In this document: one piece after another, positions 1 through 64,000 of the stretch
How positions within the stretch are numbered: the stretch's first letter is position 1
Layout of the letters: every line of letters begins with the position of its first letter
NCBI GenBank assembly: GCA_003279685.1
Contig: QCHA01000004.1
Location: 1 to 64,000, forward strand
Direction of reading: 5' to 3'
DNA: 64,000 nucleotides
Origin: Pelagibacteraceae bacterium AG-390-L03
GTDB lineage: Bacteria; Pseudomonadota; Alphaproteobacteria; Pelagibacterales; Pelagibacteraceae
Translations under genes and position numbers: made by a program
The notes under the pieces: generated by a model
Told to the model about the DNA's origin: nothing
The model's input: only the letters and a program-made list of their open reading frames with translations
The model's database searches: none

Positions 1-712
1 CATGATGTGGAAAAATTAAATCTATACCTCCACCATGTATATCAAACTCATTTCCTAAAAATTTCTTAGACATTGCAGAACATTCTAAGTGCCAACCAGG
101 TCTGCCTTTTCCCCATGGAGACTTCCATGAAGGTTCGCTTTCTGTAGAGGGTTTCCATAATACAAAGTCTTCTGAGTTCTTTTTATTATCACTAATTTCA
201 ATTCTAGACCCTGCAATTAAATCCTCTAACTTTTTGTTTGATAATTGACCATAATCATTAAATTTTTTTACCTCAAAATAAACATGTTTGTTATTTTCAT
301 AAGCAAAACCCTTTTTGATTAATTCAGAAACCATCTCAATCATTAAATCTATATGCTCTGTAGCTTTAGGTTGTTGAGTTGGGTTTTCGCAATTTAAATA
401 ATTACAATCTTCACCAAAACTTTTAATTACAGTTTGTGTTAATTCTGAAATAGATATATTTTTTTCATTAGATGACTTAATTATCTTATCATCAACATCA
501 GTAATATTTCTAATATAAGTGACTGATGAAAATTTATTTTTAAGTATCTTAAAGAGAATATCAAAAATAACTATTGGTCTAGCATTACCAATATGAGGAT
601 CATCATAAACGGTTGGACCACAAACATACATTCCTATATTTTTTTCATCTATTGGAACAAATTTTTCTTTTTTGTTACTTAGATTGTTTGTTAAAAAAAT
701 ATCTTTATTCAT
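1..712 (-). CDS. cysS: Cysteinyl-tRNA synthetase, N-terminal part (truncated by window edge)
   Basis: Minus-strand translation from ATG at 712 reads MNKDIFLTNNL...MYVCGPTVYDDPHIGNARP...YIRNITDVDDKII...; near the edge FDIHGGGIDLIFPHH, both CysS signatures. Absent from the ORF track because it has no stop in the window. Confidence 0.95.
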   Translation of the reverse strand, partial: MNKDIFLTNNLSNKKEKFVPIDEKNIGMYVCGPTVYDDPHIGNARPIVIFDILFKILKNKFSSVTYIRNITDVDDKIIKSSNEKNISISELTQTVIKSFGEDCNYLNCENPTQQPKATEHIDLMIEMVSELIKKGFAYENNKHVYFEVKKFNDYGQLSNKKLEDLIAGSRIEISDNKKNSEDFVLWKPSTESEPSWKSPWGKGRPGWHLECSAMSKKFLGNEFDIHGGGIDLIFPHH

Positions 713-757
713 CTTTTTAGAAATATACTTAATTTATAGATTTGTGAATCTATTTGA

Positions 758-1495
758 TTAATTTGGAATTTTGCATACTGGAATTGGCTCCATTTTATGC
801 AAATTTTGTTTTCTTATAGTTTCGTACTTAGCTCTGTTCGATGAGTTTGGATTGTCCATAGCTTCTTCTAATTGATGATATTTTAAACCAAGTTGGCCTT
901 CATCTGTTCGACCATCGTCCCATAAACCATCTGTTGGGGCTGCCTCAATTATTTCTTTTAAAATTCCAAGTTCTTTTCCTATCTCCCAAACTTCACTTTT
1001 ATTACAATCAGCTATTGGAGATATATCAACCCCACCATCACCATATTTTGTATAAAACCCAACTCCAAAATCTTCTACTTTGTTACCTGTTCCAACAACT
1101 ATGCCTTTGTTTGCTGCAGCCACCTGATAAAGAGTAGTCATTCTTAATCTAGCTCTAGAATTTGCCATTCCATGTTCATTATTAAATTTAGATAAACTAG
1201 AAGAAAAAGCTGAAAATAATTCATCTAAATTTATTGTATGCGCTTCAACATTATCAAATTTATTAACTAGCCACTCTTGATGTTTTAAGCTTAAATCATG
1301 TTGTTGAGATTTTTGTTTAATTGGCATTGATAAAACAATTGTTTTTAATCCTGTCATTGCACTTAATGTACTTGAAACAGATGAGTCTATCCCACCAGAA
1401 ATTCCAATGACTAATGCTCGAGCCTTACTTGGCATATTATTTGCGTAATCTTTTATCCAATTAGATACAAAATTTACTTTTTCTGAGGCATTCAT
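758..1495 (-). CDS. nadE: NH3-dependent NAD+ synthetase
   Basis: VIGISGGIDSSV P-loop of N-type ATP pyrophosphatase; GTGNKVEDFGVGFYTKYGDGGVDISPIADCNKSEVW; no glutaminase domain. Confidence 0.92.
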   Translation of the reverse strand: MNASEKVNFVSNWIKDYANNMPSKARALVIGISGGIDSSVSSTLSAMTGLKTIVLSMPIKQKSQQHDLSLKHQEWLVNKFDNVEAHTINLDELFSAFSSSLSKFNNEHGMANSRARLRMTTLYQVAAANKGIVVGTGNKVEDFGVGFYTKYGDGGVDISPIADCNKSEVWEIGKELGILKEIIEAAPTDGLWDDGRTDEGQLGLKYHQLEEAMDNPNSSNRAKYETIRKQNLHKMEPIPVCKIPN

Positions 1496-1534
1496 AGTTT
1501 TAAAATATTATTAGTTGGTATCTTTTACAATGAT

Positions 1535-2920
1535 TTAAGATGCCGCTCTGTGTGCATTTTTAGAATATGAGCTATTCTTTTTAATCTCATCAGAAATTAA
1601 AAAAGCCAATTCTAAGGCTTGATTTGCATTAAGTCTTGGATCACAGTGAGTATGATATCTAGACGATAAATCTTTCTCTGATATTTTTTGAGCTCCACCG
1701 ATACATTCAGTTACATTTTGACCAGTCATTTCTATATGTAATCCACCAGCGTAACTTCCTTCACTTTGATGACAGGCAAATACATTCTTAACCTCTGTCA
1801 AAACACTATTAAAAGGTCTTGTTTTAAATCCAGTTGCTGCTTTAACCGTGTTACCATGGCAAGGATCACAAGACCAAATTACATTTAGACCTTCCTTTTT
1901 GATTGCTCTAATTAATTTAGGTAAATGTTTTGAAACGTTATCTGCACCAAATCTTGAAATTAAAGTGATTTTACCTTTTTCATTTCTTGGATTAATTTTA
2001 TTACAAAGATTTAATAAATCCTCTGGTTTTAATGTTGGTCCACACTTAATTCCTATTGGATTTTCGATACCTCTGCAAAATTCAACGTGTCCTCCATCAA
2101 GTTGTCTAGTTCTATCTCCAATCCAAACGAAGTGAGCTGAAGTATCATGATTTTCACCAGTGGTAGAATCTGTTCTGGTCATTGTTTCTTCAAAAGGTAA
2201 CAATAGTGCTTCATGAGAAGTCCAAAAATTAACTGTCTTTAATCTTCTATTAAAATCAGAGTTTATTCCACAAGCATCCATAAAAGCTAGGGCATCAGCT
2301 ATTCTATCTTCAAGTTCTTTAAATCTTTTTAATGCTGGGCTATTTTTAATAAACCCTAGGTTCCAATTATGAACATTTTGAAGATCAGCAAAACCTCCGT
2401 GGCAAAAAGCTCTTATAAGGTTTAATGTTGCAGCTGATTGAGAATATGCTTTAAACAATCTTTTGGGATCAGGAACTCTAGATTTTTCATTGAATTCCAT
2501 CCCATTAATATTATCCCCTAAATAACTTGGAAGTTCTATACCATCTTTAGACTCAATTGGTGAACTTCTAGGTTTTGAAAATTGACCAGCAATTCTTCCA
2601 ACTTTAACAACTGGCAAAGATGCTGAATAAGTTAACACTAATGACATTTGCAGCATTAATTTAAATGTATCTCTAATATTATCTGGATTAAATTCTGCAA
2701 AACTTTCTGCACAATCTCCTCCTTGAAGTAAAAATGCTTTTCCATCCACTACATCAGCAAGTTGATCTTTTAAATGTCTAGTTTCCCCTGCAAATACCAA
2801 AGGTGGGAACGTACCTATCTTATCTAATACTGTATCCAATTCTTTTTTGTTTGGATATTCAGGTATGTGTTTTACAGGATATTTTCTCCAGCTATTTTTT
2901 TTCCAATTTTTCATATTCAA
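1535..2920 (-). CDS. Class II (plant-type) 3-deoxy-7-phosphoheptulonate (DAHP) synthase
   Basis: [71 protein letters not shown]. Confidence 0.95.
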
Positions 2921-2949
2921 CTTGGGATTGTTTTAACAGAGTTTAAACT

Positions 2950-4770
2950 TTATTCAACTGTTACTGATTTAGCTAAGTTTCTAGGTTTATCTATATCATA
3001 ACCCTTTTTAAGAGCTGAGTAATAGGCAAGCTTTTGAAGTGGTATAGTCAAAAGAAATGGAAGTAAGTCATCATTTGTAGTTTCAACCTCAATACTTTCC
3101 CAAATATTTTCAGAGATAATTTCGTCTTTACTTTTATTAGTGATTAACAAAACTTTAGCACCTCTTGCCACAACTTCCTGCATGTTTGAAATTGTTTTTT
3201 TATAATAATTATCTCTTGGAGCTAAAACAACGACTGGCATACCTTCTTCAATCAATGCAAGCGGACCATGTTTCATTTCACCAGCTGGATAACCTTCTGC
3301 ATGAACATAAGATAATTCTTTAAGTTTTAATGCACCCTCTAGTGCAATTGGATAAGAGAAACCTCTACCTAAAAACATTGACCCTTTTGCTTCATTAAAT
3401 GTTGACGCAATAGCCTGAACATCGTTGTCAATTAATAACGTTTCTTCAATTAATTTAGGTAAATTTTTGAGATCTTTAATTTTTTCTTGATAATTTTTAT
3501 TTTCAATTTCTTTTCTTAATGATGATAATTTTAATGATAAAATATACAAAACAAGTATTTGGCCTAAAAATGCTTTAGTTGATGCTACACCTATCTCTGG
3601 GCCACAATGTATAGGTAATACAAAATTTGAATCTCTTGCAATCGAACTTTCAATTACATTTACAACTGCACAAGTTTTCATTTTATTTTTATTACAAAGA
3701 TCTAAAGCCGCATAAGTATCAGCTGTTTCACCTGATTGAGATACAAAGATATATAAAGTATCATTTTTAAACCTATTTTTTCGGTATCTAAACTCTGATG
3801 CAATATCAATATTAACATCTAAAGCTGTTAGTTCTTCAAACCAATATTTAGCCATTAAGCAAGAATGGTAAGCAGTTCCACAACCAATCAGCATAATTGA
3901 TTTAATTTCATCTATTTCCCATGGAAAATTATAGATATTGATGTCATTATTCATGCTATCTACATATTCTTTAATACCTGTTTTTAAAGTTTGAGGCTGT
4001 TCTTCTATTTCTTTAGCCATAAAATGTTTAAAATCACCTTTGTCATAATTTTGTTCGTTAGAAGAAAGTTCTAAAACTTTTTTGTTAATTTTTATTCCAT
4101 CTTCATTAAAAAAATTAACTTCATCTTTCTTAATAAAACAAAATTCACCATCTTCTAAATAAGTTATCTTATTAGTCATTGATTTTAGAGCATAAGAATC
4201 TGATCCAAGATAATTTTCATTAGGACCATAACCCACAGCTAGAGGAGAGCCTCTTCTAGCACCTATTATTAAATCAGGCATGTCTTTAAAAATAATTCCT
4301 AAAGCAAAACTACCGTGAAGTTGTTTTAAAGTTTTTGTAATAGCTTCTCGTAATTCAGATATTTTAAGATTTTCTGTAATAAGATGAACAATTACTTCCG
4401 TGTCTGTTTGAGATTTAAACTTATGTCCTTTGCTTAATAAATATTTTTTTAATAATGTTGAATTTTCAATTATTCCGTTGTGAACTACTGACACATTTTC
4501 TGATGAGTGAGGGTGTGCATTGATACTATTTGGCACTCCATGAGTTGCCCATCTAACATGACCAATACCAATATTACCTGAAAGATTTTTTAAGTCAAAA
4601 TTATTTTCTAAATTTTCTACTCTGCCTTCAGATTTAACTTCATTAATAAAACCTTTGGACAAGGTTGCGATACCGGCAGAATCGTATCCTCTATACTCTA
4701 ATTTTTTAAGAGAATTAATAATACTGCTCGATACTGATTTATTGCTAGATATACCTATAATTCCACACAT
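2950..4770 (-). CDS. glmS: Glutamine-fructose-6-phosphate aminotransferase
   Basis: MCGIIGISS N-terminal Cys; GYDSAGIA; HVRWATHG; SQSGETADT; C-terminal KPRNLAKSVTVE. Confidence 0.97.
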   Translation of the reverse strand: MCGIIGISSNKSVSSSIINSLKKLEYRGYDSAGIATLSKGFINEVKSEGRVENLENNFDLKNLSGNIGIGHVRWATHGVPNSINAHPHSSENVSVVHNGIIENSTLLKKYLLSKGHKFKSQTDTEVIVHLITENLKISELREAITKTLKQLHGSFALGIIFKDMPDLIIGARRGSPLAVGYGPNENYLGSDSYALKSMTNKITYLEDGEFCFIKKDEVNFFNEDGIKINKKVLELSSNEQNYDKGDFKHFMAKEIEEQPQTLKTGIKEYVDSMNNDINIYNFPWEIDEIKSIMLIGCGTAYHSCLMAKYWFEELTALDVNIDIASEFRYRKNRFKNDTLYIFVSQSGETADTYAALDLCNKNKMKTCAVVNVIESSIARDSNFVLPIHCGPEIGVASTKAFLGQILVLYILSLKLSSLRKEIENKNYQEKIKDLKNLPKLIEETLLIDNDVQAIASTFNEAKGSMFLGRGFSYPIALEGALKLKELSYVHAEGYPAGEMKHGPLALIEEGMPVVVLAPRDNYYKKTISNMQEVVARGAKVLLITNKSKDEIISENIWESIEVETTNDDLLPFLLTIPLQKLAYYSALKKGYDIDKPRNLAKSVTVE

Positions 4771-4773
4771 AAA

Positions 4774-5391
4774 TTATTTTTTTTTATAATTCTTTATTTC
4801 AGTTTGTGATGATCTTGTTAATGCTAAAGATTTCTTTTTGACACTCTTGGTAATTACTGAGCCAGCACCAATAATACTTTCTTGTTCAATAGTTAATGGA
4901 GCAACTAATGATGAATTTGATCCAACAAAAACATTATCTTTAATTTTTGTTTTGCTTTTTTTAACTCCATCATAATTACATGTAATTGTTCCAGCTCCAA
5001 TATTTACAGATTTTCCAATTTCACTATCACCGATGTAGGATAAATGATTTACTTTTGATTTTTTTCCAACAGTACTTTTTTTAACTTCTACAAAATTTCC
5101 AATTTTAGATCCTTCTTTCAAAATTGTGTCAGGTCTAATCCTAGCATAAGGACCAATTTCAACTTTGTTTTCAATTTTACAAGATTCTAAATGTGAAAAT
5201 GATTTTATCACAACATTATTTCCTATTTTTACATTTTTTCCTATTACAACATAAGGATCAATAGTTACGTTCTTTCCAATTTTAGTATCAATAGAAAAAA
5301 AAATTGTTTCAGGTCCAATCATTCTTACACCAATTTTTAAAAATTTATTTCTAAGTTTATTTTGATTTTTTTCTGAATTTAATTCTTTCAT
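4774..5391 (-). CDS. glmU: Stand-alone glucosamine-1-phosphate N-acetyltransferase domain (GlmU C-terminal half, left-handed beta-helix)
   Basis: [64 protein letters not shown] matches GlmU C-domain; no uridylyltransferase domain. Confidence 0.85.
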
Positions 5392-5459
5392 TTTTAAACG
5401 CTTTACATTAAGAATATGTCTTAATTAATTCACATAATATTTCTTTAAAAAACTTTAAA

Positions 5460-6143
5460 ATGAAGCAGAAATTCACAATTTTATTTGATTTAGATGGCAC
5501 TCTTGTTGATACAGCGCCAGATTTAATGTTGGCTCACAATCATGTAATGAGAAAATTTGGCTACCCTACTAAGTCCACAAAAGATATTAGAAATTTAGTT
5601 GGCAAAGGTGCCGGTGCATTAATTGGAAGATCTATTTGGGGACAAGCAAAAAAAGAATTTAGTAAAGTTTTAGATGAAAAAATTAAAGATGAAATGGTTA
5701 AAGAATTTGTCAACTTTTATGGAAAAAATATTGTTAATGAAAGCACACTTATTAATGGTGTTAAAGAATTTCTAAAATGGTGTAAGGAAGAAAATATATC
5801 AATGGCTGTTTGCACAAATAAACAAGAACATTTATCCAATGACCTTTTAAAAAAAATTGGCATTTATGATTTTTTTGAATATGTGGCTGGATCAGATACA
5901 TTTGATTATTGCAAACCAGATCCAAGACACTTGACAAATGTAGTTGAAATTCTAGATGGTGACATAAATAAAACTATCATGATTGGTGACAGTGAAACTG
6001 ATGCAAATGCAGCCAAAGCTGCTGAGATACCGGTTATTTTATTGGAAAATGGATATACTGAAAAAAATACAACTGAGATTTATCATAATCATCTAATTAA
6101 AGACTATATTGGTATTGAAAAAATAATATCAAAATATCTTTAA
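5460..6143 (+). CDS. gph: HAD-family hydrolase, phosphoglycolate phosphatase-like
   Basis: LFDLDGTLVDTAPDL, CTNKQ, KPDPRHL, MIGDSETDANAAKAA. Confidence 0.85.
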   Translation: MKQKFTILFDLDGTLVDTAPDLMLAHNHVMRKFGYPTKSTKDIRNLVGKGAGALIGRSIWGQAKKEFSKVLDEKIKDEMVKEFVNFYGKNIVNESTLINGVKEFLKWCKEENISMAVCTNKQEHLSNDLLKKIGIYDFFEYVAGSDTFDYCKPDPRHLTNVVEILDGDINKTIMIGDSETDANAAKAAEIPVILLENGYTEKNTTEIYHNHLIKDYIGIEKIISKYL

Positions 6144-6196
6144 TATTGATTAATTTTTTTTAACTATTAAAACAAAATCACTATTAAGGAGTTATT

Positions 6197-7699
6197 TTGT
6201 TATTACATACAGTTAAAGTCTATCCATCTAAAATCCATCTTCCTAAAAAAAAACAGCTAGCTTGGAAGATAGCTGAAATTGCAAGTGATAATGTAAAGTT
6301 GAATAAAAATGCAATAGAAATGGTCATCAATAGAATTATTGATAATGCGTCTGTTGCAATAGCATCTTTAAATAGAAGGCCTGTTATTTCCTCAAGAGAA
6401 ATGGCTTTGAAGCATTCTAGAAAAAATGGAGCAACTTTATTTGGTGTAAATTCTAGACTTAAATTTGATTGTGAATGGGCCGCTTGGTCAAATGGAACTG
6501 CTGTTAGAGAACTTGATTTTCATGATACTTTCTTAGCTGCTGACTACAGTCATCCAGGAGATAATATCCCTCCACTTTTAGCAGTTGCACAACAAAACAA
6601 AATAAATGGATTAGATTTATTACGTGGGATCATTACTGCTTACGAGGTACAAGTAAATTTAGTTAAAGGAATTTGTTTACATAAACATAAAGTAGATCAC
6701 ATAGCTCATTTAGGTCCAAGTGTTGCTGCAGGACTTGGTTCAATGCTTAAACTTAACACCGAAACAATTTACCAAGCAGTTCAACAAGCACTTCATACAA
6801 CTGTCTCGACTAGACAATCTAGAAAGGGTGAAATTTCAAGTTGGAAAGCATACGCACCAGCTCATGCTGGAAAACTTGCAATTGAGGCTGTAGATAGAGT
6901 TATGCGAGGTGAAGGTGCACCAAGCCCAATATATGAAGGAGAAGATAGTGTTATTGCAAGAATATTAGATGGAAAAAAAGCTAATTACAAAGTGCCACTT
7001 CCTAAAAAAGGTGAAGTTAAAAAAGCAATTCTTGAAACCTATACAAAAGAATATTCAGCAGAATATCAATCACAAGCGTTAATTGATTTAGCCAAAAAAC
7101 TTAAAACTAAAATACATAATTTAAATCAAATTAAAAAAATTGATATTTTTACAAGTCATCATACTCATTATGTAATTGGAACCGGAGCAAATGATCCTCA
7201 AAAAATGAATCCAAATTCAAGTAGAGAAACACTAGATCACTCAATTATGTATATTTTTGCAGTTGCGCTAGAGGATGGAGATTGGCATCATGTTAAATCT
7301 TACACAAAAGCTAGAGCAAATAAAAAAAGTACTATCAAAATTTGGAAATCAATTACAACTTACGAAGACAAGAAATGGACCAAAAAATATCACGATCCAA
7401 ACCCAATGAAAAAATCTTTTGGTGCTAAAGTAGTTATCACTTTAAATAATGGTAAAAAAATTAGTGAACAACTTGATAGAGCAGATGCACATCCATATGG
7501 AGCAAGACCATTTAAAAGACAAAATTATATTAAGAAATTTTTAACTTTAACTAATGGTATTCTTGATAAAAAAGAAAGTGATCGCTTTTTAAAAACAGTT
7601 CAAAATTTAAAAAATTTAAAATCAGGTCATTTAGATAAATTAAATATAGAAATTAAAAAAAGTGATTTGAAAAGAAATTTAAAAAAAGGAATATTCTAG
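6197..7699 (+). CDS. prpD: 2-methylcitrate dehydratase (MmgE/PrpD family)
   Basis: PrpD-type sequence ([56 protein letters not shown]); TTG start after AAGGAG; clustered with prpB and prpC. Confidence 0.93.
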
Positions 7700-8595
7700 T
7701 GCATTTTGTTGAAAAAGAACCAAGTCAAAAAAGAATAGATTTTGTTGAAAAACTAAAATCAAATAAAATATTAAGAGTACCAGGAGCTTATAATCCTTTA
7801 ACAGCAAAACTAATTGAAGAAATTGGATATGATGCAGTTTATATATCGGGTGGTGTTATGGCTAATGATCTTGGTTTTCCCGACATTGGCTTAACAACAT
7901 TGCAAGATGTAAGTACTAGATCATATTTGATCTCAAGAGTTACAAATTTACCCACAATTGTTGATATAGATACTGGGTTTAAATCTTGCAAAGAAACTAT
8001 TGAGACTTTTGAAGAGTTTGGAATTGCAGCTGTACATCTAGAAGATCAGATAGAAAGAAAAAGATGCGGTCATCTTGATAATAAAGAGTTAATTTCAACA
8101 GAGGCTATGGTTGATAAAATTAAAGAGTGTGTTGCAGCTAAAAAAGATAGTAATTTTAAAATAATTGCAAGATCAGATGCTAAGAGCGTTGAGGGAATTG
8201 ATAAAATGATTGATAGATGCAAAGCATACATTGATGCTGGTGCTGAAATTATCTTTCCAGAAGCATTACAAGATGAAAAAGATTTTGAAAAAGTAAGAAA
8301 AGAGCTTTCATGTTATTTGTTAGCCAATATGACAGAATTTGGTAAATCGAAACTTTTTAATTACAAAGAATTAGAGGATTTTGGATATAATATTGTCATT
8401 TACCCAGTGACTACACAAAGATTAGCAATGAAAAATGTAGAAGATGGATTAAGAGACATTTATGCGAATGGACACCAAAATAATATTATTGATAAAATGC
8501 AAACTAGAAAAAGACTTTATGAGTTAGTTGAGTATGAAAAATACAACTCTCTTGATGAAAAAATTTATAACTTTAGTACGGAAGGACATGAATAA
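7699..8595 (+). CDS. prpB: 2-methylisocitrate lyase
   Basis: PEP mutase/isocitrate lyase superfamily: YISGGVMANDLGFPDIGLTTL, DIDTGFKS, HLEDQIERKRCGHLDNKELI; GTG start overlaps prpD stop (TAGTG). Confidence 0.93.
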   Translation: MHFVEKEPSQKRIDFVEKLKSNKILRVPGAYNPLTAKLIEEIGYDAVYISGGVMANDLGFPDIGLTTLQDVSTRSYLISRVTNLPTIVDIDTGFKSCKETIETFEEFGIAAVHLEDQIERKRCGHLDNKELISTEAMVDKIKECVAAKKDSNFKIIARSDAKSVEGIDKMIDRCKAYIDAGAEIIFPEALQDEKDFEKVRKELSCYLLANMTEFGKSKLFNYKELEDFGYNIVIYPVTTQRLAMKNVEDGLRDIYANGHQNNIIDKMQTRKRLYELVEYEKYNSLDEKIYNFSTEGHE

Positions 8596-9719
8596 TGAGT
8601 GAAGAAATTAAAAAAGGGCTACTGGGTATAGTAGTCGATGAAACAGAAGTTTCAAAAGTAATGCCTGAAATAAATTCTCTAACTTATAGAGGGTATGCTG
8701 CTCAAGATTTGTGTGAATATTGTAGATTTGAGGAAGTTGCTTATCTAATTTTAAACAAAGATCTTCCAAACTCAATTCAATTAAAACAATTTGAAAAAGA
8801 AGAAAAAAATAATAGAGAATTATCAAAAAATTTATATGAAATAATTAAACATATGCCAAAAAAATCACACCCAATGGATGTAGCAAGAACAGCTGTTAGT
8901 GTAATGGGTTTAGAAGATAAAGAAACATCAGATTCTTCAACAGAAGCTAATATGAGAAAAGCTCTAAGAATTTTTGCTAAAACTCCAACCGCACTAGCTG
9001 CTTTTTACAGAATTAGAAATGGTAAAAAAATTATTAAACCTAAAAAAGAATTAACTTTTGCAGAAAACTTTTTTTATATGTGTTTTGGCAAAGTTCCTCA
9101 AAAAGAAATTGTTAAAGCATTTGATGTATCGTTAATTTTATATGCAGAGCATAGTTTCAATGTTTCAACTTTTACTGCAAGAACTATTACAAGTAGTTTA
9201 TCAGACATTCATGGAGCTATTACAGGGGCTATAGCAAGTTTAAAAGGTCCTCTTCATGGTGGCGCTAATGAAGAAGTAATGCATATGATGAGAAAAATTA
9301 AAAAACCTGAAAATGCATTAAAATGGATTAATGATGCTCTTAAAAATAAAGAAGTAGTAATGGGTTTTGGTCATAGAGTTTATAAGTCTGGAGACTCTAG
9401 AGTTCCAACCATGCGAGAATATTTTGGAAAAGTTGCCAAAATTAAAAAAGATAAAACTTTTGAGAAGATTTACGATATTGTTGAAAAAGTGATGATCAAG
9501 AAAAAGAATATTCATCCAAATGTAGATTACCCAACTGGTCCTACTTACCATTTAATGGGATTTGATACTGATTTCTTTACACCAATATTTGTAATTTCAA
9601 GAATTACCGGTTGGTCTGCGCATATAATGGAGCAACATGCTGCAAACAAACTTATTCGACCACTTGCTAGCTATAAAGGTAGCAAGCACCGAAAAGTAAT
9701 GCAGCTTAATCAAAGATAA
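8595..9719 (+). CDS. prpC: 2-methylcitrate synthase (citrate synthase family)
   Basis: LTYRGYAAQDLCE, LYAEHSFNVSTFTART, GPLHGGANEEVMHMM, MGFGHRVYKSGDSRV; TAATG coupling with prpB. Confidence 0.93.
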   Translation: MSEEIKKGLLGIVVDETEVSKVMPEINSLTYRGYAAQDLCEYCRFEEVAYLILNKDLPNSIQLKQFEKEEKNNRELSKNLYEIIKHMPKKSHPMDVARTAVSVMGLEDKETSDSSTEANMRKALRIFAKTPTALAAFYRIRNGKKIIKPKKELTFAENFFYMCFGKVPQKEIVKAFDVSLILYAEHSFNVSTFTARTITSSLSDIHGAITGAIASLKGPLHGGANEEVMHMMRKIKKPENALKWINDALKNKEVVMGFGHRVYKSGDSRVPTMREYFGKVAKIKKDKTFEKIYDIVEKVMIKKKNIHPNVDYPTGPTYHLMGFDTDFFTPIFVISRITGWSAHIMEQHAANKLIRPLASYKGSKHRKVMQLNQR

Positions 9720-9728
9720 TTTTAAAAA

Positions 9729-10754
9729 TTAACTAAAAGCTTCTACCCAAGTACCTTGTGTTGATGCTTTAGAGTATTCTGTTGCACGACCTTCAAAGAA
9801 GTTCATGTGCTCAACAGCATTAAGCATTGTATCTAACCAGGTTAAAGGGTTTTTCTGTACATCATAAATTGGCTCCAGACCTAATTGCGTAAGTCTTCTG
9901 TTAGCTATAAATCTGATGTAATCCTTAACTTCTTGAGCAGTTAAACCTTCCATTGGACCCATTTCAAAAGCCAGATCAATAAAAGCATCTTCATGTTCAA
10001 TGATAGTTCTACAAGCTTCATAAAGTTCTTTTTTCAGCTTTGGAGTCCATATTTCAGGATTCTCTTTTATAAATTCTTTGAAAACTCTAATCATAGAATT
10101 ACAATGAAGAGTTTCATCTCTAACAGACCAAGTAACAATCTGCCCCATACCCTTCATTTTATTGTGTCTAGGGAAGTTTAAAAGAATTGCAAAACTTGCA
10201 AACAGCTGAAGTCCTTCTGTAAATGCACTAAACACTGCAACTGTTTTTGCAATATCCTCTTTAGAATTTACATTGAAACCTTGCATATAGTCATATTTAT
10301 CTTTCATCTCTTTGTATTTCATGAAAGCAGAATATTCTGATTCTGGCATTCCGATGGTATCTAACAAATGAGAGTAAGCTGCAACATGGACAGTTTCCAT
10401 TGATGCAAAAGCTGTCATCATCATTAAAACTTCTGTTGGTTTAAATACAGTTGTATAATGTCTTAGGTAACAATTACTAACCTCAACATCAGCTTGAGTA
10501 AAAAATCTAAATATTTGAGTTAATAAATTTTTTTCTGATTGTGTTAAATTTTTTTGCCAATCTCTCACATCATCACCTAGTGGCACCTCTTCTGGCAACC
10601 AGTGAATTCTTTGTTGTGTCAACCAAGCATCATAACACCATGGATATCTAAAAGGTTTGTAAACTGGATTTTCAACTAGCAAACCCATTTTTTTGGGCTG
10701 GATAATTTCATTGCTTTGTGTCTTAATTTTTTCTGCTACTGGCATGATAGGCAC
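9729..10754 (-). CDS. nrdB: Class I ribonucleotide reductase beta subunit
   Basis: METVHVAAYSHLL aligns with the E. coli ETIHSRSYTHII radical-Tyr region; TEGLQLFASFA and RDETLHCNSM metal ligands. Confidence 0.94.
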   Translation of the reverse strand: MPIMPVAEKIKTQSNEIIQPKKMGLLVENPVYKPFRYPWCYDAWLTQQRIHWLPEEVPLGDDVRDWQKNLTQSEKNLLTQIFRFFTQADVEVSNCYLRHYTTVFKPTEVLMMMTAFASMETVHVAAYSHLLDTIGMPESEYSAFMKYKEMKDKYDYMQGFNVNSKEDIAKTVAVFSAFTEGLQLFASFAILLNFPRHNKMKGMGQIVTWSVRDETLHCNSMIRVFKEFIKENPEIWTPKLKKELYEACRTIIEHEDAFIDLAFEMGPMEGLTAQEVKDYIRFIANRRLTQLGLEPIYDVQKNPLTWLDTMLNAVEHMNFFEGRATEYSKASTQGTWVEAFS

Positions 10755-12673
10755 TCCTCGTATTCTGGTTCTTCAGAATTAGTTTGTTTGTTTTTGTAAA
10801 CGTTGGCTAAAACATCTGTTGATTTTGCATCATTGATATTTTCAGCTCTTTGAATTGATTTTGATCTACAGTAATAAAGACTCTTCAAGCCTTTTTTCCA
10901 AGCATCAAAATGAATTTTGTGTAACTCTTTTTTATGAACATCAGCTGGTAAAAATAAATTTACTGACTGAGCCTGAGATATAAATGGGGTTCTGTCTCCA
11001 CTTAATTCTATAATCCACTTCTGATTTAGTTCGAAAGCAGTTTTAAAAACATCTTTCTCTAAATCAGTTAAAAAGTCTAAATGAGATACGGAACCTTGAT
11101 TTGTTGTAATAGTAGACCAGGTTTCATCATCATTTTTTCCATGACCTTCTAAGATTTCTTCCAAATATCTATTTCTAACATTAAATGAACCTGACAAAGT
11201 TTTGTGAGTATAGCTATTAGCTGCAATTGGTTCTACTCCTGGTGATGCTCCACCACATATAATTGATATTGAAGCAGTTGGGGCAATTGCTGTTTTATTT
11301 GAAAATCTCTCTTGAAAACCATACTCTGCGGCGTCAGGACAAGCACCTCTTTCTTCAGCTAAATCTTTTGAAGCCTTGTTAACCTGCTCATCAATTTGTT
11401 TAAATATTTTTTTATTCCACGATTTAGCCATTACAGACTCAAGTGGAATTCTATTTTTTTGTAAAAAAGAATGGAAACCCATAACACCTAATCCAACACT
11501 TCTTTCTCTTTCAGCAGAATAGGTTGCGTCTTTGAATTGATCTGGAGCTTTGTTGATAAAATCAGACAAGACATTATCTAAAAATCTCATTACATCACCA
11601 ATCATATCTGGATCATCTTTCCATTCATCATACTTTTCTAAGTTAAGTGAAGACAAACAACAAACAGCTGTTCTGTCTCTTCCATCTTTATCAATTCCAG
11701 TAGGTAATGTTATTTCGCTACATAGGTTTGATGTCTTAACAGTTAAGTTAGCAAGTTTGTGATGTTGTGGAATTAATCTATTAACTGTATCAATATAAAT
11801 TATATAAGGTTCTCCAGTTTCAATTCTTGCAGTTAACAATCTTATCCATAAATTTCTAGCTGATATTGTTTGTTGAATAGTACCATCTGCAGGACTTTTT
11901 AATCCCCACTGCTCATCGTTTTCTACAGCTCTCATGAATGCATCTGAAAGTAAAACACCATGATGTAAATTTAATGCTTTTCTATTTGGATCACCGCCTG
12001 TAGGTCTTCTCATTTCAATAAATTCTTCGATTTCAGGATGATCAACTGGTAAATAACAAGCAGCAGATCCTCTTCTTAAAGATCCTTGGCTAATTGCCAT
12101 TGTTAAAGAATCCATAACTTTAATAAAAGGAATTATTCCTGATGTTTTTCCAACTTTACCAATTTTTTCACCAATGGATCTAAGGTTACCCCAATAGCTT
12201 CCTATGCCACCACCTTTTGCGGCTAACCAAACGTTTTCACTCCAAAGATCAAGAATTCCTCCTAAACTATCTGATGCCTCATTTAAAAAACATGAAATAG
12301 GTAATCCTCTTTTAGTTCCACCATTTGATAGAACGGGTGTTGCTGGCATAAACCAAAGATTGCTTATGTAATTATAAATTCTTTGTGCATGTAAATTGTT
12401 ATCAGCGTATGAACTTGCAACACGTGCAAACAAATCTTGATACGACTCGTTATGACCAAGATATCTATCTTTCAAAGTTGCTTTACCAAATTCAGTTAGG
12501 TTTGCATCTTTAGATCTATCAATCTTAATAATAATTCCCTTGTCATTTTGAAAAAGTTCAGTTTCAGTGCTTAGAGAAAAAAGATCAGGTCTATTTCCTT
12601 TTGATACCTCTTTAACTTCTGGGCTATATTCGGAGACAGCTTTCTTTAGGGCCTGTGATAGAATTTTATTCAT
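10736..12673 (-). CDS. nrdA: Ribonucleoside-diphosphate reductase alpha subunit
   Basis: WFMPATPVLSNGGTKRGLPISCFL, AAKGGGIGSYWGNLR, NLCSEI, PTASISIICGGASPGVEP; C-terminal ECLSCQ cysteine pair; overlaps nrdB start by 19 nt. Confidence 0.95.
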   Translation of the reverse strand: MNKILSQALKKAVSEYSPEVKEVSKGNRPDLFSLSTETELFQNDKGIIIKIDRSKDANLTEFGKATLKDRYLGHNESYQDLFARVASSYADNNLHAQRIYNYISNLWFMPATPVLSNGGTKRGLPISCFLNEASDSLGGILDLWSENVWLAAKGGGIGSYWGNLRSIGEKIGKVGKTSGIIPFIKVMDSLTMAISQGSLRRGSAACYLPVDHPEIEEFIEMRRPTGGDPNRKALNLHHGVLLSDAFMRAVENDEQWGLKSPADGTIQQTISARNLWIRLLTARIETGEPYIIYIDTVNRLIPQHHKLANLTVKTSNLCSEITLPTGIDKDGRDRTAVCCLSSLNLEKYDEWKDDPDMIGDVMRFLDNVLSDFINKAPDQFKDATYSAERERSVGLGVMGFHSFLQKNRIPLESVMAKSWNKKIFKQIDEQVNKASKDLAEERGACPDAAEYGFQERFSNKTAIAPTASISIICGGASPGVEPIAANSYTHKTLSGSFNVRNRYLEEILEGHGKNDDETWSTITTNQGSVSHLDFLTDLEKDVFKTAFELNQKWIIELSGDRTPFISQAQSVNLFLPADVHKKELHKIHFDAWKKGLKSLYYCRSKSIQRAENINDAKSTDVLANVYKNKQTNSEEPEYEECLSCQ

Positions 12674-12706
12674 AATAAGTACTATAATTTGTTATTGTGA
12701 CGAAAA

Positions 12707-12753
12707 CAACTATATGTTGTATGCGTTTATTGTTAATATACTATATAAACAAC
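12707..12753. promoter_or_regulatory. Two NrdR-box-like palindromic sites upstream of nrdA
   Basis: CAACTATATGTTGTAT (12707-12722, containing the perfect palindrome ACAACTATATGTTGT) and ATACTATATAAACAAC (12738-12753), start-to-start 31 bp; compared with remembered consensus ACACTATATATAGTGT. Confidence 0.5.
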
Positions 12754-12830
12754 TATTCAATAGAACATTTATAGAACGCGACAAAATATATTTCAATAAA
12801 AAAATTTAAAAAAGGTTAAGTAATTAACAG

Positions 12831-14285
12831 ATGAATCAAAATATAAAAATAGATCCTTATGGTTTTAGAGAATATGACGCTCGCTGGTTGTATGAAAAGG
12901 ATATCAGTAAACAAGGAATCACGAATCTTGGTAAAGGTTTAGGTACACAAATAAAAAAACATACTCAAAAAGATAATCCAAGAGTAATCGTTGGACACGA
13001 TTATAGATCTTATAGTGAAGAAATTAAAAGTGCTCTTAAAAAAGGTTTAATCTCAACAGGCTGTCATATTGAAGATGTAGGCTTATCATTATCGCCAATG
13101 GTTTACTTTGCACAATTTAATTTAGATGCTGATGCGGTTGCCATGGTTACAGCAAGTCATAATGAAAATGGTTGGACTGGCGTTAAAATGGGTATCAAAA
13201 AAGGCTTAACTCATGCACCTGAAGAAATGGCAGAATTAAAAGAGATTACATTAAATGAAAGCTTCTCAAGTGGTGAGGGTAATGAGAAGCAAATAGAAAA
13301 TTTTCAACAAATTTATAAAGATGATTTAATAAACGGTAATAAGATTAATAAAAAATTAAAAGCAATTGTTGCATGTGGAAATGGTACTGCTGGAGTATTT
13401 GCGCCTGATATATTAAGAGGAATTGGCTGTGAGGTTATTGAACTAGATTGCAATCTTGATTGGACCTTTCCAAAGTATAATCCTAATCCAGAGGATTTAG
13501 AAATGCTTCATACAATCTCAAAAGCTGTTAAAGATAATAATGCGGACATAGGCTTTGGATTTGATGGTGATGGAGATAGAGTTGGCGTTATTGATAATGA
13601 GGGTAATGAAATATTTTCTGATAAAATTGGTTTACTAATTGCAAGAAACTTATCAACAAAACATAAAAATTCTAAGTTTGTAGTAGATGTTAAATCAACA
13701 GGATTGTACTCAAAAGATAAGGTTTTGATGGAAAATAATTGTGAAACTATTTATTGGAAAACAGGGCACTCACACATCAAAAGAAAAGTTAATACTGAAA
13801 AAGCACTAGCTGGTTTTGAAAAAAGTGGCCATTTCTTTTTCAATCAACCTTTAGGTTATGGTTATGATGATGGAATTAATTCAGCAATTCATGTCTGTCA
13901 TTTATTAGACAATCAAAATAAAAAGATGAGTGAAATCATCAATAAACTACCTAATACATATCAAACACCAACTATGGCCCCTTTTTGTAAAGATGAGGAA
14001 AAATATCATGTAGTTGAACAGCTAGTTAAGCAAGTTGAAGAAATAAAAAATAATAAAACCAAAATTGATGAACAGGTAATAACTGAAGTTCTAACGGTTA
14101 ATGGAGTAAGATTTTCTTTTGAAGATGGTTCTTGGGGTTTAATTAGAGCCTCTTCAAATAAACCTTCACTAGTAATTGTAACAGAAAGCCCAACATCAGA
14201 CATAAGAAAGAAGAAAATCTTTGATTTTATTGACGATTTACTTCAAAAAACTGGAAAAGTTGGTGAATATGATCAAAAAATATAG
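12831..14285 (+). CDS. Phosphomannomutase/phosphoglucomutase
   Basis: YGFREYDARW, VGHDYRS, VTASHNENGWTGVKMG (active-site Ser), GFGFDGDGDRVGVID, FEDGSWGLIRASSNKPSLVI. Confidence 0.92.
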   Translation: MNQNIKIDPYGFREYDARWLYEKDISKQGITNLGKGLGTQIKKHTQKDNPRVIVGHDYRSYSEEIKSALKKGLISTGCHIEDVGLSLSPMVYFAQFNLDADAVAMVTASHNENGWTGVKMGIKKGLTHAPEEMAELKEITLNESFSSGEGNEKQIENFQQIYKDDLINGNKINKKLKAIVACGNGTAGVFAPDILRGIGCEVIELDCNLDWTFPKYNPNPEDLEMLHTISKAVKDNNADIGFGFDGDGDRVGVIDNEGNEIFSDKIGLLIARNLSTKHKNSKFVVDVKSTGLYSKDKVLMENNCETIYWKTGHSHIKRKVNTEKALAGFEKSGHFFFNQPLGYGYDDGINSAIHVCHLLDNQNKKMSEIINKLPNTYQTPTMAPFCKDEEKYHVVEQLVKQVEEIKNNKTKIDEQVITEVLTVNGVRFSFEDGSWGLIRASSNKPSLVIVTESPTSDIRKKKIFDFIDDLLQKTGKVGEYDQKI

Positions 14286-14389
14286 CCTAATTTAAATATT
14301 ATTCTTATTCATGTCCTTAAAAAGTAAGGCTTTTAGAGAGTAAAAACTAGAGGATATAATTAAAGATACTTAATTTTTATCTAAATTTT

Positions 14390-14506
14390 GTGAAAATAAA
14401 ATCCTTCAAAAAAGTTATACAACAAATCAAAGATTCAATTAAAACGTGCTTAGTTATTTATCAAGAATCAGATAGTTATTTAAGTGAGGTGATGGAGGGA
14501 GACTGA
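14390..14506 (+). CDS. Possible short ORF (38 aa), GTG start: VKIKSFKKVIQQIKDSIKTCLVIYQESDSYLSEVMEGD
   Basis: Read directly from sequence in an otherwise empty 230-bp gap; not in ORF track; no strong Shine-Dalgarno. Confidence 0.25.
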   Translation: MKIKSFKKVIQQIKDSIKTCLVIYQESDSYLSEVMEGD

Positions 14507-14515
14507 AGTCACCTC
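14486..14515 (+). terminator. Hairpin GAGGTGA-(16 nt)-TCACCTC followed by TTCTTATTT
   Basis: 7-bp perfect inverted repeat and T-rich tail on the plus strand. Confidence 0.45.
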
Positions 14516-14518
14516 TTC

Positions 14519-14920
14519 TTATTTAAAAGCTTTCCTAACCTTTTGCATCATAATAGATACAGATGTTTTAGTATAATTTTTACCTTTAACAACCCATACA
14601 GATAGTGGCCATGAACTATCTTTTTTAGTTCTTGCTATAATATGTATGTGTAACTGGGGAACTATATTTCCAATTTTTTCAATATTTAACTTTGAAGTTT
14701 TAAATAATTTTTTCATGATTTTACTTACATGAACAATTTCTTTTATAAGTAAAATTTGATCTTTAGAATTTAGATCACTCATATCAGTAACCTTACTTCT
14801 TTTAGGAATTAGAATTATCCATGGAAATTTAGAATTATCATGAAGCCTAATACTACATAATTTAAGTTCTGTTATATGATGTGAAGACTTAAAAAATTTT
14901 TTATCAATTTTAAAAGGCAT
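14519..14920 (-). CDS. HIT-family protein
   Basis: PWIILIPKRSKVTDMSDLN...VPQLHIHIIARTKKDSSWP: HxHxH histidine-triad motif. Confidence 0.85.
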   Translation of the reverse strand: MPFKIDKKFFKSSHHITELKLCSIRLHDNSKFPWIILIPKRSKVTDMSDLNSKDQILLIKEIVHVSKIMKKLFKTSKLNIEKIGNIVPQLHIHIIARTKKDSSWPLSVWVVKGKNYTKTSVSIMMQKVRKAFK

Positions 14921-14922
14921 AT

Positions 14923-15708
14923 TTATAATTTAATGTATTCATAGAAAAACTTAGCTGCAACTAATAATAAAAAAATACCAAAAAATTTACTAATTTTATT
15001 TTTATCTATTTTGTGAACTGTTCTTGCTCCAAGTCTTGCCATAAAAGTTGTAATAGGAATAAAAATTAAAAAGGCAGGAATATTTAAAAACCCAATACTT
15101 AAAGGTAAATTTATTTTTAAATAACTTCCTGAAATTAAAAAACCTGTTGCACCGAATAATGCAATTAAAAAACCAATTGCAGCTGCACTTCCAATTGCTT
15201 TATTAATTGAATAACCAAAGAATTTAAGAATTGGAACATTCATTATAGCGCCTCCAATACCCATTATCGCAGAAATAAAACCAACAATTAATCCAAATAA
15301 AATTTTTAAATATAATTTCATTTCAGATATTATGTTTTGTTCTTTTTCTTTTATTAAAAGTAAATAAATACCTAAAAATAAAATTACTATTGAAAAAAAG
15401 AGTACTAGAGATTTTGTCTTTAGCGTTGCAGCAAATATTGTTCCAATAATTACGCCTATAACTACAAATATTCCATAATTTCTAAGTATACTAAAATCTA
15501 CAGCATTAAATTTATGATGGGTTAAAACGGATACTATTGATGTTGGAATTATAATTGCAAAAGAAGTTCCCACTGCTAAGTGCATTATATATTGTTGATC
15601 TATTCCTAAAGTTCCAAAAATATAATAAAGAAATGGAACAGTAATTAACCCACCACCAATACCAAATAAACCAGCAACAAAGCCAACAGGAACTGCTGTG
15701 AGTGCCAT
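14923..15708 (-). CDS. TauE/SafE-family membrane protein (sulfite/organosulfonate exporter family)
   Basis: GFVAGLFGIGGGLITVPFLYY ... GFISAIMGIGGAIMNVPIL duplicated GIGG motifs, multiple TMs. Confidence 0.85.
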   Translation of the reverse strand: MALTAVPVGFVAGLFGIGGGLITVPFLYYIFGTLGIDQQYIMHLAVGTSFAIIIPTSIVSVLTHHKFNAVDFSILRNYGIFVVIGVIIGTIFAATLKTKSLVLFFSIVILFLGIYLLLIKEKEQNIISEMKLYLKILFGLIVGFISAIMGIGGAIMNVPILKFFGYSINKAIGSAAAIGFLIALFGATGFLISGSYLKINLPLSIGFLNIPAFLIFIPITTFMARLGARTVHKIDKNKISKFFGIFLLLVAAKFFYEYIKL

Positions 15709-15748
15709 TAATAAAATTAAATAACTATATTCGTTAGCTAGAATTGAA

Positions 15749-16741
15749 TTAAGCAGATTGCCCTACACTTGTATCGATATTATTGTATTTGATCTTATCC
15801 ATAATGTGATCAATTTTCTTAACATCAGCATCTCTCACACACATATTTTCACTTAAATACCTTTTCCAATAACTAGCACCTGTTTGACCATGAAATAAAC
15901 CTATAGTGTGTCTCATTATTTGATTTAATCTTGTACCCTTCTTGATTTCATCTTTTACATAAGGAATTAATTTTTCAATTACATCTTTTCTGCTTAAGAC
16001 TTCTTCAGTTCCAAAAATTTCTTTTTCGATATCTGCTAACATATAAGGTGTGTGATATGCTGCTCGTCCAATCATCACACCATCTGTTTTTTGTAGATGT
16101 GGTTTGATTTGATCAACAGATGTTATTCCACCATTTATTATTACTTCTTCGTTTGGAAAGTCTTCCTTTAATTTATAAACATAATCATATTTTAAAGGAG
16201 GAATATTTAAATTTTGCTTAGGAGTAAATTTTCCTAACATTGCTTTTCTAGCATGAATGATAAATGTTTTAACTCCTGTTGATTTTAAAGTTGTAATAAA
16301 ATTATGAAGATTTTCATAATCTTCGACATTATCATATCCAATTCTAGTTTTTATGGTTACTGGTAAACTAGTTGAGGCTTGCATTTTACTTAAACAATCT
16401 GCAACTAAATTAGGCTCTTTCATCAAACAAGCACCAAATTTACTTTTTTCAACTTTTCTACTTGGACAACCTAAATTTAAATTAATTTCATCATATCCAA
16501 AGTCCTCTCCTAATTTAGAAGCTTCTGCTAAAAGTTTTGGAGAAGATCCTCCTAATTGAAGTGCTACTGGTTTTTCATTAATATTAAATCCTAGTAATCT
16601 TTTTTTATCTCCTCTATTGATTGCTTCATCAACAACCATCTCTGTATAAAGAAGTGTATTCTTTGAGATCAATCTTAAAAAGTAACGCTCATGACGATCT
16701 GTGCAATCCATCATAGGAGCAACTGATACTTTCCTATTCAT
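15749..16741 (-). CDS. dusA: tRNA-dihydrouridine synthase A
   Basis: SVAPMMDCTDRHERYFLRLIS, EINLNLGCPSRKVEKSKFGACLM, IHARKAMLGKFTPKQN, INGGI, MIGRAAYHTPY. Confidence 0.94.
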   Translation of the reverse strand: MNRKVSVAPMMDCTDRHERYFLRLISKNTLLYTEMVVDEAINRGDKKRLLGFNINEKPVALQLGGSSPKLLAEASKLGEDFGYDEINLNLGCPSRKVEKSKFGACLMKEPNLVADCLSKMQASTSLPVTIKTRIGYDNVEDYENLHNFITTLKSTGVKTFIIHARKAMLGKFTPKQNLNIPPLKYDYVYKLKEDFPNEEVIINGGITSVDQIKPHLQKTDGVMIGRAAYHTPYMLADIEKEIFGTEEVLSRKDVIEKLIPYVKDEIKKGTRLNQIMRHTIGLFHGQTGASYWKRYLSENMCVRDADVKKIDHIMDKIKYNNIDTSVGQSA

Positions 16742-16763
16742 GGTTTAACTTTATATTATTTTA

Positions 16764-17300
16764 TTATGAGTTTGAAGCGTCTGAATCTTCTGTAATTGCT
16801 TCCGCTTCTTGATTTTCTTGTTCTGAAACTTCATCTAAAGAAACTTCACCTTGATCATTCATTGTTTCTTCACCTGCTGAAACATCGACATCTGGTTTGG
16901 CTGTTTCTGATAATTCTGCTAGGTCTTCTTGAGAAACTTGTATTTTTTCTGGAGTTTTTCTTGCTCTTTTAGAAGGTAGAATTGGAGTACCACTTTTTGA
17001 AATTTCACCTTTATACATGTTTTCAAAATCATCACCAATTTCTTCATCATCCTCAGCACCATCATCAACTTGCTCAACATGTTTTCTAAGTTTGTAAACG
17101 GCACTTTCTGTTAAATCTGAAACTTTAATTTTTTCTTCTGCGATTTCTCTTAAAGAAATAACAGTATTTTTATCGTTATCTCTATCTAAAGTTGGCTCAA
17201 TACCTGAATTTAATTGAGTAGCTCTTTCTTTAGCAACTAATACTAATTCGTATGGGCTTTCTACTTTATCTATGCAGTCTTCTACGGTTACTCTTGCCAT
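16764..17300 (-). CDS. rpoZ: RNA polymerase omega subunit with long acidic C-terminal extension
   Basis: MARVTVEDCIDKVESPYELVLVAKERATQLNSG N-terminal RpoZ signature; remainder Glu/Asp-rich low complexity. Confidence 0.9.
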   Translation of the reverse strand: MARVTVEDCIDKVESPYELVLVAKERATQLNSGIEPTLDRDNDKNTVISLREIAEEKIKVSDLTESAVYKLRKHVEQVDDGAEDDEEIGDDFENMYKGEISKSGTPILPSKRARKTPEKIQVSQEDLAELSETAKPDVDVSAGEETMNDQGEVSLDEVSEQENQEAEAITEDSDASNS

Positions 17301-17343
17301 GCGCAGTATCTATACAGTGAACCTAAAAAAATCAAGGAGTATT

Positions 17344-18552
17344 TTACAAATAATGTGGATTTAATTTATTTCTAACCAAATAAAGAAGAATTATAGAGCA
17401 TAAAATATATACTCCAGAAACAATAGCTATTTGTTCAATTGATAAACCATAATCAATGAGAATCCCAAATAAAGCAGTACCAAACGCAGTTGAAAAAACC
17501 ATTAATGCTGTAGTCAAAGCTTTAATTGATCCTATGTATTTAACTCCATAAATTTCAGCCCAAGTAGAAGATCCTAAAACATTTGCTAATCCATTAGATA
17601 TACCTACTAAGCCAAAAAAAATAAAAGATGATACTGGGCTTTTAAAATAAAAAAGTACTCCTGCAGAAAATAAAAGAGGAATATTCATATAAATAAGTAA
17701 TTTTCGACTACTAAATTTATCAATCAAAAAACCTGAAATAAATAATGTAATTACAGAAAATATAGAATAGGCCATAAATGATTGTGCAACAACATATGGG
17801 CCCCAACCTTTTGATGTTGAAATAAATGATTGATAGACAAAAGTACCTGTAGCAATCCAAGGCATTGCGAGCATAGTCATACAAATTACATAAAACCTAT
17901 AATCTTTAAGAACTTCAATTCTTTTCCATTGTTTTATTTCTTTCAAAGACTCTATATTAGAGTCGGACTCTTCTCTTGTATCTAACTTAACATTTTTTAC
18001 TAAGACATATGATGAGATTGGTAAAATAATTATAATTAAAATTGAAATTGATATCCAGATATCTCTCCATTCACTGAAAGTTAGTAAGAAAACAATTAAT
18101 ACCGGTAAAACAAATTCAGCAGATGATAAACCTAGCCAACCTATACTTAAAGCTCGACCTCTATTTTTGTTAAAATAACGAGAAATAGTTGTTGTAGCAG
18201 TATGACTTGATAAGCCTTGACCAGCTAATCTCATTAAAAAAATTCCAATAAACAAAAAGATTACTGAAGAAATTTTTGAAAATATAAAACAAGATGCTGA
18301 TAAAAAAATTATTACATAAGATGCAAACTTTAAAATATTTACATCATCAATTTTTTTTCCAATCCAAACTAAAACTAAGCTACTTAACAATGTTGCAGAT
18401 GCATAAATTGAGCCAAATTGTCCATGTGTAATTGATAAAGCATCTCTAATACTAGAATTGAAAAGCCCAAGAAAAAAACTCTGTCCAAAGCTAGAAAAAA
18501 ATGTAAATATAAATCCAAATACAATTACTTTTAAACTTAAACTTTTAAACAT
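17344..18552 (-). CDS. MFS transporter
   Basis: about 12 hydrophobic segments; MFS-type loops (FNKNRGRALSIGWLG, GFLIDKFSSRKLL). Confidence 0.85.
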   Translation of the reverse strand: MFKSLSLKVIVFGFIFTFFSSFGQSFFLGLFNSSIRDALSITHGQFGSIYASATLLSSLVLVWIGKKIDDVNILKFASYVIIFLSASCFIFSKISSVIFLFIGIFLMRLAGQGLSSHTATTTISRYFNKNRGRALSIGWLGLSSAEFVLPVLIVFLLTFSEWRDIWISISILIIIILPISSYVLVKNVKLDTREESDSNIESLKEIKQWKRIEVLKDYRFYVICMTMLAMPWIATGTFVYQSFISTSKGWGPYVVAQSFMAYSIFSVITLFISGFLIDKFSSRKLLIYMNIPLLFSAGVLFYFKSPVSSFIFFGLVGISNGLANVLGSSTWAEIYGVKYIGSIKALTTALMVFSTAFGTALFGILIDYGLSIEQIAIVSGVYILCSIILLYLVRNKLNPHYL

Positions 18553-18563
18553 AGAAAAAAATT

Positions 18564-19439
18564 ATGACTTGTAATGTTGCTTTCATAGGTCTTGGGGTTA
18601 TGGGCTACCCTATGGCTGGATATATATCAAAAGCCGGACACAATGTAACTGTTTTTAACAGAACCAAAGCTAAAGCTGAAAAATGGATTGGTGAATATAA
18701 AGGTAAAATGGCGAATACTCCTGCTGAAGCAGCAGATGGTGCTGATTTTATTTTTACATGCGTTGGTAATGACAATGATTTAAGAGAAGTGGCAACAGGA
18801 GAAAACGGATTATTTAATACTGCAAAAGCAGGATCAATTTTTATTGATAACTCAACTGTATCTGCTGAAGTTTCAAGACAATTAAATAAAGACGCAAAAG
18901 ATAAAGGATTTAATTTTTTGGATGCACCTATATCTGGAGGACAGGCTGGGGCTGAGGGAGGAATACTAACTGTCATGGTTGGTGGTGATGAAGAAGTATT
19001 TAAAAAAGCAGAACCTGTAATTGATTGTTATAGCAAGAAGGTAAAATTAATTGGTCCTTGTGGAAGTGGTCAATTAACAAAAATGATGAACCAAATGTGC
19101 ATCGCAGGTACTGTTCAAGGATTATCTGAAGCAATTAATTTTGGAATAAACGCTGGTTTAGATATGGATAAAGTTATGGAAACAATATCTAAAGGTGCTG
19201 CTCAGTCTTGGCAAATGGAAAATAGATACAGAACTATGACTGATGATAAATTTGATTATGGTTTTGCAATCGATTGGATGAGAAAAGATCTTGCTATTGT
19301 TATTGAAGAAGCAAAAAGAAATGGTTCACCTATTCCTATTACAGAAATTATTGATGGCTATTATGCAGAAGTTCAAGAAATGGGTGGAAATCGTTGGGAT
19401 AGCTCAGGTTTGATAGCTAGGCTAAAAAAGAAAAAATAA
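18564..19439 (+). CDS. NAD(P)-dependent beta-hydroxyacid dehydrogenase (3-hydroxyisobutyrate dehydrogenase / tartronate semialdehyde reductase family)
   Basis: VAFIGLGVMGYPMAGYISKAGHNVTVFNRT; DAPISGGQAGAEGGILTVMVGG; MTKMMNQ-type catalytic Lys region. Confidence 0.9.
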   Translation: MTCNVAFIGLGVMGYPMAGYISKAGHNVTVFNRTKAKAEKWIGEYKGKMANTPAEAADGADFIFTCVGNDNDLREVATGENGLFNTAKAGSIFIDNSTVSAEVSRQLNKDAKDKGFNFLDAPISGGQAGAEGGILTVMVGGDEEVFKKAEPVIDCYSKKVKLIGPCGSGQLTKMMNQMCIAGTVQGLSEAINFGINAGLDMDKVMETISKGAAQSWQMENRYRTMTDDKFDYGFAIDWMRKDLAIVIEEAKRNGSPIPITEIIDGYYAEVQEMGGNRWDSSGLIARLKKKK

Positions 19440-19444
19440 TATTT

Positions 19445-20050
19445 GTGACTAATACAGTTCCTTATTACGAGGACTTTACTGAGATCAAAAAGAAAATTTG
19501 GTTAATGTTAGCTAATGCTGTGAAAGATAGAAGTTCACCATTTAGAATACCAGTTTTTATTTGTGGAAATCAGTCCGAATTTGATGGTCGAATAGTTGTT
19601 CTTAGAAAAGCAGATGAAACAAATAATTTTGTTCAATATCACAGTGATATTAGATCAGATAAAATTGCAAAGTTAAAAGCTAATAAAAATGCTGCAATGT
19701 TATTCTATGACAAGGAAGAAAAAATACAGGTAAGACTAAAAGTAGAATGTACTGTTAATCACGAAAATGAAGTTACAAAAGAATCTTGGTCTAAAACACA
19801 ACACATATCTAGAAAATGTTACTTGGTAGCTAACGGGCCTGGAACAGAATCTGAAATTCCAACTTCAGGATTAAAACCTGAGCTTGATAACTTTGACTAC
19901 ACTAAAGAACAAAGCGAAGAAGGTTATAAAAACTTTACTGTTATTCAGTGCAAAATAAAATCTATGGAGTGGCTTTATTTAGCAGCCAAAGGTCATCGTA
20001 GAGCAAGATTTGATTTAGTGGACAATAAAAATTATTGGTTAGTTCCGTAG
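19445..20050 (+). CDS. Pyridoxamine 5'-phosphate oxidase-family flavin-binding protein
   Basis: RIVVLRKADETNNFVQYHSDIRSDKIAKLKANKNAAMLFYD; C-terminal AKGHRRARFDL. Confidence 0.82.
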   Translation: MTNTVPYYEDFTEIKKKIWLMLANAVKDRSSPFRIPVFICGNQSEFDGRIVVLRKADETNNFVQYHSDIRSDKIAKLKANKNAAMLFYDKEEKIQVRLKVECTVNHENEVTKESWSKTQHISRKCYLVANGPGTESEIPTSGLKPELDNFDYTKEQSEEGYKNFTVIQCKIKSMEWLYLAAKGHRRARFDLVDNKNYWLVP

Positions 20051-20254
20051 ATGATTACCGGATACATATTTACATCATTTTTAATAATTTTAGGATTAGT
20101 TGTAATGAAATTTGGTAGTATTCATGTTAAAAAATTTAAAGAAGGAAAAACAAAAATTAAATCAAAGTTAAGTGGGCAAATTTCTTTTTTAATTTTATTC
20201 GTAATAATAATTGGATTGATAATTTATTCAGTCAATGATCTCTTATTTAATTAA
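20051..20254 (+). CDS. Small hypothetical protein with two predicted TM segments
   Basis: 67 aa ORF immediately after the PPOX gene; two hydrophobic stretches. Confidence 0.6.
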   Translation: MITGYIFTSFLIILGLVVMKFGSIHVKKFKEGKTKIKSKLSGQISFLILFVIIIGLIIYSVNDLLFN

Positions 20255-20256
20255 AT

Positions 20257-21183
20257 TTATATCCTTGAATCTATATAGTTTAAAATCTCTGAATTATATT
20301 CCTGGAAACATGTAGCTTGATCCATTTGATGGCCATCATTTACTGGAAATTTATCTGTTGATTTTTTACCTAATTTAAAACATTTTTTACCATTAATTTT
20401 ATAATCTGTAGATATAATAATTCTATTCATACCGTCTACATTATCTAACCAATCTGATGTAAGTCCTTCAAATGTGTCTTTTGGATGTGTAAAAACTAAC
20501 AGAGGTGTCTTAACTTGATTTAAAATTTCATCATTATATTTGGCTCTTAGGTCAAATTGAGCAGGTTTCTTTTTTTTGAATCTTGCTAGCGCCTCCTCTA
20601 GACCTTTTTTTTTTACTTTGTACTTTTTGCTTAATTTATCAAAACATGCTGGCGCATATGCTATTCCTCCACCTGCTTTTTCTGGATGTCTTGCAAAAAA
20701 CATTAGGGTCGTAAGACCACCACATGAATGTCCAGTAACAAAAACTTGTTTTCTTGGTATTCCAAGAGATACTAATTTTTCAACCAACTCTAAATTTTGC
20801 TCAACTCTTCTATCGAGTTTTGATTTTCCCACATATGGTTTCTTTGATATCCACCATGCTTTGCCCATGTCTCCTTTTATTTTGTGAGCACATAAATTAT
20901 AAACCATAATTTTTTTTCCACTAACTTCCTGATCTATTAAGGATAAACGATTTCGAACTTGATCAACAGTAGTGCAGTCTTTTTGAGTACCATCTAGATT
21001 ATTTTGACCATGATTGTTAATTAAAACAATTTTGTTTTTTGGATTTTTAATTGTTGATAACTCAGTAATTTTAAAGTCTTTTGAAAAAAAACCTTCTTTT
21101 TTAATTGCATGCCCATCACTAAATGCAAATTTAGTAGATAAAATAAAAATTGATAAAAATATGATTAATGTTTTTTTATACAC
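20257..21183 (-). CDS. Secreted alpha/beta hydrolase-like protein
   Basis: N-terminal signal peptide (LIIFLSIFILSTKFAFS); VFVTGHSCGGLTTLMF nucleophile elbow; C-terminal His in NDGHQMD. Confidence 0.75.
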   Translation of the reverse strand: MYKKTLIIFLSIFILSTKFAFSDGHAIKKEGFFSKDFKITELSTIKNPKNKIVLINNHGQNNLDGTQKDCTTVDQVRNRLSLIDQEVSGKKIMVYNLCAHKIKGDMGKAWWISKKPYVGKSKLDRRVEQNLELVEKLVSLGIPRKQVFVTGHSCGGLTTLMFFARHPEKAGGGIAYAPACFDKLSKKYKVKKKGLEEALARFKKKKPAQFDLRAKYNDEILNQVKTPLLVFTHPKDTFEGLTSDWLDNVDGMNRIIISTDYKINGKKCFKLGKKSTDKFPVNDGHQMDQATCFQEYNSEILNYIDSRI

Positions 21184-21466
21184 CTTTAATAATTATATTT
21201 GTCCCTTCAGAATTATCGAGTCTTATTTGTTTTATTGGTTTGTACTCTTCGGAGTTGTACCACTCTAGCGCTTTTTCATAACTTGGGAATTTAACTATAA
21301 TTATTCTTGGAAATTGAGTTTCACCATCAAAAATTTTATATTCTCCATTTCTTACAAGAAATTCTCCACTAAATTTTTTAACAATTGGAGTAACTTTTTC
21401 TACGTACTCTTTATAATTTTCTGGATTAGTGACTTTTAATTGTGCAATTACAAAACCTGCGGGCAT
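21176..21466 (-). CDS. DUF1330-family protein
   Basis: AGFVIAQLKVTNPENYKEYVEKVTPIVKKFSGEFLVRNGEY...IIIVKFPSYEKALEWYNSEEYKPI. Confidence 0.88.
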   Translation of the reverse strand: MPAGFVIAQLKVTNPENYKEYVEKVTPIVKKFSGEFLVRNGEYKIFDGETQFPRIIIVKFPSYEKALEWYNSEEYKPIKQIRLDNSEGTNIIIKGV

Positions 21467-21486
21467 TTTATCCTCCTTTAATCTTT

Positions 21487-22779
21487 CTAATTTTTACAGT
21501 TAGATGGATGTGTTTCATAGTTTTGTTCATCTAAATATTTGAATCGATTAAATAAAAATTTATTTACTTTTTCATAATTTTTTTTTGAAATTCTATCTTC
21601 TTTGCACCTTGATGCATACCACCATAAAACTGTTTCTGCTAAATCTTCACGGTTGGGATATTCCCATGCATAATCTGAAACATAATACTTATCTGTACTA
21701 ATGGCATTCAGCCACATATCTTCTTCAATAGATTTTGTACCCCAATGCCAATCAAGTGAGATATGAACTAATTCATGAAACATAGACTCTTCTATATATT
21801 TTCTATTTTCTTTTATAAAAGTATTTGTATGAATTATTGCATACCCATTTCCACCTGCCCAACTAGGATTACCTTTATGGATGATTAAATATTTTACTTT
21901 TTTCCTTAAAAAAGCAGGCATTTGTCCAAATATTTTTCCAAATTTAATTGCTTGTTTTTCTGCTTTTTTTAAATCTTTAAATTCATCATTAACCTTTATT
22001 AAAATATCATCTGTATTTTCAAATGATGCTTTATATACAAAAACAGAGAAATCTATTTTTTCCCATTTGGAATTTCTATTTTTAAAAGTTCTTTTATCGA
22101 AATCTAATAATTTTTTTTTTTCTATAAATACAACCTCTTTAAAGATACTTGGATCATTTTTTTTTATAATATCGCTATCAATAAATGTTGAGGCTTTATT
22201 AAAAATAAAATTTTTACTTATACTTATAGTTTTTACAGATTTGTCCATCTCCCATATTGCAACTTCTTTTACACCATCGTTCCAAATCATTATTCCTTCA
22301 CCATGTCTATTGTTATTTTTCCATTCACCAGTATAAATGCCCCCTCCATCATTATAAAAATATTTACCTTGTCCAGTTCTTTGGCTATTTGCCCAATCAC
22401 CTTCATATCTATCACCATTAGGCCATTTAAAAGTTCCTTTTCCATTGATACAATTGCCCTCTACGCAGCCGGTTTTAAGGACCGTTTTATTTTCTAAAAT
22501 TTTTTTTTTGCCTACTGCAAAAAGTTTGCATTCACCATTTATTCCTTTTTCTTTTCTATGTTTTTCACAATCATTAAATCCATCTTGCTTCTCTGATCCA
22601 CGTCCGTACTCACATCTTCCGTCATTACCAACTACGACAAAAAGATGATCTTCTGAATCTTGTTTAGAAAGATCAGCATAAACTTCATCAATTATCCAAT
22701 CACATATTTGTTGATTTTCTGCATTAGAGTTACCAAAAAATAAAAGAAATAATATGAATAAAGAAAATAAACTTCTCAT
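21487..22779 (-). CDS. Secreted MORN-repeat protein with HExxH metallopeptidase-like C-terminal domain
   Basis: Signal peptide; MORN repeats GDRYEGDWANSQRTGQGKYFY / IYTGEWKNNNRHGEGIMIW; SMFHELVHISLDWHW ... NREDLAETVLWWY. Confidence 0.72.
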   Translation of the reverse strand: MRSLFSLFILFLLFFGNSNAENQQICDWIIDEVYADLSKQDSEDHLFVVVGNDGRCEYGRGSEKQDGFNDCEKHRKEKGINGECKLFAVGKKKILENKTVLKTGCVEGNCINGKGTFKWPNGDRYEGDWANSQRTGQGKYFYNDGGGIYTGEWKNNNRHGEGIMIWNDGVKEVAIWEMDKSVKTISISKNFIFNKASTFIDSDIIKKNDPSIFKEVVFIEKKKLLDFDKRTFKNRNSKWEKIDFSVFVYKASFENTDDILIKVNDEFKDLKKAEKQAIKFGKIFGQMPAFLRKKVKYLIIHKGNPSWAGGNGYAIIHTNTFIKENRKYIEESMFHELVHISLDWHWGTKSIEEDMWLNAISTDKYYVSDYAWEYPNREDLAETVLWWYASRCKEDRISKKNYEKVNKFLFNRFKYLDEQNYETHPSNCKN

Positions 22780-23292
22780 TTAAAATATTGATTTTAAATA
22801 TTTTTTCCAATTATCTTGATAATGTTTCGTATTTTCTAGGACTGCTTTCTTTTCTACTTCTGTTACCTCTCTAATTACTCTGCCGGGAGAACCTACAACT
22901 AAAGAATTATCAGGTATCACCTTGTTCTCAGTAATTAATGATTTAGCTCCAATAATACAATTTTTACCTATTTTAGCTTTATTTAGAATTACAGCTCCAA
23001 TACCAATCATACTATTATCTCCAATAGTACACCCATGAAGCATAACAAGATGGCCTACTGTTACATCTTTTCCAACTTTTAAAGGACAACCAGGATCAGT
23101 GTGTAAAACACTACCGTCTTGAATATTAGACCCTTCACCAATGTGAATATTTTCAATATCTCCGCGTAAAACTGCGTTAAACCAAATACTAGAGTTTTTT
23201 TCTAATGTAACGTCCCCTATGATTGTTGCATTTGGAGCCACCCAATTTTCACCAGAGTTTTGAGGTTTTTTATCTTTTAAATCATAGAACAT
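22780..23292 (-). CDS. Gamma carbonic anhydrase-family hexapeptide-repeat protein
   Basis: SSIWFNAVLRGDIENIHIGEGSNIQDGSVLHTD...VGHLVMLHGCTIGDNSMIGIGAVILN. Confidence 0.92.
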   Translation of the reverse strand: MFYDLKDKKPQNSGENWVAPNATIIGDVTLEKNSSIWFNAVLRGDIENIHIGEGSNIQDGSVLHTDPGCPLKVGKDVTVGHLVMLHGCTIGDNSMIGIGAVILNKAKIGKNCIIGAKSLITENKVIPDNSLVVGSPGRVIREVTEVEKKAVLENTKHYQDNWKKYLKSIF

Positions 23293-23312
23293 AATTTATA
23301 TATTATTACAGT

Positions 23313-23867
23313 ATGCCAGTTCAAACTCCAATATGCGATTTTGGTCAAAAAGCTTTACCCTTTGAATTAAAATCTACAGAAAATAAAATCATTTCTTTAA
23401 ATGATATCAAGGGTGAAAACGGTACCTTGATAATGTTTATTTGTAATCATTGTCCCTATGTGAAAGCAGTCACAAAAGAAATTGTTGAGGATTGTAATGA
23501 ATTAAAAAAAATTGGAATTAACTCAGTTGCAATATGTTCAAACGACTTCGTAAATTATCCAGAGGACTCATTTGAAAATATGATTAAATTTTCAAATGAT
23601 AATCAGTTTAATTTTCCATATCTTCAAGATGATACACAAGAAGTTGCTAAAGTGTATGATGCTGTATGTACTCCAGATTTTTTTGGCTATAATAAAAATT
23701 TAGAACTTCAATACAGAGGTAGATTGAGAGAACTTAAAAATTTTATTCCAGTAAAAGATGGAGAAAGTGATTTACTAAAAGCTATGAGGCAAGTTGCTGA
23801 AACTGGCAGTGGACCAAAAGATCAAACTCCTAGTGCTGGTTGTGGTATCAAATGGAAATATGATTAA
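23313..23867 (+). CDS. Thioredoxin-fold redoxin-family protein
   Basis: GTLIMFICNHCPYVKAVTKEI; FPYLQDDTQEVAKVYDAVCTPDFFGY; GCGIKWK. Confidence 0.87.
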   Translation: MPVQTPICDFGQKALPFELKSTENKIISLNDIKGENGTLIMFICNHCPYVKAVTKEIVEDCNELKKIGINSVAICSNDFVNYPEDSFENMIKFSNDNQFNFPYLQDDTQEVAKVYDAVCTPDFFGYNKNLELQYRGRLRELKNFIPVKDGESDLLKAMRQVAETGSGPKDQTPSAGCGIKWKYD

Positions 23868-24949
23868 TGTATCTATTTGTTACTAGATCTTTCCCACCTG
23901 AACTTGGTGGTATGCAAAGCTTAATGTGGGGACTTGCAAGAGAACTTTCAAAAAACTTTATGATTAAAGTATTTGCTGATTACATTGAAAACCATAAATC
24001 TTTTGATGAGCAAGCTTCATTTTCTATTGAAAGAGTTGGTGGGCCTAAATTACTAAGAAAGTATAGAAAAGCTTATCTAGTTGATGAGTTTGTTAAAGAA
24101 AGTAAAGTTAAAGGGATTATTGCCGACCACTGGAAAAGTTTAGAACATTTAAAAACTAATAAAAATAAATATTGCTTAATCCATGGTAAAGAAATTAATC
24201 ATGCAAAAGGCTCAGGTATTAATAAACGTTTATTAAAAGTTTTAAATAATGTTGAAAAAGTAATTGCTAATTCAAAATATACTAAAAATTTAGCGATAGA
24301 ACTTGGGGTAGATCAAGATAAAATTATTGTCATCAACCCTGGAATTGATCCAATAAAAGATCTTGATAAAAAATCATTAGATAAAGTTGAAAGTTTACTA
24401 AAAGTAAAAACACCAAGATTAATTACAGTTTCAAGATTTGATAAGAGAAAAAATCATGAAAAGGTAATAATGGCTTTAAGAAATCTTAAACAGATTTATC
24501 CTGATATTGTCTATATTTGTGTTGGTTACGGTGATGAGGAAGAAAATATTAAACACTTAGTTAAAGAATTAGATTTAGAAAGTCAGGTAATGTTTTTTAA
24601 AGATATAAGTGATGAATTAAAAAATGCTTTAGTAGCTAAATCAAATATATTTGTCATGCCTTCTGGTATCTATAAATCTTCAGTCGAGGGATTTGGCATA
24701 GCTTATACTGAGGCCGCTCAATATGGTATTCCTTCTATTGGAGGCAAAGATGGTGGAGCCTCTGATGCTATTGAGCATAAAAAAACAGGTTTAATTTGTG
24801 ATGGTAATAATTTAGACGAAATTTATTCATCAATAAACTCCATATTAGAAAATAAAAAACATCTAGAGTATGGAAAAAATGCAAAAGACTTCGTTACTAA
24901 GTTCTATTGGCCCAATATAATTGAAAAATATAAAGATATCCTAAACTAA
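23867..24949 (+). CDS. Glycosyltransferase family 4 protein
   Basis: VTRSFPPELGGMQSLMWGLA; PRLITVSRFDKRKNHEKVIMAL; PSGIYKSSVEGFGIAYTEAAQYGIPSIGG. Confidence 0.9.
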   Translation: MYLFVTRSFPPELGGMQSLMWGLARELSKNFMIKVFADYIENHKSFDEQASFSIERVGGPKLLRKYRKAYLVDEFVKESKVKGIIADHWKSLEHLKTNKNKYCLIHGKEINHAKGSGINKRLLKVLNNVEKVIANSKYTKNLAIELGVDQDKIIVINPGIDPIKDLDKKSLDKVESLLKVKTPRLITVSRFDKRKNHEKVIMALRNLKQIYPDIVYICVGYGDEEENIKHLVKELDLESQVMFFKDISDELKNALVAKSNIFVMPSGIYKSSVEGFGIAYTEAAQYGIPSIGGKDGGASDAIEHKKTGLICDGNNLDEIYSSINSILENKKHLEYGKNAKDFVTKFYWPNIIEKYKDILN

Positions 24950-24982
24950 GATTGTTTATACTTCAGTTATACTTATAGTCAT

Positions 24983-25876
24983 TTGTTAATGTCCAATAAC
25001 AAATTAGCTATTTTTTTAATAATCACTTCTGTTTTTTTTGGAACTGTAATGCTTTCTTTTTTAAAGATAGCTCAAGAAGATGTTAATGTTTATGTGGCTG
25101 GTTTTTTTAGATTTTTTTTAGGATTAGTAATTATTTTACCTTACATAATTAAAAAGAAAGATGCTGTACTTAAAACAACTCATCTTAAACAACATTTTTT
25201 AAGAGCAATACTTGGTTTACCGGCAATGCTTTTGTATTTTTCTGCTTTAGTATTGCTTCCTATTGAAAAACTTACTGCAATATCTTTTGTAGTTCCTTTA
25301 ATTGTAACAATACTTGCGGTATTTTTTTTAGGAGAGAAGATTTATATATATCGAACTTTAGCATTAATACTTGGTTTTAGTGGAATGTTGGTAATTATTC
25401 GTCCTGGTTTTGTTGATATATCTATTGGAGTTTATATGGTTTTATTTTCAGCATTACTTTGGTCAATTAATATAATTATAACTAAAAAAATTTCTAAAAA
25501 TGATAGCGCAATTACTATTCTAGCTTATCAATCTATTTTTATGAGCTTACTTAGCTTCTTTATTGTTTTATTTTTTTGGGAGATGCCAAGTATAAAAACA
25601 TTCATATATCTAATCTTAGCAGCAATGTGTGGAACAGTATTACATTTAACTCTTAACCATGCTTTTAAACTAGTCGATGTAAGTATGACCCAACCTTATT
25701 CTTTTTTAAATTTAGTTTTTGCATCTATTATTGGGTATTTTATATTTGATGAAATTCCAGATCTTTATACTTGGATTGGTGCTCTTATAATATTTACTGG
25801 TGTCCTAATAATTTCTTATAGAGAGATGAAGTTAGATAAAGAAATAATTAGAAAAAGAGTAGATATTAAGAATTAA
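24983..25876 (+). CDS. DMT-family (EamA) transporter
   Basis: about 10 TM segments in two EamA repeats (RFFLGLVIILPY...; FLGEKIYIYRTLALILGFSGMLVII; DEIPDLYTWIGALIIFTGVLI). Confidence 0.87.
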   Translation: MLMSNNKLAIFLIITSVFFGTVMLSFLKIAQEDVNVYVAGFFRFFLGLVIILPYIIKKKDAVLKTTHLKQHFLRAILGLPAMLLYFSALVLLPIEKLTAISFVVPLIVTILAVFFLGEKIYIYRTLALILGFSGMLVIIRPGFVDISIGVYMVLFSALLWSINIIITKKISKNDSAITILAYQSIFMSLLSFFIVLFFWEMPSIKTFIYLILAAMCGTVLHLTLNHAFKLVDVSMTQPYSFLNLVFASIIGYFIFDEIPDLYTWIGALIIFTGVLIISYREMKLDKEIIRKRVDIKN

Positions 25877-27372
25877 TTTTTTTTCTTGAATGTTTTATAA
25901 ATTTGCCATCCAACAATAAGGATTGTAGTAGCTAGTATACAAGCTGTAAGAGTTCTGTCCCATAAAAAAGTCCATGAGCCATCGCTTAATAATAAAGATC
26001 TTCTTAAATTTTCCTCCATCAATCCGCCAAGCACAAAAGCTAAAATAAGTGGAGGCATTGGAAAATCATACAAGCGCATAAAAGTTGCAACGACTGCTAT
26101 TCCAATCATTAAATAAATATCAAAATTGTTAAATGACATCACATAAATTCCAGTAATTGAAAAAAATAAAATAAGTGGGATTAGATAGTTTTTAGGCACT
26201 GCTAAAATTCTAGCGATATAAGGAATTAAAGGTAAATTTAGAATAAGTAATACTACCATTCCAATATACATCGACATAATAACTGACCAGAAAATTTCTG
26301 GATTAGTCATATAGAGTCTTGGACCTGGTTGAATACCAAAACCTAATAGAGCACCTAACATTACAGCAGTAGTTCCACTTCCCGGTATACCTAAAGTTAA
26401 TAATGGAACAAATGCACCAGAACACGCTGCATTATTTGCAGTCTCAGGTGCAGCTAATCCATGAACGCTACCTTTTCCAAATTTTTCTTTTTCCTCGTCT
26501 TTAACTAAATTTCTTTCCATCCCATAAGCTAAAAATGATGCAATAGTTGCTCCTGCTCCAGGCAAAACTCCTATTATAAAACCAATAATTGATGTTCGGG
26601 GAATAGTTTTTAACATCTTAGCTCTTTCCTCTTTATTGATTCTAATTGATCCAAGTTCAGTTAAGGATACTTGTTTTGCAGCAGCTGTTGGATCATTACG
26701 TTTTAAAATAATAGTCAAGGCTTCACTCATTGCAAAAGTTGCCATTACAACAAGAACAAAACTTATCCCATCTGTTAAATTCATATTATTAAAAGTAAAC
26801 CGTGTAATGTCAGATAAACTATCCTGACCAACTGATGCTAACATTAATCCAAGAACTACCATCATCATTGCTTTAATAAATTGCCCTTTTGATGAAAAAG
26901 CAGCAATTGCCGTTAATCCTAAGATCATTAGTGCAAAATAATCTGGTGATCTAAACGATAAACTTACTTTTGATAAACTTGGTGCTAAAAATAATAAATA
27001 AATTGCAGCAAGTGTTCCTCCCGCAAAAGAACTCCAAGCAGCAATAGCTAAAGCTTTACCAGCTTTACCTTGTTGTGCCATTGGATAGCCATCAAATGAT
27101 GTTGCAACAGTTCCAGGTACACCTGGAGCATTTAACAAAATTGAAGAAGTAGATCCACCAAATACAGCACCATAATAAACACCCGCCATTAAAATTAATC
27201 CAGTTGCTGGATCAAAACCATATGTAATTGGTATCATTAACGCAATCGCTGTCATTGGTCCAAGACCTGGAAGCATTCCAATAATTGTTCCAAAAAAACA
27301 ACCTATCATTACCATAAATATATTTTGGAAAGTTAAAGCTGTTGTTAGACCAATTAAAATTCCTTCTATCAT
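25873..27372 (-). CDS. tctA: Tripartite tricarboxylate transporter, large membrane subunit
   Basis: GMLPGLGPMTAIALMIP, GVYYGAVFGGSTSSILLNAPGVPGTVATSFDGYPMAQQGKAGKAL. Confidence 0.95.
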   Translation of the reverse strand: MIEGILIGLTTALTFQNIFMVMIGCFFGTIIGMLPGLGPMTAIALMIPITYGFDPATGLILMAGVYYGAVFGGSTSSILLNAPGVPGTVATSFDGYPMAQQGKAGKALAIAAWSSFAGGTLAAIYLLFLAPSLSKVSLSFRSPDYFALMILGLTAIAAFSSKGQFIKAMMMVVLGLMLASVGQDSLSDITRFTFNNMNLTDGISFVLVVMATFAMSEALTIILKRNDPTAAAKQVSLTELGSIRINKEERAKMLKTIPRTSIIGFIIGVLPGAGATIASFLAYGMERNLVKDEEKEKFGKGSVHGLAAPETANNAACSGAFVPLLTLGIPGSGTTAVMLGALLGFGIQPGPRLYMTNPEIFWSVIMSMYIGMVVLLILNLPLIPYIARILAVPKNYLIPLILFFSITGIYVMSFNNFDIYLMIGIAVVATFMRLYDFPMPPLILAFVLGGLMEENLRRSLLLSDGSWTFLWDRTLTACILATTILIVGWQIYKTFKKKN

Positions 27373-27839
27373 CCCATTACTCCAATCAACTTTAAAAATG
27401 GATCTCTAAGATAAATGTCAAGAACGCCATGTAATAAGTACATAAATGCTGCAACAAATGGAAAAGATAGCATAAACATTAAGATCCATCTTCTCTCACC
27501 TAGAAAATAATATGACCCCATTAAAAAGAAAGAAGTCGTTAAAAAATAACCAACTTTTAAGATGGTTGCTCCATATATAATTGCAATTAAGACCAAGATT
27601 GCAGTCTTTTTATATTCTAGAGTTTTATGCTCTACTTTAATTGTATTTGGATCTGGTAAGATTAATTTTAATCCAGAAAAAAATAAACCAGCATAACCTA
27701 AGTAAATTGGAAATGTTCTGGCATTAAAAGGTGCATTTTCATCAAATGCAAAAACTTGAATTTGATAAGCAGTATATAAATAAAATGCTGAAAAAATAAA
27801 AAAGAGCAGTGATATAATTTTTGTAGTATTTATATTCAC
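27369..27839 (-). CDS. tctB: Tripartite tricarboxylate transporter, small membrane subunit
   Basis: four-TM small protein between tctA and tctC; 4-nt overlap with tctA. Confidence 0.88.
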   Translation of the reverse strand: MNINTTKIISLLFFIFSAFYLYTAYQIQVFAFDENAPFNARTFPIYLGYAGLFFSGLKLILPDPNTIKVEHKTLEYKKTAILVLIAIIYGATILKVGYFLTTSFFLMGSYYFLGERRWILMFMLSFPFVAAFMYLLHGVLDIYLRDPFLKLIGVMG

Positions 27840-27867
27840 TGCTCTAATTTTTAAATAACCCTAAGGA

Positions 27868-28848
27868 TTATATAACTCCTAATTTCTTCATAAGAGCTGT
27901 CATTTCTTCTGTTTGTTTTTCTAAGAAAGAAACAAACTTATCACCTGGATTGTAAATATTAACCCAAGCATTTCTTGCTCTAACAGTTTCCCATTCAGAA
28001 GTTTTTTGTACATCGCCTAGCATTTTAGCAATTGCATTTTTATCTGCACTGCTCATACCTGGAGGGCCAAAAAATCCTCTCCAGTTAACGAATTGTACAT
28101 CATATCCTTGTTCTTTTAGAGTTGGTGCATCAGGAGCATCAGAAACTCTTGAAGGAGCAGTAATACCAATAATTGTTACTTGGTCTCTTGCACCCATCAA
28201 TTCACCTAAACCTGTAGAAATAATTTGAGTCTCTCCAGATAAAAGTCCAGCTAACGCTTTTCCACCAGCATCATAAGGAATGTAAGCTACATCATTTGGA
28301 TTAGCACCAGCTGCTTGAAAAGCTAAAGCACCAATTAAATGGTCCATACTTCCTCTTACTGATCCACCAGCCATTTTAATTGAGCTTGGATCCTTTTTGT
28401 ATGCATCAACAACATCTTTAAAGTTTTTGTAAGGTGAGTTTTTTGCAACAGCAATTGCACCATAGTCACCAATTACACCAGCGATCGGCACAACATCTTT
28501 ATAAGATAAAGTACCACTACCTTTTACATAACCTTTGTGTCTAGTGATTGATCTTAAAACTAATGGTGTTGATTGAACTAAAACTGTGTTTGCAGGCTTA
28601 GTATTAATCATGAAAGCTAATGCTTTACCACCACCACCACCTGACATATTTTCAAATGATGCACTTTTTAACATTCCAGCTTTTGTTAAAGCTTCTCCAG
28701 TACCTCTAGCAGTTCCATCCCAACCACCACCAGCACCACCACCAATTACGAAATGAATTTTATCAATCGCAATTGAACTAGTTGTAGTTGCTGAGAATAA
28801 CAGGATTGCTGAAAATAATACTGAAACTATTCTTTTTAAGTTTTTCAT
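27868..28848 (-). CDS. tctC: Tripartite tricarboxylate transporter substrate-binding protein
   Basis: signal peptide; FVIGGGAGGGWDGTARGTGEAL; YIPYDAGGKALAGLLSGE; WRGFFGPPGM. Confidence 0.92.
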   Translation of the reverse strand: MKNLKRIVSVLFSAILLFSATTTSSIAIDKIHFVIGGGAGGGWDGTARGTGEALTKAGMLKSASFENMSGGGGGKALAFMINTKPANTVLVQSTPLVLRSITRHKGYVKGSGTLSYKDVVPIAGVIGDYGAIAVAKNSPYKNFKDVVDAYKKDPSSIKMAGGSVRGSMDHLIGALAFQAAGANPNDVAYIPYDAGGKALAGLLSGETQIISTGLGELMGARDQVTIIGITAPSRVSDAPDAPTLKEQGYDVQFVNWRGFFGPPGMSSADKNAIAKMLGDVQKTSEWETVRARNAWVNIYNPGDKFVSFLEKQTEEMTALMKKLGVI

Positions 28849-29043
28849 TATTTTTCCCTCTCTAATTTAAAAAACACAGTAAATTACAGTATAAATATTA
28901 ATGCAACTTATAATATTATCATTCAACTAATGGTTGATTCTAATTATTGAGATAAAAACTCATCATTAACTATTAATAAATTTTATTAAAAAAATTTAAA
29001 TTCACTTTTTTCGTTAACTTCTTTTCTATTATTTTTTTTCAAA

Positions 29044-30141
29044 GTGATGATAGAAGAGCTGATTATGAACGAGTCTAAAGTTACTTTTTATTATTCAAAT
29101 TTTAAACAACTTTTCTCTAAAAAGTTTATTTCAGTAATATTAATTTCAATTCCTAGTGCGATAGTTGCTGACTATTTCAATGTTCCTTTAGCTTGGATGT
29201 TAGGCCCCATGATTGTGACATCTATTGCTGCATTAGCTGGATTAAAAGTTGTAATGCCTAAAATAGCTTTAAGTTCAATTTTAATTATCCTTGGACTACA
29301 TATCGGTAACTATATTGATCAAAACCTATTTAATCAGATGATCAATTGGATTTGGACATCAGCTATAATGCTTATCTACATTATTACTTGCATTTTAATT
29401 GTTTCAAAATATTTACAAAAATATGCAGGTTATGGGGAAAAGGCCTCAATATTTTCTTCAGCACCAGGTGCTTTAGGTCCGTTAATGATTTTAGCAGAAA
29501 ATGAAAAAACTGATTTATCTCAAGTGGCAACTTCACATCTAATTAGATTAATTATAATCATAACAGTTATTCCATTTATTATTGTTAATAATACTGGTTC
29601 AGAAGCATTACTATTAGATAACTTTGATTACATAGGTCAAAATCATCTAAATCTAATTTTACTTATCATTGCATCTTTATTTTTTATTTTTGTTTTTGAT
29701 AAGATTAGAGTTCCCGCAGCTTTATTATCAGGAACGCTATTTGCTAGTGGATTATTACAAATTACAGATATTGCGTCATATAAATTACCTGATGCATCAA
29801 TTAACTTTTGTCTTTTAATACTTGGTGCTTCTGTTGGATGTAGGTTTGCTGAAAAAACTGTTAAAGAAATTGCCAATAATTCATTACATAGCATAGTTGC
29901 TACAACTATATTGGTCTTACTAGGTTTGATTGCTGCATATGTTGCAACATTCTTTGTTGATACTAATATTTTAACTTTAATATTATCTTTTAGTCCTGGT
30001 GGAATTTATGAGGTAGCTGTTATAGCAATTGCTTTTGATTTAGATCCAGACTTTGTAGCATTTCATCATATAATAAGATTACTTTTTATACTTTTCACAG
30101 TTCCTATATTTTTAAGAATATTAGAAAAAATTAAGAAATAA
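29044..30141 (+). CDS. AbrB-family (AbrB duplication domain) membrane protein
   Basis: YFNVPLAWMLGPMIVTSIAALAG; FSSAPGALGPLMILAENEKTDLSQVATSHLIRLIIII; FSPGGIYEVAVIAIAFDLDPDFVAFHHIIR. Confidence 0.87.
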   Translation: MMIEELIMNESKVTFYYSNFKQLFSKKFISVILISIPSAIVADYFNVPLAWMLGPMIVTSIAALAGLKVVMPKIALSSILIILGLHIGNYIDQNLFNQMINWIWTSAIMLIYIITCILIVSKYLQKYAGYGEKASIFSSAPGALGPLMILAENEKTDLSQVATSHLIRLIIIITVIPFIIVNNTGSEALLLDNFDYIGQNHLNLILLIIASLFFIFVFDKIRVPAALLSGTLFASGLLQITDIASYKLPDASINFCLLILGASVGCRFAEKTVKEIANNSLHSIVATTILVLLGLIAAYVATFFVDTNILTLILSFSPGGIYEVAVIAIAFDLDPDFVAFHHIIRLLFILFTVPIFLRILEKIKK

Positions 30142-31072
30142 TCTCTGATAATCTTTCAAAAACTTTTTCTACTGATAGTTTGGATAATTCTGGAGCCTGT
30201 ATTGCTTTAAAATTTTCTCTTTCAATGCTTACTTTAAAAGGAGTTGTATGAGAGCCAAATAAAGCAATTCCTTTTGATCCTAAATGAGCTGTCATATGAG
30301 CAGGTCCAGTATCATTAGCAACTACAAACGAACTATCTTTAATTAGTGCTGCTAACTGAGAAATATCTAAAGCTTTACCATTATCTAAAACACAAAGTGC
30401 ATTAATACTTGATGCTTCTTTAATTTCACCAGGACCAGGGGCTATAACTACTTTAAATTTATTGTCTGATTTTTCATTAATCATAGAAATCAAATCATTG
30501 TAATAAGGCCACTTCTTAGAGGTTAAATGAGGAGAACAAAAAGGAAAAAGAACAATATATTGGTCCAATTGATGATAATTTTTTATTTGAGATATATCTG
30601 ATGGGCTCCATGAAAAATCAGGGCTTAAAGTATGATTGGTATTAATACCAGAACTTTTTAATTGATGATCAAATCTAGATAAAACTGAGTCTTTATCGAA
30701 ATCATCTTTTGTAGTTCCTTCAGGTAATGTGGTTTCTGTAGATGACCATATTTCTTTTGTTGCTTTAGGAAATAATATATTTTTATAAAATGCTGTTCTG
30801 CTTGAGTTTTGTAGATCGTAAACTTTAGAAAATTTGTATTTCTTAATATTTTTCATCAATGAATATAAGTAGATGAGGTTTAGTCTTGATAACCGCTTAT
30901 CTAAAATAACATTTGAAATATGGGGGTTTTTTTTAAATAAATCAAAATATGGTTTTGTTGTTAGTAAATGAACTTCATCATTACTATGATTTTCAGAAAT
31001 ATCTTGAATTGCACCACATGCTTGAGCTATATCACCCAAAGACCCATGTTTAATAATTAAAATATTAGACAT
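30131..31072 (-). CDS. Glycosyltransferase family 9 (heptosyltransferase-like)
   Basis: ILIIKHGSLGDIAQACGAIQDI; FVVANDTGPAHMTAHLGSKGIALFGSHTTPFK. Confidence 0.9.
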   Translation of the reverse strand: MSNILIIKHGSLGDIAQACGAIQDISENHSNDEVHLLTTKPYFDLFKKNPHISNVILDKRLSRLNLIYLYSLMKNIKKYKFSKVYDLQNSSRTAFYKNILFPKATKEIWSSTETTLPEGTTKDDFDKDSVLSRFDHQLKSSGINTNHTLSPDFSWSPSDISQIKNYHQLDQYIVLFPFCSPHLTSKKWPYYNDLISMINEKSDNKFKVVIAPGPGEIKEASSINALCVLDNGKALDISQLAALIKDSSFVVANDTGPAHMTAHLGSKGIALFGSHTTPFKVSIERENFKAIQAPELSKLSVEKVFERLSEIIS

Positions 31073-31104
31073 ATTTAAAACAACATAACATAGTATAAAA
31101 ATTT

Positions 31105-31494
31105 ATGAACAAAATACTAGTTGAAGTATCAGTTGGTGAACTTTTTGATAAAATGTCAATTTTAGAAATCAAAAAAGATAGGATTAAAGATTCTGAAAAA
31201 CTTAAATTTATAAATGATGAATATGAAGTTTTAAAAAGTGAACTTGAAAAAAATGTTAAACTAGATGAAAAATTAGAAAAATTTTTTGTGGCATTGAAAA
31301 ATGTAAATTCTAAATTATGGATTATTGAAGATGATAAAAGAAAGTGTGAAAAAGACTCAAACTTTGGAGAAAATTTTATAAGATTATCTCGAGATGTGCA
31401 TTTTCTTAATGATACTCGAGCTAAAATTAAGCTCGACATAAATAATCATTCGGGATCAAAAATTAAAGAAATAAAAGAATATACTAACTACTAA
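31105..31494 (+). CDS. DUF6165-like conserved hypothetical protein
   Basis: VEVSVGELFDKMSILEIKKDRI N-terminal pattern; helical charged remainder. Confidence 0.7.
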   Translation: MNKILVEVSVGELFDKMSILEIKKDRIKDSEKLKFINDEYEVLKSELEKNVKLDEKLEKFFVALKNVNSKLWIIEDDKRKCEKDSNFGENFIRLSRDVHFLNDTRAKIKLDINNHSGSKIKEIKEYTNY

Positions 31495-32272
31495 AAACTC
31501 TGGGAAACCAATCCTCTCGCATTAAATCACCAGACTTTAAGTTAATTCCATCAAATGGTGGTGAGGTTGGCCCTCCTCTATTAATATACTTAACATCATC
31601 ACCTATAAATCTCATTGAAAATGCCCTTCGAGATTTAGAGGTATTATTTCCAGTTGAGCCATGTACAGTTTTAAAATTAAACAATACTGCATCACCTAAA
31701 CTTAACTCAGGTATTAAAATATTTTTTTTAAATTCTTCTGACGAAGGTAAATTCATAAATGAAGTATCATCTTTATACCAAGGCTGATCATTAGACCATT
31801 TTGTTGGTCTAATTAGCTTTGACCATTTATGAGAGCCTAAAATTAATTGAAGATTATTTTTATTATCAACCGCATCTAATGGTATCCACAAACTCCCTGT
31901 ATCATTGCCATCAACACAGTAATAAGGCATATCTTGATGCCAAGGTGTTTCTTTATTAGTGCCTGGCTCCTTAATAAAAATGTGTTCATGAAAAATTTGA
32001 GCTGATTTAGAATTAGTTGCCTCAGCAACAATCTGGCCACCTAGTGAATTAAAAATACAATCTTTAAACTCTTTTATTCTTTCCCAATTACAATAATCTT
32101 CAAAAAATCTACCTTTATCGTCATTTACGTTTTCTCTTCCATGTTTACTTGGGTTATCTAAAACTTTTTGAAACCCTTTTCTTAATGGTTCAATCCAGTC
32201 TTTAAAAATATCTTTAATAATTAGGACACCATCAGTTTGATAATCTTTGATTTGTTTCTCTGATAAGAACAT
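31484..32272 (-). CDS. Phytanoyl-CoA dioxygenase (PhyH)-family Fe(II)/2OG oxygenase
   Basis: DGVLIIKDIFKDWIEPLR; PWHQDMPYYCVDG (HxD); LSLGDAVLFNFKTVHGSTGNNTSKSRRAFSMRF. Confidence 0.88.
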   Translation of the reverse strand: MFLSEKQIKDYQTDGVLIIKDIFKDWIEPLRKGFQKVLDNPSKHGRENVNDDKGRFFEDYCNWERIKEFKDCIFNSLGGQIVAEATNSKSAQIFHEHIFIKEPGTNKETPWHQDMPYYCVDGNDTGSLWIPLDAVDNKNNLQLILGSHKWSKLIRPTKWSNDQPWYKDDTSFMNLPSSEEFKKNILIPELSLGDAVLFNFKTVHGSTGNNTSKSRRAFSMRFIGDDVKYINRGGPTSPPFDGINLKSGDLMREDWFPRVFSS

Positions 32273-32277
32273 TTTTA

Positions 32278-32952
32278 TTATTGAAAACTATATTTTTTCT
32301 CTAGGTATTTAATAACGTTGTGGATGATAAAAGTCATAAATAAATAAATTCCACCTGCAACAATGAATACTTCTATTGGTTTGAATGTTGTTGAAATAAT
32401 ATACTTTGCAACACCCGTTAGGTCCATTAATGTAACAGTACTTGCTAAAGAAGTTCCCTTCATCATCAATATTATCTCATTCCCATATGCGGGCAATGAT
32501 TGTCTAATGGCAATTGGGATTTGTATTTTATAAAATATTATTTTGTTTGATATTCCTAAGCTTTTACCAGCCTCAATAATACCTGGTTTTATTGTTTGAA
32601 ATGCAGATCTTAAAATTTCAGAGGTATAAGCACCAGTATTTAATGTAAAAGCTATGATTGCACACCAGTAAGGTTCTTTAAGAATAACCCACAAAAATGT
32701 TGATCTTAAATATTCAATTTGTCCTAAACCAAAATAAATGATGAAAATCTGAACCAATAAAGGTGTTCCTCTAAAAACATAAGAATAACCGTAAGCAAAT
32801 TTGTTAATAAATATATTTTTGTTCAATCTTAAAATTGCAAACAATAATCCAATAAATAAACCAAAGAATAAAGAAACAGATAAAAGTTTTAAAGTAACGA
32901 CAGTTGCTCCTAATAATTTAGGGAAACTAGTGAACATTAAATCAAAATCCAT
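32278..32952 (-). CDS. Polar amino acid-type ABC transporter permease (HisM-like)
   Basis: YVFRGTPLLVQIFIIYFG; GAYTSEILRSAFQTIKPGIIEAGKSLGIS EAA loop. Confidence 0.9.
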   Translation of the reverse strand: MDFDLMFTSFPKLLGATVVTLKLLSVSLFFGLFIGLLFAILRLNKNIFINKFAYGYSYVFRGTPLLVQIFIIYFGLGQIEYLRSTFLWVILKEPYWCAIIAFTLNTGAYTSEILRSAFQTIKPGIIEAGKSLGISNKIIFYKIQIPIAIRQSLPAYGNEIILMMKGTSLASTVTLMDLTGVAKYIISTTFKPIEVFIVAGGIYLFMTFIIHNVIKYLEKKYSFQ

Positions 32953-33644
32953 TAATACCCCCTACTATATTTTGCTTCTAATCTATTGATTAGTTTCATG
33001 CTTAAAAAAGTTAACAATAAATATAAAACAGCAGCAAATGAATAAAAGAATAATGGATCTCTAGTAGAGCCTGCTGCAATATAAGATTGTCTCATAATTT
33101 CAACTAATCCTGTGACTGAAATAAGAGATGTATCTTTTAAAGTAATTTGCCAAACATTACTAAGATTAGGAATGGCTAGTCTTAACATTTGAGGTAAAAT
33201 TATTTTATAAAACTGTGCAAATTTACCTACTCCCAAAACTTTAGCAGCTTCAAACTGACCTTTGTCAATTGATTGTATTGCTCCACGAAACACTTCAGTT
33301 GAATAAGCACCAGAAATAATTCCAATTGCCATTGAGCCAGTTATAAAAGCATTTATCTCTATATATTCAAAGTACCCAAAAATTGATGCCACATACATTA
33401 TCGCGCCACTTCCACCAAAAAAGAAAAGGTAAATTACTAAAAGTTCAGGGACACCTCTAATAACTGTTGTGTAAAAATTTCCAATTAAATTCAGAGATTT
33501 AAATTTTGATAATTTTAAAGGAGTAAATATAAGTGCAAAAAAAAATCCAATAAACATTGCTGTAATCGATACAGCAATGGTCATCAGGGTTGCATAAAAT
33601 AGTTCATCACCCCAACCGGTTTTGCCAAATGCGAGAAGTTCCAT
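32952..33644 (-). CDS. Polar amino acid-type ABC transporter permease (HisQ-like)
   Basis: YTTVIRGVPELLVIYLFFFG; GAYSTEVFRGAIQSIDKGQFEAAKVLGVG EAA loop. Confidence 0.9.
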   Translation of the reverse strand: MELLAFGKTGWGDELFYATLMTIAVSITAMFIGFFFALIFTPLKLSKFKSLNLIGNFYTTVIRGVPELLVIYLFFFGGSGAIMYVASIFGYFEYIEINAFITGSMAIGIISGAYSTEVFRGAIQSIDKGQFEAAKVLGVGKFAQFYKIILPQMLRLAIPNLSNVWQITLKDTSLISVTGLVEIMRQSYIAAGSTRDPLFFYSFAAVLYLLLTFLSMKLINRLEAKYSRGY

Positions 33645-33688
33645 ATAGACTGGCGACTATATATTATAGTCGCCAAATCTGAAATTAA

Positions 33689-34540
33689 TTACATAGAAGC
33701 GTCGAAACCAAAGTGTTTAATAGCAAGTTTGCTAATAATTCCTTTTTTTCTAGCTTTATCAATTGCTTTATTAAAGTCTTTTAGAAGTTTAGCGTCTCTT
33801 TTTCCGATCGCATCATCTCCACCTTGTCTAATACCAACACCAACACCATTTCCAAATGCACCACCTGAAAAAGTTGGTCCAACTAATGTAACTGGCTTAC
33901 CTGATTTGTCGGCATAGTCCGTAAATGCAACTGCTGCAGCTAAGGCAACATCACATCTTCCAGATGTTAAGTCTAGGTTTACTTCATCTTGAGTTTTGTA
34001 AGTTCTTACATTTACACTTCCAACATCACCAGACTCTAAAAAGTTTTGGTGAATTGTTCCTGTTTGAGTACAAACAGTTTTTCCAGCTAGTGCGCCTGTT
34101 AAAGTTTTAAGAGCTTTTTTAACGTCAGATCCACCTAATGTTAAATTAACACCTTCTGGGGTATCCATGCCTTCTAAGCTTGAACCTTTCATTACTGCAA
34201 GTGACGCTACTTCGTCAGCATAACCTTGAGAAAAAGTAATAGTTTTTTGTCTTTCAGCTGTAATTGACATTCCAGCCATAATCGCATCAAACTTTCTCAT
34301 TAACAAAGCTGGTATCATTCCATCCCAATCTTGTTCAACGATAGTACACTCATGTTTCATGATTGCACAAAGTTCTTGAGCTAGCTCAACCTCAAATCCT
34401 ATAAGATTACCCGAAGCATCTTTAGAGTTCCATGGAGGATAAGCACCTTCAGTTCCAATTTTTATTTTGTCAGCGTAAACATTTCCGATAACTAATAAAG
34501 AAGCAAGAACTGTTAAAATAGATTTTTTAAATATATTCAT
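33689..34540 (-). CDS. Polar amino acid/opine-type ABC transporter substrate-binding protein
   Basis: signal peptide; IKIGTEGAYPPWNSKDASGNLIGFEVELAQELC...DWDGMIPALLMRKFDAIMAGMSITAERQKTITFS. Confidence 0.93.
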   Translation of the reverse strand: MNIFKKSILTVLASLLVIGNVYADKIKIGTEGAYPPWNSKDASGNLIGFEVELAQELCAIMKHECTIVEQDWDGMIPALLMRKFDAIMAGMSITAERQKTITFSQGYADEVASLAVMKGSSLEGMDTPEGVNLTLGGSDVKKALKTLTGALAGKTVCTQTGTIHQNFLESGDVGSVNVRTYKTQDEVNLDLTSGRCDVALAAAVAFTDYADKSGKPVTLVGPTFSGGAFGNGVGVGIRQGGDDAIGKRDAKLLKDFNKAIDKARKKGIISKLAIKHFGFDASM

Positions 34541-34599
34541 TATTTTCTCCTTTAATTTAGCGCAATTATTTCACAGATTTAATAATTTAAAAAGAAAAA

Positions 34600-35640
34600 T
34601 TAATGATTTATTGATGACGAAAAATTCCAAGAGCAATCAAAACTTGGGATATAAACTCTAGATAACTTAGTATTTCCAAAATGATGATTGAATACATTTA
34701 ACCAACTATCAACTTGTTTTGGTTTTTTGTCTTGGCTACCAACTTGGGCGGTAATCACTCCTTTTGGTTTTAAAATTCTAATCATGGATTCCATATTTTT
34801 AGCAGCAAGGTCTATGCAAAATTGATCATCATTAAGATCAACAAAAATATGATCATATGTATCATCTTCAACTGATTTAATACTTTCAAAAGCATCTCCC
34901 CAAACACATTTTACAGAATTTTTTTCAGTAGCCTTTTTACCTATATTTCCAAGATGTTTATTACAAACATCAACAACTTCTGGATCTAATTCAAACCAAT
35001 CTACAAAATTAAAATCTTTAGAAATGCATTCTCTTGCAACACCACCATCTCCACCACCGATAATTGCAGCTCTTTCATTATTTTTATTCAAATTTAATCC
35101 AGCACCAACGAATGTAGAGCTATATAAATGCTCATCCGTTGCAGCAACTTGTATTTCTCCATCAATAAATAATGATTTACCAAACTGTTCTAATTCTAAA
35201 ATTTCAATGTGTTGGCCAACTTTTGATTTAAAATCTTCAAGAACATCGTTTACAACGTATGATTTCTGCAATCCTGGTGAACTATAAATATCGTGATATA
35301 AAGATTTAGTATCTCTATTAAACTCTTTTTTTACTATTCTTTTATGACCAAACTCTTTCTTAATAATATCTATTGCAACTGACGGACTTATTTTTCCACA
35401 AGTAAAAAAATCAAAACTAATAATTCCTTTTTCTGGGAATGTATGAAAACTAATATGACTTTCTGCTAATAATGCTAATATTGTAAATCCTTGAGGTTCA
35501 AATTTATATTTTGAAATATTGAGAATTGTTACTTTTGCTGCTTTTGCAATATCATTAATTGCTTTTTCAAATACAGAAGGATCATATTCTTTAGTTGTGC
35601 CAATGATGTCTAGAGTTATATGTTCTCCAACCTTAGTCAT
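34600..35640 (-). CDS. Fused S-adenosylmethionine decarboxylase (SpeD) - spermidine synthase (SpeE)
   Basis: N-term LAESHISFHTFPEKGIISFDFFTCG (SpeD pyruvoyl cleavage region); C-term SPGLQKSYVVNDVLEDFKSKVGQHIEILELEQFGKSLFIDGEIQVAATDEHLYS...AAIIGGGDGGVARE (SpeE). Confidence 0.92.
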   Translation of the reverse strand: MTKVGEHITLDIIGTTKEYDPSVFEKAINDIAKAAKVTILNISKYKFEPQGFTILALLAESHISFHTFPEKGIISFDFFTCGKISPSVAIDIIKKEFGHKRIVKKEFNRDTKSLYHDIYSSPGLQKSYVVNDVLEDFKSKVGQHIEILELEQFGKSLFIDGEIQVAATDEHLYSSTFVGAGLNLNKNNERAAIIGGGDGGVARECISKDFNFVDWFELDPEVVDVCNKHLGNIGKKATEKNSVKCVWGDAFESIKSVEDDTYDHIFVDLNDDQFCIDLAAKNMESMIRILKPKGVITAQVGSQDKKPKQVDSWLNVFNHHFGNTKLSRVYIPSFDCSWNFSSSINH

Positions 35641-36284
35641 AAGTTATCCTTTTTGTAATTCTTTGCCTTGGATAAAACTTTTTTCATTTCATTTTTAGAA
35701 AGAATCTTAGGCTTACCCAATTTTAGGCTGGTTATATACTGAAGCGATATATTTTCAACCTCTTCAGCTAACTCAAAAGCTTTGGGTAAATTTTCCTCAA
35801 ATGCAATCTGTCCGTGATTTGCAATTAAACAAGCTTTACGACCTTTTAATGCTTTTAAAATATTTTTTGATAAATCTCTGGTTCCAAAAGTTGCATATTT
35901 TGCACATTTGATATCCTGACCTCCTGCCATAGCTACCATATAATGAAACGATGGAATTCCTCTTTTATGAGTTGAAACTGCTGTTGCATTTGTAGAATGG
36001 GCATGAACAATTGCTTTAGCCTCTTTTTTATTTTTATAAATATCTTGGTGAAATTGCCATTCTGAGGATGGAATACCTTTTTTTTTATCAAACTTTCCTT
36101 CTAAGGAAACAAAAACGATATCTCTAGTTTTTAAAGAAGAATATTTTTTTCCAGATGGAGTAATTAAAAAACCCTCTTTATATCTGGCAGATATATTTCC
36201 AGACCTAAGTGCAGATAACTTTCTGCTATTGAGCATTTTTGAATATTTGATTATTTCAGCCTTTATTTTAAACATTAAAAACAC
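35637..36284 (-). CDS. Class II aldolase (L-fuculose-1-phosphate aldolase-like; candidate Ald2 or MtnB function)
   Basis: SGNISARYKEGFLITPSGKKY; IPSSEWQFHQDIY; AIVHAHSTNATAVS; PSFHYMVAMAGGQDIKCAKYATFGTRDLS, closely like FucA; 4-nt overlap with speDE. Confidence 0.85.
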   Translation of the reverse strand: MFLMFKIKAEIIKYSKMLNSRKLSALRSGNISARYKEGFLITPSGKKYSSLKTRDIVFVSLEGKFDKKKGIPSSEWQFHQDIYKNKKEAKAIVHAHSTNATAVSTHKRGIPSFHYMVAMAGGQDIKCAKYATFGTRDLSKNILKALKGRKACLIANHGQIAFEENLPKAFELAEEVENISLQYITSLKLGKPKILSKNEMKKVLSKAKNYKKDNL

Positions 36285-36328
36285 CTTGATTTTAACCTAA
36301 TTTAAGATGAGACTATAGAAAATTTAAA

Positions 36329-37690
36329 ATGGCTGATACAATAAAATATTTCTTAGAAGAGAGCAAAATGCCAAAGACTTGGTATAATATTGCTGCAGAT
36401 CTCCCAAAACCTATGGAGCCGCCTCTTCATCCAGGAACATTAAAACCAATTGGACCAGATGATCTAGCTCCTTTGTTTCCAATGGCTTTAATCGGCCAAG
36501 AGGTTTCTCAAGATAGAGAAATAGAAATACCTGAGCCTGTAAGAGAAATTTATAAACAATGGAGACCATCACCATTATATAGAGCAAGAAAATTAGAAAA
36601 ACATTTGGATACTCCAGCAAAAATTTACTACAAATACGAAGGTGTTAGTCCGTCTGGAAGTCACAAACCAAACACTGCAGTTGCTCAAGCTTTTTACAAT
36701 AAAGAAGAAGGCACAAAAAAAATAACTACAGAAACAGGAGCAGGTCAGTGGGGAACTTCACTAGCATTCGCATGTAAATTATTTGGAATTGAGCTGGATG
36801 TGTATATGGTAAAAGTAAGTTTTGAACAAAAACCATATAGAAAACTTGTTATGCAAACTTATGGAGCAAGATGTGTTGCAAGTCCATCAAACGAGACAGA
36901 TAGTGGTAAAGCAATTTTAGCTAAAGATCCAAACAATACAGGGAGTTTAGGAATAGCAATTTCTGAAGCTGTAGAAATGGCTGCTAAAAATCCTGATACA
37001 AAATATGCATTAGGAAGTGTTTTAAATCATGTTTTAATGCATCAAACTATCGTAGGTAATGAAGCATTATTACAAATGGAAATGGCAGATGATTATCCTG
37101 ATATTTTAGTTGGTTGTACAGGAGGCGGAAGTAATTTTTCAGGATTAGTAAATCCATTTTTAGGAAAAAATTTTAGAGAAGGAACTAATACAAGAGTGAT
37201 AGCATGTGAACCAAAATCATGTCCTACATTAACAGAAGGTAAATTTGTTTATGATTTTGGCGATACTGGAAAATTAACACCTTTAGTAAAAATGCATACT
37301 TTAGGATCTCAATTTATTCCACCAGCAACACACTCTGGTGGATTAAGATATCATGGCATGGCTCCTCTTGTCAGTCACTTAAAAGAAATTAATGCAATTG
37401 AAGCAAAAGCATATGGTCAAAAAGAATGTTTTGAAGCAGGAGTAAATTTTGCAAGAACAGAAGGTATAGTTCCTGCCCCTGAAGCGACACATGCTGTTAA
37501 GGGTGCTATTGATGCTGCTTTAGAGTGTAAAAAGAATGGAGAATCTAAAACTATATTATTCAATTTATGTGGTCATGGTCATTTTGATATGAAAGCTTAT
37601 GGAGATTACTTCGAAGGAAGCTTAGCGGAAGATAAGTTTGATAAAGGAAGTATGGACAAAGCTTTAGAAGATCTTCCAAAAATTGCTTAA
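36329..37690 (+). CDS. TrpB2-type tryptophan synthase beta-like PLP enzyme
   Basis: N-term MPKTWYNIAADLPKPMEPPLHPGTLKP; RPSPLYRARKLEKHL; GVSPSGSHKPNTAVAQAF (PLP Lys); GCTGGGSNFSGL; ETGAGQWG. Confidence 0.92.
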   Translation: MADTIKYFLEESKMPKTWYNIAADLPKPMEPPLHPGTLKPIGPDDLAPLFPMALIGQEVSQDREIEIPEPVREIYKQWRPSPLYRARKLEKHLDTPAKIYYKYEGVSPSGSHKPNTAVAQAFYNKEEGTKKITTETGAGQWGTSLAFACKLFGIELDVYMVKVSFEQKPYRKLVMQTYGARCVASPSNETDSGKAILAKDPNNTGSLGIAISEAVEMAAKNPDTKYALGSVLNHVLMHQTIVGNEALLQMEMADDYPDILVGCTGGGSNFSGLVNPFLGKNFREGTNTRVIACEPKSCPTLTEGKFVYDFGDTGKLTPLVKMHTLGSQFIPPATHSGGLRYHGMAPLVSHLKEINAIEAKAYGQKECFEAGVNFARTEGIVPAPEATHAVKGAIDAALECKKNGESKTILFNLCGHGHFDMKAYGDYFEGSLAEDKFDKGSMDKALEDLPKIA

Positions 37691-37699
37691 TTTTCAAAA

Positions 37700-38803
37700 T
37701 TGAGTCTAATTAAACCATTTAGCGGAATAAGACCCAAAAAAAAATTTGCAAAACAAGTTACCTCTCCAAACTTAAGTTATATTGATAATTACAAACAAAC
37801 CAAAAAATTAAATTTTCTTAATATATTAAATACTCCAAATATAAATAAATCAAAAAAAATGCTTCAAAATCTTAGTGATAAGGGCATTATTCAACAAGAC
37901 CGATCAACTCATTTCTATTTATATCGAATTACATACAACAAGAAAAAATTACTTGGGATAATTGGAAAAATGAATTTAGAAAATTATGATGACAAAAAAA
38001 TATTAGGTCATGAAGAAACCTTTGTCGAAAGGATTAAAAAAAGAAAAGAGCAATTATTAAAATTTAATAGTCAAATTAGCCCTATATATACTACATATAA
38101 GTCTGGCCCAAATTCTTTCAAGAAATTAAATAATATTTTTAAATATAAGCCAGATTATAATTTTAAATCAGAGGATAAGTGTAGGCATGAACTATGGGTT
38201 GTTAAAAAAGTAAATGTAGAAAAATTACTTAAAAATTATCTTAAAAATATTAAAAAAATATACATATGTGATGGACACCATCGGATCCAGGCCATGTTAA
38301 AAAGTAAAAAAAAAATTGCCCCTATGATAATTGCTTTTCCTGACAACCAGGTAAATATACTCGATTACAATAGAGTAATAAAAACTAGCTTGAAATTTGA
38401 AAAAATTAAAAAAATAATTTCAAAAAACTTCTCTTTAAATATCTCTAAAAAGAATAATAAACTTAAACAAAACCAAATTGAAATGTACGTAAATAAAAAA
38501 TGGCATACACTTCAGCTATTCAAGCAATCAAAGGAATTGGATGTAACTATATTGAGGAAATTAATATTAAATAAAATATTAAAAAATAAAAAAAATATAA
38601 AATTCGTATCAGGTTTTAAAGGTAAAAAAGTCTTAGAAAATTTTGTAAACTCTAAAAAATATGATTTAGCATTCAGATTATATCCTACCAATATTTTGGA
38701 TGTTTTGGCTTATGCTGATAAGAAAAAATATATGCCACAAAAATCTACATGGTTTCATCCAAAACCACTTGATGGTTTGATTTCCTCCAGAATTATTTAT
38801 TAA
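37700..38803 (+). CDS. DUF1015-family protein
   Basis: TTG start; LIKPFSGIRPKKKFAKQVTSPNLSY N-terminus and IYICDGHHRIQAML motif. Confidence 0.75.
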   Translation: MSLIKPFSGIRPKKKFAKQVTSPNLSYIDNYKQTKKLNFLNILNTPNINKSKKMLQNLSDKGIIQQDRSTHFYLYRITYNKKKLLGIIGKMNLENYDDKKILGHEETFVERIKKRKEQLLKFNSQISPIYTTYKSGPNSFKKLNNIFKYKPDYNFKSEDKCRHELWVVKKVNVEKLLKNYLKNIKKIYICDGHHRIQAMLKSKKKIAPMIIAFPDNQVNILDYNRVIKTSLKFEKIKKIISKNFSLNISKKNNKLKQNQIEMYVNKKWHTLQLFKQSKELDVTILRKLILNKILKNKKNIKFVSGFKGKKVLENFVNSKKYDLAFRLYPTNILDVLAYADKKKYMPQKSTWFHPKPLDGLISSRIIY

Positions 38804-39866
38804 ATAATTCCTTTAAACCATTATATGATGCTTCACAAATCCCTTTTTCTGTAATTAAATTAGTAACGTATTTTGCTGGTGTCACATCAAATGCTAAATT
38901 CATTGCCTTACTTTTATTTGGATAAATTAAAACTTTTTTAATTTGATTATTTTCGTCAACACCTTCCACATGAGATAATTCCTCAGAATTTCTTTCCTCG
39001 ATTGGAATATCTTTTGAGTCTTTAATATCCCAATCTATTGTAGAGCTCGGAAGTGCAACATAAAAAGGAATATTATTATCATGTGCAGCTAATGCTTTTA
39101 GATAAGTTCCAATTTTATTACAAACATCTCCATTTGATAAAGTTCTATCAGTCCCAACTATACACATATCAACCTCACCTCTTTGCATTAAAATGCCGCC
39201 TGTGTTATCAGCAATTATAGTATTTGGTATTTGCTCTTCATTTAACTCATATGAAGTTAAATTTGCACCTTGATTTCTTGGCCTTGTTTCGTCTACCCAA
39301 ACATGAACAGGAATACCTTTTTTGTGTGCATGATAAATTGGTGATGTAGCTGTCCCCCAATTAATAGTTGCTAACCATCCTGCATTACAATGGGTTAAAA
39401 TATTAACTGTATTTTTTTTTTTATTATAAATTTCTTCAATTAGTTGTAACCCATTAATTCCAATGTTTTCACAAAACTTTTCATCTTCATCACACATTTC
39501 TTTAGCTTCTTTTAAAGCATTATCTAAGACTTGATCACTATTAATTCCTTCTAACTTTTTAATCATACGATCTACTGCCCATTTTAAATTTATAGCTGTA
39601 GGTCTTGCTTGAATTAATTCTTCTGCACTTTTTTTTATAAATTCAGGATCATTGCTTTCCTGAATTGCCAGTGCTATTCCATACGCTGCTGTACCACCAA
39701 TCAATGGTGCTCCTCTTACTTCCATTACTTTAATGGCATTAATTGCATCTTTTACTGTTTTAAGTTCTTTAATTATAAATTGATGAGGAAGTTTTGTTTG
39801 GTCAATAATTTTTACAACATTATTTTCAAACCAAATTGTACGATATTTTTTACCTTGTATTTTCAT
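38793..39866 (-). CDS. mtnA: S-methyl-5-thioribose-1-phosphate isomerase
   Basis: MEVRGAPLIGGTAAYGIALA; ILTHCNAGWLATINWGTATSPIYHAHKKGIPVHVWVDETRPRNQGANLTSYEL; CIVGTDRTLSNGDVCNKIGTY; NLAFDVTPAKYVTNLITEKG. Confidence 0.95.
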   Translation of the reverse strand: MKIQGKKYRTIWFENNVVKIIDQTKLPHQFIIKELKTVKDAINAIKVMEVRGAPLIGGTAAYGIALAIQESNDPEFIKKSAEELIQARPTAINLKWAVDRMIKKLEGINSDQVLDNALKEAKEMCDEDEKFCENIGINGLQLIEEIYNKKKNTVNILTHCNAGWLATINWGTATSPIYHAHKKGIPVHVWVDETRPRNQGANLTSYELNEEQIPNTIIADNTGGILMQRGEVDMCIVGTDRTLSNGDVCNKIGTYLKALAAHDNNIPFYVALPSSTIDWDIKDSKDIPIEERNSEELSHVEGVDENNQIKKVLIYPNKSKAMNLAFDVTPAKYVTNLITEKGICEASYNGLKELFNK

Positions 39867-39867
39867 A

Positions 39868-40782
39868 TTAATAAATTTGTTCTAAAAATTTAATCAAATT
39901 ATTTTCGTTTGATTGTTTCTCTGCAAAGCATTTGGTTAAAGGTATTCCATGATGTTTGCCAAAAATCAATTTTGCTTTACAATCAGATTTACTAATATCT
40001 TTATACACAACAGTATTTAAATTTAAAAAAGAGAGAGTTTTAGAAGTTTCCCAACCATCTTTATCGTGCACATAAATTATCGTGTTGTTCAAATTTTTTA
40101 AATCTATTTGATTGACACCATAAGTTCTCACAAGTTCCCAGAATTTCCATTCTCTTCTATTTTTTAATTTTCCAGAAAATGCTGGGTTAATTGCAATAGT
40201 GCCTGAGATTTTATTTGGAAATTTAGATTTTAAAGTAATTGATGCCCAACCTCCTGCAGAATGTCCTGCTAAAATAATATTTTCAAAACCAAGATTAATT
40301 AGTTCATCGACTTTATTTATAATAACTTTTTGTTTTCGAAATTGTTTTGCACCATTAAATTTTATTCTATCAAAGTCATCTTTAATTATTTTTGAAAAAT
40401 TATCTTTTGATGAATCTTTATAAATATCATCCATCTTTCTCCAATGATTTTCAGTCCAGCCTCTTACTCCTGAACAAAGATGATAAATTTTAACTTTAAG
40501 ATCCTTTATCTTTTTATCATGTAAATTAAGTATTACTGGAGGAACTTTATTCCATTTTTTGTTACATTTATCCAGAGTTTGCTCACCTTGACTTCCATGA
40601 GTATATACAATTAAAATTATATTTTTTTTATCTGATAAATTTTCAATTGGATAAATCTTTCCTGTATTGTTAACAAAACCATTATCTTTTGAGACTTTTT
40701 TTAAATCCTTTTCAAATTTTTTATCAGCAAATGAATTTGTACTTAGTAAAACAAATAGAGTTATAATTAATATTTGTCTCAT
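39868..40782 (-). CDS. Secreted alpha/beta hydrolase-like protein (paralogue of 20257..21183)
   Basis: signal peptide ILIITLFVLLSTNSFA; IILAGHSAGGWASITLKSKFP; FGKHHGIPL. Confidence 0.75.
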   Translation of the reverse strand: MRQILIITLFVLLSTNSFADKKFEKDLKKVSKDNGFVNNTGKIYPIENLSDKKNIILIVYTHGSQGEQTLDKCNKKWNKVPPVILNLHDKKIKDLKVKIYHLCSGVRGWTENHWRKMDDIYKDSSKDNFSKIIKDDFDRIKFNGAKQFRKQKVIINKVDELINLGFENIILAGHSAGGWASITLKSKFPNKISGTIAINPAFSGKLKNRREWKFWELVRTYGVNQIDLKNLNNTIIYVHDKDGWETSKTLSFLNLNTVVYKDISKSDCKAKLIFGKHHGIPLTKCFAEKQSNENNLIKFLEQIY

Positions 40783-41651
40783 TTATTAAGAACTCTACCA
40801 GCTACTGTTTTAAGTTTATCTATTGTTTTTTGAGTTCTTTTTTCTGGAGCAGTTATTATTGCTACGTCTAAACAATTATTAGTTGGATCATTTGGATCTA
40901 TATGATTTTCAAAATTATCAATTAAATTTTTAATCATCACTTTTGCTTTTTTTGCATTTCCTAACAAAACTTTTATTACTTGTTGAACATCAACGTTTTC
41001 ATGATCTGGATGCCAACAATCAAAATCAGTCACCATTGATACTGACGCATATCTAATTTCTGCTTCTCTAGCGAGTTTTGCTTCAGGCATGTTTGTCATT
41101 CCAATTACATCTGCTTTCCATGATCTATATAAATTAGACTCTGCAAGTGTAGAAAATTGTGGACCTTCCATTACAACGTATGTTCCATTTCTCTGGTAAT
41201 CTATATTTGATTTTTTAATTGCTTCCTCACAAGCATTCATCAATCCATTTGAAGTTGGATGAGCCATTGAAACATGAGCTACAATTTCTTCATCAAAAAA
41301 AGTTTTTGTTCTTGCAAAAGTTCTATCAATAAATTGATCTACAATAACAAATTTTCCTGGGGAAAGATCCTCTTTAAGTGATCCTACAGCTGAAATAGAA
41401 ACAATATCAGTAACTCCTAGTTGTTTGAGTGTATCTATATTCGCTCTAAAATTAATATTGGAGGGAGAAACAAAGTGTCCCCTTCCATGTCTTGGTAAAA
41501 AGTAAACTTCTTTATTGTTGTAGTATGTTTTTAAAATTTGATCTGACGGTTTTCCCCATGGAGTATTTAAATCAAGTAACTCTCTACCACTAAACTCTTC
41601 AATATCATAAAGACCACTTCCACCAATTATTGCTAATTTATTTGTTGTCAT
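40779..41651 (-). CDS. mtnP: S-methyl-5'-thioadenosine phosphorylase
   Basis: LAIIGGSGLYDI; FLPRHGRGHFVSPSNINFRANI; SAVGSLKEDLSPGKFVIVDQFIDRT; VVMEGPQFSTLAESNLYRSW; DVIGMTNMPEAKLAREAE. Confidence 0.95.
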   Translation of the reverse strand: MTTNKLAIIGGSGLYDIEEFSGRELLDLNTPWGKPSDQILKTYYNNKEVYFLPRHGRGHFVSPSNINFRANIDTLKQLGVTDIVSISAVGSLKEDLSPGKFVIVDQFIDRTFARTKTFFDEEIVAHVSMAHPTSNGLMNACEEAIKKSNIDYQRNGTYVVMEGPQFSTLAESNLYRSWKADVIGMTNMPEAKLAREAEIRYASVSMVTDFDCWHPDHENVDVQQVIKVLLGNAKKAKVMIKNLIDNFENHIDPNDPTNNCLDVAIITAPEKRTQKTIDKLKTVAGRVLNK

Positions 41652-41692
41652 AATTAAAAATATAATTATTTATACTTTTATATTTAACTATT

Positions 41693-42220
41693 ATGAATTT
41701 GAAAGATTATATTAGATCTATCCCAGATTATCCAAAAAAAGGGATTTTATTTAGAGACATTACTACCTTAATAAAGGATGAAAATGCTTTTTCTGAAACT
41801 ATTAACCAAATAGTTGAAAGATCAAAAAAATATAATTTTACAAAAATTGCAGCAATAGAGTCACGGGGTTTTGTGTTTGCTTCAGCAGTTTCTTATATTT
41901 TAAAAAAACCATTTATAATGCTAAGAAAAAAAAATAAATTACCTACAGATGTTCACTCTATTGATTTTGAACTTGAATATGGGACAGCTACGATCGAAGT
42001 GCACAAAGATTCTTTAGATGAAAATGATAAAGTCCTAATTATAGACGACTTAATTGCAACAGGTGGCACTGCAGAAGCTGCTGCAAAACTGGTTGAAATT
42101 TCAAAGAGTAGAGTTGCTGCATTTGTTTTTGTAATAAACTTATTTGACTTAGGTGGATCTGATAATTTAATTAAAAACAATTATAAAGTTGAAAATCTAA
42201 TAGATTTTCCAGGACATTAA
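41693..42220 (+). CDS. apt: Adenine phosphoribosyltransferase
   Basis: IRSIPDYPKKGILFRDITTLIKD; AAIESRGFVFASAVSYIL; VLIIDDLIATGGTAEAAAKL. Confidence 0.96.
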   Translation: MNLKDYIRSIPDYPKKGILFRDITTLIKDENAFSETINQIVERSKKYNFTKIAAIESRGFVFASAVSYILKKPFIMLRKKNKLPTDVHSIDFELEYGTATIEVHKDSLDENDKVLIIDDLIATGGTAEAAAKLVEISKSRVAAFVFVINLFDLGGSDNLIKNNYKVENLIDFPGH

Positions 42221-42221
42221 T

Positions 42222-42298
42222 TGGTAGCGGGAAGTGGGATCGAACCACTGACCTCAGGCTTATGAGTCCTGCGCTCTAACCAACTGAGCTACCCCGCC
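42222..42298 (-). tRNA. tRNA with CAT anticodon (probably elongator tRNA-Met; tRNA-Ile2 not excluded)
   Basis: Minus strand GGCGGGGTAGCTCAGTTGGTTAGAGCGCAGGACTCATAAGCCTGAGGTCAGTGGTTCGATCCCACTTCCCGCTACCA; cloverleaf arms fold, CCA encoded, anticodon at 42262-42264. Confidence 0.95.
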
Positions 42299-42399
42299 AA
42301 ATAATTATCGTTGATTTATAATAGATTTTATTTTGAGTGCAATCAAGTATTTGCCTTATTTTACTTCTTACTATGTTAGATATTGAGTCTTTAACATTC

Positions 42400-42609
42400 T
42401 TAAATTAAGAAAAAAAAACATACTAAACTTGTAGCTAATATTAATAAAGATGAAAAAATAATTCTTTTTTTAAATTCAGTTTTTTTTGAATGTCTTACTC
42501 TATTAAGAAGTATATTTACGTCTGTTGTTTTTACTTTATCGGTTACAGTACTTTTGTTTTTGGTTGGTGATACTTCAAAAAGATTTATTTCTCTAGGGTC
42601 TTTTTTCAT
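42400..42609 (-). CDS. Small hypothetical protein with C-terminal TM segment
   Basis: 69 aa ORF, C-terminal IIFSSLLILATSLVCFFFLI. Confidence 0.5.
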   Translation of the reverse strand: MKKDPREINLFEVSPTKNKSTVTDKVKTTDVNILLNRVRHSKKTEFKKRIIFSSLLILATSLVCFFFLI

Positions 42610-42657
42610 ATCTTTATTTAATCAGCTATTTGTAAAAATAACAAATAAATAATTTAT

Positions 42658-43737
42658 TTAAGACTTAAGGAGAATTTTCTTTTTAAAATTTGAGATGAAA
42701 CGCCTTATAAATGCTGCAGCAATACCTAAAAATATTGCAAACATAATTGAAAACAACCCATAAAAAAATGGCATGTCATTTGAAAATTCTTGAATAAATT
42801 TTGAGAAAAAGTTTAAATCTAAATAAGATACGCTTGATATTTCTGTTGTAGAATGTTCGGCAAAAAAAGTATCATAAGCAATGGCTATACCAACAAGTAA
42901 AAGTAAAACAGCTAATAAAGCTTTCAGTCCAGAACTATCAATTTTTTCTCCAAGTTTTTGTCCTAATTGAACACCTATAATAGATCCAATAACTAACATC
43001 ACCACTAACATTAAATCTATTGAACCATAGTTAAATGAATGTAAAAAAGTAACTATTACACTTACAAAGATTGTTACAAACAAAGAAGTTCCAGGAACTA
43101 ATCTTGTTGGCATTTTAATAATATAAATCATTGCAGGTACCAATATAAAAGCACCACCAATTCCCATAATTGCTGCAATAAATCCTACCAACAAACCTAT
43201 CAAAATTGGTGTAAATATACTCTCGTATAATTTTGATTTTGGAAATCTCATTCTTAGTGGAAGACCATGAATCCAATAGTGAACATGTAATTTTTTTTTA
43301 ATTACAGTATTTCTTTTAGCTCTATCTATTTCTCTGAGACTTTCTACCAACATTAATGTACCAATGATGGCAAGTATATACATATAGGCTAAAGAAATAA
43401 CTGTATCTATTTTTCCTATACCTTTAAAATATGTAAAAGTATAAATCCCTAAAGCAGTACCAATTGTTCCACCAATAACAATCATGAAACCCATTTTGTA
43501 ATCTAAAGTATTTTTTAAATAATGAGTTGTAGATCCTGAAACAGATGTGGCTAAAATGTTATTGGCTTCATTTGCAACGGCATACGCTGGTGGTACACCT
43601 AAAAAAATCAGAAACGGTGTCATTAAAAAACCACCTCCTACACCAAACAAACCAGAAAGCACTCCAACAATTGCACTTAATAAGAGTATTTCTACAGGAT
43701 TAACAAAGACTTGTGCTATGGGTAAAAATACTTCCAT
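42658..43737 (-). CDS. TauE/SafE-family sulfite/sulfonate exporter-like membrane protein
   Basis: GVLSGLFGVGGGFLMTPFLIFLGVPP; GFIAAIMGIGGAFILVPAMIYIIKMPTRLVPGTSLF; downstream of apr genes on the same strand. Confidence 0.88.
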   Translation of the reverse strand: MEVFLPIAQVFVNPVEILLLSAIVGVLSGLFGVGGGFLMTPFLIFLGVPPAYAVANEANNILATSVSGSTTHYLKNTLDYKMGFMIVIGGTIGTALGIYTFTYFKGIGKIDTVISLAYMYILAIIGTLMLVESLREIDRAKRNTVIKKKLHVHYWIHGLPLRMRFPKSKLYESIFTPILIGLLVGFIAAIMGIGGAFILVPAMIYIIKMPTRLVPGTSLFVTIFVSVIVTFLHSFNYGSIDLMLVVMLVIGSIIGVQLGQKLGEKIDSSGLKALLAVLLLLVGIAIAYDTFFAEHSTTEISSVSYLDLNFFSKFIQEFSNDMPFFYGLFSIMFAIFLGIAAAFIRRFISNFKKKILLKS

Positions 43738-43766
43738 AAAATATTTAAAAGTTGTTTAAAAACAAC

Positions 43767-43901
43767 TTAGTTAAATGTGATAAATGTTCCAATTAATATA
43801 ACACCCCAATAAGCTGCAAGGCTCATAAATATACCTGTTTTTATTATAACAACTTTAAGATCCTTAATTTTATTTATGATTTTTACGTTAGAAAGTAGCA
43901 T
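43767..43901 (-). CDS. Short single-TM ORF (44 aa): MLLSNVKIINKIKDLKVVIIKTGIFMSLAAYWGVILIGTFITFN
   Basis: Read directly from sequence between two same-strand genes in the apr locus; not in ORF track. Confidence 0.45.
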   Translation of the reverse strand: MLLSNVKIINKIKDLKVVIIKTGIFMSLAAYWGVILIGTFITFN

Positions 43902-43967
43902 TTAAACCGTCAATACACCTATGACGATAATTGTCAAATAAATACTTAAACTTTGATGAAGTTTTAT

Positions 43968-44318
43968 TTAGTAGATGGTTGCTCCAAAGACCTTAACAAC
44001 ATCATCCTCTACTCCCAAAACAAGTCTACCCAAAAACTCACCTGAAATTTCTGTATTAGTTTGTTTTATAAGAACAGTAACATGGATACCTCTTCTAAGG
44101 CATCCAAATGGTTCAAAAGTTTCCTTTAAATTTGTAATTATCTTATTGTTAGCCCATTGTTTTCCTAACTCAACTTCGTTAGCTCCAAAAAGCATCTGTG
44201 TTGAAAAATCTTTAGTGAATCCACCATAATCCTTTAGATTTGATGATTTAACCAAATTATTCCAGATAGGTTTAGCGACTGCATAAACCTCATCGTCTTT
44301 CATTGACAGTATATCCAT
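43968..44318 (-). CDS. Conserved-looking hypothetical protein (116 aa) directly downstream of aprA
   Basis: Same-strand ORF 20 nt after aprA; no family recognised. Confidence 0.7.
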   Translation of the reverse strand: MDILSMKDDEVYAVAKPIWNNLVKSSNLKDYGGFTKDFSTQMLFGANEVELGKQWANNKIITNLKETFEPFGCLRRGIHVTVLIKQTNTEISGEFLGRLVLGVEDDVVKVFGATIY

Positions 44319-44338
44319 GTTATTTTCTTAAAATTTAA

Positions 44339-46198
44339 TTACGAAGCTTTTTTCTTCTCGTTCTCGTCCACGATATGGTAGACAGGGACTTTCTCCATAC
44401 TAAACTTACCAGTTTTAGGATCACGTCTTGAAACTGTTAGACAATGCCAATTGTCATCATCAAGCTTCATATGATCGCCTCTATAGTAGTATCCTGGCCA
44501 TCTAGTCTCTTCTCTAAACATAGTGTGTTCTGTTACACACTGAGAAGTTAAAGCTCTGTGTTTTAACTCCCAAGCTCTCATTAACTGATGATAATCTTCA
44601 GCACCAACATTTTCAAGATCTTCCTCTAACCAAGCTAAAAGCTCCAAACCTCTCTTAAGCATATTAGCATTAGTCATGTAATTAGTGGCTATTCCACCCA
44701 CATACTCGTCCATTATTCTTTGTAGACGTTGTAGTCCTTGAATTGGAGAAATATAACTTGGAGAAACCGTTCCTCCAGTTATTTCATTTTGAGCAACCGT
44801 GTAAGTTTCAAGTGGTTTATAAACTTTAGCTTTAAAATCTTCGCATTGTTTATCAGTTACTTTTAAACCTTCAGCTTTTTTATCTTCAATATATTTAACT
44901 GCAGCTTTTGCAGCTAATCTACCTTCAGTAAATGAACCTGATGAAAATTTATGAGCACTTCCACCAACAGTATCACCTGCTCCAAATAATCCATCAATTG
45001 TAAGCATTCTGTTATATCCCCAGAAATATTCTGGTGGAGATAAATCTTCTGGACCACTTACCCAAGCTCCTGAACATGTAGCATGAGAACCCATTACGTA
45101 TGGCTCAGATGTTGTTAATTCTGGATTTGTATATTTTGGATCAATATTTTGAGATGCCCAAACAACTGCTTGACCAACTGTCATACCTAAGAAATTTTCC
45201 CATCCAACAGTTTCTAAATGAGGGTCTTGAAAAGCTTCGGTAGTAACCATGTGAATTGGTCCACCCCCGGCCATAGTTTCTTGAATAAATGCATGATTTC
45301 TCAAACAAGTTGGAGTTGGGTGATGATCAATATATTCACCAACAAGCTCTTTTGTTTGATCATACCATTTTTTTTCATAGTTTTCACCATTGGCATTTTG
45401 AGTGTAAGTTTTTAAGTGTAGGAAATATGCGCCAACAGGACCATATCCATCTTTAAATCTGCATAACACAATTCTATTTTCCATTTGTGTCATTTTAGCT
45501 CCAGCTGCAATCGGTAAAGCATAAGCTGAACCATTACTCCAAGGTGCATACCAAGTTCTTCCCATTCCTTCACCAACTGCTCTTGGTTTGAAAATGTGAG
45601 AAGCTCCACCAGCTGCAACTATAACAGCTTTTGCTCTAAACACATGGAAGTCACCAGTTCTCATATTAAATCCAACAGCACCGCCTACTCTGTTTTCTTG
45701 AGACTCATCCATTAATAAATGAGTAATCATAATTCTATTATAAATTTTATCGGCTGATTTTTTTGCAGCTTCTGCAACAATTGGCTTATAGCTTTCTCCA
45801 TGAATCATTATCTGCCATTTACCTTCTCTAAGATATCTGCCAGTCTCTTCATTTTTCATCATTGGAAGACCCCATTCATCAAACATGTGAACAGTTGAGT
45901 CAACGTGACGAGCCATATCGTAACCTAAATCTTCTCTAACCATTCCCATTAAATCATTTCTTGCGTATCTTACGTGGTCTTCAGGTTGGTTTTCACCCCA
46001 CTGCATTCCCATGTAACAGTTGATCGCATAAAGACCTTGAGCAACGGCTCCACTTCTATCAATATTTGCTTTTTCAACACAAATAATTTTCATATCTCTG
46101 CCCCAGTGTCTAGCTTCAAAAGTAGCACCAGTTCCTGCCATACCACCACCAACAACTAGTACATCGCAATCTTCGTAATGTGTTTTATGCTTAGCCAT
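44339..46198 (-). CDS. aprA: Adenylylsulfate (APS) reductase alpha subunit
   Basis: CDVLVVGGGMAGTGATFEARHWGRDMKIICVEKANIDRSGAVAQGLYAINCYMG; VVAAGGASHIFKPRA; GLFGAGDTVGGSAHKFSSGSFTEGRLAA. Confidence 0.97.
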   Translation of the reverse strand: MAKHKTHYEDCDVLVVGGGMAGTGATFEARHWGRDMKIICVEKANIDRSGAVAQGLYAINCYMGMQWGENQPEDHVRYARNDLMGMVREDLGYDMARHVDSTVHMFDEWGLPMMKNEETGRYLREGKWQIMIHGESYKPIVAEAAKKSADKIYNRIMITHLLMDESQENRVGGAVGFNMRTGDFHVFRAKAVIVAAGGASHIFKPRAVGEGMGRTWYAPWSNGSAYALPIAAGAKMTQMENRIVLCRFKDGYGPVGAYFLHLKTYTQNANGENYEKKWYDQTKELVGEYIDHHPTPTCLRNHAFIQETMAGGGPIHMVTTEAFQDPHLETVGWENFLGMTVGQAVVWASQNIDPKYTNPELTTSEPYVMGSHATCSGAWVSGPEDLSPPEYFWGYNRMLTIDGLFGAGDTVGGSAHKFSSGSFTEGRLAAKAAVKYIEDKKAEGLKVTDKQCEDFKAKVYKPLETYTVAQNEITGGTVSPSYISPIQGLQRLQRIMDEYVGGIATNYMTNANMLKRGLELLAWLEEDLENVGAEDYHQLMRAWELKHRALTSQCVTEHTMFREETRWPGYYYRGDHMKLDDDNWHCLTVSRRDPKTGKFSMEKVPVYHIVDENEKKKAS

Positions 46199-46668
46199 TA
46201 GTAGTAAACTCCTTTTTTAAATGAGTCTTTTGGAACAGCTGGTAATTCACCATCAATATTAAGTCCTTCAGGCTCAGTGTATAATCTTTGAGAATTAATT
46301 TCACCTTGATTAGGCTTGTCTCCATCAGCAAGTTTAGGGATAAATTTACCCCATGGTTTTGTTGTAATCGGAGATACAAAATCTTTTGTAGTTCCATTTC
46401 TAAATTTAATTTTCCAAGAAATAGTTCCTTTTTCTTCCTCACGTCTTACTCTAACACTATGACCCATTGGAGCAAAATCAGCGTAACCTCTAACATCAAT
46501 AGCATGATTAGGACAAGCTTTTACACAAGAATAACATTCCCAACAAAAGTTAGGTTCAATATTTTTTGCACGTCTAATGTTTTCATCAATGTGCATTATA
46601 TCTGATGGGCAAATATCTACGCAATGACCGCAGCCATCACATCTTGTCATGTATACAAATGTTGACAT
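46198..46668 (-). CDS. aprB: APS reductase beta subunit, two 4Fe-4S clusters
   Basis: CDGCGHCVDICPSDIMHID and CWECYSCVKACPNHAIDVRGYADFAPMG. Confidence 0.97.
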   Translation of the reverse strand: MSTFVYMTRCDGCGHCVDICPSDIMHIDENIRRAKNIEPNFCWECYSCVKACPNHAIDVRGYADFAPMGHSVRVRREEEKGTISWKIKFRNGTTKDFVSPITTKPWGKFIPKLADGDKPNQGEINSQRLYTEPEGLNIDGELPAVPKDSFKKGVYY

Positions 46669-46701
46669 ATTATTTTCTCTCCTTATTTAAAATTTTCATA
46701 A

Positions 46702-47496
46702 TTAATAATGTTTAGGTTGTTCTCTTTTAATGCCTAAACCAAATTGTTCAGGTGCGTCTGCTGGTGGAGGTAAATTATCTCTTGATCCATCAGCTTCAGC
46801 AAGATTTTTTTGTATTGCTGCCCCAGGCTTATAAAACATGTGAGCAAATTTAGACCAGTAAACTCCACCAAATAAGACTAAATTTGAAACAACAAATAAA
46901 GTCAAAAATAAAAATGAAAGTCCTGTTTGACCGTTAAATTGAGTATATGACCAAGCTAAGCCAAAAGTAGAGCATGCTAATAATGCTAAAACGAATAAAT
47001 CTGCTTTAATTATTCTGTACCATGGATGAGCTTCTGCTGACACATCAACTCTTAAGAAAAACCAAAACCAATATCCTCCAACGCAAGTTAGGATCGCTCC
47101 AACATGCCATAACATTGACCACATTGAAGATTCAGATTTATCAGCTCCAGTATAACAAAAAACTAACATTGCTGATGAAACCCAAAAAATGATGGTGCCA
47201 TACATTCCAAGAACGTGAGATAATCTTCTTTTTCCAAATCCAAGCTCTGCAGTAGTTCCAATATCAACAACAGTTGTTTTTGCAATTATTGAGGCTTTCT
47301 CTCCAGCTCCGATTTCTCTTGTTGCCTGTAATTTTGCTTTTTTTGCATTGTTAAAGAAATAAGTAATATTTTTATGATGTATCATTTGAATAATTGTTCC
47401 TAGTGCTATTAAAACAATCATAGCAATAATAAAGCCTTGCATAGCAAACGGCGATACCGTCTCAGCTAAAATAGAAAATGGATTTGTATTTAACAT
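46702..47496 (-). CDS. aprM: APS reductase membrane anchor
   Basis: multi-TM, His-containing protein immediately upstream of aprBA (HVLGMYGTIIFWVSSAMLVFCY; WHVGAILTCVGGYWFWFF). Confidence 0.88.
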   Translation of the reverse strand: MLNTNPFSILAETVSPFAMQGFIIAMIVLIALGTIIQMIHHKNITYFFNNAKKAKLQATREIGAGEKASIIAKTTVVDIGTTAELGFGKRRLSHVLGMYGTIIFWVSSAMLVFCYTGADKSESSMWSMLWHVGAILTCVGGYWFWFFLRVDVSAEAHPWYRIIKADLFVLALLACSTFGLAWSYTQFNGQTGLSFLFLTLFVVSNLVLFGGVYWSKFAHMFYKPGAAIQKNLAEADGSRDNLPPPADAPEQFGLGIKREQPKHY

Positions 47497-47605
47497 GTTA
47501 CCCTTGTGTAAATTTTATAGTAAAAATTAAAAGTTTTCTAATCTACTTAATTCTATAGTTCAACCCTAAGTATTGGTCAATGTGTCTTTAATAACAACCT
47601 ATAAT

Positions 47606-48004
47606 TTATATTTTACGTTTATAATGCTGATTTTTTGGTATTACAGCCCTAACCCCGCCTTGGGGGTTGTCAACATCACCTTTTCTTCTTGGAATCAAAT
47701 GAATATGACAATGCATTATTGATTGTCCAGCTATTTTTCCAGCATTAGTTCCAACGTTAAATGCTTTTATACTTTTATCTTTATCTAGAACCTCATTTTT
47801 TACAATTTTAATCAAATCATTACATGCGATAAGCTCTTCATTAGATAGTTCAAAATAATCAACTACATGTCTTTTGGGAATTATTAGGCAATGTTGCTCT
47901 GTAACAGGATAAGTATCGTAGCTTGCGTACGCTAAATCATTTTCATGAGCAATACCACTCGCCTTTGAATTACAAAATAGACATGGATTATTTGGATCTC
48001 TCAT
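47606..48004 (-). CDS. HIT-family hydrolase
   Basis: CLFCNSKASGIAHENDLAYASYDTYPVTEQHCLIIPKRHV; QSIMHCHIHLIPRRKGDV. Confidence 0.93.
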   Translation of the reverse strand: MRDPNNPCLFCNSKASGIAHENDLAYASYDTYPVTEQHCLIIPKRHVVDYFELSNEELIACNDLIKIVKNEVLDKDKSIKAFNVGTNAGKIAGQSIMHCHIHLIPRRKGDVDNPQGGVRAVIPKNQHYKRKI

Positions 48005-48009
48005 AATGC

Positions 48010-48780
48010 TTATCTATAAACTTTGCACTTAGTGACAGCCAATTTATAATATTTTGAAAGTATATTATAATTTTTTAGACTTTTTCTTTGCCACCCTAAT
48101 TGACTAATAGTTTTTACCGAGGCAACACCTTTTCCAGACCCAATCAAAATAATTTCATCAAACTCTTTTAAATTATTAACGAAAATATCTTTTCTTGTAA
48201 TCTTTTTTATTTTTGATTTAAAAAATTTGTAAGTAATGCCTTTGTAAAATTTATCTATTGGTGAAAAAAATTTATCGTCCTTAACAAAAAGTAAGTTGGA
48301 AGTTCCTGTTTCAAAAATTTTTTTATTTGAACATAGTCCAATATCTGATTTTGAATTATCGAGTTTTGATAAATGTTTTATTATTTCTTTATATTTTAAA
48401 TTTTTAAATTCAGGTTTTTGTCTTTTTAGTTTTACCAATTTTAAATTAAAATTTAACTTTGGTTTGATACGTTTTCTTAATGAAATTGATAGAATTTTTT
48501 TATTAACTGCCACTCTAAGTAAATGATTATATTTAATTTTTGAATTAATATTATTTTTAATTAAATTTAAAATATCTGATCTTAATGATGATTTTGATAT
48601 TGAGAAGGCTTTAGTAGATTTAATTAAGTTATTAATATGTTCTTTAAAGAAAAGAATTTTTGAAGGATTTTCAAAAATCCACATTGTGGTAAACACACCA
48701 CGATCTCCCCAAAGATCTTTAAATTCAATTTCTTTAAGATCTTTAAGCTGATAAGATTTTTTTAATAAGTATTTTACCAT
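48010..48780 (-). CDS. pabC: Class IV aminotransferase-fold protein, probable aminodeoxychorismate lyase
   Basis: LWGDRGVFTTMWIF; NLKYKEI; IFETGTSNLLFVKDDKFFSPI; adjacent to pabA and pabB. Confidence 0.75.
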   Translation of the reverse strand: MVKYLLKKSYQLKDLKEIEFKDLWGDRGVFTTMWIFENPSKILFFKEHINNLIKSTKAFSISKSSLRSDILNLIKNNINSKIKYNHLLRVAVNKKILSISLRKRIKPKLNFNLKLVKLKRQKPEFKNLKYKEIIKHLSKLDNSKSDIGLCSNKKIFETGTSNLLFVKDDKFFSPIDKFYKGITYKFFKSKIKKITRKDIFVNNLKEFDEIILIGSGKGVASVKTISQLGWQRKSLKNYNILSKYYKLAVTKCKVYR

Positions 48781-49300
48781 TTAAAGTTAAAAATGATTCT
48801 GGGTGAAATTGAAATCCATAAATTTTATCAATGTTATTTTCAAATGACATTGCGGCTCCTGAAATAACACATCTCATTGTTATGTCAAAATTTTCTGCTA
48901 CAAAAGGTTCTTTTAATTTTAAAGAATGATAACGACCGACTTTAAATTTACGTCCCGTATTAAATAGTTTGCTTGATTTATTAACCAATACTTCTGATTG
49001 AAATCCGTGATAAATTTTGCTTTGTTCAATTATACTAGCTCCTTCACTAAATAATATTTGCTGAAACCCAAGACAAATTCCTATTATTTTCTTTTTACCC
49101 TTAAATTTCTTATAAATTTTTGAAGACAATGGATAATCTTTTGGAGATCCCGGCCCTGGAGAAAAAACAATTGTTGATGCTTGATTTAATTTTGAATTAT
49201 TAATTTTACTAAAATCATTACACTCAACATTATCAAATAAAGAAAATTGATGAACTACATTATGTGTAAACGAGTCTTTATGATCAATGACATATATCAT
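48743..49300 (-). CDS. pabA: Glutamine amidotransferase, aminodeoxychorismate/anthranilate synthase component II
   Basis: VIDHKDSFTHNVVHQF; FSPGPGSPKDY; IIGICLGFQQILF; GFQFHPESFLT. Confidence 0.9.
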   Translation of the reverse strand: MIYVIDHKDSFTHNVVHQFSLFDNVECNDFSKINNSKLNQASTIVFSPGPGSPKDYPLSSKIYKKFKGKKKIIGICLGFQQILFSEGASIIEQSKIYHGFQSEVLVNKSSKLFNTGRKFKVGRYHSLKLKEPFVAENFDITMRCVISGAAMSFENNIDKIYGFQFHPESFLTLNGKILIKKILSA

Positions 49301-50487
49301 TTATATAAATCTATTAACGCTTTTGCTTTAATAACATTTTCATTAAATTCATGTTTTGCATTACTGTCAATTACAACACCTGATGCAACTGAAATTTCAG
49401 AAACATTTTTATAATTTAATATTGATCTAATAATTATATTAAACCTCATATCACTATTAAATTTAATGAAACCAAAACTTCCTGTATAAATATTTCGATT
49501 TTCTTTTTCTTGATTATTCAAAAGATTTAATGTGCTTATTTTTGGACAACCAATTACTGATCCACCAGGCATCATTGCCTTTATAATATCTATGTTTCTT
49601 GTATTTTTTTTAAGCTTCCCTGTAATTAAACTTACATAATGATAAAGATCTTTATATTCTTCAACTGTTTTTTCTTTTTTAAGTTTAACACTTCCAGGCT
49701 CGCATATTCTTGAAAGATCATTTCTTTCCATATCAACTATCATATTATGCTCTTTAGTTTCCTTTATATTGTTTCTAAAAAAACTTAAGGCTTTATTTTT
49801 ATTAAAATTTTTAGTTTTTCTTAATGTTCCAGCAATTGGTTTTGTTGATATGATAGAGCCATTTCTAGTAATTAAATTTTCAGGTGAACAACTAATAATT
49901 GAGAAGTTTTTATCTTTAATCATGAAAGCTTCTGGCGCTAAATTGCTTTTAGTCAATCTGCAAAAAAAGTCTAAAGGATCGATTGAAGATTTATTCTTAT
50001 ATTTCGTGCATATTTTAATTTGATATGTCTCTCCAGATCTAATTTTCTTTTTAAATTTATTAAAGATTTTTGTGTATGATTTTTGGTTAATATTTATCTT
50101 AAATTTTTTATCTATTTTTTGTAAGGAATTTAATTGATAAGTTAAACCTTCTTTTAAAGAAATTTTAGTTTCTGGCTTATAGAATATTCCTTTTGGAAAA
50201 TTAATACTTTTTTGTTTAGGCAGCTTTACTCCAATTAGATTATTTAATAATTCATAGCCAAAAAAACCTATCATTAAATCTGTATCTTTATACTTCGTCT
50301 TAAACTTGTATTTTTGATTTAAAAAATTAATGATATTTTTATTATTTAAAGTTATTTTTTTTGAAAAATCAGTAAATAAATCAAAACCTTTGATCGTTTT
50401 ATAGATGATAAAAGGTTTGTTTGAATTATTAATATTATTTAAATAATTTTTTTTAATCAATTTTCTAAGTTGTTTGAAGTCTCGCAA
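49297..50487 (-). CDS. pabB: Chorismate-binding enzyme, aminodeoxychorismate synthase component I
   Basis: IRSGETYQIKICTKY; FSIISCSPENLI; STKPIAGTLRKT; EHNMIVDMERNDLSRICEPGSV; MMPGGSVIGCPKI. Confidence 0.88.
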   Translation of the reverse strand: MRDFKQLRKLIKKNYLNNINNSNKPFIIYKTIKGFDLFTDFSKKITLNNKNIINFLNQKYKFKTKYKDTDLMIGFFGYELLNNLIGVKLPKQKSINFPKGIFYKPETKISLKEGLTYQLNSLQKIDKKFKININQKSYTKIFNKFKKKIRSGETYQIKICTKYKNKSSIDPLDFFCRLTKSNLAPEAFMIKDKNFSIISCSPENLITRNGSIISTKPIAGTLRKTKNFNKNKALSFFRNNIKETKEHNMIVDMERNDLSRICEPGSVKLKKEKTVEEYKDLYHYVSLITGKLKKNTRNIDIIKAMMPGGSVIGCPKISTLNLLNNQEKENRNIYTGSFGFIKFNSDMRFNIIIRSILNYKNVSEISVASGVVIDSNAKHEFNENVIKAKALIDLYK

Positions 50488-51685
50488 CTTGTTTTTCTAT
50501 TATTGGCAAGTGTATCAAACCTGCAAAAATTGATAAAGCAATAGATATGTACCACGCATAATCGTATGATCCATATAGGTCATGAAAAACACCTCCTAAA
50601 TAAGCTCCTAAAAAAGATCCTACTTGATGGCTTAAAAAAACTATTCCATATAATAATCCTATATATTTAGTTCCAAAAATAAACCCAACTAAACCCATCG
50701 TTGGTGGAACAGTGGAAAGCCATAAAAAACCAAAAGTAATACCAAATAACACAGCAATAATTGGGCTGGGTGGTAAAAATATAAATAAAGCTATAACCAA
50801 ACCTCTTGCTAAGTAGATTGTGCTTAAAATTAATTTTTTACTAAATTTTTGAGCTAGATATCCTGATGTTAATGTTCCTGCGATATTAAATAAACCTATC
50901 ATTGAAAGAATTGTTACAGTGCACCACTCTGGCAAACCTCTGTCATTAATATAAATTGGAATATGTGTTGCAACTAAAGCGATGTGCCATCCACAAACAA
51001 AAAAACCTAAAGTTAAATATATAAAACTTTTACTCTGAAAGGCTTCCTTAAGCGCTTCACTTGCAGTTTGTTTATCATCTATTATTCCACCAACTACATC
51101 TTTTGGAGTAGTTAAAAAGAAAGCTAATATCAAACCTGCAAAAATAAAAGCAGCAAAGATTAAAAGTGTAGTTTCCCATCCAAAATCAACAAGTGCATAT
51201 CTTGTAAAAACAGGCGATACAAAATAACCAAATGAACCAGCGGCTGTAACAATACCAATCGCAGCAGTTCTATTTGATTGAGGAAAATGTTTTGCAACCA
51301 CTGAAACAGGAATGCTTATTGCAGTTCCACCAAGTGCAACACCTATTAAGACACCAATACCAGTTACAAAATAAAGCCCAGTATTATAGTCTGAAACCAA
51401 CATCAAAATTCCAAGTAAATAAAAAATAAAACCAATAAATACTGCTATATGACCACCGTATTTATCTGTAATGACTCCAAACCAAGGGGCAAACGCACCC
51501 CATAAAAACATTTGAAGACCTAAAGCAAAACCGAATTGAGATAGCGTTATTCCTAAGTCAGTTGAAAAGTCAAAGTAGAACATTCCAAATGTTTGTCTTA
51601 TACCAAGAGAAATAATAACAATTAAGCAAGCAGCAACTAATGTAATTAGAACTGTTTTATTTTTTATAAATTTTTCAGATACCAT
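50465..51685 (-). CDS. MFS transporter
   Basis: about 12 TM segments; FGVITDKYGGHIAVFIGFIFYLLG. Confidence 0.87.
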   Translation of the reverse strand: MVSEKFIKNKTVLITLVAACLIVIISLGIRQTFGMFYFDFSTDLGITLSQFGFALGLQMFLWGAFAPWFGVITDKYGGHIAVFIGFIFYLLGILMLVSDYNTGLYFVTGIGVLIGVALGGTAISIPVSVVAKHFPQSNRTAAIGIVTAAGSFGYFVSPVFTRYALVDFGWETTLLIFAAFIFAGLILAFFLTTPKDVVGGIIDDKQTASEALKEAFQSKSFIYLTLGFFVCGWHIALVATHIPIYINDRGLPEWCTVTILSMIGLFNIAGTLTSGYLAQKFSKKLILSTIYLARGLVIALFIFLPPSPIIAVLFGITFGFLWLSTVPPTMGLVGFIFGTKYIGLLYGIVFLSHQVGSFLGAYLGGVFHDLYGSYDYAWYISIALSIFAGLIHLPIIEKQVARLQTT

Positions 51686-51692
51686 TTAAAGC

Positions 51693-52868
51693 TTACTTTA
51701 AATGTTTTAAGGATTGTTTGATATCCGCGATAAGGTCGCTAGGATCCTCTAAACCAATATGTAGTCTAACAATATGTTCATTTTTTTCTAATTTAAGATA
51801 TTTTCTGTTTCCTTGTTCTCTCACATTTTGATGTAAAGCTAAACTTTCAAATCCACCCCAACTATAACCATGGCCAAATAATTTTAAATTATTTACAAAT
51901 TTAACAACAGACTTTTCATTTTTAGTTTTAATTCTTAAACCCATCAAACCAGAGGCTCCTGAATAATATTTTTTCCACATTCTAAAATTATAAGAATCTT
52001 TCTTATATGGATATAACAACTTAATATTTTTAAATTTAGACAAAAACTCTGCAACTTTTTTTGCATTTTCTCTATGTCGATCTAATCTAACATCTAAAGT
52101 TCTTAATCCTCTTGTTATTAAATAAGCATCATCAGGTCCTAACCTTAAGCCAGTAACTCTTTCTGCAGCTTTTACCTTAGCAAAAACTTTTTTGTTAACT
52201 GCTAGACTTCCTCCCATTACATCAGAATGACCCGAATAATATTTTGTTGCTGAGACAATTGACATATCAAAACCAAGTTTGATTGGTTTTAAAAAATATG
52301 GAGTTCCCCAGGTATTATCAATTGCAGTTAAAATTTTATATTTTTTTGCTATAGAAATAATTTTACCAAGATCTTGAAAATCAAATGTATTACTTCCTGG
52401 GTTTTCCACAAAAATTAATTTAGTTTTTTTTGTAATAGCTTTCTCTAATGTCTTAAGATTATGAGGATCATAAAAAGTTGTTTTGATATTAAATTCTCTC
52501 AGAAAATCTTGTGACAGTAATCTTGTTGGACTGTAAACTGGATCAGCTACTATAATTTCATCGCCTGGTCTTGTAACACTAAAAATTGCAAGAAATACTG
52601 ATCCAAATCCTGTTGGAGTTAAAAAAGTAAAATAACTTTCTTCTAGTTTTGATAAAATTTGTTGTAGAATATGAGTAGTTGAAGTTCCTTGTCTTCCGTA
52701 ATCAAAGTGTCCACCAGTAGGGTTTTTTTTTGCTTTATTTTGCATTTTTCGAATATCTTGCATCGATTTGAATATAATTGTCGAGGCTCGAACAATTGGT
52801 GGATTAACTGACTGATTATGAAAGTCTTTTGCGGTGTGTTTTAAAAATGTCTTGAAAGAATTGCTCAT
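51693..52868 (-). CDS. metC: Cystathionine beta-lyase-like PLP enzyme
   Basis: NPPIVRASTIIFKSM; YGRQGTSTTHILQQILSKLE; AIDNTWGTPYFLKPIKLGFDMSIVSATKYYSGHSDVMGG. Confidence 0.9.
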   Translation of the reverse strand: MSNSFKTFLKHTAKDFHNQSVNPPIVRASTIIFKSMQDIRKMQNKAKKNPTGGHFDYGRQGTSTTHILQQILSKLEESYFTFLTPTGFGSVFLAIFSVTRPGDEIIVADPVYSPTRLLSQDFLREFNIKTTFYDPHNLKTLEKAITKKTKLIFVENPGSNTFDFQDLGKIISIAKKYKILTAIDNTWGTPYFLKPIKLGFDMSIVSATKYYSGHSDVMGGSLAVNKKVFAKVKAAERVTGLRLGPDDAYLITRGLRTLDVRLDRHRENAKKVAEFLSKFKNIKLLYPYKKDSYNFRMWKKYYSGASGLMGLRIKTKNEKSVVKFVNNLKLFGHGYSWGGFESLALHQNVREQGNRKYLKLEKNEHIVRLHIGLEDPSDLIADIKQSLKHLK

Positions 52869-52943
52869 AATAAAATTTGATATGTTAAGAAGACAATGCT
52901 ATATCCCGTAAAAAACGTCAATAAAATTAATAAATAGGACTTA

Positions 52944-53027
52944 ATGAGTTATCCAAAGAAACATAGAGGCCGAAGAAAGCAGGGCTCTAAAAAAAGAAGA
53001 GCAAAAAGAAAAAATAAGAAAAAGTAA
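52944..53027 (+). CDS. Very short, highly basic ORF (27 aa): MSYPKKHRGRRKQGSKKRRAKRKNKKK
   Basis: Read directly from sequence; ATG preceded by AGGA at short spacing; fits between divergent metC and convergent mnmA; not in ORF track. Confidence 0.6.
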   Translation: MSYPKKHRGRRKQGSKKRRAKRKNKKK

Positions 53028-53032
53028 TTTCT

Positions 53033-54151
53033 CTACTCTTTAATCCATCCTCCCCCAAGCACTTTATGACCAAATTGGTCTTTGCTATAAAAGACACATG
53101 CCTGTCCTGGTGAAATACCATCTTCAGGATTAAGCAAATTTACATAAGCGGTATTATTTTCTTTTAGATCAACTTTTGCTTCGAGAAGATTTCCAGTTGA
53201 TCTTACTTTTACAAAAATATTTTGATCTAAATCTTTTTTATCAGTTAATAAGTTCAAATCTTTAAGAGAAATATCTTTTTTTCCAAGATTTTCTTTTGGT
53301 CCAACTATAATCTCATTATTTTCTGAATTTATTTTTAAAACGTATAAAGGTTCTTTGTCTGAAACTTTAATGCCTTTTCTTTGTCCTATTGTAAAATTAA
53401 TAATTCCATCATGAACACCAATTACATTTCCCTCTAAATTTTTTATATTTCCCTTTTGAAAAGAGTCTGGTCTAAATTTTCTAATTACTGATGCGTAATC
53501 TCCATTAGGGACAAAACAAATATCTTGGCTGTCGGGTTTATCCGCAACATTTAAATCTAGCTCTTTTGCAATCTCTCTTGTTTTATCTTTTAACATTCCA
53601 CCTAATGGAAACCTTAGATAATCTAATTGTTCACGAGTTGTATTAAATAGAAAATAACTTTGATCTCTGTTCTCATCGATTGCTCTATACATATTATTTG
53701 TATTGTTAGCTGTAACATTTTTTACATAATGACCTGTAACTAATGCATCTGCATTTAGATCTTTGGATACTTCAAATAAATCTTTAAACTTTACTGTTTG
53801 ATTACATTGAACACACGGTATTGGGGTTTCTCCATTTAAATAACTATCAACAAAATTATCTATAACTCCTTGCTTAAACTTATCTTGGTAATATAAAATT
53901 TTATGTTCAATCCCTAATTTATGTGCAACACGTTTTGCATCCATTATATCTTGTCCTGAACAGCACTGCTTAGATTTAGCTACTTCTTTTCCATCATCAT
54001 AAAGCTTTAGTGTAATTCCAATAACTTTATAGCCTTCATTTTTCATGATGCCGGCTACAGTTGAAGAATCTACTCCACCAGACATGGCGACTACTACTGT
54101 AGTATCCTGGGGCTTTTTATTAATTCCAATAGAATTTAATTCTTTATTCAT
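53033..54151 (-). CDS. mnmA: tRNA-specific 2-thiouridylase
   Basis: [69 protein letters not shown]. Confidence 0.96.
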
Positions 54152-54192
54152 AAGGTAGTATTTATACTTATTTACAATATAAGTTAAATTAA

Positions 54193-54360
54193 ATGATTTT
54201 AGATTACGAACCAGGTGACAAAGTCACTAATCCAAATAATAAAGACTGGGGTATTGGTCAGGTCCAATCTATTATTAATGAAAAAGTAACTGTAAATTTT
54301 GAAAATGCTGGAAAAAAAGTAATCAATGCTAAAAATATAGAATTAAAAAGAATTAAATAG
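54193..54360 (+). CDS. DUF3553-family small protein (55 aa)
   Basis: Translated directly: [55 protein letters not shown]; below ORF-track cutoff. Confidence 0.85.
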
Positions 54361-54367
54361 ATTTTGG

Positions 54368-55129
54368 ATGGATATAAAAAAAATTATAGAAAATTTAATT
54401 GATACTTTTTTAAAAGCTGGAGAATTATCACTTTCACTTAGGGAAAAAGGATTAAAAAAAGAAATAAAATCAGACAACACACCTGTGAGTAATGGTGACC
54501 TTGAAGTTAATAAATTTATCACAAAAAAAATCTCTGAGGTAACACCTGATATTCCAATCATATCTGAAGAAACTTCTGATAATAAAGACAACACTCAACT
54601 AAAAAATTTCTGGTTAGTTGATCCTATTGATGGGACTTATGACTATATAAATAACTTAGAAGAATTCACAATAAATGCAGGTTTAATTATAAATAACAAA
54701 CCTGTTGCTGGATTAATTAATGCACCCTCAAAAAAAAGAATGTTTTATTCTTATGGTGAAGGAAATGCTTTTGAATTAAGTGATGGAAAAACAACAAAAC
54801 TAAATGAAAAAGATACTATAACTAGACCAGTAAAATTTATTTCTTACTCAAACAAAATTAAACCAGAAATTAAAAAAATCTATCAAGATATTGGGGTTGT
54901 TGAAAATGTGAAAATGAAAAGTTCACTTAAGTTTTGCGTGGTAGCAGCTGGTGAATATGACGGATATGTAGCAGAACCAAGAGCTTATGAATGGGATATA
55001 GCAGCTGGTCATGCAATATTAATACATTCGGGTGGAACAGTTACAGATTTTAATGGAAATGAAATTTTATATGGAAAAAAAGATTTAAAAAATCCAAGCT
55101 TAATTTTAAAGAGTAAAAATATATTATAA
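54368..55129 (+). CDS. cysQ: Inositol monophosphatase-family 3'(2'),5'-bisphosphate nucleotidase
   Basis: ISEETSDN; FWLVDPIDGTYDYINNLEEFTINAGLI; EPRAYEWDIAAGHAILIHSGG. Confidence 0.92.
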   Translation: MDIKKIIENLIDTFLKAGELSLSLREKGLKKEIKSDNTPVSNGDLEVNKFITKKISEVTPDIPIISEETSDNKDNTQLKNFWLVDPIDGTYDYINNLEEFTINAGLIINNKPVAGLINAPSKKRMFYSYGEGNAFELSDGKTTKLNEKDTITRPVKFISYSNKIKPEIKKIYQDIGVVENVKMKSSLKFCVVAAGEYDGYVAEPRAYEWDIAAGHAILIHSGGTVTDFNGNEILYGKKDLKNPSLILKSKNIL

Positions 55130-55275
55130 TGGATGAGCAATTAAGAATTATACTTATTATAATAGTTTCTGTATCTATTTTTGGATTATTAGTTTTTGTA
55201 TTTGTTAAAAACTATGTGAGACAAAAGATTAATAATTTAGTTGAAGAGGAAAAAAAAGAAAAAAAACTAAAGTAG
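55129..55275 (+). CDS. Short single-TM ORF (48 aa): MDEQLRIILIIIVSVSIFGLLVFVFVKNYVRQKINNLVEEEKKEKKLK
   Basis: Read directly from sequence, ATG immediately at the cysQ stop (ATAATGG); TM + charged tail; not in ORF track. Confidence 0.55.
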   Translation: MDEQLRIILIIIVSVSIFGLLVFVFVKNYVRQKINNLVEEEKKEKKLK

Positions 55276-55830
55276 ATTAATTATTTTAAGATATTCATCT
55301 TTTTCTATATCCATTACTTTTCTTGACGTCTCAAAATCAAAACCATTTCTTGCTAATAAAGATATGTCTTTTTTATAAAATAGAGTTCTATTGTCCTCAG
55401 TTCTAGCTGGACCTATTCGTTTTTTCTTACAAATTTTTATAGCAGAAAAAAAATCTTGGTCAGAGTTATCTTCTTTTATTTTATTAACTGTATCTTTAAT
55501 AAACGCATCATGAATTCCTTTTCCTATTAAATAGTTTCTAATTTTATTTATAGAGTTCCCTCGTTGAATCATACTTTTTGCTTTGCTTTGAGAATAAAAT
55601 TGATCATTGATAAATTTATTCTTTTCTAAATCAGACAAAACAATATCGATCAATTTATTGACGTCTTTTTTTCTCACATCAGAAGAGGAAAGCTTCATGT
55701 ATTTCTTAAGTAAATAGGTTTTTAGTTGTTGTTTTGAAGGAGCATATTTTTCAACATAAGCAAATGCAAAATTTCTCATCTCCTCAACAGTTACCTGGAG
55801 TGTTTTTTTTCTATTTCTTATAGGAATCAT
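55267..55830 (-). CDS. recX: RecX-family regulatory protein
   Basis: three-helix repeats: RNFAFAYVEKYAPSKQQLKTYLLKKY; LEKNKFINDQFYSQSKAKSMIQRGNSINKIRNYLIGKGI. Confidence 0.8.
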   Translation of the reverse strand: MIPIRNRKKTLQVTVEEMRNFAFAYVEKYAPSKQQLKTYLLKKYMKLSSSDVRKKDVNKLIDIVLSDLEKNKFINDQFYSQSKAKSMIQRGNSINKIRNYLIGKGIHDAFIKDTVNKIKEDNSDQDFFSAIKICKKKRIGPARTEDNRTLFYKKDISLLARNGFDFETSRKVMDIEKDEYLKIINLL

Positions 55831-55856
55831 GCTTAGATTTTATATAATATATTTAA

Positions 55857-56330
55857 ATGATCGAACAAATTTATACTTATTTTTCTATTGAAACACTTTA
55901 TATGTGGATCAATATAGGTGTATTACCATTTTGGTTTATACTAATCTTTTTTCCACAATCTCATCTAGGTAGAATTTTTGTAGCCTCAATATTTCCAATA
56001 TTTATTTTAAGTGGTGTTTATATTTTTGTTTTATATAAATCTTATTTAATTGGTTATGATTTTGTTGGTAATTTTACTTTATACCTGGGATTAGATGAGC
56101 TTTCTAGATTGTTTGAAGACCATTTATATTTAATGCTTTTTTGGACACACTTCATTGCTATCAATTTATTTATAGGTGGATGGATAGTAAAAGACTCTCA
56201 AAAATTTTATATTAATAAAATTTTAGTATCGATCCCATTAATAATCACCTATTTAATAGGACCAATTGGTTTATTCATTTATTGGATCATCAGAATTTTC
56301 TATGCCAAAAGAATGAGTCTTTATGAGTGA
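55857..56330 (+). CDS. ABA4-like (DUF4281) integral membrane protein
   Basis: WINIGVLPFWFILIFFPQSHLG; HFIAINLFIGGWIVKDSQ; IGPIGLFIYWIIR, multi-TM. Confidence 0.72.
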   Translation: MIEQIYTYFSIETLYMWINIGVLPFWFILIFFPQSHLGRIFVASIFPIFILSGVYIFVLYKSYLIGYDFVGNFTLYLGLDELSRLFEDHLYLMLFWTHFIAINLFIGGWIVKDSQKFYINKILVSIPLIITYLIGPIGLFIYWIIRIFYAKRMSLYE

Positions 56331-56910
56331 TCATATAGATTTTTATTTTGATATAATTAGTGCTTATTCTTACATTGCTCACAAAAAGATTGAAAAAATT
56401 AAAGATAATCAAAAAATTGTTTTTAACTATAAACCTATATTTTTAGGCGGTCTTCACAACCTTGCAGGGATAAGTGCACCCGCTTTTAATAAATATAAAA
56501 TGAAAAATATGCAAAATGATTGTGAGCTTGTATCAAAAAAAAACAATATATCCTTTTCATGGAATTCTAAATTTCCAATCAATTCTCTTTATTTGATGAG
56601 AGGCTATTTATGCGTATCTGATGATCAAAAAAATAACTATCTAAATACTTTTTTTGAAGCTTATTGGAAAGATAATTTAGATTTATCAAATAATGAGGAA
56701 ATCTTTCAGTTATTAGATACTTTAAATATAGATAATGAAAAATTCTTAAATGGGATTAAAGAACAATCAATTAAAGATGCGCTAAAAGATGCAACCAACG
56801 AAGCGTTTAAAAAAGAAGTTTTTGGTGCACCAACATTTATTGTAAATAATAAAATTTTTTGGGGACAAGATCGACTTGAATATGCTGTTGAAGAATTAAA
56901 CTTTAATTAG
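56323..56910 (+). CDS. 2-hydroxychromene-2-carboxylate isomerase-like (DsbA/kappa-GST fold)
   Basis: HIDFYFDIISAYSYIAHKKI; YKPIFLGGLHNLAG; VFGAPTFIVNNKIFWGQDRLEYA. Confidence 0.88.
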   Translation: MSDHIDFYFDIISAYSYIAHKKIEKIKDNQKIVFNYKPIFLGGLHNLAGISAPAFNKYKMKNMQNDCELVSKKNNISFSWNSKFPINSLYLMRGYLCVSDDQKNNYLNTFFEAYWKDNLDLSNNEEIFQLLDTLNIDNEKFLNGIKEQSIKDALKDATNEAFKKEVFGAPTFIVNNKIFWGQDRLEYAVEELNFN

Positions 56911-57290
56911 ATTATTTTAAATTTACTCTGGCTGATTGCACCGAAACCACCCTCAATGTGTGATACCTTTTCATATCCCATACTATGCAATGCTTTAACT
57001 GCTAAAGCAGATCTTACACCACCCGCACAAAATAAAACCATTTCTTTATTTTGATCAAGTTTACCTTGTTGAAAAAAAGCACTATTAGGATCTAAAAAAA
57101 TTTCCATCATTCCTCTAGAAATATGTACTGAATTTTCTACACTTCCAGTATTTTCTAATTCACGAGCTTCTCTTATATCAATTAAATTACAATTATTTTC
57201 TTCAACCATCTTGAAAGCTTCATCTGCATTAATAGTTTTTATTTCTTGCATTGCTTCTGAGACTAGTGTTTGGATTGATTTAACTGTCAT
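56907..57290 (-). CDS. Rhodanese-like domain protein
   Basis: NLIDIREARELENTGSVENSVHISRGMMEIFLD; MVLFCAGGVRSALAVKALHSMGY. Confidence 0.92.
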   Translation of the reverse strand: MTVKSIQTLVSEAMQEIKTINADEAFKMVEENNCNLIDIREARELENTGSVENSVHISRGMMEIFLDPNSAFFQQGKLDQNKEMVLFCAGGVRSALAVKALHSMGYEKVSHIEGGFGAISQSKFKII

Positions 57291-57336
57291 AAATGTGTTT
57301 AAAACTACCTTAAAAATATTATATTACTAGAAAATT

Positions 57337-57801
57337 ATGTTAAAAATTAATACTAAAGCTCCTAATTTTATACTGCCATCAACCTCAAATCAAAAATATT
57401 CATTAAAAGACTCACTTGGAAAATATGTTGTCATCTATTTTTATCCAAAGGATGATACGCCAGGGTGCACTATTGAGACTAATGATTTTAATAAATCACT
57501 ATCAAAATTTAAAAAATTAGATTGTGAAGTTTATGGAATTTCAAAAGATAATATAAAAAGTCATGATAAATTTAGAGAAAAATATAAGATAAAATTTGAT
57601 TTATTAGCCGATGAAGAGTTAACAGTCCTTAAGAAGTATAAGGTCTGGGGTAAAAAAAAATTTATGGGTAGGGAATTTATGGGTATTATCAGATCTACGT
57701 TTTTAATAGATAAAAAAGGTAAAATTATAAAGATTTGGGAAAATGTTAAAGTTAAAGACCATTCAAAAGAAGTTTTAGAAACACTTAAAAGTATTCCATA
57801 A
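57337..57801 (+). CDS. bcp: Thiol peroxidase (BCP-type peroxiredoxin)
   Basis: YVVIYFYPKDDTPGCTIETNDFN; VYGISKDNIKSHDKFREKY. Confidence 0.93.
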   Translation: MLKINTKAPNFILPSTSNQKYSLKDSLGKYVVIYFYPKDDTPGCTIETNDFNKSLSKFKKLDCEVYGISKDNIKSHDKFREKYKIKFDLLADEELTVLKKYKVWGKKKFMGREFMGIIRSTFLIDKKGKIIKIWENVKVKDHSKEVLETLKSIP

Positions 57802-57805
57802 AATA

Positions 57806-57834
57806 AAAAGGCCCCTTATTTCTAGGGGACCTTT
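57806..57834. terminator. Intrinsic terminator-like hairpin between convergent bcp and amt
   Basis: AAAGGCCCCT / AGGGG-A-CCTTT, about 10 bp with one bulged A. Confidence 0.75.
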
Positions 57835-57860
57835 AAATGTTATATAGAGAGATAATTTTT

Positions 57861-59153
57861 TTAATCTCTGATTGCGTATGCTTTTACACCTACTTCAGCA
57901 ACATCAGTTCCAAGTTTTTCAGCTTGAGCACTAATTCTTAAACCAATAGTTTCTTTGAGTGCTCTGAAAACTACGTAAGAAAGTACAAAACTAAATACAC
58001 ATACAGCTAGAACACCTGTAAACTGAGTTCCAAATGTTGTGTCTGGATTTGAAATTGGAACTACCAATGTTCCAAATATACCAGCGAACATGTGAACTGG
58101 AATAGCACCAACGACATCATCTATGTGTTTAGATTCTAAAAACTTAGTTCCAAAGTACATAATAATAGCTCCAATTGAACCAATTACCATTGCAAGAATT
58201 GGACTAGGGTTTAATGGTTCGGCAGTTATTGCAACTAGACCTGCTAAAGCACCGTTTAACATCATTATGATATCTGTTTTACCACCAATTAATCTAGTGA
58301 CTATAGCTGCAGTTACTGTTCCAGCTGCACCAGCTAAGTGGGTGTTAACTGCAATTTTACTAATTGCTGTAACATCATCAAAAGTTCCAACTGCTAATTG
58401 ACTAAAACCATTAAAACCAAACCAACCAAACCATAATAAAAAAGTTCCAAGTGTAACTAAAGGAATACTAGACGCTGCAAAAGGAACTAAAGATTTAGTC
58501 TCACCTCTTTTTCCAAACCTACCAGCTCTTGCACCTAAAACTATTACGCCAGCTAAAGCAGCAGCGCCACCACAAGCATGGACTAAAGTTGATCCTGCAA
58601 AATCAGAAAAACCAGCGGTTGCTAACCAGCCACCACCCCACTGCCAACCCATAGAGATTGGGTAAATAAATGCAGCCATTATTGCAGAGAAAATAAAAAA
58701 TGGCCAAATTTTAATTCTTTCTGCAACAGCACCTGATACAATTGATACAGTCGCGCAAACAAACATCGCTTGATAGAACCAATCTGAATAATCAGAGTAT
58801 CCAGTTCCTATTTGAGATGAATCGCTCCAAATTGAAAATGATCCTACGTAACCACCTTCAGGTATTCCATATGCAAGATTATATCCGCATAAAAAAAATA
58901 CAATTGATGCTATAGCAAATTTACCAATATTCTTTGCTGCAATTGTTGATACACTCTTTGTGGTAACCAAACCACATTCAAGCATGCAAAATCCTGCAGC
59001 CATAAATGCTACTAATACACCACCTAAATAAAAGCCAAGCGTGTTGAATATATATTGTCCTTCAGCTGATATAGTTGTTTCTGCAGAAGCTAAGCCTGTA
59101 ATGCTAAGAAAGATTACAAGACTGAGTATTATTTTTTTAAATAAATTAATCAT
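57861..59153 (-). CDS. amt: Ammonium transporter (copy 1)
   Basis: FMAAGFCMLECGLVTTKSVSTIAAKNIGKF; DFAGSTLVHACGGAAALAG; LWFGWFGFNGFSQLA; HLAGAAGTV. Confidence 0.95.
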   Translation of the reverse strand: MINLFKKIILSLVIFLSITGLASAETTISAEGQYIFNTLGFYLGGVLVAFMAAGFCMLECGLVTTKSVSTIAAKNIGKFAIASIVFFLCGYNLAYGIPEGGYVGSFSIWSDSSQIGTGYSDYSDWFYQAMFVCATVSIVSGAVAERIKIWPFFIFSAIMAAFIYPISMGWQWGGGWLATAGFSDFAGSTLVHACGGAAALAGVIVLGARAGRFGKRGETKSLVPFAASSIPLVTLGTFLLWFGWFGFNGFSQLAVGTFDDVTAISKIAVNTHLAGAAGTVTAAIVTRLIGGKTDIIMMLNGALAGLVAITAEPLNPSPILAMVIGSIGAIIMYFGTKFLESKHIDDVVGAIPVHMFAGIFGTLVVPISNPDTTFGTQFTGVLAVCVFSFVLSYVVFRALKETIGLRISAQAEKLGTDVAEVGVKAYAIRD

Positions 59154-59251
59154 TATCTCTCCTTGTTATGGAAGATCTTTTATTAAAGTTTTTTTGTTTA
59201 AGAATTGCTGATTAATCAAAAGAGTTATGACAATAGAGCATGAGTATAAAA

Positions 59252-59275
59252 AAAGGCCCCTAAAAAGGGGCCTTT
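59252..59275 (-). terminator. Intrinsic terminator downstream of amt copy 2
   Basis: AAAGGCCCC-TAAAAA-GGGGCCTTT perfect 9-bp stem; T-run follows on the minus strand. Confidence 0.85.
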
Positions 59276-59314
59276 CACTAACTATAAGAGAGAGAGATAG
59301 TTATTCTGTTATTT

Positions 59315-59361
59315 AAGAGGCCCTCCAATGAGATAACGATATGGAGATCGAAGAGCCTCTT
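59315..59361. other. Potential structured 3'-UTR element immediately downstream of amt copy 2
   Basis: Outer stem AAGAGGC/GCCTCTT enclosing inner stem CTCCA/TGGAG. Confidence 0.4.
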
Positions 59362-59373
59362 TATTGCATGCAA

Positions 59374-60675
59374 TTAGTCTCTTATTGCGTAAGCAATTAC
59401 ACCTGTTTCGGTAACGTCCGTACCTTTAGTTTCAGCTTCTTTACTTAATCTAATACCAAAGAGACTTTTCATTATCGACCATACAATGTAAGACACTGCA
59501 AACACAAAAATGTTAACTGCAAGTACACCAATTAACTGGGCACTGAATGTTGCATCAGTATTAGTTAATGGAACTGCTAGTGTACCCCAAACTCCAGCAA
59601 ATAAGTGTGCTGGAATTGCACCTACAACATCATCAAGTTTAAAACTAAATAATAATTTAGTTCCAAATACAACGATCAATCCACCTATTGCACCTATTAA
59701 GATAGCTGCAAATGGTGATGGTGCTAAAGGTTCAGCGGTGATAGCTACCAAGCCACCAATTGCTCCGTTTAACATTTGAATCACATCTGTCTTTCCATAC
59801 ATTAATCTTGTAATTGTGGCTGCTGCTAATACACCGCCACAAGCAGCAAGATTTGTATTGATAAATATTGTAGAGATCGCAACTGCATCATCAAAAGTAC
59901 CTAATGCTAATTGAGAACCACCATTAAATCCAAACCAACCTAACCATAGAATAAATACACCTATTGTTACTAATGGAATTGAAGAAGCTGCAAAAGGTTT
60001 TAAAGCTTTCGGATTTCCTGCAGAGTCAAATCTTCCATTTCTAGCACCTAACAAAATAATACCTGCTAATGCAGCTGCACCACCTGTTGAGTGAACTAAT
60101 GTTGAGCCAGCAAAGTCAGAGAAACCAAGTTCAGCTAACCAGCCTCCACCCCATTGCCAACCCATTACGATTGGATAAATCACTCCAGCTAAAATAGCTG
60201 CAAATAAGAAGAATGGCCATAACTTGATTCTTTCAGCCATAGCACCTGAGCAAATTGAAACTGTTGTCGCACAGAATACCATTTGGAAAAACCAATCAGA
60301 ACCATCGGCATAACCAGTATCAATTGCACTTGCATCTGACCAAGGTGTGAATGAACCAATATATCCACCTTCTGGAATACCATAAGCTAAGTTGTAACCA
60401 ACTAGCCAAAACATAATTCCAGCAATTGCATAAAGACCAATATTCTTTGCACAAATTACTGAAACACTTTTTGAAGTTACCATACCAGATTCTAGCATTG
60501 CAAAACCTGCCGCCATAAACATGACAAGGAAACCGCAAATTAAAAATAATAGAGTATTAAAAATAAACCCCACTTCAGCAGACACTGTTGTCTCTGCCAT
60601 ACCCGCACTACTCATGTTCAATAATAAAATTAAACTAATAAGTGGTGTTGATATTCTCTTTATTAATTTAGTCAT
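59374..60675 (-). CDS. amt: Ammonium transporter (copy 2)
   Basis: FMAAGFAMLESGMVTSKSVSVICAKNIG; DFAGSTLVHSTGGAAALAG; LWLGWFGFNGGSQLA; collinear with copy 1. Confidence 0.95.
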   Translation of the reverse strand: MTKLIKRISTPLISLILLLNMSSAGMAETTVSAEVGFIFNTLLFLICGFLVMFMAAGFAMLESGMVTSKSVSVICAKNIGLYAIAGIMFWLVGYNLAYGIPEGGYIGSFTPWSDASAIDTGYADGSDWFFQMVFCATTVSICSGAMAERIKLWPFFLFAAILAGVIYPIVMGWQWGGGWLAELGFSDFAGSTLVHSTGGAAALAGIILLGARNGRFDSAGNPKALKPFAASSIPLVTIGVFILWLGWFGFNGGSQLALGTFDDAVAISTIFINTNLAACGGVLAAATITRLMYGKTDVIQMLNGAIGGLVAITAEPLAPSPFAAILIGAIGGLIVVFGTKLLFSFKLDDVVGAIPAHLFAGVWGTLAVPLTNTDATFSAQLIGVLAVNIFVFAVSYIVWSIMKSLFGIRLSKEAETKGTDVTETGVIAYAIRD

Positions 60676-60768
60676 AAGACCTCCTGTTAAGTTTATGTCT
60701 TATAATTTTATTAATTTTAAAAACTAACGCTGATTAGGAAAAATTGCTATGCAGTATTTGCATATAGT

Positions 60769-60806
60769 AACAGCCCTAAACATGTTTTGAAAACGTTAGG
60801 GCTGTT
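60769..60806. other. Long imperfect hairpin downstream of the HU gene
   Basis: AACAGCCCTAA/TTAGGGCTGTT 11-bp perfect stem continuing into GTTTT/AAAAC; no clear U-tract on the 3' side in either orientation. Confidence 0.55.
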
Positions 60807-60816
60807 AAAAAAATAA

Positions 60817-61092
60817 TTATTTATTGAATACTTCTTTTAAAGCTTTAGCAGGTAAGAATTTTACTTTTTGAGAAGCAGCGATTTGAATTTGTTCACCTGT
60901 TCTCGGGTTTCTTCCAACTCTAGCTTTTCTCTTTGCTACTTTGTAAGTACCAAATCCAGCGATTTTAACTGAATCATCACCTTTTAGTGCATCTAAAATA
61001 GTGTTGGTAATTGTATCAAATGTTCTTTCAGCATCGGCTTTGCTCAAACTTAAAGAGCCTGAAAGTTGTGCAATTAGTTGTTTTTTGTTCAT
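60817..61092 (-). CDS. hup: DNA-binding protein HU
   Basis: MNKKQLIAQLSGSLSLSKADAERTFDTI; VKIAGFGTYKVAKRKARVGRNPRTGEQIQIAASQKVKFLPAKALKEVFN. Confidence 0.97.
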   Translation of the reverse strand: MNKKQLIAQLSGSLSLSKADAERTFDTITNTILDALKGDDSVKIAGFGTYKVAKRKARVGRNPRTGEQIQIAASQKVKFLPAKALKEVFNK

Positions 61093-61249
61093 TTTAGCTC
61101 CGGTTATGTTGGTTAATTATCATACTTGTCATAAACGTTGATAAATCAAGCTTTTTTTTAGTGTCTAATTTTATTTTACATACAATATGTAGTTGTAGCT
61201 TAAATAAGTATTGATTTTACTTATTTTTTTAACGATTTAAAAAATAAAA

Positions 61250-62362
61250 TTAATTAAATAAACCAAGGTCTTTTAAGTCATTAAAGGTTGTAAAAAACAT
61301 TAATGATAACAACAAAAAGAGTCCGATTCGAAAAAAACCTTCTTGAACTTTTTGAGATAGAGGACGTCCTAAAAATTTTTCAAATGCATAAAACATCAAG
61401 TGACCACCATCTAACATTGGTATTGGGAACAAGTTAATTAAACCAAGGCTTATTGAAATGTAAGCCATTATAGAAATAAATGGTAAAATTCCAATTTCAG
61501 CTACCTGGCCAGTTATTTTGGCAATTCTAATTGGCCCTCCTAATTGAGAACTATCACCTGTACCTATTAACATACTACCAATATATTTAAGAGATGATGT
61601 GCTTACAAAATAAACTTCTTTTACTGAATGAATTAAGGCTTGTGCAGGTCCTAGTTTTACATGATTAATTTCATTATTATAAGCACCAAGTTTAATACCA
61701 ACCATTCTTTTATTAATTTTGTTACCTAAATTATCATCACTTAAAACTATATTGGGTTTAATTTTAAGTAAGTATTCTTGATTAAATCTTTCAACTTTAA
61801 AAATAATAACGTCTCCTGTTGAAGTGGTGATAAACTTTGAAACATCCATGATGCTTTCAACTTTATTATTATTGATTTCTAAAATAACATCATTATCTTT
61901 AAGTCCCCCAATCATAGCAGGGCTATCTTTTTGAACTTCATTAATAACCGCAGGAGTAAAATCTTTTCCAATAAAAGTATATATTGAGAAAAAAATAACT
62001 ATAGCTAGTAAAAAGTTTGCTAATGGTCCACCAAATACAATTAAAGTTCGCTGATACAAAGGTTTAATTACAAACAGTTTTTCTTGATCCTCTGTTTTGT
62101 ATTGTTTTAAAATTTTTTCATGATCTGCTTGTGAAAAAACATTTCTATCACCGAAAAATTTTACGTATCCCCCAAGTGGTATCCAGCATATTTTCCATCT
62201 GGTTCCAAATTTATCATTCCAACCAAATATTTCTTTACCAAATCCTATAGAAAAATCGGTAACTCCTACTCCATATTTTCTTGCAAAATAATAATGTCCA
62301 TATTCATGAATAAATACAACAACTAAAATTAATATTATAAATGGAATTATATAAGTGAGCAT
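61250..62362 (-). CDS. rseP: RIP metalloprotease RseP (site-2 protease family)
   Basis: VVVFIHEYGHYYFARKYGV zinc site; PDZ region; INLFPIPMLDGGHLMFYAFEKFLGRPLS. Confidence 0.93.
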   Translation of the reverse strand: MLTYIIPFIILILVVVFIHEYGHYYFARKYGVGVTDFSIGFGKEIFGWNDKFGTRWKICWIPLGGYVKFFGDRNVFSQADHEKILKQYKTEDQEKLFVIKPLYQRTLIVFGGPLANFLLAIVIFFSIYTFIGKDFTPAVINEVQKDSPAMIGGLKDNDVILEINNNKVESIMDVSKFITTSTGDVIIFKVERFNQEYLLKIKPNIVLSDDNLGNKINKRMVGIKLGAYNNEINHVKLGPAQALIHSVKEVYFVSTSSLKYIGSMLIGTGDSSQLGGPIRIAKITGQVAEIGILPFISIMAYISISLGLINLFPIPMLDGGHLMFYAFEKFLGRPLSQKVQEGFFRIGLFLLLSLMFFTTFNDLKDLGLFN

Positions 62363-62368
62363 AAAATT

Positions 62369-62818
62369 TTATTTTAATGAACCTTTTAAAACATATTTTA
62401 ATATACGAACTGCTTGTTTTTGATCAGATGCAACAGCGGCGGCGGCGGCATCAAGCTCTTTAAGTGCATGCTGATGATCATGACTATGAATCACAATTAT
62501 CGATTTACTAAGAGCTGCAGCATAACCCGCATCAAAAGCTGCATTCCATTGTTTGTATTTTTCACCAAATTTAACAATTACTATATCGCTATCTTGAATA
62601 GATTTTTTTGTTCTAATTGAATTAATATTAGCTCCTTTTCTATCTTTCCAAAAATTTTTTTCTTCTTCTCCTAAAATCTCTACACCACAATTATCAGAAG
62701 ACTCATGATCAGTTACAGGGGACATAAATTTAATATCGAGTTTTTCTTTTTCACAAAGCTCAATAATTTCTTCTCGCCAACTACTGTGAATTTCACCAGC
62801 CAAATATACCTTAAGCAT
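62369..62818 (-). CDS. YtoQ-family protein
   Basis: LKVYLAGEIHSSWREEI; FMSPVTDHESSDNCGVEILG; DIVIVKFGEKYKQWNAAFDAGYAAALSKSIIVIH. Confidence 0.88.
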   Translation of the reverse strand: MLKVYLAGEIHSSWREEIIELCEKEKLDIKFMSPVTDHESSDNCGVEILGEEEKNFWKDRKGANINSIRTKKSIQDSDIVIVKFGEKYKQWNAAFDAGYAAALSKSIIVIHSHDHQHALKELDAAAAAVASDQKQAVRILKYVLKGSLK

Positions 62819-62882
62819 TTCCTCTCCTGTTTGTTTTTACTTCACTTTAATTAGATCGTTTTTTTTAATTATCAAATATATA

Positions 62883-64000
62883 TCAAATGTTTAACTTATC
62901 TTTAATTGCATAAAACCACACAGCTAATCTAAAATAAAATGTCCTTAATTGTGGAAAAATAAATTTTTTAGGTAATCCTTTATAAATCCTTGAGATATCA
63001 AGATTTTTGCTATTGGATGAAAAAACTAACTTAGATAAATGTTTTCCAGTCCAAGGAGCAGCACTAACACCTACTCCATTGTATCCAAATCCGTAATAAA
63101 TCTCCTCATTATCAATTTTACCGATAGATGGGGTTAATTTTTGAGATAAAGCTATTAATCCTCGCCAGTTATAATCAATTGTAACATTTGACCAATTGGG
63201 AAATATTTTTTTTAAAAACTTTTCCATCTTTTTAGACATTTCTAAATTTGACTGATCACTTCCTGTTAAATCTCCTCTTGTTCCAAATAAAATCCGATTG
63301 TCTGGTAATTTTCGATAGTAATATAAAAGGTTTTTAGTATTAGCGATGGGTGAGAAAGTTTTAAAGTTATGAGAGTTAATTTCATCTTCACTAAGTTTTC
63401 TGGTTACAATTATATTTGAAATAACAGGAAGTACTCTTCCATCCATTTGAGGAATTAATCCTTCTTGATAAAAACCATTAGTTGCAACTACTATTTTTTT
63501 AGATTTGATAGATCCTTCTTTAGTTTTTAAAATATAAGATCCATTTTCTTTATTAATTTGATTTACTTTAGTTTGTTCAAATATTTTAAGTTTCTTAGAC
63601 AAAGCATACTTTGCAATCCCATTCACAAATTTAAGAGGATTGATTGCAAAACCAGGTTTATATGAAAACGCTCCAAATTGTTCTGTTCCTCCATGACCAA
63701 CTTCATTAAATTCTTCCTTTGAATAAATTTCAGTTTCAATACCAAATTCAGATTTATAAGTTGTAGCTTGTTCTTTAATTTGCTCAAATTTATTTTTATG
63801 ATGTGCAACAACATAATTACTATCTCCAGTTATATCGCAATCAATATTGTATTCTTTAATAATATCTTTTGTATAGTTTGAACCTTCAACGGAATTTTTA
63901 AAAAATCTCTTCGTTTCTTCTTTTCCAAAAATAGATTGCATTTTTTTAAAAGACATTTTGCTTGGAGGTAAACAATTAAATCCTGCATTACGAGATGAGG
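62883..64000 (-). CDS. FAD-dependent oxidoreductase, DAO / gamma-glutamylputrescine oxidase-like (truncated by window edge)
   Basis: Frame stays open upstream of the ORF-track Met at 63956 and reads SSRNAGFNCLPPSKMSFKK..., the usual GASxRNGG region of DAO oxidoreductases; RILFGTRGDLTG; YYGFGYNGVGVSAAPWTGKHLSKLV. Confidence 0.88.
   Translation of the reverse strand, partial: SSRNAGFNCLPPSKMSFKKMQSIFGKEETKRFFKNSVEGSNYTKDIIKEYNIDCDITGDSNYVVAHHKNKFEQIKEQATTYKSEFGIETEIYSKEEFNEVGHGGTEQFGAFSYKPGFAINPLKFVNGIAKYALSKKLKIFEQTKVNQINKENGSYILKTKEGSIKSKKIVVATNGFYQEGLIPQMDGRVLPVISNIIVTRKLSEDEINSHNFKTFSPIANTKNLLYYYRKLPDNRILFGTRGDLTGSDQSNLEMSKKMEKFLKKIFPNWSNVTIDYNWRGLIALSQKLTPSIGKIDNEEIYYGFGYNGVGVSAAPWTGKHLSKLVFSSNSKNLDISRIYKGLPKKFIFPQLRTFYFRLAVWFYAIKDKLNI

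What the first reader, a model, noticed from the sequence alone, without database searches (positions are those of the whole stretch)
21487..22779. Secreted MORN-repeat / HExxH metallopeptidase-like fusion
A 430-aa ORF has a signal peptide, at least two or three MORN-type YxGxW...GxG repeats, then a C-terminal domain with FHELVHISLDWHW (HExxH, nt 21763-21777) and, about 40 residues later, SDYAWEYPNREDLAETVLWWY. The NP-xEDxAE pattern resembles the third Zn ligand region of gluzincin-like (ATLF/PPEP-like) peptidases. This domain combination in a streamlined bacterium is unusual.
Basis: partly seen in the sequence, partly recalled or inferred. Interest (0 to 1): 0.6.

Follow-up and report, generated by a model that had tools for sequence, protein, structure and literature searches.

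The report
Secreted MORN-linked zinc peptidase, SAR11
A tiny-genome ocean bacterium carries a rare exported protein that joins a beta-repeat (MORN) stalk to a predicted zinc protein-cutting domain; that domain belongs to an unnamed enzyme family found in about ten bacterial phyla.

Summary
ORF 21487-22779 (-) encodes a signal peptide, a Cys-rich N-terminal module, three Pfam MORN repeats and a C-terminal domain with HELVH at exactly nt 21763-21777. The zinc-site call is strongly supported: in 46 relatives from about ten phyla His335, Glu336, His339, Tyr370, Glu378 and Asp379 are invariant, and the Glu336-Glu378 (42) and Tyr370-Glu378 (8) spacings match the published PPEP-3 site (43 and 7). All three modules are under purifying selection (dN/dS 0.11-0.18). 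The domain models well (pLDDT 90.6, pTM 0.90). It shares the PPEP catalytic layout, but whole-fold similarity is weak (TM 0.3-0.4, no hit at E<=0.001). No member matches Pfam ATLF, and no curated model passes its cut-off; the nearest sequence kin are Peptidase_Mx1/Mx (PF15890, PF15887) and TIGR04549 lipoproteins, over the HExxH-to-C-terminus half. I read it as a new, unnamed family of secreted gluzincin-type endopeptidases; about 3% of sampled SAR11 genomes carry it, some fused to MORN arrays of varying length. The gene sits in a compact minus-strand cluster with a secreted alpha/beta-hydrolase. Substrate and activity are untested.

The parts
21487..22779 (-). 430-aa secreted MORN-peptidase fusion gene
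22720..22779 (-). Sec signal peptide, residues 1-20 (cleavage SNA|EN)
   Evidence: read from sequence; mature N-terminus ENQQICDW conserved in L006/L007 while the signal peptide diverges (dN/dS 1.09)
22471..22719 (-). N-terminal Cys module, residues 21-103 (C26, C56, C71, C84); no Pfam match
   Evidence: found only in this fusion in 297 genomes
22408..22449 (-). MORN repeat 1 (partial)
   Evidence: PF02493
22342..22407 (-). MORN repeat 2
   Evidence: PF02493
22273..22335 (-). MORN repeat 3
   Evidence: PF02493, 33.3 bits
21490..22236 (-). C-terminal predicted zinc peptidase domain, residues 182-430
   Evidence: 46-member alignment A4; AlphaFold2 pLDDT 90.6, pTM 0.90
21763..21777 (-). HELVH, residues 335-339: two predicted zinc ligands and the catalytic base Glu336
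   Evidence: invariant H, E, H in 46/46
21691..21693 (-). Asp363, invariant
   Evidence: 46/46
21670..21672 (-). Tyr370, predicted oxyanion-stabilising Tyr (counterpart of PPEP-3 Tyr190)
   Evidence: 46/46; PPEP-3 roles from PMC12828418
21643..21648 (-). Glu378 (predicted third zinc ligand) and Asp379
   Evidence: 46/46
21544..21546 (-). Arg412, invariant, in the C-terminal NR motif
   Evidence: 46/46
22780..23292 (-). Upstream hexapeptide-repeat (gamma-carbonic-anhydrase-like) gene, 0-nt gap
   Evidence: synteny
21176..21466 (-). Downstream DUF1330 gene, 20-nt gap, syntenic in five genomes
20257..21183 (-). Downstream secreted alpha/beta-hydrolase, overlapping DUF1330 by 8 nt

Best explanation
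The gene encodes an extracytoplasmic zinc endopeptidase of an unnamed gluzincin-type family. After Sec export and signal cleavage (inferred), the Cys module and MORN array form a rigid stalk or binding arm in the periplasm or on the cell surface (inferred). The C-terminal domain binds Zn through His335, His339 and Glu378; Glu336 activates water and Tyr370 stabilises the oxyanion (inferred from invariance, spacing and the PPEP parallel). It cuts an exposed peptide or an envelope/extracellular protein, probably alongside the co-clustered secreted alpha/beta-hydrolase, as an accessory trait for using or remodelling extracellular polymer (weakest step).
For: Catalytic residues invariant in 46 homologues from about ten phyla. 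High-confidence model with HExxH on one helix, Tyr on a short helix and Glu on the next, the published PPEP order. Best metallopeptidase fold matches are PPEP-3, -2 and -1. Profile-profile link over the HExxH-to-C-terminus half to a SAR11 paralogue that is itself a Peptidase_Mx1 member. Purifying selection on every mature module. Export signals are common among relatives (by eye): lipoprotein-type signals in Bacteroidota, giant multidomain proteins in Alphaproteobacteria. Cys392 and Cys428 are both present in 10 SAR11 members and both absent in the other two, as expected of a disulphide outside the cytoplasm. Compact cluster with a secreted hydrolase; a 357-aa secreted alpha/beta-hydrolase overlaps the start of divergent peptidase genes at two different loci, in G088 and G240.
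Against: No activity data. No solved structure matches at E<=0.001. Three members score weakly against an HExxH peptide beta-hydroxylase model, so HExxH need not mean protease. No conserved partner across phyla. MORN function in bacteria is poorly known. Hydrolase pairing is not universal: G109 lacks it.
Confidence: 0.66

Rival explanations
1. True M34/PPEP-type endopeptidase: a divergent member of the ATLF/PPEP family that cuts surface adhesins or Pro-rich linkers to release cells or proteins.
For: Best PDB metallopeptidase matches are PPEPs; catalytic residue order and spacing match PPEP-3.
Against: TM only 0.3-0.4; no Pfam ATLF hit in 46 members; nearest sequence profiles are Mx1/Mx/TIGR04549. 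Pro-Pro specificity cannot be tested here.
Confidence: 0.12
2. Antagonistic effector: the peptidase is delivered against competitors, and the MORN/N-module is its delivery or receptor-binding part.
For: A distant relative sits behind a PAAR domain (L037), and a phage-encoded 1098-aa intein-annotated protein contains a similar predicted fold.
Against: SAR11 and most other members have ordinary export signals (by eye), no PAAR, VgrG or Hint domain, and no recurrent immunity-like neighbour. No phage or plasmid match for the queries tried.
Confidence: 0.08
3. Used for something other than peptide hydrolysis, such as an iron/2-oxoglutarate HExxH peptide hydroxylase, or a binding-only pseudoenzyme.
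For: Three of 46 members hit TIGR04267 weakly, best E=0.006.
Against: aKG-dependent HEXXH enzymes are described in RiPP biosynthesis (PMC12636437, abstract); here no RiPP precursor was seen and the protein is exported. Tyr370 and Glu378 fit the zinc peptidase scheme and never vary, which speaks against a pseudoenzyme.
Confidence: 0.08

Closest known systems
Peptidase_Mx1 (PF15890) / Peptidase_Mx (PF15887) / TIGR04549 LP_HExxH_w_tonB (PDB 9urd)
   Same: HExxH helix and the following Y...EDxxE helix; exported, often lipoproteins; hhalign P=5.7e-6 to an Mx1-type SAR11 paralogue; 7/46 members hit TIGR04549, best 8.4e-5
   Different: All hits are weak; alignment covers only the C-terminal catalytic half; MORN fusion; own N-terminal beta layer and G(Q/R)xPxxL and NR motifs
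Pro-Pro endopeptidases PPEP-1/2/3 (M34-like)
   Same: HExxH ... Tyr ... Glu catalytic set with near-identical spacing; all-helical C-terminal subdomain; secreted
   Different: TM 0.3-0.4, no significant E-value; different N-terminal secondary structure in the model; no Pfam ATLF match; substrate unknown
MORN-repeat proteins (PF02493)
   Same: Three canonical MORN repeats here, seven Pfam stretches in the 563-aa orthologue L006
   Different: Here exported and fused to a metallopeptidase; array shortened by about 133 residues against L006

Membership tests
Gluzincin-type zinc metallopeptidase | HExxH with an invariant downstream Glu as third ligand | tested here: met
   46/46 homologues
Gluzincin-type zinc metallopeptidase | Ligands converge on one metal site; metal bound; peptide bond hydrolysed | not testable with these tools
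   Only secondary structure and confidence were returned for the model; no coordinates or assay
PPEP / M34 (ATLF) | HExxH, oxyanion Tyr about 7 before the third-ligand Glu, Glu-to-Glu spacing about 42-43 | tested here: met
   42 and 8 here, Tyr-Glu 7 in eight relatives; PPEP-3 Glu154/Tyr190/Glu197
PPEP / M34 (ATLF) | Whole-domain fold match to PPEP structures | tested here: inconclusive
   Prob 0.82, TM 0.37-0.42, E 0.05-0.09; with the better model only PPEP-1, prob 0.60, TM 0.30-0.38
PPEP / M34 (ATLF) | Pfam ATLF profile match | tested here: not met
   Absent among families hit at E<=0.1 by 46 members
PPEP / M34 (ATLF) | Pro-Pro bond cleavage | not testable with these tools
   Needs an enzyme assay
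Peptidase_Mx1 / Mx / TIGR04549 | Score above curated cut-off | tested here: not met
   No hit for the window protein; best among members 7.9e-4 (PF15890), 2.2e-3 (PF15887), 8.4e-5 (TIGR04549)
Peptidase_Mx1 / Mx / TIGR04549 | Homologous HExxH-to-C-terminus catalytic half | tested here: met
   hhalign P=5.7e-6 against a SAR11 family that hits PF15890 at 2.1e-8
MORN repeat protein | PF02493 above cut-off, tandem copies | tested here: met
   50.3 bits, three stretches

The most novel reading that the evidence does not exclude
The domain founds a new peptidase family with an N-terminal subdomain not seen in the PDB, present in about ten phyla, and SAR11 uses MORN arrays of changeable length as a stalk that sets the reach of an extracytoplasmic protease.
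Probability: 0.35. Interest if true: 0.6.

Novelty: new variant of a known kind. Interest (0 to 1): 0.42.

Why it matters
The domain is an unannotated secreted metallopeptidase family spanning Pseudomonadota, Bacteroidota, Acidobacteriota, Gemmatimonadota, Verrucomicrobiota, Chloroflexota and others, with no Pfam or NCBIfam model of its own. Naming it would annotate many hypothetical proteins. In SAR11, whose genomes are streamlined, a rare exported hydrolase cluster at conserved synteny would be a concrete handle on how some lineages use or modify extracellular polymer.

Tried and rejected
Viral contig scans with the single protein and with A1 found no relative. Phage and plasmid tblastn gave nothing for the queries tried. 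A genome-contig scan with A1 failed for lack of a conserved stretch; A3 worked. Literature on MORN in SAR11 or bacterial MORN metallopeptidases gave nothing relevant. Gene neighbourhoods across phyla show no conserved partner; the larger clusters there mostly reflect related genomes and antisense frames. The G402 copy, at first taken for a split MORN gene plus peptidase gene, looks like a fusion broken by a frameshift in an A-rich run, real or assembly error. The promoter scan is at chance level. PDB hits to influenza PB2 and the like are noise (prob below 0.1).

Full report
Observation. The 430-aa ORF is real, correctly placed, and carries every feature listed. HELVH lies at nt 21763-21777 exactly. 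MORN is the only Pfam match (E=1.4e-13, three stretches), and neither Pfam nor NCBIfam names the C-terminal half. Synonymous against amino-acid change relative to the orthologue L006 shows purifying selection on the N-module, MORN array and catalytic domain (dN/dS 0.11, 0.15, 0.18), so this is a maintained protein.

Distribution. The window lies in a 1.35-Mb, 19-contig genome that I take to be SAR11: named relatives are Candidatus Pelagibacter HTCC9565 and other Pelagibacteraceae (L103, L105-L107). With the catalytic domain as query, 8 of 297 family genomes match; with a profile, 14 of 347 order genomes match, of which 11 strongly. It is an accessory gene. A scan of named genomes with profile A3 found 68 loci in Alpha- and Gammaproteobacteria, Acidobacteriota, Gemmatimonadota, Bacteroidota, Balneolota, Verrucomicrobiota, Planctomycetota, Chloroflexota, Neomarinimicrobiota and one Bacillota MAG. 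Most are MAGs, so a few taxon labels may be binning errors. In the tree the 12 SAR11 sequences lie on one side of a branch with support 97/82, compatible with a single origin in SAR11; the tree is unrooted and long branches blur deeper order.

Active site. In alignment A4 of 46 sequences, invariant residues in window numbering are G285, H335, E336, H339, D363, Y370, E378, D379 and R412. The HExxH Glu to third-ligand Glu spacing is 42 here (36-42 across the family) and Tyr to Glu is 8 (7 in eight members, 12 in one). The PPEP-3 paper gives His153/Glu154/His157, oxyanion Tyr190 and third ligand Glu197, i.e. 43 and 7 (PMC12828418). The AlphaFold2 model from A4 has pLDDT 90.6 and pTM 0.90; the HExxH helix is followed by a helix, a short Tyr helix and the Glu helix, the order published for PPEP. 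The tools return no coordinates, so ligand distances could not be measured.

Fold and family. The better model keeps PPEP-1 (prob 0.60, 120 columns) but nothing at E<=0.001; the whole fold is therefore not clearly matched in the PDB, and the shared part is the catalytic core. By sequence, members lean to Peptidase_Mx (10 of 46, weak), Peptidase_Mx1 (4 of 46, weak) and TIGR04549 (7 of 46, best 8.4e-5). Profile A4 aligns to PDB 9urd, a TIGR04549-named lipoprotein, across HExxH and the YA...RED motif, but at E=0.08. A SAR11 paralogue of 243 aa is a Peptidase_Mx1 member above Pfam's cut-off (E=2.1e-8), and A4 aligns to it from the HExxH helix to the C-terminus at P=5.7e-6. I conclude a distinct family with a catalytic half homologous to Mx1/TIGR04549 and a PPEP-like catalytic layout.

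Export and architecture. The window protein and its relatives carry N-terminal hydrophobic signals; Bacteroidota members look like lipoproteins, and alphaproteobacterial members head giant multidomain proteins. These are my readings; no signal predictor was run. Cys392 and Cys428 are both present in 10 SAR11 members and both absent in L008 and L009, as expected of a disulphide; L051 alone has the first without the second. MORN arrays also front the catalytic domain in L009, a different genus with a different N-module, so the association either is old in this branch or arose twice. Against L006 the window protein lacks about 133 residues of MORN array.

Neighbourhood. The gene is preceded without a gap by a hexapeptide-repeat gene and followed by DUF1330 and a secreted alpha/beta-hydrolase, all on the minus strand. 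The MORN-peptidase and DUF1330 between the same flanking genes recur in G088, G109, G352 and G382. A 357-aa secreted alpha/beta-hydrolase overlaps the start of the peptidase gene in G088, and again in G240 at another locus beside a peptidase only about 28% identical to the window's, which suggests the two travel together. Others, such as G109, lack it. A second, unrelated HExxH gene without a Pfam match sits nearby in several genomes. Outside SAR11 no functional partner recurs.

Mechanism. Shown: gene reality, export-type start, MORN array, invariant site, confident model, selection. Inferred: zinc binding, catalysis, localisation, MORN as stalk or binding arm, the cut substrate. I put 0.66 on an extracytoplasmic zinc endopeptidase, with true PPEP membership, an antagonistic effector role and non-proteolytic HExxH chemistry as rivals. 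The effector rival rests on a PAAR-linked relative and one phage fold match, neither resembling the SAR11 arrangement.

Noticed in passing
L108:9883-11193; L109:4766-5713; L113:5855-7150: A second secreted HExxH family (HEMHHAMGG, HELFHALG) with no Pfam match sits near the MORN-peptidase in several SAR11 genomes, and some copies carry a Cys-rich N-module that looks like the one on peptidases L008 and L030, suggesting module exchange.
   Followed up: partly
L037:1486-2811 (-): A PAAR-domain protein with a C-terminal HExxH domain distantly related to this family, a possible type VI secretion effector; a relative of its C-terminal part lies on a Paraburkholderia megaplasmid.
   Followed up: partly
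L127 (G000:C11:6735-7442): The window's own genome has a Peptidase_Mx1-type secreted protein of about 240 aa, 52% identical to the SAR11 paralogue L027.
   Followed up: partly
L113:7153-8788 (-): The G402 copy of the fusion looks frameshifted in an A-rich run between the MORN array and the peptidase; decay or assembly error.
   Followed up: no
G000:C7:43097-43297: The only other MORN gene found in this genome, a short frame of 128 aa with three repeats.
   Followed up: no
BFVD A0A8S5Q538: A 1098-aa siphovirus protein annotated 'Intein splicing domain' matches the catalytic model at E=1.3e-4, prob 1.00, TM 0.45.
   Followed up: no
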